Source of the DNA: Caldilineaceae bacterium | Lineage (GTDB): Bacteria > Chloroflexota > Anaerolineae > Caldilineales > Caldilineaceae | Length of the DNA: 43,644 nt | Assembly: GCA_020433455.1 (NCBI GenBank) | Contig: JAGRCP010000015.1 | Coordinates: forward strand, 3,565-47,208 | Direction: 5' to 3' | Shown here: piece by piece, positions 1 through 43,644 of the stretch | Position numbering within the stretch: the stretch's first letter is position 1 | Layout of the letters: every line of letters begins with the position of its first letter | Notes under the pieces: model-generated | What the model was told of the DNA's origin: nothing | Database searches by the model: none | Seen by the model: only the letters and a program-made list of their open reading frames with translations | Program-made: the position numbers and the translations under genes

Positions 1-21
1 TAGAAAAATCTAGCGAACGCC

Positions 22-71
22 CAGTCATTATACAGTCATTTACAAAATAATGGCCTTATCGGTGGCCTTAT
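22..71. repeat. Paired short direct repeats upstream of the integrase
   Basis: The 8-mer CAGTCATT occurs at 22-29 and 33-40, 11 bp apart. The 8-mer GGCCTTAT occurs at 52-59 and 64-71, 12 bp apart. Repeats one helical turn apart often bind dimeric proteins, and attI sites of integrons carry direct repeats for the integrase. I see no GTTRRRY or RYYYAAC core here, so this is not a recognisable attI. Confidence 0.35.
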
Positions 72-161
72 GCCGCCAAACGTGGCGCGAATACCGATTT
101 CCAGGTATTATGCGGGCATAAACAAGATAACTCGTTCTATCCCTCGAGAAAGGAGTGTCTT

Positions 162-1160
162 ATGCCGTCGGAAGAGTTCCCCCATGATGCGCCGAAGCCC
201 AAGAAGCTGCTGGACCGTCTTCGCGATCGAATCCGCCTCAAGAATTATTCCTATCGCACGGAACAATCATATGTCAGTTGGGTAAGGCGCTACATCCTGT
301 TTCACAACAAGCGCCATCCCCAGGAAATGGGACGCGCAGAGATCGAGTCATTTTTAACACATTTGGCCGTTGACCGCAATGTGGCTCCATCTACCCAGAA
401 TCAGGCGCTGCATGCCATCCTCTTTCTCTATCGCGAGGTGCTTGAGCAGCCGATTCCAGAGCGTATCAATGCGCTGCGCGCCCAAGAACGCCGTCGTTTG
501 CCGACCATCTTGTCGGCCACTGAAGTCCAACAGTTGCTTGATCAACTGTCAGACGTTCCCCATTTGGTCGCGCTACTTTTATACGGCAGCGGTTTACGCG
601 TACGTGAGGGACTCTCCTTGCGTGTGAAAGACGTCGATTTTAACCAACGGCATATCGTGGTCCGATCCGGCAAAGGGGATAAAGATCGCATTACGCTGCT
701 GCCTGAAAGCGCTGTCCCTGAGTTGGAAGCCCAACTGCAAGTCGCCAAGGCGCTCCATGAACGCGATTTGGCGCAGGGCTATGGTCGGGCGCCCCTGCCC
801 TATGCATTGGCAAAGAAATATCCGAACGCGGATCGTGAGTGGGGCTGGCAATTCGTCTTCCCCTCATCAACGCTATCCAAAGATCCCCAACGCGAAGATA
901 GCCCTTTATATCGTTTCCATCTCCATGAAAGCATGATCCAAAAAGCCGTACGTTCGGCGGCTAGAGCTGCCGGTCTGACCAAGCCGGTCACGCCTCACAC
1001 ACTACGCCATTGCTTTGCCACGCACCTTCTCGAAGCGGGCTACGATATTCGTACGGTTCAGGAGCTATTGGGCCACAAAGACGTAAAGACGACGCAGATC
1101 TATACTCACGTTCTCAACCGCGGTCCCAACGGCGTGCGCAGCCCGCTGGACCGTCAGTAA
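162..1160 (+). CDS. intI: Integron-type tyrosine recombinase (IntI family)
   Basis: Site-specific recombinase, 332 residues, that by family inserts and removes gene cassettes at attI/attC sites. Residues ~18-105 form the SAM-like core-binding domain and ~115-325 the catalytic domain. The catalytic residues are visible: R146 (in GLRVREG), H279 and R282 (in HTLRH), H305 (in GHKD) and Y314 (in IYTHVL). The segment at ~217-236 (AKKYPN...WGWQFVFPS) matches the extra motif that separates integron integrases from XerC/XerD. The end GVRSPLD is also IntI-like. An AAGGAG ribosome site lies 8 nt before the ATG. No attC-like site is visible in the 161 bp upstream or in the next few kb downstream, but a cassette array could lie left of the window. 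Its 3' end overlaps the end of a decayed minus-strand gene by 7 bp. Confidence 0.9.
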
Positions 1161-1588
1161 ATAGACGCAAAAGACCCGGGCGGCAGGGCAAATGCCCGGG
1201 CGCTCTCCGGATCCGGGCTGCCGTCGCTCCACAGACCGATGGTACGGGATGTGAGGGGAACCGCGATGGGCGACGCATCCTCCCGGCCGTTTTCATCGAA
1301 CCAGAAATCGATCTTGTTCAACACGTTGACGATGCCGCCGTCCAGTTGGATGCCGGCCCAGCCGAAATCGTCCGCTTGCAGATTCATCTCGGCCAACGCC
1401 AGCCGCATGTGATCGTTGTGGGTCATCTCGCAGCCGTGTTCCAGCAGCAGCGCGTATTTAACCCGCGGATGGCGCAGATAGCCCAACAGCACCTCGGTCG
1501 TCATCTCCTTGACCGGCGCAGAACAGCCGCAGCCTTCCGTATGCACCAGCGTCACAAACTCATCCAGGGTGAAGGCGATTTCGCCGAC
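1154..1588 (-). pseudogene. UxaA-like hydrolase, C-terminal remnant
   Basis: The frame reads from a stop near 1589 through a start-less segment (CVGEIAFTLDEFVTLVHTEGCG) to a stop at 1154. Motifs such as VHTEGCG, LGYLRHPRVK, LEHGCEMTHND and WAGIQLDGG resemble the central and C-terminal part of UxaA/altronate-dehydratase-like proteins. Only about 145 codons remain and the N-terminal part of the family is absent. A GTG at 1555 could serve as a start but would not give a complete domain. The upstream side abuts the C-terminus of a broken MFS gene and the downstream end overlaps the integrase, so the piece looks like debris at a rearrangement border. The family assignment is from memory of motifs and is moderately sure. 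Confidence 0.6.
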
Positions 1589-1591
1589 GCA

Positions 1592-2520
1592 TCACATCGA
1601 CGGCGCAGCCATGCTCTCCCCGCGGGTGCGATGCAGAGTTTCCGGCACAAAAAGCAAAAAGACGCCGGCCGCGGCGACGCCGACGCCGCCCATGAGCATT
1701 GCCGCGGGCGCCAGCCCTACCAGATCGGCGATCGCGCCCGCTGCCACAGGCGCGGTCATCTGGCCGCGATCTCCGATAAGTCGCCAAACGCCCAGATATT
1801 CGCCGACAGAGTCTTGAGGAGCCAGATCGGAGCCGAGCGTCATCATGGCGCCGGAGCCGAGTCCATTGCCGAAGCCGATCAGAAGCGTCGCGGCCAGAAG
1901 CGAATAGTAGCCGCCTGCAAAGGGAACCAACGCCATGCCGATCCCCTGGATCAGGAAGCAGGGAACGATGGCATATTTACGCCCATACTGATCCATAAGC
2001 CGACCGGCCGCCGGAAAGAGCATCATGTCGATAAAGGAGGAGAGGCTGATGATCCAGCCGATCTCCTGTACGGAGAGCCCCAGAATATCCGCTGCGATCA
2101 GCGGAATGACAATTTTGCGGGCGGAGCGGGCCATCTGGGCCGGCAGTTGCCCGATCCCCGCGGGTGTCAAGGTACAGTAATTTTCCTGCAGAACGCTGCG
2201 GAGATGCAGACCGTGACCACCCACGCCGCCATGCCGAGCATTGACGGAGAGAGCGGTTTCCCCGGCATAGAGTGCAGGGAAGATCAACGCAGCCAGCGTC
2301 GGAATACCAAAAAGCCAGAGCGGCGTTGTCCCAGCCGGCCGAAGAGGATCCCTGCAGGCAGATCGCCCAGCAACATCCCTAATGCGTCGGCAGCCGACAC
2401 CAGGCCGATTAGGCTGTAGGAAATATCAAAGGATGCCGCAAAGAGCGGCAAAATCGGCGCCGGCATACCGCGGCAAAAGGCCAAGAGCAAGGTCGGTACA
2501 TAGACCGGGTTAAGGGGTGG
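1592..2520 (-). pseudogene. MFS transporter, frameshifted and internally decayed
   Basis: Two frames together make part of a 12-helix major facilitator. The upstream part (2284 to about 2520) reads NPVYVPTLLLAFCRGMPAP and ends in a motif-A-like loop (GDLPAGILFGRLGQRR). The second frame (1592-2287) holds the C-terminal half with RSARKIVIPLIAAD, a second motif-A loop (GRLMDQYGRKYA) and a final helix ending FVPETLHR. Between them, at ~2190-2250, a hydrophobic helix (SMLGMAAWVVTVCISAAF) is readable only in a third frame, so at least two frameshifts separate the parts. The expected helices 3-6 are incomplete and no good ATG start is present. It is probably a non-functional drug/sugar-type exporter. 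Sequencing errors would be an alternative cause of the shifts. Confidence 0.7.
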
Positions 2521-2822
2521 GCGAGAAAGGCACGCGTTCGCTCGCGGTAGGAGCGTCGTGCAGGGATAGGATCAGGATTGGTCATCTATGTGGGCTACGC
2601 ATTTTCTTCGGCATGGATGAGGTGCGAAATCAGATCGTTTTCGGGATGTCGACGACGTTTGCCGATCCGGACTCGCCGCCTTGCTTGTTCCCGCAAAGGC
2701 GCAGAGAACCAAGATTATTCTACGTTGGGACAGCGTATATGATGCCCTAATTTGGGATGCGCTTCCTGTTACAGTAGGATTGATTTTGTAAAAGTTCCAG
2801 GCATCCGGCAAAAGGAGAACTC
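2521..2822. other. Gene-free spacer
   Basis: About 300 bp between the decayed transporter and the Nudix gene. A 79-codon minus-strand frame here (2572-2811) has no recognisable motif and a composition unlike its neighbours, so I do not call it. The last bases (AAAAGGAG at 2812-2819) hold the ribosome site of the next gene. Confidence 0.5.
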
Positions 2823-3290
2823 ATGGCCAAAATTCTCAACGGCGACCGCATCGGCGCGACCGCCAATCTCAAGGTCGGCAGCACGGCAGTGATCTTCGAT
2901 GAATCAGGCGGCAAAATTCTCCTCACCCGGCGCACGGACAACGGCGAATGGTGCCTGCCCGGCGGCGGCATGGACCCGGGTGAGAGCGCGGAGGAAGCGT
3001 GCGTACGCGAGGTGTGGGAGGAAACGGGGCTGCACGTGGCGGTTACGCGGCTCATCGGCATCTACACGTCGCCCCACCGCATCACCCTCTATGCGGACGG
3101 CAATCGCTTCCAGTTCGTCTCGTTCTGCTTTGAGGCGCAGGTCACCGGCGGCAAGCTGGGCTTGAGCGATGAGACCGTCGAAGCCGGCTACTTTACGGCG
3201 CAAGAGATAGCGGCGCTGCACCTCATGGAGAATCATGTGGAGCGGGTGGCCGACGCCCTTGCACGGCAAACCGCGGCCTTTATGCGCTAA
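2823..3290 (+). CDS. Nudix hydrolase
   Basis: A 155-residue Nudix protein that should cleave a nucleoside diphosphate linked to another group; the substrate cannot be told. The complete Nudix box lies at residues ~48-70: GGGMDPGE, then seven residues, then REVWEETGL, matching Gx5Ex7REUxEExGU. Residues before it (VIFDESGGKILLTRR) form the usual first strands. The ATG follows a good AAGGAG site at 5-nt spacing. The next gene begins 2 bp after the stop, so the two are probably cotranscribed. Confidence 0.88.
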   Translation: MAKILNGDRIGATANLKVGSTAVIFDESGGKILLTRRTDNGEWCLPGGGMDPGESAEEACVREVWEETGLHVAVTRLIGIYTSPHRITLYADGNRFQFVSFCFEAQVTGGKLGLSDETVEAGYFTAQEIAALHLMENHVERVADALARQTAAFMR

Positions 3291-3292
3291 CT

Positions 3293-3661
3293 ATGGAACT
3301 CAGCCAAAGCGACTGGGACGCGCTTCAGCGCCTGGAGGAAGACCTATGGCGGAGCGAGACGCGCTTTGACCGCGCCTACATGGAATCCATTTTCGCGGCT
3401 GATTTCCGTGAGTTTGGTCGCTCCGGTCGCGTTTACGGTCGCGCCGCCATTCTTGCCTTGGCGCCCCAGCCCATCCGCGCAACGCTGCCCTTGCCTGACT
3501 TGCATATTCGTCTTCTCAATCCCGCTACCGCCCACGTAACGTACAATAGCGAAATTATTCACGACGACGTCTTCCAACACGCGCGACGCAGCTCTATCTG
3601 GTCGCGTACGCCGGACGGCTGGCAGTTGCGCTTTCACCAGGGTACGCCATTCGAAAAATAA
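3293..3661 (+). CDS. DUF4440/SnoaL-like NTF2-fold protein
   Basis: A small 122-residue protein. The pattern of an N-terminal helix (LQRLEEDLWRSETRFD), the FAADFREFGRSGRVYGR stretch and the C-terminal strands with SSIWSRTPDGWQLRFHQGTPF is that of NTF2-like DUF4440 proteins, which share the fold of ketosteroid isomerases and polyketide cyclases. The function is unknown; many act on small molecules or as accessory folds. It starts 2 bp downstream of the Nudix gene and is followed directly by a strong hairpin, so the pair forms a short transcription unit. Confidence 0.78.
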   Translation: MELSQSDWDALQRLEEDLWRSETRFDRAYMESIFAADFREFGRSGRVYGRAAILALAPQPIRATLPLPDLHIRLLNPATAHVTYNSEIIHDDVFQHARRSSIWSRTPDGWQLRFHQGTPFEK

Positions 3662-3663
3662 AA

Positions 3664-3695
3664 GAGCTGCCTGTCATCAAAAAGACAGGCAGCTC
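3664..3695 (+). terminator. Intrinsic terminator-like hairpin after the Nudix/NTF2 pair
   Basis: A perfect 12-bp stem (GAGCTGCCTGTC at 3664-3675 with its complement at 3684-3695) and an 8-nt A-rich loop, starting 2 bp after the stop codon. The T tract after it is poor (TGCTTGAT), so it may end transcription weakly or act as a 3' stabiliser. Confidence 0.7.
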
Positions 3696-3750
3696 TGCTT
3701 GATAAGGGGCTAAAGCCCGAGCCGACCGGGTTAGACCATTCCAAGGAATC

Positions 3751-3816
3751 ACGTCCCCGGCACTGGCCCGCGTCACACTGGTTACCAACGAAATTTATGG
3801 CCAGTGCCGGGGACGT
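3751..3816. repeat. REP-like long inverted repeat
   Basis: ACGTCCCCGGCACTGGCC at 3751-3768 is the exact reverse complement of 3799-3816, an 18-bp perfect inverted repeat with a 30-bp spacer. It sits in the spacer between convergent transcription units. CGTCCCCGGCAC palindromes resemble REP elements mobilised by REP-associated transposases, but no such gene is in the window. Confidence 0.7.
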
Positions 3817-3886
3817 TTGAAGGGGTCAATTTCTGGGAACGGCCTTAGGTCCGCGAGCTTGGCACGCTTGCCGGAGGCGCAGTGGC

Positions 3887-4924
3887 TTATCCCACACGCG
3901 CCAGAAAGCGGGCGTCGTTGTCGTAGAAATAGCGGATATCGTCGATGCTGTACTTGAGCATGGCCTGGCGCTCGATGCCCATACCAAAGGCGAACCCGCT
4001 GTAGACGGCCGGGTCGTAGCCGCCGTTGCGCAGCACAACGGGATGCACCATGCCCGCGCCCAGGATCTCCAGCCAGCCGCTGTATTTGCACACGCGACAA
4101 CCTTCGCCGCCGCAGAGAATGCAATCCACATCTACCTCTACGCTGGGTTCGGTGAAGGGGAAGTAGGACTTGCGGAAGCGAATCTGTCGCCCTTCGCCAT
4201 ACATCTGGTTGGCGTAGTTAAAGAGCACGCCCTTTAAGTCGCTGAAGGTGATGTTGCGCCCCACGGCCAGCCCCTCTACCTGATAGAACATCATCTCCGA
4301 GCGTGCGGTTACGTCCTCGTTGCGATAGCACTTACCCGGCAGGATGACCCGCAGGGGATCCGGCGCGTACTTGCGCATGGCGTGAAGCTGACCCGGACTG
4401 GTATGGGTGCGCAGGATGACGTCAGGCGTGGCGGTGTAGAAGGAGTCCTGCATCTCCCGCGCCGGATGGCCGGGCGGAAAGTTGAGCAGCTCAAAGTTGT
4501 CGGCGTCGGTTTCCACTTCGGGCGAGTCAAAAACTTCAAAGCCCATCTGGGTAAAGATGTCGATGATTTGGTTCATGGCTACCGTGGTGGGATGGAGCTT
4601 GCCTACCTGCTGGAGGCGACCGGGCAGGGTGACGTCAATGCCCTCGGCGCTGAGGGTTTCCTCCATCTCCGCCTGGGCGATGGTTGCCTGCCGCGCCTGC
4701 AGGGCATTGCTCAGGCCATTCTTGATCTCGTTGATGCGCTTGCCCGCGGCCGGCTTTTCGTCCGCGGGCAGTTGCCCCAAGCCGCGCAGTTGGGCCGTCA
4801 ATTCGCCCTTTCGGCTCAGGTATTTGGCGTACCACGCCTCGCTGGATGCGGTTGTTTGGGCCGCGGCCAGCTCTTCCATGGCCTGCGCGTATAATCCCTC
4901 AATTTCCTGCAAAAAAGCGCTCAT
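3887..4924 (-). CDS. pheS: Phenylalanyl-tRNA synthetase alpha subunit
   Basis: The catalytic subunit of the alpha2-beta2 enzyme that charges tRNA-Phe, 345 residues from the ATG at 4924 (a TTG three bases upstream is a weaker choice). Residues ~1-85 form the N-terminal coiled-coil that contacts tRNA, and the rest is the class II synthetase core. Motif 2 is seen as RVILPGKCYRNEDVTARSE and motif 3 as GFAFGMGIERQAML. The GFEVFDSPEVETD segment and the SYFPFTEPSVEVDV strand are typical. A Cys cluster (CILCGGEGCRVCK) resembles the zinc-binding insertion found in some bacterial PheS. Unusually, pheT is not adjacent but about 15 kb away on the same strand. Confidence 0.96.
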   Translation of the reverse strand: MSAFLQEIEGLYAQAMEELAAAQTTASSEAWYAKYLSRKGELTAQLRGLGQLPADEKPAAGKRINEIKNGLSNALQARQATIAQAEMEETLSAEGIDVTLPGRLQQVGKLHPTTVAMNQIIDIFTQMGFEVFDSPEVETDADNFELLNFPPGHPAREMQDSFYTATPDVILRTHTSPGQLHAMRKYAPDPLRVILPGKCYRNEDVTARSEMMFYQVEGLAVGRNITFSDLKGVLFNYANQMYGEGRQIRFRKSYFPFTEPSVEVDVDCILCGGEGCRVCKYSGWLEILGAGMVHPVVLRNGGYDPAVYSGFAFGMGIERQAMLKYSIDDIRYFYDNDARFLARVG

Positions 4925-4998
4925 CAAACCTGCTCACTCTCGTTTTAGCTTCTTAAACTTATGTCAGAATAAAATGTGCGGTTTGCGTCAGGGTGTCG

Positions 4999-5015
4999 GG
5001 CCGGCGGCGCCGGCC
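4999..5015. repeat. GC-rich palindrome
   Basis: GGCCGGC at 4999-5005 pairs with GCCGGCC at 5009-5015 over a 3-nt loop, in the 215-bp spacer upstream of pheS. A second hairpin lies at about 5091-5113 (CTGTGTCC with GGACACAG). Neither has a T tract on the correct side for mtaB, so I do not call a terminator. Confidence 0.45.
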
Positions 5016-5139
5016 TACAAGCCGCAATTTTCAAATTTCACGCAGTTTAATCGAATTGATTCATTATCTCTCTGCGCTCTGTATCTACTGGCCCTGTGTC
5101 CAAAAGCAGGACACAGAAAAAACGAAGTACGCAGAGGAT

Positions 5140-6462
5140 TTAAACAATTGTCCCGTAAAGCGTGTCGCCGGTCAATTCCGCCAACCGCACGTCGGTGATT
5201 TGATTGTGGAGATCGGTTCCCCGGGGGGCCAGGGCATGGACGCGCAGGTAGTTGTCGGTAAAGCCCGTCCACAGCAGGCTCTGGCTGTCCGTAACGGGTG
5301 CGCCCTCGCCTTCCCACAGCACAGGGCGCACCTGGCCCAGAAAACGTTCGCGCTCGGCGCGCCCCGTGCGCTCCACCGCCGCGTGCATGAGGCGGGAGCG
5401 CTCCTTTTTCGCGGTTTTGGGCAGGCCGCCGGCAAAGCGCGCCGCGGCCGTACCCTGACGCGGACTAAACGGGAAAATGTGGGCGTGGGCGAAGCGCATC
5501 TCTTCCACGAAAGCCAGGCCCGCGCCAAAATCTTCCTCCGTCTCGCCGGGAAAGCCGACGATAAGGTCGGTCGTCAGCACCACATCGGGAATCGCGGCCC
5601 GGGCGTCATTCACCAGCCGGCGGAAGCTCGCGGTCGTACAGCGTCGGGCCATCTGCCGCAGCTGCTTGTCCGTTCCCGCCTGGAGGGGCAGATGCAGATG
5701 GGGACAGAGTCGTCCGGGCCACTGTTGCCACAAGTCAAAAAAACCGTCGGCCAGCTCCCACGGCTCCAGGCTGCTCAGGCGCAGGCGGGGAATATCCGTC
5801 TCCTGTAAAATGGCTGCGGTCAACTCTTTGAGATCGCTGCGCGCCGGGCCGGTCAGGTCCCGGCCGAAGCTGCCCAGATGCACGCCTGTCAGAACGGCTT
5901 CCTGGATGCCGTCTCCGGCCAGTTGCTGTACCTCGCCCACCACATCGGCCACCGTGCGGCTGCGGCTGACGCCCCGGGCCACGGTGACAATGCAGAAGGT
6001 GCACTTATTGTTGCAGCCGTCCTGCACTTTGATGAACGCTCGGGTACGCGCTTGCCGCGTGTCTGCAGGAAAGGGCGTGCCGTCGGGCTGGACCCGGGCT
6101 ACGTCAGCCGGATCGTCCAACTCAGCGCTCCATGGCTCCAGCAGCGCGTGAAGGAGGTCCTTTTCATCGTTGTTGACGACCAGCGCTACGCCGGGCAGGT
6201 CGGCCGCGGTCCGGGGTTTTAGCGTGGCCCAGCAGCCCGTTACCGCGATGCGGGCTTGCTCATTACGCCGGGTCAATCCCCGCACCCGTTGACGGCTTTT
6301 GCGACCGGCCTCGGCCGTCACCGCGCACGTATTGAAAACGATGACCTGGGCCTGCTCCGGCTCGGCCACCATCTGATGCCCCGCGGCTTGCAGCCTTCCC
6401 GCCAACGTATCCATTTCGCTATAGTTGAGGCGACAGCCAATTTGGTCAAGAAAAATACGCAT
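5140..6462 (-). CDS. mtaB: tRNA t6A37 methylthiotransferase MtaB
   Basis: A radical-SAM enzyme that adds a methylthio group to threonylcarbamoyl-adenosine 37 of tRNAs reading ANN codons. 440 residues from the ATG at 6462, where the family start ([18 protein letters not shown]) begins; the open frame extends 28 codons further into repeat sequence and this part is excluded. The N-terminal UPF0004 domain has its cluster cysteines (IGCRLN, FNTCAVT, VTGCWA). The radical-SAM CxxxCxxC is CNNKCTFC, after KVQDG. The [18 protein letters not shown] and [15 protein letters not shown] motifs are those of MiaB/MtaB. The C-terminal ~60 residues form a TRAM-like strand region. The IGCRLN start separates MtaB from MiaB. 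Confidence 0.93.
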
Positions 6463-6499
6463 GAGGGGTAGAGAAAGGGTTGGGTCAGGTCTACAAAAC

Positions 6500-6555
6500 G
6501 ATTGAAGATTGAAGATTAAAGATTGGGCAATCGACCCAATCTTCAATCTTCAATC
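6500..6555. repeat. Heptamer-phased inverted repeat array (GATTGAA type)
   Basis: Reads in exact 7-nt register: GATTGAA, GATTGAA, GATTAAA, GATTGGG, a 7-nt centre CAATCGA, then the reverse complements CCCAATC, TTCAATC, TTCAATC. The array therefore folds into a hairpin with one unpaired unit on the left arm. It lies just upstream of mtaB in its 5' leader, and just downstream of the nfo stop codon. Confidence 0.85.
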
Positions 6556-6585
6556 GTTACTCTTCACCGGAGGATTATAGCACAC

Positions 6586-7479
6586 CTACATCCCCCGTAA
6601 TCCCGGCGGGATGCGCGTCGGGTCATCCACCAGGCTGCAAAGGGTTTCCAGATTCACGACGTCTTCCTTAAGATCATCATCCTTGGGCGTTTCCAGCAGC
6701 ATGGCGACGCCGTCCCAGCGCGGGTCGTTGAGGAAGTGGCGAAACCCTTCTACGCCAATCTCGCCCTGACCAATGTGCTGATGACGGTCCTTGTGGCTGC
6801 CCAACCCGCCCATGCTGTCGTTAAAGTGGAGACAGCCGACTGTGGCTTGACCAATGGTCTGCTCAACGATCTCCATAAAATCCGCATATTGTTCCGGCGT
6901 GCGGAAGTCATAGCCCGCAGCAAAGGCGTGGCACGTGTCCAGGCAGACGCCGACCCGCTCCGGCTCGGCTACCCGCTCGATAATAGCCTGTAGCTCTTCA
7001 AACGTGCGCCCCATGGTTGTGCCCTGGCCGGCCATAATCTCCAAAAGCGTCATGGTATCGGTATAATCGGGCGTCTCGGCATGGATGCGGTTGAGCGCGG
7101 CAGCAATGCGCTCGGTAGCGGCAGCGGGACCGCTGCCCGTATGCGCGCCGGGATGAAGCACCACGTGGGGAATTCCGTAAGCGTGGGCCCGCCCCAGCTC
7201 GTCCTTATGCGCGTTGAGGCTCTTCTCCCACAAATCGTCCTTGGGCGAGGCCAGATTGATCAGATAGCTGGCGTGACTGACCGCGTAGTCGATGTGCAGT
7301 GCGGACATCTCCTCATCCCAGCGCGCCACGTCTTCCTTATCAATGGGCGGGCCTTTCCACTGGCGGTTGTTTTTGGTGAAGACCTGGACCGCGTCGGATC
7401 CGATGGAAGACGCGCGGTCCAGGGCCTGGCTCACGCCGCCGGCGATGGACATGTGGGCGCCCAACAGTAAAACGGACAT
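6586..7479 (-). CDS. nfo: Endonuclease IV (AP endonuclease)
   Basis: A 297-residue AP endonuclease that nicks DNA 5' to abasic sites in base-excision repair. The TIM-barrel metal-binding motifs are present: GAHMSIAGG at the N-terminus, SHASYLINLA, VLHPGAHTG, LLEIMAGQG, GVCLDTCHAFAAGYD, LHFNDSMGGLGSHKDRH and a late LLETPKDD. These carry the three-zinc His/Glu/Asp ligands of the family. Length is normal (~280-300). An AAGGAG ribosome site precedes the ATG. It lies between mtaB and an ABC exporter on the same strand, with micro-repeats in both flanking spacers. Confidence 0.95.
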   Translation of the reverse strand: MSVLLLGAHMSIAGGVSQALDRASSIGSDAVQVFTKNNRQWKGPPIDKEDVARWDEEMSALHIDYAVSHASYLINLASPKDDLWEKSLNAHKDELGRAHAYGIPHVVLHPGAHTGSGPAAATERIAAALNRIHAETPDYTDTMTLLEIMAGQGTTMGRTFEELQAIIERVAEPERVGVCLDTCHAFAAGYDFRTPEQYADFMEIVEQTIGQATVGCLHFNDSMGGLGSHKDRHQHIGQGEIGVEGFRHFLNDPRWDGVAMLLETPKDDDLKEDVVNLETLCSLVDDPTRIPPGLRGM

Positions 7480-7503
7480 CTGTACTCCTTGGGAAGTCGG
7501 TAA

Positions 7504-7543
7504 TTGGTTGGCTGGTTGACTGGCTTATTGGTTAATTGGTTGC
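7504..7543. repeat. Octamer micro-repeat array (YTGGYTDN)
   Basis: Five 8-nt units in register: TTGGTTGG, CTGGTTGA, CTGGCTTA, TTGGTTAA, TTGGTTGC. It lies in the nfo leader and overlaps the last codons of the ABC exporter (whose stop is at 7532), so the repeat supplies the C-terminal residues of that protein. Confidence 0.75.
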
Positions 7544-9355
7544 GCTTTGCCGCCGTTCGTTGATGAAATCCAGGGATTGATGGCGGAAATAGACGTTATA
7601 GAGATCGGCATAGTGACCGCCCCGGGCCATGAGATCGTTGTGGCTGCCTTCTTCGATAATGCGCCCCTGCTCCAGCACCAAAATGCGATCGACCGCCTTT
7701 ACCGTAGAAAGACGATGGGCGATGATGATGGACGTACGATTTTCCAGGATGCGGTCCAGCGCTTCCTGAATCTGGGACTCGGTGAAGGGATCGATGCTGG
7801 CTGTGGCTTCATCCAGGATGAAAATGGCCGGATTCTGGGCCAACATCCGCGCCAGCACCACTAATTGACGCTGCCCCATGCTCAGGCGCGCGCCCCGTTC
7901 GCCCACGTCGGTCTGCAAGCCGTCATAGAGCGCGTCGATCCAGTCGCCGTGGCCGATCTGACGAGCCACCGCGGCAACTTCTTCATCGCTCATTTCCGGC
8001 GTGGCGTAGCGGATGTTGTCGGCAATCGTGCCCGCAAAGAGGAAGGGCGACTGGCTGACGATGCCCAGCCGACGCCGATAGTCGTGGAGGTTCAGCGTGC
8101 GGATATCCATGTCATCGATCAGCAGCTCTCCTGCCTGAAATTCATAGAAGCGCGTTACCAACTTGGCGATACTGGATTTGCCCGCGCCCGTGTGCCCCAC
8201 CAGCGCCACCCGCTCGCCCGGCCGGATATGGAGGTTGAAATCCCCCAGAACCTGTTCCTTTTCGCTATAGCGGAAATCTACATTGCAGAAGCGGATGTCG
8301 CCCGCCAGGCTCGGCACGGGACGATCGCCCGTCTGGTAGATGACCGGCTCGGCGTCGATGAGAGAAAACGTGCGCTCCGTGGCGCTCAGCGCGCTTTGAA
8401 ACTGGCTCCAGAACGCGCTCAGGTTGATCATGGGAAACCAGAATTGCCCCACGCTGTTCATAAAGAGAAACCAGGCCCCCGCGGTAATGATGCCCCAGTA
8501 GGCGCTCATGCCGCCGTAATAGAGGAGGATGGCCGTGCCCAGGCTGCTGAAAAAGGTGAGTGTGGGAAAGAGCATGGCCAGCACCATGCCCCGCTTGACG
8601 TGAACGTCGTAGCTCTGGCGATTGACGTCCAGAAACTCCTCATAGATGCCCTCTTCCCGGCGGAAGTTCTTGGCGATGCTGATGCCCGTCACCGCTTCCT
8701 GGATGCTCACGTTTACTTCGGCGATGGCGCGCTGGCTGCGCCGGGTGATGCGCCGGGCGACGCGCTGGAAGCTGGTCGCCACGATGAAAGCCACGGGCGC
8801 CAGAGCCGCCAGGAGGAGGGTCAGCCGGGGGTTGATGCGCCAGAGGTAGACGAGGAGAATTCCCACCAGCGTAAACTGGGTGATAATCTCGGTGAGCAGA
8901 ATGGCGACGCGGCTGAACTCATCGGTGTCGCTGGTGATGCGGCTGACGATCCGGCCGGACTGAAAGCGATCAAAGAAGTTCATGTCGTGGTTCATGACCG
9001 CGGCAAACGCATCGGTGCGCATGTCAAAAACCACGTCGCCCAGCAGCATGGACGTGTTGAGCCGCCGCACCCAGTTCACGGCCCAGTTGGCTACCCCCAG
9101 AAAGAGGACCGCGCCGATAAGGATGCTCGTCAGGCGATCCGTGTTCGCGCCGCCCGTGTCCAGCGCTTCCACGCCCCGGGCCACCAGTATTGGCAAGAGC
9201 GCGCCGATCACCGACATGAGCGAAACCATGACGGTGATGAGGGCCAATCGCCGCCAGTAGGGGCGGAAATAGCTGCCGATGCGGCCGAGCAGCTGGCGAT
9301 TACTGTATTCCCGGTCGTAGGCTTCGGCCGTCAGGCCCGCGCGGATGGCGCCCAT
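7532..9355 (-). CDS. ABC exporter, fused permease and ATPase
   Basis: A 607-residue half-transporter of the MsbA/LmrA/Sav1866 type. An ABC type-1 transmembrane domain with about six helices covers residues ~35-330 and the nucleotide-binding domain ~360-595. Walker A is GHTGAGKSS, the Q loop GIVSQSPFLF, the signature LSMGQRQL (second Gly replaced by Met relative to LSGGQ), Walker B AIFILDEATASID and the H loop IIAHRLSTV. The substrate is unknown; lipid, drug or peptide export is usual. It starts 3 bp after the antiporter stop, so the two are one operon and probably translationally coupled. Being a single half, it should act as a homodimer unless its partner lies elsewhere. Confidence 0.92.
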   Translation of the reverse strand: MGAIRAGLTAEAYDREYSNRQLLGRIGSYFRPYWRRLALITVMVSLMSVIGALLPILVARGVEALDTGGANTDRLTSILIGAVLFLGVANWAVNWVRRLNTSMLLGDVVFDMRTDAFAAVMNHDMNFFDRFQSGRIVSRITSDTDEFSRVAILLTEIITQFTLVGILLVYLWRINPRLTLLLAALAPVAFIVATSFQRVARRITRRSQRAIAEVNVSIQEAVTGISIAKNFRREEGIYEEFLDVNRQSYDVHVKRGMVLAMLFPTLTFFSSLGTAILLYYGGMSAYWGIITAGAWFLFMNSVGQFWFPMINLSAFWSQFQSALSATERTFSLIDAEPVIYQTGDRPVPSLAGDIRFCNVDFRYSEKEQVLGDFNLHIRPGERVALVGHTGAGKSSIAKLVTRFYEFQAGELLIDDMDIRTLNLHDYRRRLGIVSQSPFLFAGTIADNIRYATPEMSDEEVAAVARQIGHGDWIDALYDGLQTDVGERGARLSMGQRQLVVLARMLAQNPAIFILDEATASIDPFTESQIQEALDRILENRTSIIIAHRLSTVKAVDRILVLEQGRIIEEGSHNDLMARGGHYADLYNVYFRHQSLDFINERRQSATN

Positions 9356-9358
9356 AAG

Positions 9359-11290
9359 CTATGCGTCTTGATCGTGTTGCGGGGTCAGAGGACTTTCCTG
9401 CACCTGACCAAAATTGGCCCGTTCACGGAAACCGCTCGGCGGCGGCTCGGGAGCCTTCTCCGCCTCTTTGCCTGCATGGTTGTTCTTCTGATCGGCTTCC
9501 GCCAGCTTCTCCCTGTCCACAATCAGGCTGATAAGCGTGGAGCCGGGGGGGACCGAGATCGGCTGGTCAGGGGTGATGACGGAAATCTGCTTGTTGTGAA
9601 TCACCATCAGCTCCACCCGGTTATCAGGATATTGGGCGCGGAAAGCGGCGTGGGTAAAGACCGGGGTGATGGACGTTTTCTTGACCGTCGCGCCGGCGCG
9701 CGTGAGGTCCGCCAGGCGTTCGTATGTGGCTCGTTCATGGAACAGGGGACGCGCGAGCTGAACGTAGCTCAACCCCTCTACGCCCTTACGCCGGGAATGG
9801 GGCGAGAGCTGGAAGACCTTGCTCGAGCCGAGATCCTCTTCCATGTGCTTACAGGCCAGGGAATTGGCTTCATCATTGCGCGTCATGGCCAGGAAATGGC
9901 CGATGCCCGTCAGGTCCAGTTCATCCTCCACTGCTTCTGACAGGATATTGCCATGATAGGCTTCAATGCCCAGCAGGCGGGCCTGGGCCACGCTCTCATA
10001 GTTGGTATCGGCAATCAGCACCCGATAGTCCAGGTTGTCCAGCAGTTGCGCCAATTGACGCGTCAGATCCGTGCTGCCCATGAAGAGGAAGCCCTGGGGG
10101 TCCGCCTCGCTCACGCCCAGCCACTGGGCGACCGTCTTGGCGGTACCGCCCTGGAGGAGAACGGTCCCGGCGATCACCAGAAAGACCAGGGGCTGCAAAA
10201 TCGTCGCTTCCGTATAGCCGAGTTCGATTAGCTGAATGGCGAAGAGAGACGAGACCGCGGCAGCCACAATACCCCGGGGCGCAATCCAGGCCAGGAAGAG
10301 ACGCTCGTTGCGCGTCAGCTTACTGCCGATGCTGCTCACAAATACGCCCAGGGGGCGGAGCACCAGGAGCACAACGGCCAGGACCAGGAAGGACCGCCAC
10401 CCTAACATGCCCAGCAGTTCGCGCGTAAAATTGGCCGCCAGCAGGATAAAGAGCACGGAAATCAGAATGACGCTGAGCTTTTCTTTGAAATTCCATATCT
10501 CGCGCAATTGGCGCAATCGCGTATTGGCCAGCACAACGCCCATAACCGTGACGGCCAACAGCCCCGATTCGTCCGCGAGGGTATTGGAAACGGCAAAGGT
10601 CAGGGTCACCAAAGCGATGAGCGCGAAGTCGCGCAGATAGTCGGGGAAGAGATAATAGCGCAGGCCGAGGTAGGCGATATAACCGGCCGCCAGGCCCAGC
10701 GCACTGCCGATGACGACGATCCGAAAGAAGCCGATCACCGAGCCGCCGATCATGCTGCTGTCGGCAATGATGAAGTCGAAAACCAGCACCGCCAACAGCG
10801 CGCCCAGGGGATCAATGAGAATCCCTTCCCATTTCAAGACCGAACTGATGGACTCCGTCGGCTTGACGTTGCGCAAAATGGGGGCAATAACGGTGGGCCC
10901 GGTTACGACAATGAGCGCCCCGAAAAGCAGGCTAAGCTCCCAGTTTAGGCCCATGATATAGTGGGCCGCGGCCGCGCCGCCGAACCAGGAAATCAACGTA
11001 CCGAAGATGAGCAGGTTGCGCACCACGGTGGCGGTATTGCGCACTTCGCGGAAATTAAGCGTCAGCGCACCCTCAAACAGAATAATGGAAACCGATAGCG
11101 AAACAAAGGGGAAAAAGAGATCGCCCAGAGCGTCCCGGGGATGGATAATACCGAATCCGACCGGTCCGGCCAGAAGTCCGATAGCCAACAGGGGCAAAAT
11201 GGCGGGAAGCTTTGCCTTCCAGGCCAGCCATTGACAGGCAAACCCTACGGCAACAATCCCGGCAATGATGAGAAGTTCGTTATGGTGCAA
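9359..11290 (-). CDS. Cation/proton antiporter with C-terminal TrkA-type domains
   Basis: A membrane antiporter of about 643 residues that should exchange Na+ or K+ for H+. Residues ~1-400 hold 12-13 hydrophobic helices with an NhaP-like core (LLFGALIVVTGPTVIAPIL, EGILIDPLGALLAVLVFD, FLAWIAPRGIVAAAVSSL). A cytosolic TrkA-N-like Rossmann domain follows (~425-560), then a TrkA-C-like stretch near 580-610 and a charged, Pro-rich tail. No ATG is well placed. The TTG at 11290 has an AAGGAG site 6 nt upstream and directly precedes the first helix, so I take it as the start; the open frame upstream to 11497 is not typical protein. The nucleotide-binding domain suggests gating by NAD(H) or a similar ligand. 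Confidence 0.88.
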   Translation of the reverse strand: MHHNELLIIAGIVAVGFACQWLAWKAKLPAILPLLAIGLLAGPVGFGIIHPRDALGDLFFPFVSLSVSIILFEGALTLNFREVRNTATVVRNLLIFGTLISWFGGAAAAHYIMGLNWELSLLFGALIVVTGPTVIAPILRNVKPTESISSVLKWEGILIDPLGALLAVLVFDFIIADSSMIGGSVIGFFRIVVIGSALGLAAGYIAYLGLRYYLFPDYLRDFALIALVTLTFAVSNTLADESGLLAVTVMGVVLANTRLRQLREIWNFKEKLSVILISVLFILLAANFTRELLGMLGWRSFLVLAVVLLVLRPLGVFVSSIGSKLTRNERLFLAWIAPRGIVAAAVSSLFAIQLIELGYTEATILQPLVFLVIAGTVLLQGGTAKTVAQWLGVSEADPQGFLFMGSTDLTRQLAQLLDNLDYRVLIADTNYESVAQARLLGIEAYHGNILSEAVEDELDLTGIGHFLAMTRNDEANSLACKHMEEDLGSSKVFQLSPHSRRKGVEGLSYVQLARPLFHERATYERLADLTRAGATVKKTSITPVFTHAAFRAQYPDNRVELMVIHNKQISVITPDQPISVPPGSTLISLIVDREKLAEADQKNNHAGKEAEKAPEPPPSGFRERANFGQVQESPLTPQHDQDA

Positions 11291-11648
11291 GTGACGCTCC
11301 TTATGATTACTCGATTGATAGAGATCACGCCGGCGAAGCATAGCACGCGACAGAACGTCCGGCTGTAATTGCGCTCCACATAGAGAACCGGCTTTGCATA
11401 TTTGCCGGGAATGAGCGACGCTTATATTCGGCACGCCAGCACTATACCAGAAATTGATGGCCTGCGCATCATACACGCTCTGGAATATCCGGCTCAACCG
11501 GATTTCATGCGGTTGTCTGACGCGGGAGACGTGAATATTTGATCCGTGACTCGTGATGCGTGCCGGACTCCGTCACGAGTCACGGTCACGTTTCCAAAAG
11601 CGGACCACATGGATGCCAAATATCTATAAATGGAGGTCGCTGCAATTC
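11291..11648. other. Divergent intergenic region
   Basis: About 360 bp between the divergently transcribed antiporter and sugar-dehydrogenase genes, so it must hold both promoters. It contains a small hairpin (ATCCGG/CCGGAT near 11488-11504) and the heptamer array at 11545-11590. I could not pick a convincing promoter. Confidence 0.4.
11545..11590. repeat. Heptamer-phased inverted repeat array (CGTGACT type)
   Basis: Reads in 7-nt register: CGTGACT, CGTGATG, CGTGCCG, centre GACTCCG, then TCACGAG, TCACGGT and CACG. The outer arms (11544-11556 and 11573-11585) are a perfect 13-bp inverted repeat with a 16-nt loop. The architecture matches that at 6500-6555 with an unrelated unit sequence. Confidence 0.85.
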
Positions 11649-13004
11649 ATGTCTAACTGCCGATCCCGCCTCGTCCTTCTCGCCTGCTGTTGCATGGCCC
11701 TGCTTGCCGGATGCGCTTCGCAGCCGAGCGAGCGGCCGGCCGCCATTCGCCCGGCCATGTCTACGCCGACCAGTATCGTCGTCTATCCGACGGCGACAGG
11801 CACGTCGGCGGCGCTCCCAGCATCGCCTGAAGGCGACGCCCCGTCCCTCATTCCCACGCCTACGCCGTCCCCCACACCGATCCCGCCGCCCGCCTTCGAC
11901 CCTGCAACCATGACGATTGGGCTGGAGCCGCTTGCCGACGGGTTTGATGCGCCCGTCTTTATCACCCAGGCGGGAGACGGCAGCGGTCGCTTCTTCGTCG
12001 TGGAACAGGGCGGCCTGATTCACATCCTGCGCGACGGTGTAAAAAGTGCGACGCCCTTTCTGGATGTAGCCGGCCTCATCACCGACGCGGGCAGCGAGCA
12101 GGGCTTGCTGGGCCTGATTTTTGATCCGGATTTTGCCGAGAACGGCTACTTCTTCATCAACTATACGGCTCAAGATGACGCAACCGTCATCGCCCGTTAT
12201 CGGGTCGATCCCGCCGCGCCCGATCAGGCCGATGTCGCCTCAGCGTTTGAGATTTTGCGCGTCGAACAGCCGGCGTCCAACCACAACGCGGGGATGCTGG
12301 CTTTCGGGCCGGACGGCTATCTGTATGTGGGTCTGGGAGACGGCGGCGGCGCCAATGATCGCTACGAAAACGGCCAGAATCCCGCTGCGCTGCTGGGCAA
12401 GATGCTGCGCCTGGACGTGACCGGCGACCGAAGCGTTCCCTACCTCATTCCCCCCGACAACCCGTGGCGGGAGGCGAATTGGGATGGTGTGGACGTATTG
12501 GATGAAATTTGGGCGGTGGGGCTGCGCAATCCGTGGCGCTACAGCTTCGACCGCGTGACGGGCGAGCTTTGGATCGGCGACGTAGGGCAGAGCAAGTTCG
12601 AGGAGATCAACCGGGTGAGCGTGCGTTTTCCCGCAGCGATCAACTTCGGCTGGCCCATTATGGAAGGAACCCACTGCTTTCCGGATGACGACACGTGCGA
12701 GGAGGCCGGCCTGACGCTTCCGGTTACGGACTACGCGCACGCGGACGGCAATTGCTCGGTCACGGGCGGATACGTTTACCGGGGCGCAGCCTATCCCGCG
12801 CTCGCGGGCGTCTACTTCTTCGGCGATTATTGCAGCGGCAACATCTGGGCGCTATGGCAGGACGGGGCCGACGCATGGCAGAAGCATATCGTCGTGGAAG
12901 GCGCCGGCAGCATCAGTTCCTTCGGCGAGGACGAGGCCGGCGAGCTGTATGTCATTGATCGGGGCGGCGGTGCAATCTCCCGCATCGTGCTGGATGAATC
13001 ATAG
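11649..13004 (+). CDS. PQQ-type sugar dehydrogenase lipoprotein (GSDH family)
   Basis: A secreted glucose/sorbosone-dehydrogenase-like protein, 451 residues. I place the start at the ATG at 11649 because it gives a lipoprotein signal peptide with lipobox LAGC (C22); the frame is open about 32 codons further up. A Pro/Ser/Thr-rich linker (~30-85) leads to a six-bladed propeller (~90-450) with ITQAGDGSGRFFVVEQGG, SNHNAGMLAFGPDGYLYVGLGDGG, WAVGLRNPWRYSFDRVTG and GDVGQSKFEEIN motifs. The family oxidises sugars with PQQ, but many Chloroflexota members are uncharacterised and PQQ synthesis genes are not in the window, so the substrate and cofactor are open. Confidence 0.88.
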   Translation: MSNCRSRLVLLACCCMALLAGCASQPSERPAAIRPAMSTPTSIVVYPTATGTSAALPASPEGDAPSLIPTPTPSPTPIPPPAFDPATMTIGLEPLADGFDAPVFITQAGDGSGRFFVVEQGGLIHILRDGVKSATPFLDVAGLITDAGSEQGLLGLIFDPDFAENGYFFINYTAQDDATVIARYRVDPAAPDQADVASAFEILRVEQPASNHNAGMLAFGPDGYLYVGLGDGGGANDRYENGQNPAALLGKMLRLDVTGDRSVPYLIPPDNPWREANWDGVDVLDEIWAVGLRNPWRYSFDRVTGELWIGDVGQSKFEEINRVSVRFPAAINFGWPIMEGTHCFPDDDTCEEAGLTLPVTDYAHADGNCSVTGGYVYRGAAYPALAGVYFFGDYCSGNIWALWQDGADAWQKHIVVEGAGSISSFGEDEAGELYVIDRGGGAISRIVLDES

Positions 13005-13009
13005 GATCG

Positions 13010-13429
13010 CTACCACTCATCGATCCACTCTTCGCGCTCGCCCACCATTTTGAAACGTCGCTCCGTGGGCCGGGGCGGCCAGTCGTTTGCCTCGCCCTGG
13101 CCGGCGTAAGGCGGGCCATAGCCCTGGCCCGCGCCCGGCGGCTGCTGGGGCAGCATGCCCGCGCCGGTGAGCACGATAACCGGCGGCTGGGAGGAAAACT
13201 GGGGGTAGCTCGGGGGAACGGCCCCGCGGCCGCCCCGACCGCCGGCCGCATCATCCCGCTCACGCCGGCGATTGCCCGCCATGACCAGAATGGCCGTGGG
13301 CACGCCCGCCATGACGCCGAAAATGACGCCCAACCCCATGCTGATGGCGTCGCTGCTCAGCCGCTCGCCGATGCGCCAGGCAATGACGCCGACGAAAATC
13401 GCTGTCGTCATAAAGAGATACTTTTTCAT
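13010..13429 (-). CDS. Small two-helix membrane protein coupled to the FtsK-like ATPase
   Basis: 139 residues, no recognised family. Two hydrophobic segments (~4-20 and ~30-52) are followed by a basic patch (NRRRERD) and a Gly/Pro/Gln-rich, probably disordered tail with a charged end (EREEWIDEW). Its ATG overlaps the stop of the upstream ATPase gene (ATGA at 13426-13429), so the two are translationally coupled. It could be a membrane anchor or pore partner for the ATPase; this is inference from coupling only. Confidence 0.75.
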
Positions 13430-14433
13430 GCTGACTGCTCCTTTCCGGTCTCTGCTGCATCCGGTCTGCTATCCGCCCACGCGGCCTGAAAGCGTATGGC
13501 CCGGCCGCGCACAATGAGTAAAAAATCGCCCTTGCCTTCCAGCTTTTCCGCGCCGCTGCCCGCCATGCCCGCGGCATAGCGGGCCTCGTCCGCTCCTGCG
13601 GTCGCGCCTACCAGCCGCGTGGGGAAATTGGCCTTCATGGAGCCGATAAGGGCTGCCGTGGGGCGCTGGGTGCAGGCCAGCAGGTGAATGCCCGCCTCGC
13701 GCCCCCGCTGCGCGAGGCGCGTCAGCGCGGTTTCCACAGGCTTGCCGCCGCTCTGGAGCAAATCGGCTAATTCGTCCACCGCCAGGATGAGCAAAGGACG
13801 GTTGCGCCCCGCCCGATCCCGGGCCTCCATCAGCTCAACCATGCTCATCAAATGGCGGGCGGCGGCTTCAGGTTCGCTCATCACCGCGGCGACATGGGGA
13901 AAAGTCCGCGGCAAGCCGAAATTGCGCCCTTTCGGATCGATGAGAATCATGCCCAGATCGTCGGGGCGATTGAAACGCGCCAGGGAAGTGAGAATGGTGC
14001 GGGCCAGGGCAGTTTTGCCGCTGCCTGTGGTCCCGGCAATCAGGCAATGGGCCACATCGGGTGCGGGCAGATGCAGGAGCAGGGGCGCGCCGGTCTCCTC
14101 CACGCCCAGCACCGCGGTGAAGGGCGGCAGTTCGCCCAGGCCGGCGCAGAGAGGCTCCAGGCGTACGGGCGCGGACCTTTCGCGCGGCGCTTCCACATGG
14201 ATCAGGCTCCCCTTGCGATAGATGCGCACGGTTCGGGCATTGAGCGCCAGCGCGATTTCCTCATCCAGCCGGGTGATGGCCGTCACGCGCGTGCCGGGCC
14301 GGATGCGCATATGAAAGGTGACGAAGCGAGGCGTCATCACGCCGCCCTGGACAAAGACGGCGAGCTTATGTCGTCGCAGCACCTCTTCGATGCGGGCGGC
14401 GTTGCGGTGCAGAGTTGCTTTTTGCGTATCCAT
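13426..14433 (-). CDS. Soluble FtsK/SpoIIIE-like ATPase
   Basis: A 335-residue protein with a single FtsK-type motor domain and no membrane helices. Residues ~10-105 look like the alpha/alignment region that precedes FtsK motors. Walker A is [10 protein letters not shown] (~135), then [12 protein letters not shown] and a Walker B-like [13 protein letters not shown], with [25 protein letters not shown] as in FtsK. It is much shorter than cellular FtsK (700-1300) and lacks both the N-terminal helices and the gamma DNA-reading domain. It could be a DNA translocase of plasmid or conjugative origin or a protein-secretion motor of the EccC type. Its 3' end is coupled to a small membrane protein. 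Confidence 0.85.
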
Positions 14434-14579
14434 AGACTACTGTTGATAAGGAGGTTCGCACGGGCGCTGCGAACCGGGAACAGGGGGGATGCTCTCTATT
14501 TGAGAACGATTGTAATAGAACAAGTGTTCTGATGTCAAAAAAGGTTTTTTATCAATTTCAATAGCCAGGAGAACTTGCC

Positions 14580-15578
14580 ATGCAATACCGACCGCTGGAA
14601 AGCCGTTATGATGCCATGCCCTATCGCCGGACGGGCCGTTCGGGCTTGAAGTTGCCGGCCGTCTCGTTGGGCCTGTGGTATAACTTCGGCGGGGTGGATA
14701 CGCTGGAGAACTGCCGGAAGATGATCCATCGGGCCTTTGATCTGGGTATTACCCATTTTGATCTGGCCAACAATTATGGTCCGCCGGCCGGTTCGGCCGA
14801 GGAGACCTTCGGTCGCATCCTGGCCCAGGACCTGGCTCCCTATCGGGATGAGCTGGTCATTTCATCCAAGGCGGGCTATTACATGTGGCCCGGCCCCTAC
14901 GGCGAGTGGGGCTCGCGCAAATACCTCATCTCCAGCCTGGACCAGAGCCTCAAGCGCATGGGGCTGGACTACGTGGATATCTTCTACAGCCACCGGTTCG
15001 ATCCCGACACGCCGCTGGAGGAGACCATGGGCGCGCTGGACCACATCGTGCGCAGCGGCCGTGCGCTCTATGTGGGCATTTCCACCTATGACTCAGCCCA
15101 GACCCGCCGGGCGGCGGCTATCCTCCACGAACTGGGCACGCCCTGCCTGATCCACCAACCGCGTTACAATATGTTTGATCGTTGGATCGAGGACGGTTTG
15201 CTGAGCACCTTGGCTGAGGAGGGCATGGGCTGCATCAGCTTCTCGCCGCTTTGCCAGGGGATCCTTACCAACAAGTATCTGAGCGACATGCCTGATGATT
15301 CCCGAGCCGCCAAGCTGGAGGGCGGCTTCCACTGGGGCGACAGCGTGACGGAGTCGCGCGTGGCCAAAGTGCGCAAGCTGAACGAGATTGCCCAGGCTCG
15401 CGGGCAGAACGTAGCGCAACTGGCCATCGCCTGGGTGCTGCGCCATCCGACCATGACCTCAGCGCTCATCGGCGCGAGCAAAGTATGGCAGATCGAGGAG
15501 GCCGTGGCAGCCTTGGACAACCTGACATTCAGCGCGGGAGAGCTGGAGCAGATCGAAGATATTCTAGGAGGAGAATAA
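14580..15578 (+). CDS. Aldo/keto reductase, YghZ/Kv-beta-like
   Basis: An NADPH-dependent aldehyde reductase, 332 residues, closest in motif content to L-glyceraldehyde-3-phosphate reductase (YghZ/GPR). The catalytic tetrad is visible: D in FDLANNYGPPAGSAEE, the Y five residues later, K in VISSKAGYYM and H in FYSHRFD. The WPGPYGEWGSRKYL stretch and FSPLCQGILTNKYL with the LIGASKVWQIEE cofactor loop are characteristic of this group. It probably detoxifies small aldehydes. AGGAG lies 9 nt before the ATG. Its TAA overlaps the A tract of the terminator of the opposing tRNA operon. Confidence 0.92.
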   Translation: MQYRPLESRYDAMPYRRTGRSGLKLPAVSLGLWYNFGGVDTLENCRKMIHRAFDLGITHFDLANNYGPPAGSAEETFGRILAQDLAPYRDELVISSKAGYYMWPGPYGEWGSRKYLISSLDQSLKRMGLDYVDIFYSHRFDPDTPLEETMGALDHIVRSGRALYVGISTYDSAQTRRAAAILHELGTPCLIHQPRYNMFDRWIEDGLLSTLAEEGMGCISFSPLCQGILTNKYLSDMPDDSRAAKLEGGFHWGDSVTESRVAKVRKLNEIAQARGQNVAQLAIAWVLRHPTMTSALIGASKVWQIEEAVAALDNLTFSAGELEQIEDILGGE

Positions 15579-15622
15579 AAAAAATGGACCGGGAATGCAG
15601 AGGGTAGGCGCATTTCCGGTCC
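15577..15622 (-). terminator. Intrinsic terminator of the tRNA operon
   Basis: On the minus strand, a 13-bp stem with one G-T pair (15610-15622 with 15586-15598) and an 11-nt loop is followed by T8 (A8 at 15577-15584 on the plus strand). It lies 8 bp after the last tRNA and is a textbook rho-independent terminator. Confidence 0.88.
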
Positions 15623-15627
15623 GTTAT

Positions 15628-15707
<80 letters not shown>

Positions 15708-15730
15708 AGGAAAGTCAAGAGGAAAAAGAG

Positions 15731-15801
15731 AGCGGGTAGCGGGAATCGAACCCGCATGACTAGCTTGGAAGGCTAGGGCTTTGCCATTAAGCTATACCCG
15801 C
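15731..15801 (-). tRNA. tRNA-Gly (TCC)
   Basis: 71 nt: acceptor GCGGGTA/TACCCGC, D stem GCTT/AAGC, anticodon stem CTAGC/GCTAG with loop CTTCCAA (anticodon TCC), 4-nt variable loop, T arm GCGGG-TTCGATT-CCCGC, discriminator T, no encoded CCA. Confidence 0.95.
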
Positions 15802-15806
15802 ATGGC

Positions 15807-15868
15807 AAATTAAAAATTAATTGAAAATAGATAATAATCAATTAAAAATTATCTATTTTCAATTAACC
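15807..15868. repeat. Heptamer-phased inverted repeat array (AT-rich) between tRNAs
   Basis: In 7-nt register: AAATTAA, AAATTAA, TTGAAAA, TAGATAA, TAATCAA, TTAAAAA, TTATCTA, TTTTCAA, TTAACC. Units 3 and 4 are exact reverse complements of units 8 and 7. The arms 15817-15835 and 15848-15866 form a perfect 19-bp inverted repeat with a 12-nt loop. It sits inside the tRNA operon, between tRNA-Gly and tRNA-Pro, and might act as a processing signal. Confidence 0.85.
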
Positions 15869-15875
15869 ATTCTCC

Positions 15876-15952
<77 letters not shown>

Positions 15953-15964
15953 TCACAGTCCCCC

Positions 15965-15993
15965 ATTCTACAAAAAAGCGTCTGTTCAGTCAA
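15965..15993 (-). promoter_or_regulatory. Sigma-70-type promoter of the tRNA operon
   Basis: On the minus strand, TTGACT (-35, 15988-15993), a 17-bp spacer and TAGAAT (-10, 15965-15970). The GGGGGAC run that follows may be a GC-rich discriminator typical of stringently controlled stable-RNA promoters. tRNA-Pro begins 12 bp downstream of the -10. Confidence 0.8.
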
Positions 15994-15997
15994 AGTT

Positions 15998-18022
15998 TTA
16001 TCGCACCCACTGGAGTCCCTGCTCCAGCCAGTTGCCGGCATTGCCGGGCAGATCGGCCAGCAGGACCGACTCGCCACCCGCAATGGGCACGCCCCATATC
16101 TGCCAGACGCCGCTTCGATCGCTGAGGAAGGCCACCCAGCGGCCGTTGGGGCTGATCGCGGGCACGCCGTCATTGGCCGGATCCCGCGTCAGGCGCAGCA
16201 CGTCACCGCTTTGCGTATCAACCCGGTAGATGTCATAGTTGCCGTGACGGCCGTTGCTGGTAAAGACAATATAGCGACCATCCGGGCTCCATGCGGGCAA
16301 GGTATCCTCGGGCACGCTGGTGAGGGGCATGCGGCCCGATCCCGCGCCGGACATGGTCCACAAGCCGCAACGATTGCCCGTTTCATCGCAACCGCGATAG
16401 ACAATTTGATCGGCCGTCGGATGCCAGGCCGGATTGTCGCCATACGCCAAATCCGTCGCTTCGCTGTTTTCTTCCGCCCAGGTGACGTAGATGCGCCAGC
16501 GGCGGTCGCCTTCGCGATTGCTGGCAAAAGCAACGCGATTGCCGTCGGGACTCCAACTGGGGCGCCGATCTTCGGCAAAGCGGGTGAAGCGCAGGGCCAG
16601 CCCCGTTCCCGGGTCCACGGCGCTGATGCCGGCCATATCTTCCCGGGTGTTGTAGTAGGCCATGCGCACGCCGTCGGCGCGCAAGGCTGGCTGGATGCCG
16701 TCCTGGACCAGCAATTGGGGCGCACCGCCGTCAAGGGGGACGGTAAAAATACGGCTGCGGTTGTCGTCAGCGCTAATGCCCGCGCTCAGCAGTCGGCCGG
16801 TCGTCGGCGCATCGGCTTCGGGAGGGCTGGTTGGCGCGGGCGTGGCCGTTGCTGAGTCCGTTACCGCGTCTGTTGCTGTGGGAACGGCGGTTGACGTCGG
16901 GGTGGCCGTGGCTTTGCGCGCGGCGTCGGTTGCGGCCGCTACAACCGACGGCTTCGTGGGCGTCGCCCGGGCAGGCGACGGCGTTGACGATGCCGTAGAT
17001 GATGCTGCTGCGCTGCGCTGCGTAGGCGTCGTACTTCCATTCGTATTTGTTGCCTGGGCATTGCCGCGACAGTGGTCCCGGGCAATATCGCGCTTGTCGA
17101 TCAGACCCGGCGTAACGTCAATCTCAATGGCGGCAATGTATTGCTCTGCCGCATCACACCATTTTTCCTCCGCCGACAGTTCGTCGCCCAGCGTAATCAA
17201 CGCCGTCTGAAGTCGCTCTTCCACGTCCCGATAGGTCGGGTTGATCAGGTAGAGTTCATCAAGCAGGCGCACCGTCTCCGTCCAATCATCGCCTGCATTG
17301 GTCAATGCGGCCAGATAGTTGGCCGCCATGGTGCGCGCGGTGCGCAACTGCGTCTCGTTGGGGCGCAACTCCAAGGCTGCATCAACCCACGTCAACGCAT
17401 CTTCCAGATTATTGGAGTGGTCTTCCTGCGCGCTCAGGTTGACGTAGGAATTAAAAAGCATATCTTCAATGGCGTCGGCCTCAAAGGCGGGATCTTCAGT
17501 GTGGATATCGTCCAGCATCTCCACTGCTTTCGCCCACTCGCCGTTGTTATATGCGGCCCGGGCGTCAGCCCACTTCTGCTCCAGCGCAGTTAGGGTGGGG
17601 GCGGGCGTGGCCGCGCTATCGGCGGTCGGTTCGCTCTCCGCCGGAGATGAACTTCCTTGTCCGCCGGCGGGGGGGGCGCTTTCAGAGGCCGCGCCTCCAA
17701 CGGTTGCGTCGCCTGCATCATTCCCCTGGGCCAGCGCAAGGAGGCTTTCAACGCCTTCGCCGGCGGTTACGTTGCCCGGATCCAGCAGCATGACCTGCTG
17801 ATATTCGGCCAGAGCGGCTTCCAGATTGCCCTCGGTGCGTAAATCCACCGCGCGCTGAAGGTGAATGCCGACCTGCTGCCGGGTCTGAATTTCAATCTGC
17901 TGTTGTCCGGCGCGCACGCCCAGAACGACAGCCAGAATCAGGATGGCTGCGGCAACGAGCGTTATTGTGCCAATGATCCAGAGCGCCCACTCGGGCAGCC
18001 GGATATTCTGTGAATTACTCAT
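15998..18022 (-). CDS. Membrane-anchored TPR and TolB-like propeller protein
   Basis: 674 residues. An N-terminal helix (~11-34) anchors it with the body outside the cell. Residues ~40-310 hold TPR-like helical repeats ([27 protein letters not shown] is one unit, named here only by position ~52-77). A Pro/Ala/Thr-rich linker (~315-395) leads to a PD40/WD40-like propeller (~400-674) with repeated [24 protein letters not shown] and [17 protein letters not shown] blades, as in TolB. The likely role is protein binding or envelope sensing. It is divergent from the three-repeat secreted protein. The C-terminal end lies 4 bp from the -35 box of the tRNA promoter. Confidence 0.82.
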
Positions 18023-18258
18023 AACGATACATTACTCCATCTTGCCGAATTGCGCACGTTACAGAACGTGACAAATCCCATTCTGAACGTCTGTATTTCT
18101 TGGCGGAACAGCTTCTTATTTCGACAATTTTCTTCAATTGCGATGGGCCCAAAGGCATTCACTTACGTGACCGTACATCTCGTTATAATTGTTATACAGT
18201 ATGAAGTATAATAGTCCATAGCTGTTTAATCCCATCACTCGTGGAGACTGAATCTGTT
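18023..18258. promoter_or_regulatory. Divergent promoter region
   Basis: A 236-bp AT-richer spacer between divergent genes. Two perfect TATAAT hexamers occur on the plus strand (18184-18189 and 18207-18212), the second 47 bp before the start at 18259. No good -35 lies 16-18 bp upstream of either, so the promoter call is weak. A 6-bp hairpin (CACGTT/AACGTG, 18054-18069) is also present. Confidence 0.35.
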
Positions 18259-19743
18259 ATGTATCGGCGTACCCCTGTTCGCGTGATTTTTCTCACCTTG
18301 CTACTGTTCTTTGCCTTTAGTACTCTGGCCGTCTCGCTACTCTTCTCGGCAGCTCAGGCCGCACCATCGCCCAAAATTACAATCAGCGGCCCTGTCCTGC
18401 AAGGAATGTTAATTAGCGGCGAACGTCACTATCTGAGCGTAGAGCCAACGCAAAGCGACGGGCTGATGATCCTCACGCTTGCCTACGAGCCGCTCAACAC
18501 CGACTTGCAGGGGTTGATTAACTTTTTAGTCCTGGATGAGGATCAATTACGCCGTTTTGTCGCGGGCGATTTAAACGTACGGACGGCCAACATTGCCTCG
18601 GGCGCGCTGCTTCAGTTTGACCCCGCGGGCAATAAAATGCGCGCCGCTTTTCGGGGATCGGGACACGGCGCGTATACGGTCATTGTTTACAACGACGCGG
18701 ACATCTTCGCTACCTACACTCTAGAGGCCATTGGCGGCCGGCTCTCCGACGGAATCAATCAGACGACGTTGCCCGCGCCTGCCGCGCCAGTCCCCGCCAC
18801 GCCCGCGCCGGCCCCGACCGAAACAAGCGAAGCATCCTCCGGCGGATTCCACACGGTGATGACAACCACGGTTACCGGCGAGTTGGTCGCGCCCATCACG
18901 CGCCACTATCTGACCATTGACCCCACCATTCGGGACAGCCGCATCACGCTGAACATGAACTACGCGCCGGAAAGCGACGCGCTGGACGGCTTTGTCAATT
19001 TTGTGGTGTTGACTGAGGATGGCCTGCAACGCTTGCTGCGCGGAGAAAATATATTCGATCTGGAGCTGGCGACAGGCGCGCCGGTCCCCTTTGTCGGGCA
19101 CGCTAATCAATTGACGGCCGAGTTTCGGGCTTCGGGCAACGGCCCCTATACGGCGGTCCTCTACAACGGCGCAGCAGAGCCGGTTACATACACGTTCTCG
19201 ACCCGGAACGCCCAGATTATCGACCGATATGGCCAGACCAACGAGTCAAAAGGCGCGCCCGCGACCCCTGCGACGACGGCCACGCCCGCGGCAACGGCAA
19301 CCATTACCTCTACCACTGCGAACTTTGCGCCCAATCGCAATGTCCTGCTCACCGGCCTGCTGGATCAGCCCTACGAGCACCACTACTACGGCCTCTTTCC
19401 CAATGTGCGCGACACCCGGGTTATCGTAACCCTTGACTACGATCCCCGCGGCAGCGACGCCCTGCGGGATAACGTCAATTTTTGGGTTTTGGATGAGGAC
19501 GGTTTACGGCGGGTCATCGCGGGCGCGCGGCCGGAAGATGTGGAGATCGCTTCGGGCGCGCTCATTCCCTTTGGCGTTGACGAAAATAAGCTGCGCGGCG
19601 TCTTCAAAGCGTCAGGCCGCGGCGAATACACGGTGATCGTTTACAACAACAGCGAAGAAGCCGCTGTCTATTCGTTGCGCGTGCGCGGCGGCGAACTGGA
19701 GGATTTGTCCAAGCAGGCAACTTCATTAGGGACGTTGCCCTGA
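18259..19743 (+). CDS. Secreted protein with three copies of an unrecognised ~115-residue domain
   Basis: About 494 residues from the ATG at 18259 (a GTG at 18241 is possible). A signal peptide covers ~1-35 (hydrophobic core then AQAAPSP). Three copies of one domain lie at ~43-160, ~203-320 and ~360-480, joined by Pro/Ala and Thr/Ala linkers. Each copy follows the same order: HHYL or HYLTI near the start, LTLxYxP, VNFxVLxEDGLRR, ASGALIPF, NKLxAxFRASGxGxYTVIVYN and a closing TYTLxxxGG. The pattern suggests a beta-sandwich with a conserved acidic loop, but I do not recognise a family. Function unknown; cell-surface or matrix binding is a guess. Confidence 0.8.
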   Translation: MYRRTPVRVIFLTLLLFFAFSTLAVSLLFSAAQAAPSPKITISGPVLQGMLISGERHYLSVEPTQSDGLMILTLAYEPLNTDLQGLINFLVLDEDQLRRFVAGDLNVRTANIASGALLQFDPAGNKMRAAFRGSGHGAYTVIVYNDADIFATYTLEAIGGRLSDGINQTTLPAPAAPVPATPAPAPTETSEASSGGFHTVMTTTVTGELVAPITRHYLTIDPTIRDSRITLNMNYAPESDALDGFVNFVVLTEDGLQRLLRGENIFDLELATGAPVPFVGHANQLTAEFRASGNGPYTAVLYNGAAEPVTYTFSTRNAQIIDRYGQTNESKGAPATPATTATPAATATITSTTANFAPNRNVLLTGLLDQPYEHHYYGLFPNVRDTRVIVTLDYDPRGSDALRDNVNFWVLDEDGLRRVIAGARPEDVEIASGALIPFGVDENKLRGVFKASGRGEYTVIVYNNSEEAAVYSLRVRGGELEDLSKQATSLGTLP

Positions 19744-19808
19744 GGCAGGGTGTAGGCGGCAGGCGGCGGATTTATCATCCGGCTCCCTTGCCCGTTCATG
19801 CAAACAAA

Positions 19809-19844
19809 AAAGGCGGAGGGACGAGCAATTGTCCCTCCGCCTTT
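19809..19844. terminator. Bidirectional intrinsic terminator
   Basis: A perfect 14-bp stem (AAAGGCGGAGGGAC at 19809-19822 with 19831-19844) and an 8-nt loop. It sits between two convergent genes, with A6 on the left side and TTTCC on the right, so it can end both the three-repeat gene and pheT. Confidence 0.85.
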
Positions 19845-19858
19845 CCGCTTTCTGAGCG

Positions 19859-22423
19859 CTACTGACGCAGCCGTCCGTCCGTCTCCTGCTCCACCGCTTT
19901 GACGATACGATTGCGCAGGGCCTGCACTTCTTTCTCGTGCAGGCTGCGATCGGGGCTTTGGTAGATAACGTGGAAGGCCACGGACTTGGCGTCAGCGGCA
20001 AGCGGCTCGCCCCGGTAGACATCGAACAGCTCCACGTCCTGGACCACATCGCCGCCCGCCGTCGTAATGGCGTCCTGGATGCGGCGTACGGTTACATCTT
20101 CTTTCACCTCAAAGGCCAAATCCTCCACAACCGGCGGATAGCTGGAAATCGGCTGCATGGGCTCCAGGCTCCAATTGGGTTTGCGCAGGGGCTCCAGCGC
20201 CAACTCAGCCGCGTTGACGCGCACATTGGGCAGCCCGAAGGCTCCACGCACCTGGGGATGCAGTTCGCCCATGAATCCCAGCGACCGGCCGTCCAGAAAG
20301 ATCTCGGCGCAGCGCGGGCCGAATGTTTCCGTTGCGGGTCGGACCTGGAACCCGATTTTGTCAGCCTTGAAGCCCAGGCGATTCAACAACATTTCCACTA
20401 CGCCCTTAAGGTCAAAGAAATCCATCTCCTCGCTTGACCCGGCATCAGCCTGGAAATTTTGGGGGCGACGCGGCCCCAGCATCAGCAAGCTCAGCCGACG
20501 GGGTTCGGCGGGCAGGAGACCGGCGCCCTCCTCAGGAAGGTAAACCCGGCCGATCTCAAACGTGAGCAACCGATCGGTAAAGCGGATGTTGCGGGCTGCA
20601 TTCTCCAGTGCGCTCACCAGCATGGTGCGGCGCATCACCCGCTTCTCGGGCATGACGTTGGTAATCAAGACGTAGTCGTCCTCGCTGCCGGACTCCCGAC
20701 CGGGATGCAGCTTGTCATGGTTCTCGGGCGAGGAGAGAGGATGGTTGATGATCTCCTGCAGGCCCATGGCCGTGAGGATGCTGCGGGCTTGCTTCTCCGT
20801 CTCCAGCATCTGATCGCGCCGCTGAACCGGCAGTTCATCATTGAGGAGCGTCTGGCCCACCTGTTCGTAGCCGATGACCCGGGCAACCTCTTCGCAGAGA
20901 TCGGCGGGGATGGTCACGTCTAGGCGATGCCAGGGCACGACGGCCTCAATCAGCGTTTCGCCCGGCTCCTGCTGAAGCGCGAAGGTTGCCTTCTCGCCCG
21001 CGGCGAGATCAGCACGCCCTACGGTGTCAACCTGAAAGCCCAGCCGGCCCAACGCGTCAACCGCATCGGCCAGGCTGATATCCATCCCCAACAGGCGGCG
21101 CAGATCGCTTACCGCGGTGTAAACGGTCACGGCCTGCTGCTGCACCGGATAGGCGTCCACCATGCTGGGTACAATGCGGCCATTGGCATAGCGACGCATG
21201 AGTTCAGCCGCGCGCCGGGCCGCGATGTCATTCAAGGTCGCGGGCACGCCCCGCGCGAAACGATACCCGGCTTCACTGGGCAGGCGCAGCGTTCCCGCGG
21301 TGCGCCGGTTGTTGATGCCTTCAAATGTGGCCGCTTCCAGCAAAATGTTGGTCGTCGTCGCGCTGACTTCGCTCTCCTGCCCGCCCATGACGCCGGCGAT
21401 GGCAATGTTGCCCGCGGTGTCGGCAATCATGAGCATCGTGCTGTCCAGCGTGCGCGTCACGTCATCCAGCGTGGTGAATTTCTCCCCGTCTGCCGCCCGG
21501 CGGACGATGATGACGGGCAACTCGCTGCCGCTGCGCCGCGCGCGTGCCGCCAGCACATCGTAATCGAAGGCGTGGAGGGGCTGGCCCAACTCCAGCATGA
21601 CGTAATTGGTGATGTCCACGATATTGTTGATGGGCCGCATTCCGGCTGCGGTCAGCGCCTGCTGCATCCATGCGGGCGACGGACCGATCTCTACGCCTTT
21701 GATCAGGATGCCCGTGTAGCGGTTGCATAGGGCGGGCTCCTCAATGCGAACGTCAAAATAGTCGCCGGCCTCATCATCGCCGGCCGGCTGCCATTCGTCG
21801 GCCGGGAGATGCAGGGCCCCTCCCGTGAGCGCAGCCACTTCCCGGGCCACGCCGGTCATGGAGAGGCAGCGGGCCATGTCGGGCGTCAGTTCCAGCTCAA
21901 TAATTTCATCGCCCAGATAATCGCGCAGGGGTACGCCCGCGGGCGCGTCCTCAGGCAAAAGCAGAATGCCTTCATGCTCTTCGCTCAGCCCCAGCTCCAA
22001 CTCGGAGCAGACCATGCCCGCAGACTTGACGCCCCGAATTTTGGACGGCTTGAGCTTCTTCTTGGGCCGGGGTCGCTGCTCGCTGTATGCATCAACCAGG
22101 TAGGCCCCTGCCCGGGCAAAAGCCACCTTGAGCACAGGCAATCCGTCTGCGTCCCGGTACGCAAAGAGATTGGGCGCGCCGGTGACAACGCGCTGAACCT
22201 CGTCGCCGCCGTAGTCTACATCCACCAGCACCAGGCGGTCCGCATCCGGGTGGGGCAAAATATTGACGACGCTCCCTACGAGGATTGTCTCAGGGTCCCA
22301 CCAATCGGCAGGCCGTTCAATGCTCCCGACTTCCAGTCCGGCCAACGTAAGCCGTTCGGCCAGCTTATCGGTGGGAAGGGTGATGTCAACGTATTCTTTG
22401 AGCCAGGAAAGCGGGACGAGCAT
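19859..22423 (-). CDS. pheT: Phenylalanyl-tRNA synthetase beta subunit
   Basis: The large subunit of PheRS, 854 residues, which binds tRNA-Phe and edits mischarged Tyr. Domain order is as expected: N-terminal B1 ([14 protein letters not shown]), EMAP-like tRNA-binding fold (~40-160; [19 protein letters not shown]), B3/B4 editing domain (~210-400; [21 protein letters not shown] and [10 protein letters not shown]), B5 (~415-495), a synthetase-like core (~500-740; [18 protein letters not shown]) and the C-terminal ferredoxin-like anticodon-binding domain (~760-854; [13 protein letters not shown], then [12 protein letters not shown]). Length is typical. pheS is about 15 kb away rather than adjacent. 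Degenerate CAGGT repeats lie in its leader. Confidence 0.96.
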
Positions 22424-22437
22424 GGGGTATCCTTGTA

Positions 22438-22472
22438 CAGGTTGTGCAGGTAACAGGTTGCAGGTGTGCAGG
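22438..22472. repeat. Degenerate CAGGTT-type micro-repeat in the pheT leader
   Basis: CAGG recurs at 22438, 22447, 22454, 22461 and 22469, spacings 9, 7, 7 and 8. It lies 15-49 bp upstream of the pheT start codon. Less regular than the other arrays. Confidence 0.55.
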
Positions 22473-22518
22473 CGCCAGCGTTAGAGCCTTGGCTGCCCAT
22501 ATAGCACCTTCCATCATC

Positions 22519-23124
22519 TTACCCAGTCAGCGCCTCATGCACCAAATCGTGGCAGTGCGCGCGGAATTGCCCCCAGCAGCGGCGGTCGCCCAGGAGGTTG
22601 CGCAGGTCCGCGGTAATCTCCGGCAATTGGCTGGGCAGAATGCGGCGGAATTCGGTAATCTGTTCTTCGGCATGGGGGGTAGGTTCGTTTGGGGGACAGG
22701 CGAGGTAGAAAATATAGCTGGCAAAGTGGGCCGCATTTTCGCCGTCATGGAAGTAATATTCGAGGATGCCCAGGAAATGTTTTACATTTACGGGCCAACC
22801 GGTCTCCTCGTCCACTTCCCGATACAGCGCGTCAATCACCGTTTCGGACCAGTGAATGCCGCCCGTAGGCAATCGATAGATGCGGGCCGGATAGTGGCGC
22901 TTGGCGTGAACCCAGATACACCTGTCGGGATCTTCCAGGACAAAGACGACCTCGGCGCGGCGGTCGCTGTCGCTGTGGCGCCAATGTCGCCCGCGCAGGC
23001 AATTGTCCGCCGGGATATGAACGGTGCGACGCAGGGGTTCACCCCATAACGCGACCAACTCCTGCACTTCGGTTTCGCATACGACGGGTCTGCGCGTGGT
23101 GGATGCATTCCCCCGCTTTAACAT
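22519..23124 (-). CDS. Nudix hydrolase, larger form
   Basis: A 201-residue Nudix protein. The Nudix box at ~96-118 is complete: GGIHWSE, seven residues, REVDEETGW. It has an N-terminal extension of ~50 residues (ETEVQELVALWGEP..., basic stretch with HWRHSDSDRRAEVVFVLED) and a C-terminal helical extension. The substrate is unknown and it is not a close copy of the Nudix gene at 2823. AGGAG lies 9 nt before the ATG. Confidence 0.85.
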   Translation of the reverse strand: MLKRGNASTTRRPVVCETEVQELVALWGEPLRRTVHIPADNCLRGRHWRHSDSDRRAEVVFVLEDPDRCIWVHAKRHYPARIYRLPTGGIHWSETVIDALYREVDEETGWPVNVKHFLGILEYYFHDGENAAHFASYIFYLACPPNEPTPHAEEQITEFRRILPSQLPEITADLRNLLGDRRCWGQFRAHCHDLVHEALTG

Positions 23125-23217
23125 GCTCTTTTCTCCTGCGCTTGTGGGTTACGGCTAGTTTTTTGTGGGGAATTTGTGCACTTGTGTGAATTGCGCCTGC
23201 ATCATACATGGAACGGA

Positions 23218-25110
23218 TCAGGTTGTCGAATTTCGCCGTCGCCAAAATGCAAAAAAGGTAGTGAGCAGGAGAAACGCCAGCGTTGCCAGGCTGACGGCGC
23301 GGCCGATTGCCCGGGCGGGCGTATCGCCATAGCGCAGGAGGATGTAGCCTTCGCCTTGGGGGAGGGGGACGGTCATGCGGCCCAGCGTTCCCTCTTCTTC
23401 GGGGATGATGGGCAGTTCCCGGAGCATTGCGCCGTGTTCGCCATCCAGCAGATAGGCGCGCCAGCCGGGGTAGTAGAATTGGTTGAAAACCACCCGCTGC
23501 TCATCCGACCGCGTGTTAAAGAAGTAGAGTTCTTCCATCACGGTGTTATGGGCAACAGAACCGATAGCCAGCGTTTCGTTATCGATGGGGTAGCGGGGAT
23601 TGCCGTAGTCGATCATGGTGGTCACCGGCTCTACCGGACCGCCGGCCTGATCCTGATTGATGTAATAATCGGCCATGGGACTCCATGTGGGGATTTCTTT
23701 CACCCAGGCCGTGCTGCCCGTCATCTCGTCGGAAGTCTGCTGGAAGCGCATGAGGCCCGCCAGGCTGACCGGCCCTTCGGCCGGCTCCACGATCTCCACC
23801 TGCAGGTAGGGGTAGCCGGCCAGAATGACCAGACCGGCCAGAATCAGCAGGCCGGCGTCCAGTCCCCGGCGCGGGGCAGGCAGAACAGCGGGATGGAGAA
23901 TCAGCCCGCTGAGGATGCTGAGGCAGAGCGCGACGATGCTGAACCAGCGCCAGGGAAATTGTGCAAAACCCAGAATCGTGCCCAGAAGAGGCAACTCCCA
24001 CAGCGCCCTGCCCCACTCCAGCCCCGCCAGCAGAGCAAGAAGACCCGCGGCGATAAAGCAAGCCATTTCTCCGCGTACCCGCTCCAGACGACGCCAGCTC
24101 AGAACAATGCCGAGCAGGGCCAGGGTCAGGGCAATGACGCCGAGTTGAAAGCCTATCTGGTCGTTAGGGCCCGCTTCGCTCACGCCGAAGCCCCAGATCG
24201 GGCTAAAAAGTTGGTAAAAGTAGACGAAGTTACCCCGATAATCGTAGCGCCCGTCAAACCACTGATCGACGCGCACGTACCGGCGCTCCAGCAGCATGGG
24301 CAGCCAGAAGACGGCGCTCAGCCCCAATCCCAGCAAAATACCCGCGGCGGGCGCCAAGGTACGCCGCAGCCAGGGCCAGAAGCGGATGCCCCCGGGCAGG
24401 GTCAAATTGACCGTGCCGTCGGGCCGGGCGTAGACGAGGACCAGCGTCAGGATGTAAAGCCCCAGGACAGGCGTAAAGAGAACGACGATCAGGTTGCTGG
24501 TCAGGAAAAGACCGGCGTAAGCGACGGCCGTCATGACAATCCACGGCCGGCTCCCGCGCAGCACCGCCATGCGTACGGCCAGCAGGCAGAGAGGCAACCA
24601 GGCCAGGGCCATGCTTTCGGCCAGATTGGCCCGTACGTAGAGGTTAAACAGATGGTACGGAATGTAGACGTAGACCAGTGCGCTGATGACCGCGGCGCGG
24701 CGTCCGCCCCAACTGCGCACAAAGGCGTACATGGTCGCAGCGGATGCGACGATGCTTATGACAAAGACGCTCTTGACGGCAGGGACAAAATCCAATCCCA
24801 GAAAATGATGGAGCAACTCGCCCAGAAAGTGGCTGAAGGGTCCGTAAATGTTAAAGAAGGGGTAGCCGTAACCGAAGGCGAAATCGGGGCTCCAGCGGGG
24901 CCACCAGACGCCGTCCTGAACCAGGCGATCAAATTCAAAAAGAAAGTAGACGTGATGGCGTGCGTCATTGGCGCCCCAGAAGTAACCGGGCTGAAGAAAA
25001 GGAGCGGCCGCAAAAATCGTCAGCGCCAGGGTGAGCCAGAAGAGGCGATCTCGCCAAAGGGGAATGCAGGGTTCTTCCGCCACGGCATCGGGCAGGGAAT
25101 TAGCGTCCAT
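23218..25110 (-). CDS. Polytopic membrane protein, PTPS-related/YfhO-like
   Basis: 630 residues with about 11-13 membrane helices in the first ~430 residues, an extracytoplasmic beta-rich domain (~435-600) and a final helix before a basic end (FWRRRNSTT). The opening (FLQPGYFWGANDARHHVYFLFEFDR) and the SPDFAFGYGYPFFNIYGP loop fit the 6-pyruvoyl-tetrahydropterin-synthase-related membrane family, a GT-C-like group. DARHH resembles the acidic first-loop motif of GT-C glycosyltransferases. The likely role is transfer of a lipid-linked sugar, not tetrahydropterin synthesis; this is inference. Its ATG lies inside the end of the upstream gene (11-bp overlap), which encodes a related protein. Confidence 0.8.
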   Translation of the reverse strand: MDANSLPDAVAEEPCIPLWRDRLFWLTLALTIFAAAPFLQPGYFWGANDARHHVYFLFEFDRLVQDGVWWPRWSPDFAFGYGYPFFNIYGPFSHFLGELLHHFLGLDFVPAVKSVFVISIVASAATMYAFVRSWGGRRAAVISALVYVYIPYHLFNLYVRANLAESMALAWLPLCLLAVRMAVLRGSRPWIVMTAVAYAGLFLTSNLIVVLFTPVLGLYILTLVLVYARPDGTVNLTLPGGIRFWPWLRRTLAPAAGILLGLGLSAVFWLPMLLERRYVRVDQWFDGRYDYRGNFVYFYQLFSPIWGFGVSEAGPNDQIGFQLGVIALTLALLGIVLSWRRLERVRGEMACFIAAGLLALLAGLEWGRALWELPLLGTILGFAQFPWRWFSIVALCLSILSGLILHPAVLPAPRRGLDAGLLILAGLVILAGYPYLQVEIVEPAEGPVSLAGLMRFQQTSDEMTGSTAWVKEIPTWSPMADYYINQDQAGGPVEPVTTMIDYGNPRYPIDNETLAIGSVAHNTVMEELYFFNTRSDEQRVVFNQFYYPGWRAYLLDGEHGAMLRELPIIPEEEGTLGRMTVPLPQGEGYILLRYGDTPARAIGRAVSLATLAFLLLTTFFAFWRRRNSTT

Positions 25111-26662
25111 AGAAAATCAGCTTATCGTCAATGCCGCCGTCAACGGGCAATCGCGTCCCGTCGCGCCAGTCGTAATAACCAAAAATAAAGCGCAGGCCCT
25201 CCTCTGCCGGATCCAACCCCGCCTCGCTTAGATCCAGGGTGTAGCCGGCCGTCATAATTTTGCCTGGGCGCCAGGCCGTAGGCGGGCGATCGTCATCTAG
25301 CGGCGTGCGGTCCAACTGGGCCACGCTGCGATACCCCTCGCCCTCCTGAACCTGGGCCTGCAGGAAGATGTTATAGTCTGCGTCCAGGTGATAACGATTC
25401 TGCCAGGTCACGTCCAGCCGGACTTGGTCGGCATCGGGCAGGGGCGTAAGCGTTGCCTCCAACAGCACGATTTCGTTGCGCGCGCCCAACGTAGCGTATG
25501 GGCGATCCGGCGGTGGATACTGGGTAAAATCGGCGGTAAGATAGGGATAAGAGGCCAGGATCGCCAGGCCGATGAGCGCGGGCCAGTAGGGCACGCGGCC
25601 AAACGAAGGTAAGAGCGCGGGCAAACTGCCGGCCAATGCAATAAGAAAGGGCCCTGCCAGCAGCGTCAACTGCCAAGGGTAGGTCAGCAGACGATGCGCC
25701 CCCGTGATGCGCCACAGCGGGGCCGCGGGCGTCAACGTCAGAAAGAGAATAATCACGCTCGCCGTGACGGCAAAAGCCAAAAGTCGATTGCGATCTCCGT
25801 CCGCTCGATTCGCGCGGCGAGTGCGCCACAGCCAAAATGCGATAACGCCCAGCACGGGCGCGGCAAAACCGATTTGCAGCGGCAGCTCATCCTGCCAGCC
25901 GGGAATGCTGGGCGCGGTGATCCAGCGGTTGCCGGCAAGCTGAAAGAGATAGGTGAAGTGTTGGAAAAAGTCCGAGGGCGGCGATTGCCGGATGGACCAG
26001 AGGGATAGCAGGCTGACAAATCCTGCCGCGCCGCCCACAAAGACAATCAGCCCTCCCCTGCGCGAGCGTTCGGCAAGGAGCGCGTACAGCAGCAGCAGGA
26101 GCGTACCGAACAGCGCTAATCCGGCCTGGATGCGCCACATCCATAAAATGGCCAAAAGCATGAGCGCCGCGGCCGCGGGCGAGGCCGTACGGCGATAAGC
26201 GGCCGTAGCGGCCAGAGCGCCGGGCAGCAGGGCGACAATCCACATGTCAGCCAGGCTGCCGCGCACGTAAATCGTCATGAGCGCCGGCGGCATGAGCATG
26301 TAGAGCAGGCCCGCCAGTCCGGCCGCACGGTCGCCCAGACGCGGCTCAAGCCAGGCGTAGACGCTCAGTCCGGCCAGGACCAGCAGCAGGGCAAAGAGGA
26401 AGCGCACGGCCGCGGTTGTCGGCATCCCCAGCATGAGCAGCGGCTGAGCCAGCAGATAGGCGGCGCTGCCCGTCCCCCGCCAGAGATCAGCATCTGCCGC
26501 AAATCGGGCGATATTGCCCGGCTGACGGGCATTAAAAACCGCGGAAAACCCTTCCAATCCTTGCCAGTAGCCGGGATAGGTTGCCGGGGCCCAGGCAAAG
26601 ACGCCCAGCAGCAATATGGCCCAAAAGCCGACGTTCGTTCTCCCTCGTTCCCTAAATTTCAT
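25100..26662 (-). CDS. Polytopic membrane protein, GT-C-like, partner of the downstream gene
   Basis: About 520 residues from the ATG at 26662 (the frame is open 26 codons upstream, but those are low-quality and lie in a repeat-bearing spacer). It has roughly 11 helices up to ~385, then a soluble C-terminal beta-rich domain (~390-520; VLLEATLTPLPDADQVRLDV). WLEPRLGDRAAGLAGLLYMLMPP and TIYVRGSLADMW are shared in style with the downstream protein (YVYIPYH, YVRANLAESMA), so the two look like distant paralogues. Overlap of 11 bp with the downstream start indicates coupled expression. Possible glycosyltransferase or polymer exporter; substrate unknown. Confidence 0.78.
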   Translation of the reverse strand: MKFRERGRTNVGFWAILLLGVFAWAPATYPGYWQGLEGFSAVFNARQPGNIARFAADADLWRGTGSAAYLLAQPLLMLGMPTTAAVRFLFALLLVLAGLSVYAWLEPRLGDRAAGLAGLLYMLMPPALMTIYVRGSLADMWIVALLPGALAATAAYRRTASPAAAALMLLAILWMWRIQAGLALFGTLLLLLYALLAERSRRGGLIVFVGGAAGFVSLLSLWSIRQSPPSDFFQHFTYLFQLAGNRWITAPSIPGWQDELPLQIGFAAPVLGVIAFWLWRTRRANRADGDRNRLLAFAVTASVIILFLTLTPAAPLWRITGAHRLLTYPWQLTLLAGPFLIALAGSLPALLPSFGRVPYWPALIGLAILASYPYLTADFTQYPPPDRPYATLGARNEIVLLEATLTPLPDADQVRLDVTWQNRYHLDADYNIFLQAQVQEGEGYRSVAQLDRTPLDDDRPPTAWRPGKIMTAGYTLDLSEAGLDPAEEGLRFIFGYYDWRDGTRLPVDGGIDDKLIFYGR

Positions 26663-27032
26663 GGCGGACAGTATAGCACGGAGCCGGGGACACGGGGCAA
26701 AGCAGCGGAGCGACGGGAGGACGAAGTCGGGATTCTTCACTGGGCTGTTGCCTAACGTACGCCGGCGCGTTGGCCCGTTCAGAATGACAGAGCGCCTTAC
26801 ATTGTCATTCTGAACGGATCAACGCGCCGAGAACAGGCTTCATGATGGGCCAGTGAAGAATCCAGCGTTGTCTGCTCAGTGGCTGTTCGTCGATAAGATA
26901 GTGATTGCGAGCCATTACCCGGGAGCGTCCCGCTCCGCCTAATATTCTCAATAGCAATCTTCACGCGGGGGAAGAGTTGCGGTATGATGGGGACAGGGCA
27001 ATCGTGCATTGTGTCGGAAAGGCAAGGAAAGC
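26663..27032. other. Gene-free spacer carrying a MITE-like element
   Basis: About 370 bp between divergent genes. It holds the palindromic element at 26730-26863, described separately, and the ribosome site of the Uma2 gene. I see no other feature. Confidence 0.5.
26730..26863. repeat. MITE-like nested palindrome
   Basis: Outer arms GGATTCTTCACTGG (26730-26743) and its exact complement (26850-26863) enclose a second pair, CCGTTCAGAATGACA (26775-26789) with 26803-26817, which extends outward with CGCGTTG/CAACGCG across a 2-nt mismatch. The whole is about 134 bp and non-coding. TCATTCTGAACGGA...GAAGAATCC repeats of this kind are scattered in many bacterial genomes. Confidence 0.75.
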
Positions 27033-27629
27033 ATGACAGTACGTGAACTGACTCAGCAATCCCCTGCTCGACACGTCGTGACGGTAGATTTCTTCTTGCA
27101 GATGATCGCCAGCGGCCTGTTGGATGAAGATGATCGCGTTGAACTGCTTACCGGAGAGATATTTCAAATGACTCCTATCGGACGCCGTCACGCCGCTGTG
27201 GTTAAACGCCTGCTCTATTTCTGGACAAGTCAGTCATTAGAGGATGTTCTGGTCAGCATACAGGATCCAATTCGGATCGACGCCCGATCTCTTCCTGAAC
27301 TGGATGTGGCCCTGATTCGCCGACGCGACGACTTTTATGCCAATGCCTATCCCGGGCCTGAAGATGTGTGGCTGCTTATCGAGGTAGCCGACAGTTCCTT
27401 AACCTATGACACTGAGCGTAAGTTACCGCTTTATGCTTCAGCTGCCATTCCCGAGGTTTGGATTGTCAATCTGATCGACAACTGCATCGATCGCCATCTG
27501 ACACCCAACGCTCAGGGTTATCGCCTGCGTGAGCGTTTCCTCCCCGGCGACAAGATTGCCCCCGCTCGCTTTCCTGCTGCCACGCTGGATGTGCGCGAAG
27601 CGCTGAGCTTGCCGGGCGAAGCGGCTTAG
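27033..27629 (+). CDS. Uma2-family endonuclease (DUF820)
   Basis: A 198-residue PD-(D/E)XK nuclease-fold protein of the Uma2 group, often expanded in Cyanobacteria and Chloroflexota. The active-site pattern is seen as PELDVALI, then LLIEVADSSLTYD, then ERKLPLYASAAIPEVWIVNL, giving D, E and K. The N-terminal VDDRVELLTGEIFQMTP-like segment (here EDDRVELLTGEIFQM) is diagnostic. I place the start at the ATG at 27033 (GGCAAGGAAAGC upstream) and not at the GTG 24 bases earlier. The physiological role of the family is unknown; many copies are thought to be mobile or selfish. Confidence 0.9.
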   Translation: MTVRELTQQSPARHVVTVDFFLQMIASGLLDEDDRVELLTGEIFQMTPIGRRHAAVVKRLLYFWTSQSLEDVLVSIQDPIRIDARSLPELDVALIRRRDDFYANAYPGPEDVWLLIEVADSSLTYDTERKLPLYASAAIPEVWIVNLIDNCIDRHLTPNAQGYRLRERFLPGDKIAPARFPAATLDVREALSLPGEAA

Positions 27630-27658
27630 CGTTCCATTTCTTCGCTCCGTAACTTTCC

Positions 27659-29251
27659 ATGCGTTACCTTTCTTTTCTCATCTTCACCACCGGCGCCGCG
27701 ACGCTGGGCATGGAGTTGAGCGCTTCCCGCCTGCTGGAGCCGGCTTTCGGCAACAATCAGATTCTCTGGGCCGCGCTTATCGGCCTGATTCTCCTCTACC
27801 TGGCTGTAGGCGCCTGGCTGGGCGGACGCCTTGCCGACCGTTATCCTGAACGTGGGGCGCTGGACCTGGCGGTGACGCTGGGCGCTGTGAGCATTGCCCT
27901 GATCCCCCTCCTCAGCTCGCCTGTGCTGAGCCTGGCGACCGTAGGGCTGGCCCGCTATGATGTTGGTCTACTGGCCGGCGCACTGATCGCCGTGCTGCTG
28001 CTCTTCAGCTTGCCCGCCATCTTATTGGGCATGGCCACGCCCTGGGCTATTCGCCTTACGGTGGATGATCCGGCCGATGCAGGTCGGGTGGCCGGGCGCT
28101 TTTCCGGACTGGCCACCGCAGGCGGATTGGCGGGCGCTTTTTTGCCGGTCCTCTGGCTCATCCCCGCTTACGGTACGCGCTGGAGCTTCTTCCTCCTCGC
28201 GCTGGGCGTGCTGACCGTGCAGAGCCTGGGCTGCCTGCCCCGGCGTCATCGCTGGATTCCCCTGGCGGGGCTGATTCTGGTACTGGCTATGGCGTTGCTG
28301 AGCCGGCCGGGCGCGGCGGTGCGTACGGGCCGGCAAGACCCAATCGGCGGCCGCATCATCTACGAAGACGAAAGCCGCTACAATTACATCGCCGTGCGCG
28401 AATGGACTAATGAGCGCCACCTGGAGCTGAATGACGGCGTGGGCATTCACAGCGTGTATCATCCCCAAACCCTGCTCAGCATGGGCATCTGGGACTACTT
28501 CCTCCTGGCTCCGTTCTTTCGTTCTGACCCGGAGGCCGCCGCGGCCGCGCTGGATGCAGGCGCACCGCCCATGGAAAATACGTTGCTTATCGGCCTGGCC
28601 GCGGGAACGGTGAGCGAGCTGATCACCGACGTCTACGGTCCGATTCCTATTACCGGCGTGGAGCTGGACCCCCAGATTATCGACGTAGGCCGGACCTACT
28701 TCGCCATGAACCAGCCCAATCTTACGCCTGTGGCGGCCGATGGCCGGGCCTGGCTTCGCCTGCAGCCCCATGATGAGCGTTGGGACCTCATCGCGGTGGA
28801 CGCGTATCGCCCGCCCTACATTCCTTTTCATCTGACAACCGTGGAATTTTTTACCCTGGTGCGGGAGCATCTGACGGAAGAGGGCGTGGTCGCCATCAAT
28901 GTGGGGCGCACCGACACGAATTTCGCGCTGGTGGACGCCCTGACCGCGACGCTGGAGCAGGTCTTTCCCGCGGTCTACGCAATCGACGAACCGGGTCCGC
29001 CCGCGACCTTGGCCAACACGCTTCTGATTGCCGCCCGGACGCCCGTGGAGTTGGGCCGGGTGCAAGCAACGCTGCGCGCATTGCCCCAGGCCCTGCCCGA
29101 CGACTTCCGCGCCTTCGCCCAGCGCGCCGCAGACGAGACGCGCGCCGTTGTACCACCGCCGGACGCGCCCGTCTTCACGGATGACAAAGCGCCCGTGGAG
29201 CAGGTGGTGCATGGGATTATCCTGGATTATTTAGCGGGGGCGGCGGAGTAG
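27659..29251 (+). CDS. Fused membrane/spermidine-synthase-like protein
   Basis: 530 residues. The N-terminal ~215 residues hold seven or so helices (TTGAATLGMELSASRLLEPAFG at the start names the family, cited here by position ~10-31) and the remainder is a spermidine-synthase-like Rossmann domain with LLIGLAAGTVSELI, GVELDPQIIDVGRTYF and WDLIAVDAYRPPYIPFHLTTVEFF. The aminopropyltransferase catalytic Asp region (VDAYRPPYIP) differs from true SpeE (DSSDPxGP), so polyamine synthesis is doubtful. Such fusions are common in Chloroflexota and of unknown function. It lies 2 bp from the end of convergent mutS. Confidence 0.87.
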   Translation: MRYLSFLIFTTGAATLGMELSASRLLEPAFGNNQILWAALIGLILLYLAVGAWLGGRLADRYPERGALDLAVTLGAVSIALIPLLSSPVLSLATVGLARYDVGLLAGALIAVLLLFSLPAILLGMATPWAIRLTVDDPADAGRVAGRFSGLATAGGLAGAFLPVLWLIPAYGTRWSFFLLALGVLTVQSLGCLPRRHRWIPLAGLILVLAMALLSRPGAAVRTGRQDPIGGRIIYEDESRYNYIAVREWTNERHLELNDGVGIHSVYHPQTLLSMGIWDYFLLAPFFRSDPEAAAAALDAGAPPMENTLLIGLAAGTVSELITDVYGPIPITGVELDPQIIDVGRTYFAMNQPNLTPVAADGRAWLRLQPHDERWDLIAVDAYRPPYIPFHLTTVEFFTLVREHLTEEGVVAINVGRTDTNFALVDALTATLEQVFPAVYAIDEPGPPATLANTLLIAARTPVELGRVQATLRALPQALPDDFRAFAQRAADETRAVVPPPDAPVFTDDKAPVEQVVHGIILDYLAGAAE

Positions 29252-29253
29252 GC

Positions 29254-31881
29254 CTATTCGGCCAATCTTTGCAATTCATACAGCCGGTTGAGCGCGTCCA
29301 AAGGCGTGAGGCCGTTGACGTCCAGGACGCGCAGCGCTTCCACCGCGGGATGCGTTTCGGCAAAGAGGGAGACTTGCAGCGCGGCCGGACGCCCCTTCTT
29401 GTCCGTGGCTTCAAAAAGCCGTTTGGGACCGGCCGCTCCGCTCCGCTCCAGATCCTCCAGAATCTCCTCAGCCCGATTGACCGCGGCCGGCGGCAAGCCG
29501 GCCATACGCGCCACGTGCACGCCGTAAGAACGGTCCGCTTTGCCGGGCAAAATGCGACGCAGAAAAATGACGTCCCGGCCGTCGCCGCTGTCGTCCACAG
29601 CCACATTGTAGTTGACCACGTGGGGCAGTCGCTCGGCCAGGTCAGTCAACTCGTGGTAGTGGGTGGCAAAGAGGGTCTTGGCCCGCAGTTCCGGATGGTT
29701 GTGGATGTATTCGATAACGGCCCAGGCAATCGCCAACCCGTCGTAGGTGCTGGTGCCCCGGCCAATCTCATCCAGCACCAGGAGGCTGCGCCGGGTGGCG
29801 TGATTGAGGATGTTGGCCGTCTCGATCATCTCCACCATAAACGTAGATTGCCCCCGGTGGATTTCGTCGCTGGCTCCGATGCGGGTGAAGATGCGATCCA
29901 CCACGCCGATCCGCGCCCGGTCCGCGGGCACAAAGGAGCCGATCTGGGCCATCAGGGTGATGAGCGCGGTCTGGCGCAGAAAAGTGGATTTGCCGGCCAT
30001 GTTGGGCCCGGTGAGAATGTGGATGCACGCCTCTTCCGTCAGATCCGTGTCGTTGGGGACAAACGGCTCATCGGTCAGGGTTAGCTCCACCACCGGATGG
30101 CGTCCGGCGCTGATGGCAATAGCGGAGCCGTCATCCACAACGGGGCGCACATAACGGCGCATGAGGGCGACTTCCGCCAATCCGGCAAAGACATCCAACT
30201 CGGCCAAGCCTTGGGCCAGTTGACGCAGAGCCGGGCCTTGCTCGGCTACCTGTCCGCAGAGGCGCCTGAAGAGTTCCTGCTCGATCTCCAGCCGGCGCTC
30301 GTCAGCGTTGAGGACCAGGGATTCATACTCTTTCAGCTCGGGCGTGATGTAGCGCTCGGCGTTGGTCAGGGTCTGCTTGCGGATGTACTCATCGGGAACC
30401 TTATCCTGGTGCGTCCTGGTGATCTCAATGTAATAGCCGAAAACCTTGTTGTAGCCCACCTTCAGGCTCTTGATGTCCAATCGCTCCCGCTCGGTCTGCT
30501 GGAGATTGGCGATCCAGTCCTTGGCCGAGCGGCTCTTGATCACCAGCGTGTCCAGCTCTTCATCATAACCTTCGCGGATAACGCCGGGCGTGTTGAGGGT
30601 GGCCGGCGGCTCGGGTGCGATGGCCCGCTCCAGCAGAGCCAGGACATCGGTGCAGCCCGGCAATGCGGTCATGCGGGCGGCGACGGCATTCTCCGCTTCA
30701 TCCGCCCAATCGCGTAGGGTTTTGAATTCTTGCACCTGACGCAGCGCCTCGCGAATGCCCACCAAATCCCGGGGCAGGGCGATGTTGCCCTGGGCGACCC
30801 GGTTGGTCCAGCGTTCCAGATCGCCCACGCCGCGCAGGATTTCCCGGATTTCCAGGCGCAGGCTGGTGTCGTCAAAAAGGACCTGAACCGCGTCCTGGCG
30901 CGCGTGGATCGCAGCCGTGTCCAGCAGGGGGCGACTGAGCCAGCCGCGCATGAGGCGGCTGCCCATGGGGGTGCGCGTTGCGTTGAGCACGTCCAGCAGG
31001 CTGCCCTTGGCGTCGCCGCCGCGCATGGTCGCGGTCAGCTCCAGATTGCGCCGGGTGGACTCGTCCAGCGTCATGAACTCGCTGGTCGTATAGCTTTGGA
31101 TGTGGTTGAGCTGGGTGAGCGCGGCGGGCTGCATCTCCTTGAGATAAATCAGGAGCGCGGCGGCCGCGCGCACGGCTTCCGTGCGCCCCTGAAGGCCGAA
31201 ACCGTCCAGGCTGGTCACCCGAAAGTGGCGCTTGAGCACCTCCCGCGCGGTGGACGTTTCTACCTGCCAGGCTTCCACCGTCGAGAGTAAAGGGCTGAGC
31301 GCGTCAATCAGGCCGCGCAGGGTGGATTCGCCGGGCAGCCAATCTACGTGGATCAGCTCCGACGGCTGGAGGCGACTGATCTCTTCGCCGGCGCGGCGCT
31401 CAACTTCGGCGGCCGTATCGCCTTCAATTTGGGTGGCGGCCAGTTCGCCGGTGGTGATATCGCAATAGGCCACGCCCGCGGCCGTTCCCCGGGCGTTCAT
31501 GCTCACGGCCATGAGGTAATTGTTGCGCCGCTCATCCAGCAGTCCCGGCTCGGTGACGGTCCCCCGGCTCACCACCCGCACGACTTCCCGGTCCACCAGG
31601 CCCTTGCCCGGCTCGCTCACCTGCTCGGCAATGGCGACCCGGTAGCCGGCTTCCACCAGGCGCGCGATGTAGCCGTCTACGCTGTGATAGGGCACGCCCG
31701 CCAGGGGCACGCGCTGATCGTTGCCCACGGGGCGGCTGGTCAGCACCACGTCGCACACCCGGGCGACGGTCTTGGCGTCGTCGTCAAATGTCTCGTAAAA
31801 ATCGCCCAGACGAAAGAAAAGAATCGCGTCGGCGTGCTCTTGCTTCAGCGCCAGGTATTGGCGGCGCATGGGGGTGCTCAT
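29254..31881 (-). CDS. mutS: DNA mismatch repair protein MutS
   Basis: The 875-residue mismatch recogniser. Domain I has the mismatch-reading Phe-x-Glu (FYE in FFRLGDFYETF, ~25-29). Domain II, the lever and clamp follow, and the C-terminal ATPase has Walker A GPNMAGKST, Walker B LLVLDEIGRGTSTYDG and the ATHYHEL segment. Length and order match MutS1, not MutS2, because the Smr domain is absent and the mismatch domain is present. Ends in a helix typical of the tetramerisation tail. mutL is not in the window. An enoyl-CoA hydratase gene lies 50 bp upstream on the same strand. Confidence 0.97.
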   Translation of the reverse strand: MSTPMRRQYLALKQEHADAILFFRLGDFYETFDDDAKTVARVCDVVLTSRPVGNDQRVPLAGVPYHSVDGYIARLVEAGYRVAIAEQVSEPGKGLVDREVVRVVSRGTVTEPGLLDERRNNYLMAVSMNARGTAAGVAYCDITTGELAATQIEGDTAAEVERRAGEEISRLQPSELIHVDWLPGESTLRGLIDALSPLLSTVEAWQVETSTAREVLKRHFRVTSLDGFGLQGRTEAVRAAAALLIYLKEMQPAALTQLNHIQSYTTSEFMTLDESTRRNLELTATMRGGDAKGSLLDVLNATRTPMGSRLMRGWLSRPLLDTAAIHARQDAVQVLFDDTSLRLEIREILRGVGDLERWTNRVAQGNIALPRDLVGIREALRQVQEFKTLRDWADEAENAVAARMTALPGCTDVLALLERAIAPEPPATLNTPGVIREGYDEELDTLVIKSRSAKDWIANLQQTERERLDIKSLKVGYNKVFGYYIEITRTHQDKVPDEYIRKQTLTNAERYITPELKEYESLVLNADERRLEIEQELFRRLCGQVAEQGPALRQLAQGLAELDVFAGLAEVALMRRYVRPVVDDGSAIAISAGRHPVVELTLTDEPFVPNDTDLTEEACIHILTGPNMAGKSTFLRQTALITLMAQIGSFVPADRARIGVVDRIFTRIGASDEIHRGQSTFMVEMIETANILNHATRRSLLVLDEIGRGTSTYDGLAIAWAVIEYIHNHPELRAKTLFATHYHELTDLAERLPHVVNYNVAVDDSGDGRDVIFLRRILPGKADRSYGVHVARMAGLPPAAVNRAEEILEDLERSGAAGPKRLFEATDKKGRPAALQVSLFAETHPAVEALRVLDVNGLTPLDALNRLYELQRLAE

Positions 31882-31931
31882 AAAGTCGTACTCCGGTCAT
31901 CAGGCGGGAAAGGGGATCAAATTCAGGAAAA

Positions 31932-32711
31932 TTAGCGGCCCTGCCAGACGGCCGCGCGTTTTTCAGCGAAAGCCTGCATACCCTCCTTCTGGTCTTCCGT
32001 GCCGAAGAGGAAGTAGAAAAGGGTCTTCTCATATTCCAGGCCCTCGCTCAAGCTCGTTTCGTAGGCTTTGTTGACGGCGGCCTTGGCCAACTGAACGGCC
32101 ACCGGCGCACGCGCCGCGATCTGCTGAGCCAGTTCCACCGCCTCATCTACCAACCTTTCCGGAGCCACGACGCGGCTGACCAACCCTGCGGCCAGGGCCT
32201 CCTGCGCGTTGATGCGCCGATCGTTGAGAATCATTTCCATGGCCAGGGATTTGCCCACGATGCGGGTCAGGCGTTGGGTGCCGCCCGCGCCGGGGATCAC
32301 GCCGATGTTGATTTCGGGCTGGCCGAATTTGGCCGTCTCAGCGGCGATGAGAATATCGCACATCATGGCCAACTCATTGCCCCCGCCCAGACAGTGACCC
32401 GCGACCGCGGCGATGATGGGCTTTTTGACCCGACTCAGGCGCGCCCAGCTCTCGATCATGCCCGAGTTGAGCATCTCCACCGCGCCCGCGGCAGCCATCT
32501 CCTTGATGTCCGCGCCCGCGGCAAAGGCGCGTTCGCTGCCGGTGAGGACCAGCGCGCCGATGTCGGGATCGGCGTCAAAAGCCTGGGCCGCGTCCACCAC
32601 TTCCGCCATGAGCCGGCGACTGAGCGCGTTGAGGGCATCGGGGCGGTGAAGGCGAATCAGCCCCACGCCGGGCGCGGGCCGTTCCACCAGAATATCGTGA
32701 TAATCGGTCAT
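31932..32711 (-). CDS. Enoyl-CoA hydratase/isomerase family protein
   Basis: A 259-residue crotonase-fold protein that hydrates or isomerises enoyl-CoA in beta-oxidation-like pathways. The oxyanion-hole segments are AFAAGADIKEMA (~60) and GHCLGGGNELAMMCD (~105), and the catalytic glutamates are in NELAMM and QPEINIGVIPGAGGTQRL (~130-150), both present, favouring hydratase activity. The C-terminal AEKRAAVWQGR is typical. AGGAG lies 8 nt before the ATG. No other fatty-acid genes are nearby, and the pairing with mutS does not suggest a shared pathway. Confidence 0.93.
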   Translation of the reverse strand: MTDYHDILVERPAPGVGLIRLHRPDALNALSRRLMAEVVDAAQAFDADPDIGALVLTGSERAFAAGADIKEMAAAGAVEMLNSGMIESWARLSRVKKPIIAAVAGHCLGGGNELAMMCDILIAAETAKFGQPEINIGVIPGAGGTQRLTRIVGKSLAMEMILNDRRINAQEALAAGLVSRVVAPERLVDEAVELAQQIAARAPVAVQLAKAAVNKAYETSLSEGLEYEKTLFYFLFGTEDQKEGMQAFAEKRAAVWQGR

Positions 32712-32821
32712 GGTAATCGCTCCTGGGATTTAAGATTGGGCGAGTTGATGATACTGGATACGGCTGATAAATATTATGGTGCAGCCGAGGGAGAAGATCA
32801 AAAACCGCAATGGGGCCGTTG

Positions 32822-32879
32822 CCGGGAGCGCCAAGCTCTAGCTTGGCATTGCTGTCGGACTGGAGTCCGGCGCTCCCGG
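32822..32879. repeat. Cloverleaf-like repeat (three-stem DNA)
   Basis: An 11-bp outer stem CCGGGAGCGCC (32822-32832) with GGCGCTCCCGG (32869-32879) encloses two inner hairpins: GCCAAGCT/AGCTTGGC (32830-32847, 8 bp, 2-nt loop) and GGACT/AGTCC (32857-32868, 5 bp, 2-nt loop). It lies in the crcB to enoyl-CoA hydratase spacer. The first inner stem and outer stem share GCC, so they are alternatives at the junction. Confidence 0.75.
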
Positions 32880-32923
32880 GGCCGCCGCAGCAATACGCCG
32901 CCAACTGACACGCGAATATGTAC

Positions 32924-33301
32924 CTACCATCCCAGCGCGCGCACCAGCCAGATGCCCAGCAGCGCGCAGGCCAGCCCCACGGCCGTCTCGCCGGCCAGAT
33001 TGGCAAGAGCCAGCGTCGGGCGTCCCGTTTCCAGCAGGTTGACGCTTTCCACCATGTAGGTGGAAAAGGTGGTATAGGAGCCGAGAAAGCCCGTGGCCAG
33101 CAGCAAGCGGGACTGGGAAGAAGTGAGGAAGTGCTCCATGGACATGGCCAGCAGGAAACCCAGCATCAGGCTTCCCGTCACGTTGACCAGAAAGGTGCCA
33201 TAGGGGAAGGCCCCGCCCCAGCGTGCGCCCGCCCACAGCCCCACCAAATAACGCGCATTAGCGCCTAACGCCGCACCGACGGCGATCCAGAGAAAACGCA
33301 T
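32924..33301 (-). CDS. crcB: Fluoride channel CrcB/Fluc
   Basis: A dual-topology fluoride exporter, about 125 residues from the ATG at 33301 (the frame is open 20 codons upstream but those are hydrophilic and unlike the family). Four helices and the signature segments GAALGANARYLVG, NVTGSLMLGFLLA and GFLGSYTTFSTYM are present. The F-box Phe/Asn residues and the TTFSTY selectivity segment are intact. A single copy suggests a homodimer. I looked for a fluoride riboswitch in the leader and found none. Confidence 0.95.
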   Translation of the reverse strand: MRFLWIAVGAALGANARYLVGLWAGARWGGAFPYGTFLVNVTGSLMLGFLLAMSMEHFLTSSQSRLLLATGFLGSYTTFSTYMVESVNLLETGRPTLALANLAGETAVGLACALLGIWLVRALGW

Positions 33302-33663
33302 AACTTTTCCTTCTTTTGCGCCCGCAGATAAACGGAACAGCAAGGCGGACTTAATGCTCAAACTAACGAATTCCCTACTCTTGCCATCTTACTATATGTC
33401 AGGACGATTAGCGATTGTCCCGCTGGAGTAGAGACATTTTTGCGTGGGTTCGGCCGGGAGGCTTCGCTTCTCTGCGGGTTAGCCTCTTATCCGGGATGCA
33501 TCTCTTGCCGATTTCTGGTATAGTTTTTGTAATCAATCCTTGCCAAACCTATTGCGTACTATGCTGCGCGCGTCGGCGCCCTGACACGTTACTGTAGCTT
33601 AATATCGTTGTATTCTGGCTCTTCAGGCCTCCCTGCGGTCCGTTTTCTGAAGTGCGCCCGGAT
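33302..33663. other. Gene-free spacer between crcB and the histidine kinase
   Basis: About 360 bp, divergent, AT-richer than the genes. It must hold promoters for crcB and for the nir regulatory unit. I could not find a -35/-10 pair with correct spacing, nor an FNR-like TTGAT-N4-ATCAA site. Confidence 0.4.
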
Positions 33664-35526
33664 ATGAACCGTTCAGCGGAGTTGACCACTGTGCCTATAG
33701 GGCTCCATTCCAAACTGATTCTAACCATGGGCGTCATCTTCGGCGTCGTGCTGCTCGCCATTCTCGGCAGCACATACATGGCGGAAAGCCGCTCCATCAA
33801 ACAGGCCGGCATGATGCAGGCTGAAGCGCTCAACCGCATGGCTTATGAAGCGCTCTACGCATCCATGCGCCAGGGAGGCGGGCGCATGGATAATCTGGCC
33901 GTCATCGAACGGCTGCGCGGGGAACGCTCCTTTAATTCGCTGCGCGTCATCAGCAGCGAGCCGCTTGCCGGAGAGTCCGGCGCCTTGACTGCCGGGCTTC
34001 CCCCGGATGCGCTTGACCGCCGCGCGCTGGACGGCGCGGCAGTTCAGCAGGTTTTGGCTGAAGACGGTGGCCGCGTGATCCGCTTTGCCACGCCATTAAC
34101 GGCCGAAAAGAAGTGCACCCAATGTCATGCGCTCGCGGTGGGTCAGGTCAGCGGCGCGGTCTCGACCACGATATCGCTTGCCTCGCTTGACAGCACGCTT
34201 CGGCAGCGCCGGAATTACCTTTTGCGCATCGTCGTCGGCAGCCTGCTTTTACTGGCCGCGGCGCTCTTCTTTACTGTTCAGTACATTGTGATTCGACCTT
34301 TGCAACGAATTCGCCGCGGGACGGCCGTCATCGCTGACGGCGATCTCGGCTACCGCCTGGACGTGCGTACCGGCGACGAGTTGGAATCACTGGCCGACGG
34401 CATCAACAGTATGGTGAAGCAGCTCGACGCGACCCACGCTGAGATTGTGAAGGAGCAGAGCCGCGTGCTCGCTTCCATCCAAGCTTCCCACGACGCCATC
34501 TGGATCAGCGATGCGGAACGCCGTATCGTGATGATCAATCCAGCGCTGGAACGCCTCACCGGTCTGCGCAAGGAAGAGTTGCTGGGCCGGAACTGCCAGT
34601 ACGTCATGGGCCTGGAGATGCTGAACGGAGCATCCCCCTGTGACATCTATTGCCCGTTTTTACACCCGAATGGAGACAACGGGGCTATCGAAGGCTGCAT
34701 GCCGTCCGCCGCGGGCGGCGACGTCTTTGTCAAGATCAGCTATGGCCGCATCACCGATTCGGACGGTATGCTGACCCAAGTCGTGCATATTGTCCATGAC
34801 CTGACCGAGCGGCGCGAAGTAGAACAGCTTAAGGACGAGTTCGTCTCCATGGTCTCCCACGAGCTGCGCACGCCGCTTCACCATATCAAGGGCTTCGCGA
34901 CTACCTTGCTCCAGACCGACGTGGAGTGGGACGTTGAGACCCAGCGGGATTTTCTGGGAAGCATCAACGACGAAGCTGACCGCCTTTCCCTCTACGTCAA
35001 CAAAATATTGCACCTGTCGCGCTTGGAGGCCGGCGCGCTGCCGCTGGATCGCCATTGGCATTCGGCAATCGATCTGGTCAACGGCGCGTTGGTCAAACCT
35101 ACGGTGTCTGCGGCCAGGGATCGTATCCGGGTTTGCATGGCGGATGATCTCCCACCGCTCTATGTCGACGGGCCGGAGATTGAAACTGTTTTGCTCAATC
35201 TGATCGAGAATGCGCTGAAGTACGGTGGGGCGGATTCGCCCATTACGATTACGGTCGAGTTCCGCCACGGACTCATTGCCTTCTGCGTGGCCGATGAGGG
35301 AGACGGCATTCGCGCCGAAGATCGGGAACAGATATTTGAACGGTTCGCCCGGGTAAATAATCATGTTCAACGCACATCCAGCAGCGGATTGGGCCTTGCC
35401 ATTTGCCGGCGCATCGTGGAGACCCACGGCGGCCGCATTTGGGTCGAGAGCGAGATCGGCGAAGGCAGCCGCTTCTGCTTTACCCTTTCCGCCTACGAAC
35501 GTCAACCAATCGAATTGATCATATGA
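33664..35526 (+). CDS. Membrane histidine kinase with a haem-c-type sensor domain and PAS
   Basis: About 620 residues. One helix at ~15-38, an extracytoplasmic domain (~40-185) that contains CTQCH (~151-155, a haem-c attachment motif, as in DUF3365/Tll0287-like sensors), a second helix (~188-212), HAMP (~213-265), PAS (~285-380) with a Cys-rich insert (RNCQYVMG, SPCDIYCPF, EGCMPS), HisKA (FVSMVSHELRTP, phosphoacceptor H) and HATPase (LLNLIENALKYG, ADEGDGIR, SSGLGLAI). It should sense redox state, oxygen or NO and phosphorylate the next gene's product. Starts GTG 33652, ATG 33664 and GTG 33691 (the last with GGAG 9 nt upstream) are all possible. The stop overlaps the regulator start (ATGA). 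Confidence 0.9.
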   Translation: MNRSAELTTVPIGLHSKLILTMGVIFGVVLLAILGSTYMAESRSIKQAGMMQAEALNRMAYEALYASMRQGGGRMDNLAVIERLRGERSFNSLRVISSEPLAGESGALTAGLPPDALDRRALDGAAVQQVLAEDGGRVIRFATPLTAEKKCTQCHALAVGQVSGAVSTTISLASLDSTLRQRRNYLLRIVVGSLLLLAAALFFTVQYIVIRPLQRIRRGTAVIADGDLGYRLDVRTGDELESLADGINSMVKQLDATHAEIVKEQSRVLASIQASHDAIWISDAERRIVMINPALERLTGLRKEELLGRNCQYVMGLEMLNGASPCDIYCPFLHPNGDNGAIEGCMPSAAGGDVFVKISYGRITDSDGMLTQVVHIVHDLTERREVEQLKDEFVSMVSHELRTPLHHIKGFATTLLQTDVEWDVETQRDFLGSINDEADRLSLYVNKILHLSRLEAGALPLDRHWHSAIDLVNGALVKPTVSAARDRIRVCMADDLPPLYVDGPEIETVLLNLIENALKYGGADSPITITVEFRHGLIAFCVADEGDGIRAEDREQIFERFARVNNHVQRTSSSGLGLAICRRIVETHGGRIWVESEIGEGSRFCFTLSAYERQPIELII

Positions 35527-36212
35527 ACAAGCAGAAGATCCTCGTCGTCGATGACGAGCCCCAAACCCGCAAATATATCGGCGCCAATCTGCTTGCGCGC
35601 GGTTTTTGCGTGCTCAAAGCCGAAGACGGGCGTTCAGCCTTAAAGCTGTTCGAAGAAGAGATAATCGACCTGGTCATTCTCGACATCATGATGCCGGGTA
35701 TGAACGGCTTTGAGGTCTGCGAGGCCATTCGGCGCATTTCCGACACGCCGGTCATCATTCTCAGCGCCAGGGGACAGGAAAAGGATATCGTGCGCGCGCT
35801 CAACATCGGCGCCGACGATTATCTGACCAAACCGTTCGGGGTCGGGGAGCTGTTGGCGCGCGTATGCGCCGTATTGCGACGCACCGCGGCCCAGGGGCCG
35901 GCCGCGCCCCGCCGCCCTTATGAAGTGGACGGCCTCTGTATTGATTTTGCGGCCAAGACCGTTACGCTCAACCGCGAGGCTGTCCCGCTCACGCCCACCG
36001 AATATAACTTGCTGGCCCATCTCGCCGTTAACGCAGGCCGCGTCCTTTCGCATTCGGCGCTGCTTCAGTCGGTCTGGGGGCCCGAGTACGGCGGAGAGAA
36101 CGAATACCTCTGGGCCTATGTCCGCCGACTCCGGCGTAAAATTGAAGCGGACCCGAGCAAACCCCATTACATCCGAACCCAACCCGGTTTCGGCTACTCC
36201 CTGATTGCGTAA
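35523..36212 (+). CDS. OmpR/PhoB-family response regulator
   Basis: 229 residues. The receiver domain (~4-115) has the acidic pocket D10/D11, phosphoacceptor D54 (LVILDIMMPG), the conserved Ser/Thr in IILSARG and K in DYLTKPFG. The C-terminal winged helix (~130-229) ends RRKIEADPSKPHYIRTQPGFGYSLIA, as usual for this family. Its ATG overlaps the kinase stop codon, so the two form a cognate pair. The nirS gene follows 218 bp downstream, with tandem direct repeats between them that fit OmpR-type binding, so nirS is the obvious candidate target. Confidence 0.95.
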   Translation: MNKQKILVVDDEPQTRKYIGANLLARGFCVLKAEDGRSALKLFEEEIIDLVILDIMMPGMNGFEVCEAIRRISDTPVIILSARGQEKDIVRALNIGADDYLTKPFGVGELLARVCAVLRRTAAQGPAAPRRPYEVDGLCIDFAAKTVTLNREAVPLTPTEYNLLAHLAVNAGRVLSHSALLQSVWGPEYGGENEYLWAYVRRLRRKIEADPSKPHYIRTQPGFGYSLIA

Positions 36213-36297
36213 CGACAGGCGTAACCGCGGCTGTATCCCCGCCCCGCGTTGTCTGACCAAACCATCCGCCCTCCCGATCGATCCCTCTCCTAAAATT

Positions 36298-36317
36298 TTC
36301 AGGCAATATTCAGGCAA
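36298..36317 (+). promoter_or_regulatory. Candidate response-regulator operator upstream of nirS
   Basis: TTCAGGCAA at 36298-36306 is repeated exactly at 36309-36317, an 11-bp period. OmpR/PhoB-type regulators bind tandem direct repeats with 10-11 bp periodicity, and a gene for one ends 85 bp upstream. No companion promoter could be fixed. A 7-bp hairpin (AGCCGGG/CCCGGCT) follows at 36367-36400. Confidence 0.5.
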
Positions 36318-36430
36318 GCCGCGCGCGCATTCATGCCCTGTTTAGTTGCCGTGGATAAACTAATGAAGCCGGGGAATAACTTTTGCAATATTTCCCGGCT
36401 CCAATCAAGTCAGACGAAGGAGACCGACAA

Positions 36431-38659
36431 ATGCGCAGTTTGCGGATACTATTACCCGTATTCACCCTCACACTCATAATTTTGGCCGGCTGCGGACGCA
36501 ATCATCCGTCGCCCATGCCGTATACGCCCACGCCGGTGCCGGCCCTGTCGGCTGAAGATCTGAAGTCTCCGGCATCAGAGGCTACAGCGACGGAAGACGC
36601 TGCACCGCAGGATAGCGCAGCGACAGACAGTACAGCCGCGGATGCTACGCCGGAGGCGGCGGCGGATAACGCAGCGCAAAGCGCCGCGTCGGAAGTGACC
36701 ATGGAGACCGTTTCCAACGACAATGAGGCGCTTCTGACCGCTTTTGCGACGGGCGGCTGCAGCGCTTGCCACGTCATCCCTGGCATTCCGGGCGCGGTCG
36801 GCGCCATCGGTCCCGATCTTTCCGAAATCGGCGTAACCGCCGCCCAGCGCATCACGGACGCCGCCTATACCGGGTCCGCCACGAATGCGCATGACTATCT
36901 GGTCGAGTCTATCAAAGATCCCATGGCCTATCTTCCGCCTGAATGCCCGGGCGGTCCTTGTCTCCCTGGTCTGATGCCGGCAACCCTGGCCGACACGTTG
37001 AGCGCCGGGCAGATTGATCTGGTCTCCGGGTACCTGGCAGGTTTGCCCGACGGCGCGCTGGCCGCAAGCGACGTTACGGCTGAAGCGGACGCCGCGGCAA
37101 CCACTACCGCGGCAGCGCCTGAACTGAGCGAAGAAGAGTGGGCCGCGGCCACCCAGATATTCTTTGATCGCTGCGCCGGCTGCCACGGCGTACTGCGCAA
37201 CGGCGCCACCGGTCCCGCGCTCACGCCGGACCGCACGCTGGATATGGGCACCATCGCGCTGCAGGCGATCATCTTTAACGGTACGCCCCGGGGAATGCCG
37301 GACTGGGGCCAGCAGGGGCTGTTGACCGAAGAAGAGACGAACATGATGGCCCGCTTCGTCCAGAATACGCCGCCCGAACCGCCGGAGATGTCACTGGAGC
37401 AGATGCGGGATTCCTGGCAGGTCTTCATTCAACCGGAAGATCGCCCTACCGCCCCCGAGCATGATCTGAATATCGACAACTTCTTCTCCGTCACCCTGCG
37501 GGATGCGGGCCAGGTGGCCATCATCGACGGCGATACCAAGGAGATCGTCAACATTGTGGATAGCGGCTATGCCGTTCACATTTCGCGCATGTCAGCCTCG
37601 GGACGCTACATCTACGTCATTGGCCGTGACGGCAAGATCGCGCTGATCGATTTGTGGATGGAAAAGCCGGATAAAGTAGCCCAAGTCCAAACCTGCTATG
37701 ATGCGCGTTCAGTTGACGGCAGCAAATATGTGGGAGAGGAGGGCGACTTTACCGATAAATACGCCATCGCGGGCTGTTATTGGCCGCCCCACTTTGTGAT
37801 CATGGACGGCCAAACGCTGGAGCCCATGAAAATCGTGAGCACCCGCGGCTATACCATTGATACCGGCGAGTACCATCCCGAACCACGCGTTGCCGCCATC
37901 GTCGCGTCCCACTTCAGCCCCAAATGGGTCATCAACGTTAAGGAGACCGGCCAGGTCTGGACGGTAGACTACACCGATCCCACGAACCCTACAATCAAAC
38001 AGATCAATGCCGAGCGCTTCCTGCATGACGGCGGCTGGGATTCAACGGGGCGCTACTTCATTGTGGCGGCTAATGAACGGAACACCATTGCGGTCATCGA
38101 TACCAAGACAGAGGAGCTGGCGGCGCTCGTGCCCGTGGGCACAACGCCCCATCCCGGACGCGGGGCCAACTGGGTCGATCCGGAATACGGACCGGTCTGG
38201 GCGACATCCCATCTGGGCCAGGGCCTGCTCTCCGTTATCGGCGCCGACCCCGAGGGCCATCCTGAATACGCCTGGAAGGTCGTACGTGAGATCGAGCTGG
38301 CCGGCGGCGGCGGCCTCTTTATCAAGACCCACCCCGAGAGCCGATGGGTGTGGATTGACCAGCCGCTGAATCCGGATGAGACCTTACAGCGCAGCGTCTG
38401 CGTGGTAGACAAGCAGAACCCCCAAGGCGAACTCAAGTGCTGGCAGGTTTCAGACTACGGCCGGGTGGTTCACTTCGAGTATAACCAGACGGGTGATGAG
38501 GTCTGGGTCAGCGTATGGGGCGCAGCCGATCAGCCGGGCCAGACGGGTGAAATCGTGATCTACGACGATAAGACGCTGGAAGAAAAGGCGCGTATCCCGG
38601 ATTTAATTACGCCCACCGGCAAATTCAACGTTTACAATACGGTGCATGACATTTATTAA
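36431..38659 (+). CDS. nirS: Cytochrome cd1 nitrite reductase with an extra N-terminal cytochrome c
   Basis: Reduces nitrite to NO in denitrification. 742 residues from the ATG at 36431, which has AAGGAG upstream. A lipoprotein signal (lipobox LAGC, C21) and a low-complexity linker (~25-90) precede an extra cytochrome c domain with C110-SA-C113-H114. The canonical NirS haem-c domain follows (C248-AG-C251-H252, in FFDRCAGCHGVL), then the eight-bladed haem d1 propeller (~325-742). The d1 ligand H383 (YAVHISRM) and both catalytic histidines H532 (FLHDGGWDS) and H574 (PHPGRGAN) are present, 42 residues apart as in Pseudomonas NirS. The C-terminus is GKFNVYNTVHDIY. The extra domain resembles a fused NirC. 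No haem d1 biosynthesis genes are in the window. Confidence 0.96.
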   Translation: MRSLRILLPVFTLTLIILAGCGRNHPSPMPYTPTPVPALSAEDLKSPASEATATEDAAPQDSAATDSTAADATPEAAADNAAQSAASEVTMETVSNDNEALLTAFATGGCSACHVIPGIPGAVGAIGPDLSEIGVTAAQRITDAAYTGSATNAHDYLVESIKDPMAYLPPECPGGPCLPGLMPATLADTLSAGQIDLVSGYLAGLPDGALAASDVTAEADAAATTTAAAPELSEEEWAAATQIFFDRCAGCHGVLRNGATGPALTPDRTLDMGTIALQAIIFNGTPRGMPDWGQQGLLTEEETNMMARFVQNTPPEPPEMSLEQMRDSWQVFIQPEDRPTAPEHDLNIDNFFSVTLRDAGQVAIIDGDTKEIVNIVDSGYAVHISRMSASGRYIYVIGRDGKIALIDLWMEKPDKVAQVQTCYDARSVDGSKYVGEEGDFTDKYAIAGCYWPPHFVIMDGQTLEPMKIVSTRGYTIDTGEYHPEPRVAAIVASHFSPKWVINVKETGQVWTVDYTDPTNPTIKQINAERFLHDGGWDSTGRYFIVAANERNTIAVIDTKTEELAALVPVGTTPHPGRGANWVDPEYGPVWATSHLGQGLLSVIGADPEGHPEYAWKVVREIELAGGGGLFIKTHPESRWVWIDQPLNPDETLQRSVCVVDKQNPQGELKCWQVSDYGRVVHFEYNQTGDEVWVSVWGAADQPGQTGEIVIYDDKTLEEKARIPDLITPTGKFNVYNTVHDIY

Positions 38660-38704
38660 CCGGATGACGCGATGCCTCTGCCTTTATGAACGAAGGAGCG
38701 CCAA

Positions 38705-38878
38705 ATGGAAGATGAAACTTTGAACGGCAAGGACCAGCTAGACCTGGGGAACAAGACGCTAGGGCAGCGCCTGTTCGACAATGTGTACCTGTTATTGACC
38801 CTGTCGATCCTCATCAGCTTTGTTATTTACAACGTATGGGGGCTAATCAAAACCTTGAACGTACCGCCGGCGCCGTAA
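38705..38878 (+). CDS. 57-residue single-helix membrane protein
   Basis: A short gene with a good AAGGAG site 7 nt before the ATG, 45 bp after nirS. The protein has a charged N-terminal half (MEDETLNGKDQLDLGNKT), one hydrophobic helix (~28-50; VYLLLTLSILISFVIYNVWG) and a short Pro-rich end. It resembles small accessory subunits of membrane respiratory complexes in size and topology, but I do not recognise a family. Position between nirS and an oxidase-type subunit II fragment suggests it belonged to a NO-reductase or oxidase complex or anchors NirS. Confidence 0.72.
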   Translation: MEDETLNGKDQLDLGNKTLGQRLFDNVYLLLTLSILISFVIYNVWGLIKTLNVPPAP

Positions 38879-38888
38879 GTCCGCCAGA

Positions 38889-38922
38889 AGCATAACCCCC
38901 TTCCAAAGGAAGGGGTTATGCT
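38889..38922 (+). promoter_or_regulatory. Hairpin that masks the start of the subunit II fragment
   Basis: Right arm GGAAGGGGTTATGCT (38908-38922) pairs with 38889-38904 (one bulged C) over a 3-nt loop. The right arm contains both the ribosome site (GGAAGGGG) and the ATG at 38918. The hairpin starts 10 bp after the stop of the 57-residue gene, so a ribosome finishing that gene could open it. Confidence 0.65.
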
Positions 38923-39251
38923 GGCACCGCCCGTCACCTGGTGGAAACCATTGAATCGCATGGAGAAAAGCTGGGTGCTCGTCGCTTTTACCTGGTGTCT
39001 GATCCTTACGGTCATGATGCCGCTCTGGTTCTTTATCGGTCGTCAGAATGTGCCGGTCACAACCTACAGAGCGACGCCTGTAGAATGTCAATGCCTTCGT
39101 TGATGAGTATCGGGTGGACACGCTGAACGGCGTTTCTGTTATTGGCGCCGATCGCTCTGTTGCCGGCGATCCCCTGGCTGTTGCGGGGACAGAATCTGGG
39201 ACCCGCGGTCGTCTGCACAAACCGTCGAGATTATGCCTGGTCAGTCATTGA
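38918..39251 (+). pseudogene. Haem-copper oxidase/NO reductase subunit II, truncated and frameshifted
   Basis: The first frame reads MLAPPVTWWKPLNRMEKSW, a transmembrane helix and FFIGRQNVPVTTYRATPVE, closely like the N-terminus of cytochrome oxidase subunit II from Chloroflexota-type oxidases. A +1 shift at about 39083 sends it to a stop at 39103, but the continuation VNAFVDEYRVDTLNGV is readable in the other frame. After ~39150 the similarity ends; the CuA-domain motifs (CxxxC, distal His and Met) are missing and no subunit I follows. So the gene is a decayed remnant of an oxidase or of an oxidase-like NO reductase. It precedes haem A synthase. Confidence 0.7.
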
Positions 39252-39371
39252 TCTTATACTATAATGAGAAATCGGATCGGTTTATTCCGCGCTGATCATG
39301 GACAATTAACCATACGGTTAAGGGGTGCGCCGCACTTCCATGTCCCTGTTTGCGGACTACAGGAATAACTC

Positions 39372-40472
39372 ATGATGACTGAACAAGCAAAGAAGGCAGT
39401 TAGTCGCTGGCTTTACATCCTGTCCGCCATTATTGTCGGACTCGTGATTTTTGGGGGCTACGTACGCCTGACCCGTTCAGGCCTTTCGATTGTGGAATGG
39501 AACGTCATCAGCGGCGTGCTCCCGCCCTTGGGTGAAACCGCCTGGATGGAAGAGTTCGCCAAATATCAGCAGACTCCTGAGTTCATCAAGGTCAATGCAG
39601 AGATGACCCTGGAAGGCTATAAGCGCATTTTCTATCTGGAATACATCCACCGGTTGATCGCCCGCCTTGCGGGGCTGGCAGTGATCCTACCGCTGGGCTG
39701 GTTCCTGATCCGCGGCACGATTCCCTGGCGCAAGTCGGGCATTTACATTGCCATTGCGCTGCTCTTTATTCTCCAGGGCTTCATGGGCTGGTACATGGTC
39801 AGCAGCGGTCTGGTTGATCGTCCGACCGTCTCCCACTATCGCCTCACGATTCACCTGGCGCTGGCGCTGTTTCTGTTGGGGGTGACGCTCTGGACCGCGT
39901 TCAACCTTACCTACGGTTCCGGGGTGCGCAAGCGGAGGAAGGGTTCGTCTTACTGGTTGACCGTCGTGCTCCTGGCCACATTGGTAATCCAGATTCTCTA
40001 CGGCGGCCTGGTGGCGGGGTTAAAGGCGGGGCATGCATCGGATACGTGGCCATTGATGTTCGGTTATCTGATCCCGCCGGGGCTGTTTTCCATGGCCGCG
40101 ACGTGGTGGCACAGCCTGCTTGAAGCGGAGGTTGTGGTCCATTTCACTCACCGCTGGTTCGCCTGGATCGTGTTGATGGCTTCGATAGTCCTCTATTTCG
40201 CCGCCCGACGACGTTATTCAACCACGGTGGACAGAGCCCTGGTCTGGATGATGGCGTTGGTTGCGTTCCAGATTACGCTGGGCGTCAGCGTTATTTGGTT
40301 CCATGTGCCTATCGTCCTGGCCCTGAGCCACCAGGCCACAGCGCTGCTGCTGTTCGTCGTGGCGCTCTTCCTCAACCATCGCATTCTGGGTGAAGCGGCA
40401 AACGTTCCCGTCCGCACGGCAACCGCGGCGGGCGTGCCGGTCCCCCATCACAGACGCCAGGAGGCGCATTAG
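39372..40472 (+). CDS. ctaA: Haem A synthase (COX15/CtaA)
   Basis: A 366-residue membrane enzyme that converts haem O to haem A for aa3-type oxidases. Eight helices are visible, with FGGYVRLTRSGLSIVEW at the first helix, the paired EYIHRLIARL and VVHFTHRWFAW haem-ligand segments and HYRLTIHLALALF plus LALSHQATALLLF. EYIH carries the conserved Glu. The long second extracytoplasmic loop and absence of the loop Cys pair match the COX15-like type rather than the Bacillus type. The start has AGGAAT 8 nt upstream. It survives next to a broken oxidase subunit II gene. Confidence 0.93.
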   Translation: MMTEQAKKAVSRWLYILSAIIVGLVIFGGYVRLTRSGLSIVEWNVISGVLPPLGETAWMEEFAKYQQTPEFIKVNAEMTLEGYKRIFYLEYIHRLIARLAGLAVILPLGWFLIRGTIPWRKSGIYIAIALLFILQGFMGWYMVSSGLVDRPTVSHYRLTIHLALALFLLGVTLWTAFNLTYGSGVRKRRKGSSYWLTVVLLATLVIQILYGGLVAGLKAGHASDTWPLMFGYLIPPGLFSMAATWWHSLLEAEVVVHFTHRWFAWIVLMASIVLYFAARRRYSTTVDRALVWMMALVAFQITLGVSVIWFHVPIVLALSHQATALLLFVVALFLNHRILGEAANVPVRTATAAGVPVPHHRRQEAH

Positions 40473-40585
40473 TAGGCAATACCAAGGGCCGCAGAATTTC
40501 TTTGACCGCCTCTGTCACCCTCCGGCGTATTGCCTGTCGGCTGCACATTGTGAATTATCGCTTAGCGCCTGCTCGGTAAGCTGCC

Positions 40586-41440
40586 TCATCCGCGATCGCC
40601 CCTGCATAGATCATCCAACTCGCTTTGCGTAAGCGGCCGCGCGCCGTGACCGGGAAAGAGCAGCCTGGGCGCGCGATCGGCCAGGCGCCGCACGCTGGGC
40701 ATAAGCTTGCCCCAATCCTGGGCGTACCACGATTGAATATGAGGCGTGCGATTGGAGGAGAGCAGATCGCCCACGAAGGCGAGACCGCCGTCTATCAGCA
40801 GCGTGGTGCAGGCAAGGGTGTGACCCGGCGTGTAGAGCGCCGTTGCAGGCAGACCGTACTCGTCCAGCCGCGCGCCGCCGTCGAGGAGGATGTCGGGCGC
40901 GGCGGGTTCGGCTTGCAGGGCCGGCTCCATGATGGGCAACAGCAGCCGCGAAAGGCGCCTGCGCCCGCGGATGGAGCCGAGCCTGCTCATGCCCGCGTCC
41001 ATCTCAATTGCGCCCGTGGCGAATGCGGCAATGGGCGCGCCCGTACGGCGGCGCACTTCCGCCGCGCTGCCGTAATGGTCGCCGTGGGGATGAGTGATGT
41101 AGATGAGGCGTAAGTCAGTCCGTCCAATTTCAACCAGGTAATCGAGAATGAGTTCAGCCATGAGCGGCGATCCCGCGTCGACCAGCGTTACGCCTGCGTC
41201 GGTGACCAGGAGATAGGCGTTACTCTCCACCAGGTCCAGAGTATAGACCGTGAACAGAGAGCCGTCGGGCAGAAGGAAATTTTGGCGGGTGAGAGGGCGG
41301 CGCAACAGCCGGGCAAGACGCCGCTCCAGCCCGGATTTAAGCCTGGACGGATCCGGGCTGAGCGCGAGTTTACGGATGAGGGCCAATGCGCCGACCAGGA
41401 GGAAAACGGCGGCCAACCCAATGCGGCGGAAGGTCTTCAT
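40586..41440 (-). CDS. MBL-fold metallohydrolase, membrane-anchored
   Basis: 284 residues. An N-terminal hydrophobic segment (~8-25) may be a membrane anchor or signal. The metallo-beta-lactamase core has the zinc motif HPHGDHYGS (HxHxDH, ~118-123), GHTLACTTLLID (third His), and a late FPGHGARP. The family spans glyoxalases, lactonases and quorum-quenching enzymes; the substrate cannot be told. Gene content around it gives no clue. Confidence 0.88.
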   Translation of the reverse strand: MKTFRRIGLAAVFLLVGALALIRKLALSPDPSRLKSGLERRLARLLRRPLTRQNFLLPDGSLFTVYTLDLVESNAYLLVTDAGVTLVDAGSPLMAELILDYLVEIGRTDLRLIYITHPHGDHYGSAAEVRRRTGAPIAAFATGAIEMDAGMSRLGSIRGRRRLSRLLLPIMEPALQAEPAAPDILLDGGARLDEYGLPATALYTPGHTLACTTLLIDGGLAFVGDLLSSNRTPHIQSWYAQDWGKLMPSVRRLADRAPRLLFPGHGARPLTQSELDDLCRGDRG

Positions 41441-41504
41441 GGGCGGACGATATCCTTTACTCTGGCTGAGTCATGGCCGCATAAACGCAGGGTTTGAGAT
41501 AGCC

Positions 41505-41855
41505 TTAATCTTCCACAAACAGGTTGACCATTGAGCTGAAGATGCTGATGAGAATGCTGGTCCAGAAGGCGGGCCAGAAGCCGGCGATTACGAAATTGGG
41601 GGAAAACTGGGCCGTCAGCATAAGCATTAAGGCATTAATCACCAGCGTGAAAAGCCCGAAGGTCAAAATGATGAGGGGACAGCTCAGGAACTTTGCAATA
41701 GGTCGAATAAACGCATTGACCAAACCATAGACCGCTGCAATCCAAAAAATGGACATGGGGCCGCCCGCTACAGAAAGTCCGTGTCCGTTCATGATGGACA
41801 GAGCGATCGCGATGGCAAAGGTCAGAGTGAACCAACGAATAAACATACCCCGCAT
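41505..41855 (-). CDS. Phage-holin-like four-helix membrane protein (PF04020 type)
   Basis: 116 residues with four hydrophobic segments, and the GLVNAFIRPIAKFLSCPLIILTFGLFTLVINALML core that marks the phage holin family 4 superfamily in bacterial chromosomes (positions ~44-80). GGGAG lies 9 nt before the ATG. Such chromosomal members are not linked to phage lysis as far as is known; there are no phage genes here. Confidence 0.88.
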   Translation of the reverse strand: MRGMFIRWFTLTFAIAIALSIMNGHGLSVAGGPMSIFWIAAVYGLVNAFIRPIAKFLSCPLIILTFGLFTLVINALMLMLTAQFSPNFVIAGFWPAFWTSILISIFSSMVNLFVED

Positions 41856-42010
41856 GATGACAGCTCCCTTTGCTTTTGATGTGATGATTGCTCTTTTTCC
41901 CGCCGCCGCACTCCGGTTGCATTATCCAAGTGAAAGTCGGAAAAAGCAAGCGGAGCCGGCCCGCTTTATTTACTTACTGGAATCGCTGTCAACGGCGGAT
42001 AAAATCCTGG

Positions 42011-42039
42011 TTGCGATTTATTCTGATTTCATGTACTGT
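42011..42039 (+). promoter_or_regulatory. Possible promoter of the peptide ABC importer
   Basis: TTGCGA (42011-42016), a 17-bp spacer and TACTGT (42034-42039), 11 bp before the start codon at 42051. The -10 box is poor and the gap to the ATG is short, so this is tentative. Confidence 0.3.
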
Positions 42040-42050
42040 TAGCCGCATCT

Positions 42051-43082
42051 ATGAGCACTTATATTCTACGAAAACTTTTACTGGCTATCCCCACATTCTT
42101 CGGCGTAACGATTATTGCGTTTCTAATCATGCTCGCTGCGCCGGGCGACCCCATCGATCTCATAACGTTTAACCCGACCCGGACCGATCCCGCCGCGACC
42201 GAAAGCCTGCGGCGCAAGCTCGGACTGGATCAGCCTCCCCTTATGCAGTACGTCTATTGGCTGATCGGGAATGACTGGACCGAATTTGATGTGGACGGCG
42301 ACGGGCAACCCGATACCCCCGGCGAGCGCAAGGGAGTGCTCCGGGGCGATTTCGGTCAATCACTCAAGCATCGTCGCCCAGTCAGCGATCTCATCCGAGA
42401 GAAGATTCCGGCTACGCTCTTGCTTACCTTCAGCGCGCTGATTCTCGGTTACAGCGCGGGCATCGCTTTAGGCGTATTTGCCGCGGTTTACCACAGGACG
42501 TGGATCGACCAAACAATCCGCATTTTTACGGTTGTCGGCAATGCCATGCCCCAATTCTGGCTGGGGCTGCTGTTGATCATTCTATTCAGCGTCAACCTGG
42601 GCGTTCTGCCCATGAGCGGCATGCGCGATATCACCAATCGCGGCGGCGGATTTGCCGGATTTGATATTCTAAAGCACATGATCATGCCCGTCTTTGTCCT
42701 ATCGCTGAGCACCGTTGCCTTCATCTCTCGCTTTACCCGCACCGAGTTGCTGGACGTATTAGCCAAGGACTATGTGCGCACAGCCAACGCCAAGGGGCTG
42801 GCCAATAGCAGCGTTTGGTGGCTGCATGCCTTGCCCAATGCGCTGATTCCCGTCGCTACCTTCCTGGGGCCGGCATTGGGCACATTGCTGGCCGGCGCCG
42901 TCATTGTGGAGAAAGTTTTCAACTGGCCGGGCATGGGCAGGATGGTGGTGGACGCCGTATTTAACCGGGATTATCCCCTGGTGATGGGCTCGGTGGTTAT
43001 TGCGGCGCTCATGTATATCATCGGCCTACTGATTTCAGATATCCTCTATACCTTCCTTGACCCGCGCGTGCGGCTCAGGTAG
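42051..43082 (+). CDS. Peptide/nickel-type ABC importer permease (DppB/OppB family)
   Basis: 343 residues, with an N-terminal helix (MSTYILRKLLLAIPTFFGVTII), an extended extracytoplasmic loop containing an insertion rich in Asp/Gly (DVDGDGQPDTPGE, ~80-95, like a calcium-loop motif) and a C-terminal BPD_transp_1 domain with the EAA-type segment DYVRTANAKGLA. Five more helices follow. The second permease begins 13 bp downstream, so this is an operon; the binding protein and ATPases are not in the window. Confidence 0.93.
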   Translation: MSTYILRKLLLAIPTFFGVTIIAFLIMLAAPGDPIDLITFNPTRTDPAATESLRRKLGLDQPPLMQYVYWLIGNDWTEFDVDGDGQPDTPGERKGVLRGDFGQSLKHRRPVSDLIREKIPATLLLTFSALILGYSAGIALGVFAAVYHRTWIDQTIRIFTVVGNAMPQFWLGLLLIILFSVNLGVLPMSGMRDITNRGGGFAGFDILKHMIMPVFVLSLSTVAFISRFTRTELLDVLAKDYVRTANAKGLANSSVWWLHALPNALIPVATFLGPALGTLLAGAVIVEKVFNWPGMGRMVVDAVFNRDYPLVMGSVVIAALMYIIGLLISDILYTFLDPRVRLR

Positions 43083-43094
43083 AACAGGTTGATT

Positions 43095-43644
43095 ATGACT
43101 GTTGCATTCGCTGACAATCCGTCCGGCGATCTGGGCGAGGCGAAACCGCATGCCTCGCGTACGCTTTGGCAGAACGCAATCTCCCACGTTCTGCATGATA
43201 AGTTGACCCTGACCGCCGTCATCTTTTTAATCGCCATGACTCTGCTGTGCCTCCTGGCGCCGCCCGTGATTGAGAACGTATTGGATCTGGACGTTAACCG
43301 GGTTGATATCCCCAATAAGTTCCTGCCGCCGGGTGCGGAGGGGCACCTTCTGGGCACGGATCACCTGGGGCGGGATCAGCTGATGCGATTGCTCTACGGC
43401 GGACGCGTCTCGCTGGCAATTGCCTACAGCGCCAGCTTGATGACAATCGTCATTGGGGTCATGTTGGGGCTGATTTCCGGCTATTACGGCGGTCGTATCG
43501 ACGATATCATCACCTGGATGGTGACGACTCTGAGTTCCATTCCCACACTCTTTTTACTTCTGATCGCAGCGGCCTTTTGGACCCCCTCCGCCGAACTGCT
43601 GATTGTCATCCTGGCCCTTTTGGGGTGGGTGGGCACCTGTCGCC
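43095..43644 (+). CDS. Peptide-type ABC importer permease (DppC/OppC family), partial
   Basis: The ATG at 43095 begins a protein whose first 183 residues are in the window. A charged N-terminus is followed by a helix (LTAVIFLIAMTLLCLLAPPVI) and the HLLGTDHLGRDQLMRLLYGGRVSL motif that marks DppC/OppC, then the first helices of the permease domain. It is cut by the window end. It pairs with the upstream DppB-type permease. Confidence 0.93.
   Translation, partial: MTVAFADNPSGDLGEAKPHASRTLWQNAISHVLHDKLTLTAVIFLIAMTLLCLLAPPVIENVLDLDVNRVDIPNKFLPPGAEGHLLGTDHLGRDQLMRLLYGGRVSLAIAYSASLMTIVIGVMLGLISGYYGGRIDDIITWMVTTLSSIPTLFLLLIAAAFWTPSAELLIVILALLGWVGTCR

Follow-up and report, generated by a model that had tools for sequence, protein, structure and literature searches.

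A putatively lipid-anchored di-haem NirS in Chloroflexota without a known route to haem d1, and a possible dependence on imported cofactor

Introduction

How does a cell whose genome holds no known route to haem d1 come to keep an intact nitrite reductase built around that cofactor? The question is raised by a nirS gene at positions 36,431 to 38,659 (+ strand) of a 43,644-nucleotide stretch of a Caldilineaceae genome (GenBank assembly GCA_020433455.1, contig JAGRCP010000015.1), here called the window as a whole, whose product carries an extra cytochrome c domain (C1) in front of the usual cytochrome c (C2) and d1 domains. The nirS gene is a standard marker of denitrification, and the precorrin-2 needed for both siroheme and d1 is made by SUMT. 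Siroheme is an intermediate of d1 (PMC4063343), the keto groups of d1 are formed by NirF and NirC (PMC13168839), and the cofactor is finished and inserted outside the cytoplasm, in the periplasm (PMC3694632). NirS loaded with dihydro-d1 shows activity in vitro (PMC3694632), and according to that paper and its reference list the apo-enzyme has been reconstituted with d1; a d1-free NirS structure, in an open form, has also been described (PMC7278500). The isolate Wenzhouxiangella AB-CW3 was reported to express NirS without growing on nitrite (PMC7691419).

The C1-C2-NirS of Chloroflexi was reported in 2022 (Schwartz et al., PMC8756737), in a study that called the architecture unique to Chloroflexi, knew of no C2-NirS without C1 in that group, and also noted eNOR, and these proteins were placed in clade 1g of a later NirS tree (PMC10999283). 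The architecture itself is therefore not new; what is new here is the missing d1 pathway, on which, as on the lipid anchor, the main text of PMC8756737 is silent. No report of haem d1 uptake, haem d1 auxotrophy or an orphan NirS was found in the open-access literature.

Results

Architecture of the NirS protein

The nirS gene is a single intact open frame, from an ATG at 36,431 to a TAA at 38,657-38,659, encoding 742 aa. Its first 21 codons (36,431-36,493) specify a lipoprotein signal peptide, MRSLRILLPVFTLTLIILAG, followed by C, in which a pattern check recognizes the lipobox LAGC with Cys21 as the +1 Cys; the lipobox is kept in nearly all Chloroflexota NirS homologues, and lipidation of Cys21 is predicted. 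A disordered linker between the lipobox and C1 provides a tether of about 70 residues. The C1 domain (36,692-37,075, residues ~90-205), delimited by alignments and a predicted structure, carries the motif CSACH at residues 110-114 (36,758-36,772), a conserved distal Met182 (36,974-36,976) that is invariant across aligned relatives, and the paired Cys172/Cys177. It is followed by C2 (37,130-37,370), the usual NirS cytochrome c domain, identified by alignment and by Pfam Cytochrome_CBB3 (residues 236-310, E=3e-13), with CAGCH at residues 248-252 (37,172-37,186) and Met289, and by the d1 beta-propeller (37,469-38,641; Pfam Cytochrom_D1, PF02239, residues 347-737, E=4e-137, 459.5 bits), which Foldseek matches to 1bl9/1nir. 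The window protein shows two marks by which the NirS family is recognized, the eight-bladed d1 propeller and, N-terminal to it, a haem c domain that carries CxxCH and a Met ligand, and phmmer pairs it with the Pseudomonas aeruginosa enzyme at E=5e-204.

In that alignment H383 (codon 37,577-37,579) corresponds to the d1 iron ligand His182 of P. aeruginosa NirS, H532 (38,024-38,026) and H574 (38,150-38,152) to the catalytic His327 and His369, and R357/R399/R577 to Arg156/198/372, which contact the d1 carboxylates (PMC7278500); all six residues are invariant across 30 aligned NirS. The sequence-only reading of this locus, which had proposed a lipobox and a second CxxCH domain added in front of a NirS with all d1-site histidines kept, is confirmed on each of these points. 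An identical C1-C2-d1 arrangement occurs in 24 NirS of the Chloroflexota type, which excludes a chance architecture, and every full-length true NirS found in a set of 400 Chloroflexota genomes belongs to this type and bears a lipobox. Two Chloroflexota NirS (L047, 9,872-12,229, and L018, 277-2,688) are extended further at the N terminus, one by a third CxxCH (Candidatus Desulfolinea nitratireducens), the other by a cupredoxin-like stretch.

Structure prediction for C1 alone gives a class-I cytochrome c (pLDDT 85), with structural matches to a Kuenenia di-haem protein, SorU, SoxX and c551 (VIA rows at Z 6-9, nearly all of them cytochromes c), while Foldseek alone gave no significant match and sequence comparison gave weak matches to the Kuenenia di-haem protein and SoxX. 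The CxxCH, the invariant Met and the predicted class-I fold together make haem binding by C1 likely. The sequence-only reading had suggested that the fused domain replaces NirC or a diffusible donor. Its first half finds no support, since P. aeruginosa NirC (6tp9) aligns with C2, and C1 resembles SoxX, SorU and c551; a tethered donor in place of a diffusible one is still our best guess.

Haem d1 biosynthesis genes

The window's genome (5.25 Mb, 99% complete) contains no known route to haem d1. The same reading had made its interpretation depend on d1 synthesis genes elsewhere in the genome; a PF02239 search matched NirS and neither NirF nor NirN, and no NirDLGH/AhbAB, true NirJ or SUMT was found, so that, with SUMT missing, precorrin-2 and siroheme are out of reach. 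The best radical SAM candidate for NirJ, on contig C142, is AhbD-like (459 bits to TIGR04545) and falls below the NirJ cut-off. This AhbD-like gene adjoins a protoporphyrinogen-oxidase-like gene at the contig end (L009 5,959-8,669), in a genome lacking AhbA/B and SUMT. Across Chloroflexota NirS genomes, two of them single-contig, PF02239 found no second d1 protein, and SUMT was absent from 17 of the 22 Chloroflexota-type NirS genomes and present in five.

The same models performed as they should on controls with ordinary mono-haem NirS (Marinobacter, Halovibrio, Dechloromonas, Brachymonas, Skermanella, Nitrospiria, Methylomirabilis and Rokubacteria), in all of which NirF (~250-400 bits), NirDLGH and NirJ were detected, NirJ of the last three lying below the curated cut-off yet at 400 bits or more. 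None of these proteins was found in any di-haem NirS genome tested. When the NirF test was extended by 48 further genomes, to a total of 88 NirS rows, NirF was missing with all 40 di-haem NirS and present with 41 of 48 mono-haem NirS (Fisher p ~4e-18, kinship ignored). Because only two independent fusions underlie these counts, their strength partly reflects shared ancestry, and an independent-pairs test on the tree, with two origins, has too few for significance.

Phylogeny of di-haem NirS

In a tree of the C2-d1 part, di-haem NirS fall into two well separated clades. Long branches within the Chloroflexota clade lead to one MAG each from Acidimicrobiia and Gemmatimonadales; the gammaproteobacterial clade (support 99) is nested among NirF-bearing mono-haem NirS. 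The latter comprises 14 Gammaproteobacteria (Woeseiaceae, Arenimonas, Lysobacterales and others; loci L069, L070, L072, L076, L079, L082, L085, L086, L090, L091, L100, L109, L115 and L121) with di-haem NirS and without NirF. Between the two clades, the C1 domains fail to align as a single family, which, together with the separation in the tree, points to convergent fusion, with a donor cytochrome added twice, both times where d1 genes are missing. A restriction of this architecture to Chloroflexi therefore fails, given the 14 Gammaproteobacteria and the two MAGs from other groups. Nor is the fusion, which the earlier proposal had seen as an adaptation suited to a single-membrane cell, specific to such cells, as the gammaproteobacterial enzymes were fused independently. 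A mono-haem NirS lacking C1 also occurs in the Chloroflexota MAG L060 (9,698-11,566); this NirS has a lipobox, and the MAG carries the whole eNOR operon and lacks NirF.

TonB-dependent receptors beside nirS

A TonB-dependent receptor gene adjoins nirS in Gram-negative bacteria with the di-haem enzyme, mostly just upstream on the same strand, at 4-120 bp or with slight overlap. Receptors of the PhuR/haem family lie within 4 kb of nirS in 16 of 18 NirF-less diderm loci and in none of 40 NirF-positive loci, some of which have short flanks. Among the NirF-less loci are two with mono-haem NirS (L102 and L124), in which NirF has been lost and such a receptor stands 1.3-3.8 kb away. The nearest solved structure, over the full length, is PhuR (8the), and the L070 and L102 receptors exceed the cut-offs of TIGR01786 and TIGR01785 (TonB haem/haemoglobin receptors). 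Searched genome-wide, 14 of 17 NirF-less diderms contain a member of this receptor subfamily at 620-1049 bits, whereas no score in 31 NirF-positive genomes exceeds 255 bits; the profile was built from eleven of the high scorers, with L076, L082 and L100 scoring high from outside it. The exceptions among the NirF-less diderms are L109, whose receptor is broken (~240 bits), and two without a receptor, L105 and L069, the latter a di-haem locus. No receptor was found beside nirS in the monoderm Acidimicrobiia and Chloroflexota loci, as expected of cells without an outer membrane, and no Omp85 was found in the window's genome.

Two further features of these loci deserve mention. A porin-like outer-membrane protein of the Alginate_exp family adjoins Gram-negative di-haem nirS in L070 (12,239-13,477) and nine other loci, mostly just downstream. 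The Gemmatimonadales TonB receptor near a di-haem nirS (L117, 13,419-16,055) has some 200 extra N-terminal aa; a chelatase-like domain was suspected there from an HGG motif and was dropped, as no family or solved structure matched the extension.

Selection and genomic context

Comparing closely related di-haem NirS pairwise within each of the two clades gives a dN/dS of 0.02-0.09 for the d1 domain; these domains are under strong purifying selection. The absence of d1 genes, being common to 40 of 40 di-haem NirS whose d1 site is under selection, is therefore read as cofactor auxotrophy and not as the mark of a dead enzyme. Several Chloroflexota loci place nirS near genes for Crp/Fnr-type regulators, narHI genes (L056) or an eNOR operon (L053 and L060, in which Gln replaces the oxidase Tyr, HPAQQ), company that suits an enzyme of nitrogen-oxide metabolism, and in 30 loci no conserved biosynthesis or uptake gene was found, the recurring neighbours being Crp/Fnr-type regulators, nar genes and metal P-ATPases only.

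In the window, all on the + strand, nirS is preceded by a sensor histidine kinase (33,652-35,526; Pfam HATPase_c/HisKA/HAMP/PAS, with a weak Tll0287-like/Mcp40H sensor match) bearing an extracytoplasmic c-type haem motif, CTQCH, and by an OmpR/PhoB-type response regulator (35,520-36,212; Pfam Response_reg and Trans_reg_C) that overlaps the kinase gene and ends 219 bp upstream of nirS. From its position and domains the kinase is likely the sensor for the nirS locus, and its CxxCH would make a haem or NO sensor for nirS possible. Downstream lies the remnant of an eNOR-type operon (38,705-39,371), consisting of an intact first gene for a small single-TM protein (38,705-38,878; 62% identical to a small ORF beside nirS in L053) and a frameshifted, truncated pseudogene of the cupredoxin subunit II (38,918-39,248; 58% identity to the intact L053 copy at 11,902-12,420). 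It is followed by ctaA, for a haem A synthase (39,372-40,472; PF02628 E=2.5e-94), in the layout of L053; in intact relatives ctaA follows the eNOR subunits, and here the subunit I gene is gone. The oxidase Tyr is retained in both complete haem-copper subunits I encoded elsewhere in the window's genome. The search thus turned up no NO reductase of the haem-copper superfamily there, and NO would have to escape from the cell or be disposed of in another way.

Discussion

On balance, we favor the reading that the window's NirS is a functional nitrite reductase, supplied with imported d1 and equipped with a fused electron donor, in a cell auxotrophic for haem d1. NirS would be exported and lipidated at Cys21, so as to stand on the external side of the membrane of a monoderm cell on its disordered tether of about 70 residues; the cell itself would attach the c-haems, electrons would pass from the respiratory chain to C1, to the C2 haem c and on to haem d1, the presumed ligand of the propeller, and nitrite would there be reduced to NO. 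The fused cytochrome would stand in for NirM/NirC, both missing together with the nir cluster. Because SUMT, NirDLGH, NirJ, NirF and NirN are all lacking, haem d1 or dihydro-haem d1 would be drawn from neighbouring denitrifiers, and in a cell without an outer membrane it could reach the lipid-anchored apo-enzyme directly, while Gram-negatives that have a di-haem NirS and have lost these genes too would take it through the outer membrane by way of the PhuR-type TonB receptor encoded beside nirS. That d1 is the ligand of this receptor is a prediction. We give roughly even chances to the broader proposition that haem d1 is a shared public cofactor, with at least two lineages carrying a two-haem-c NirS that depend on the d1 of other denitrifiers, through a dedicated TonB receptor (Gram-negatives) or by direct capture on a surface lipoprotein (monoderm Chloroflexota). 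Several points speak against auxotrophy: the usual cargo of PhuR-type receptors is haem b, taken up for its iron, L069 and L105 have no receptor, no dedicated uptake gene can be named in Chloroflexota, and SUMT is retained in 5 of 22 genomes.

That retention of SUMT in some relatives would also suit a cell that makes d1 by an unrecognised pathway, with no detectable enzymes in common with NirE/NirDLGH/NirJ/NirF/NirN, as would the fully conserved d1 site under purifying selection and the existence of AhbD-like and other radical-SAM proteins, for instance beside the protoporphyrinogen-oxidase-like gene in the window's genome. We nevertheless consider such a pathway unlikely, as the window's genome and 17 of 22 of its kind lack SUMT, the 30 loci hold no conserved biosynthetic neighbours, and in the Gram-negative cases a haem receptor is found in their stead. 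It seems just as improbable that the propeller holds a tetrapyrrole other than d1, either haem b or an isobacteriochlorin obtained by scavenging, and serves other chemistry such as that of O2 or NO. Apo-NirS was reportedly rebuilt with other haems in vitro by Hill and Wharton in 1978 (cited in PMC3694632), and the nirS-linked receptor does belong to a haem family, but the d1 carboxylate contacts and both catalytic histidines are invariant, and nar genes, an eNOR operon or a Crp/Fnr-type regulator adjoin several Chloroflexota nirS.

We hold it very improbable that this is simply the published, self-sufficient Chloroflexi C1-C2-NirS, with d1 genes missing only through incomplete assemblies or divergence: the architecture is exactly that of PMC8756737 and MAGs are incomplete, but the absence extends over ~40 genomes, among which G005 and G112 are single-contig and that of Arenimonas malthae comes from an isolate; this rejects an assembly gap, and the same models match the mono-haem controls. 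Decay of NirS along with the adjoining eNOR operon, whose subunit II is broken and subunit I lost, is very unlikely too, with nirS intact, every ligand kept and its relatives under strong purifying selection.

If auxotrophy for haem d1 is the right reading, the NO and N2O output of Chloroflexota, Woeseiaceae and their relatives in sludge and sediment would depend on their neighbours, nirS in such genomes would mark a conditional, community-dependent denitrification, and nirS counts would overstate autonomous denitrifiers, the affected subset being recognisable by two CxxCH before the d1 domain and no NirF. To our knowledge, cross-feeding of haem d1 would then be without precedent, and these bacteria would offer a natural setting in which to study the passage of d1 across membranes and into apo-NirS. 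Should scavenging be wrong, a second d1 route or another NirS cofactor must exist, which would be equally surprising.

Among known systems, the NirS of P. aeruginosa (1nir, 1bl9, 5guw) is ~57-58% identical over C2 and d1, with all haem ligands and catalytic residues kept; it is, however, soluble, has a single haem c and is encoded together with NirM, NirC and all d1-making genes, whereas the window protein is a predicted lipoprotein with an extra C1 and without d1-making genes. The Gram-negative receptors resemble PhuR and the TonB haem receptors (8the; TIGR01785, TIGR01786) in exceeding both cut-offs and aligning with PhuR over its full length, but they sit beside nirS and are confined, among the NirS genomes examined, to those without NirF. 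Closest of all is the Chloroflexi C1-C2-NirS (PMC8756737), which shares the domain order, the phylum, the kept ligands and the lack of a nir operon around the gene; the present analysis extends that description with the independently arisen di-haem NirS of Gammaproteobacteria and with the Chloroflexota MAG L060, whose NirS is mono-haem.
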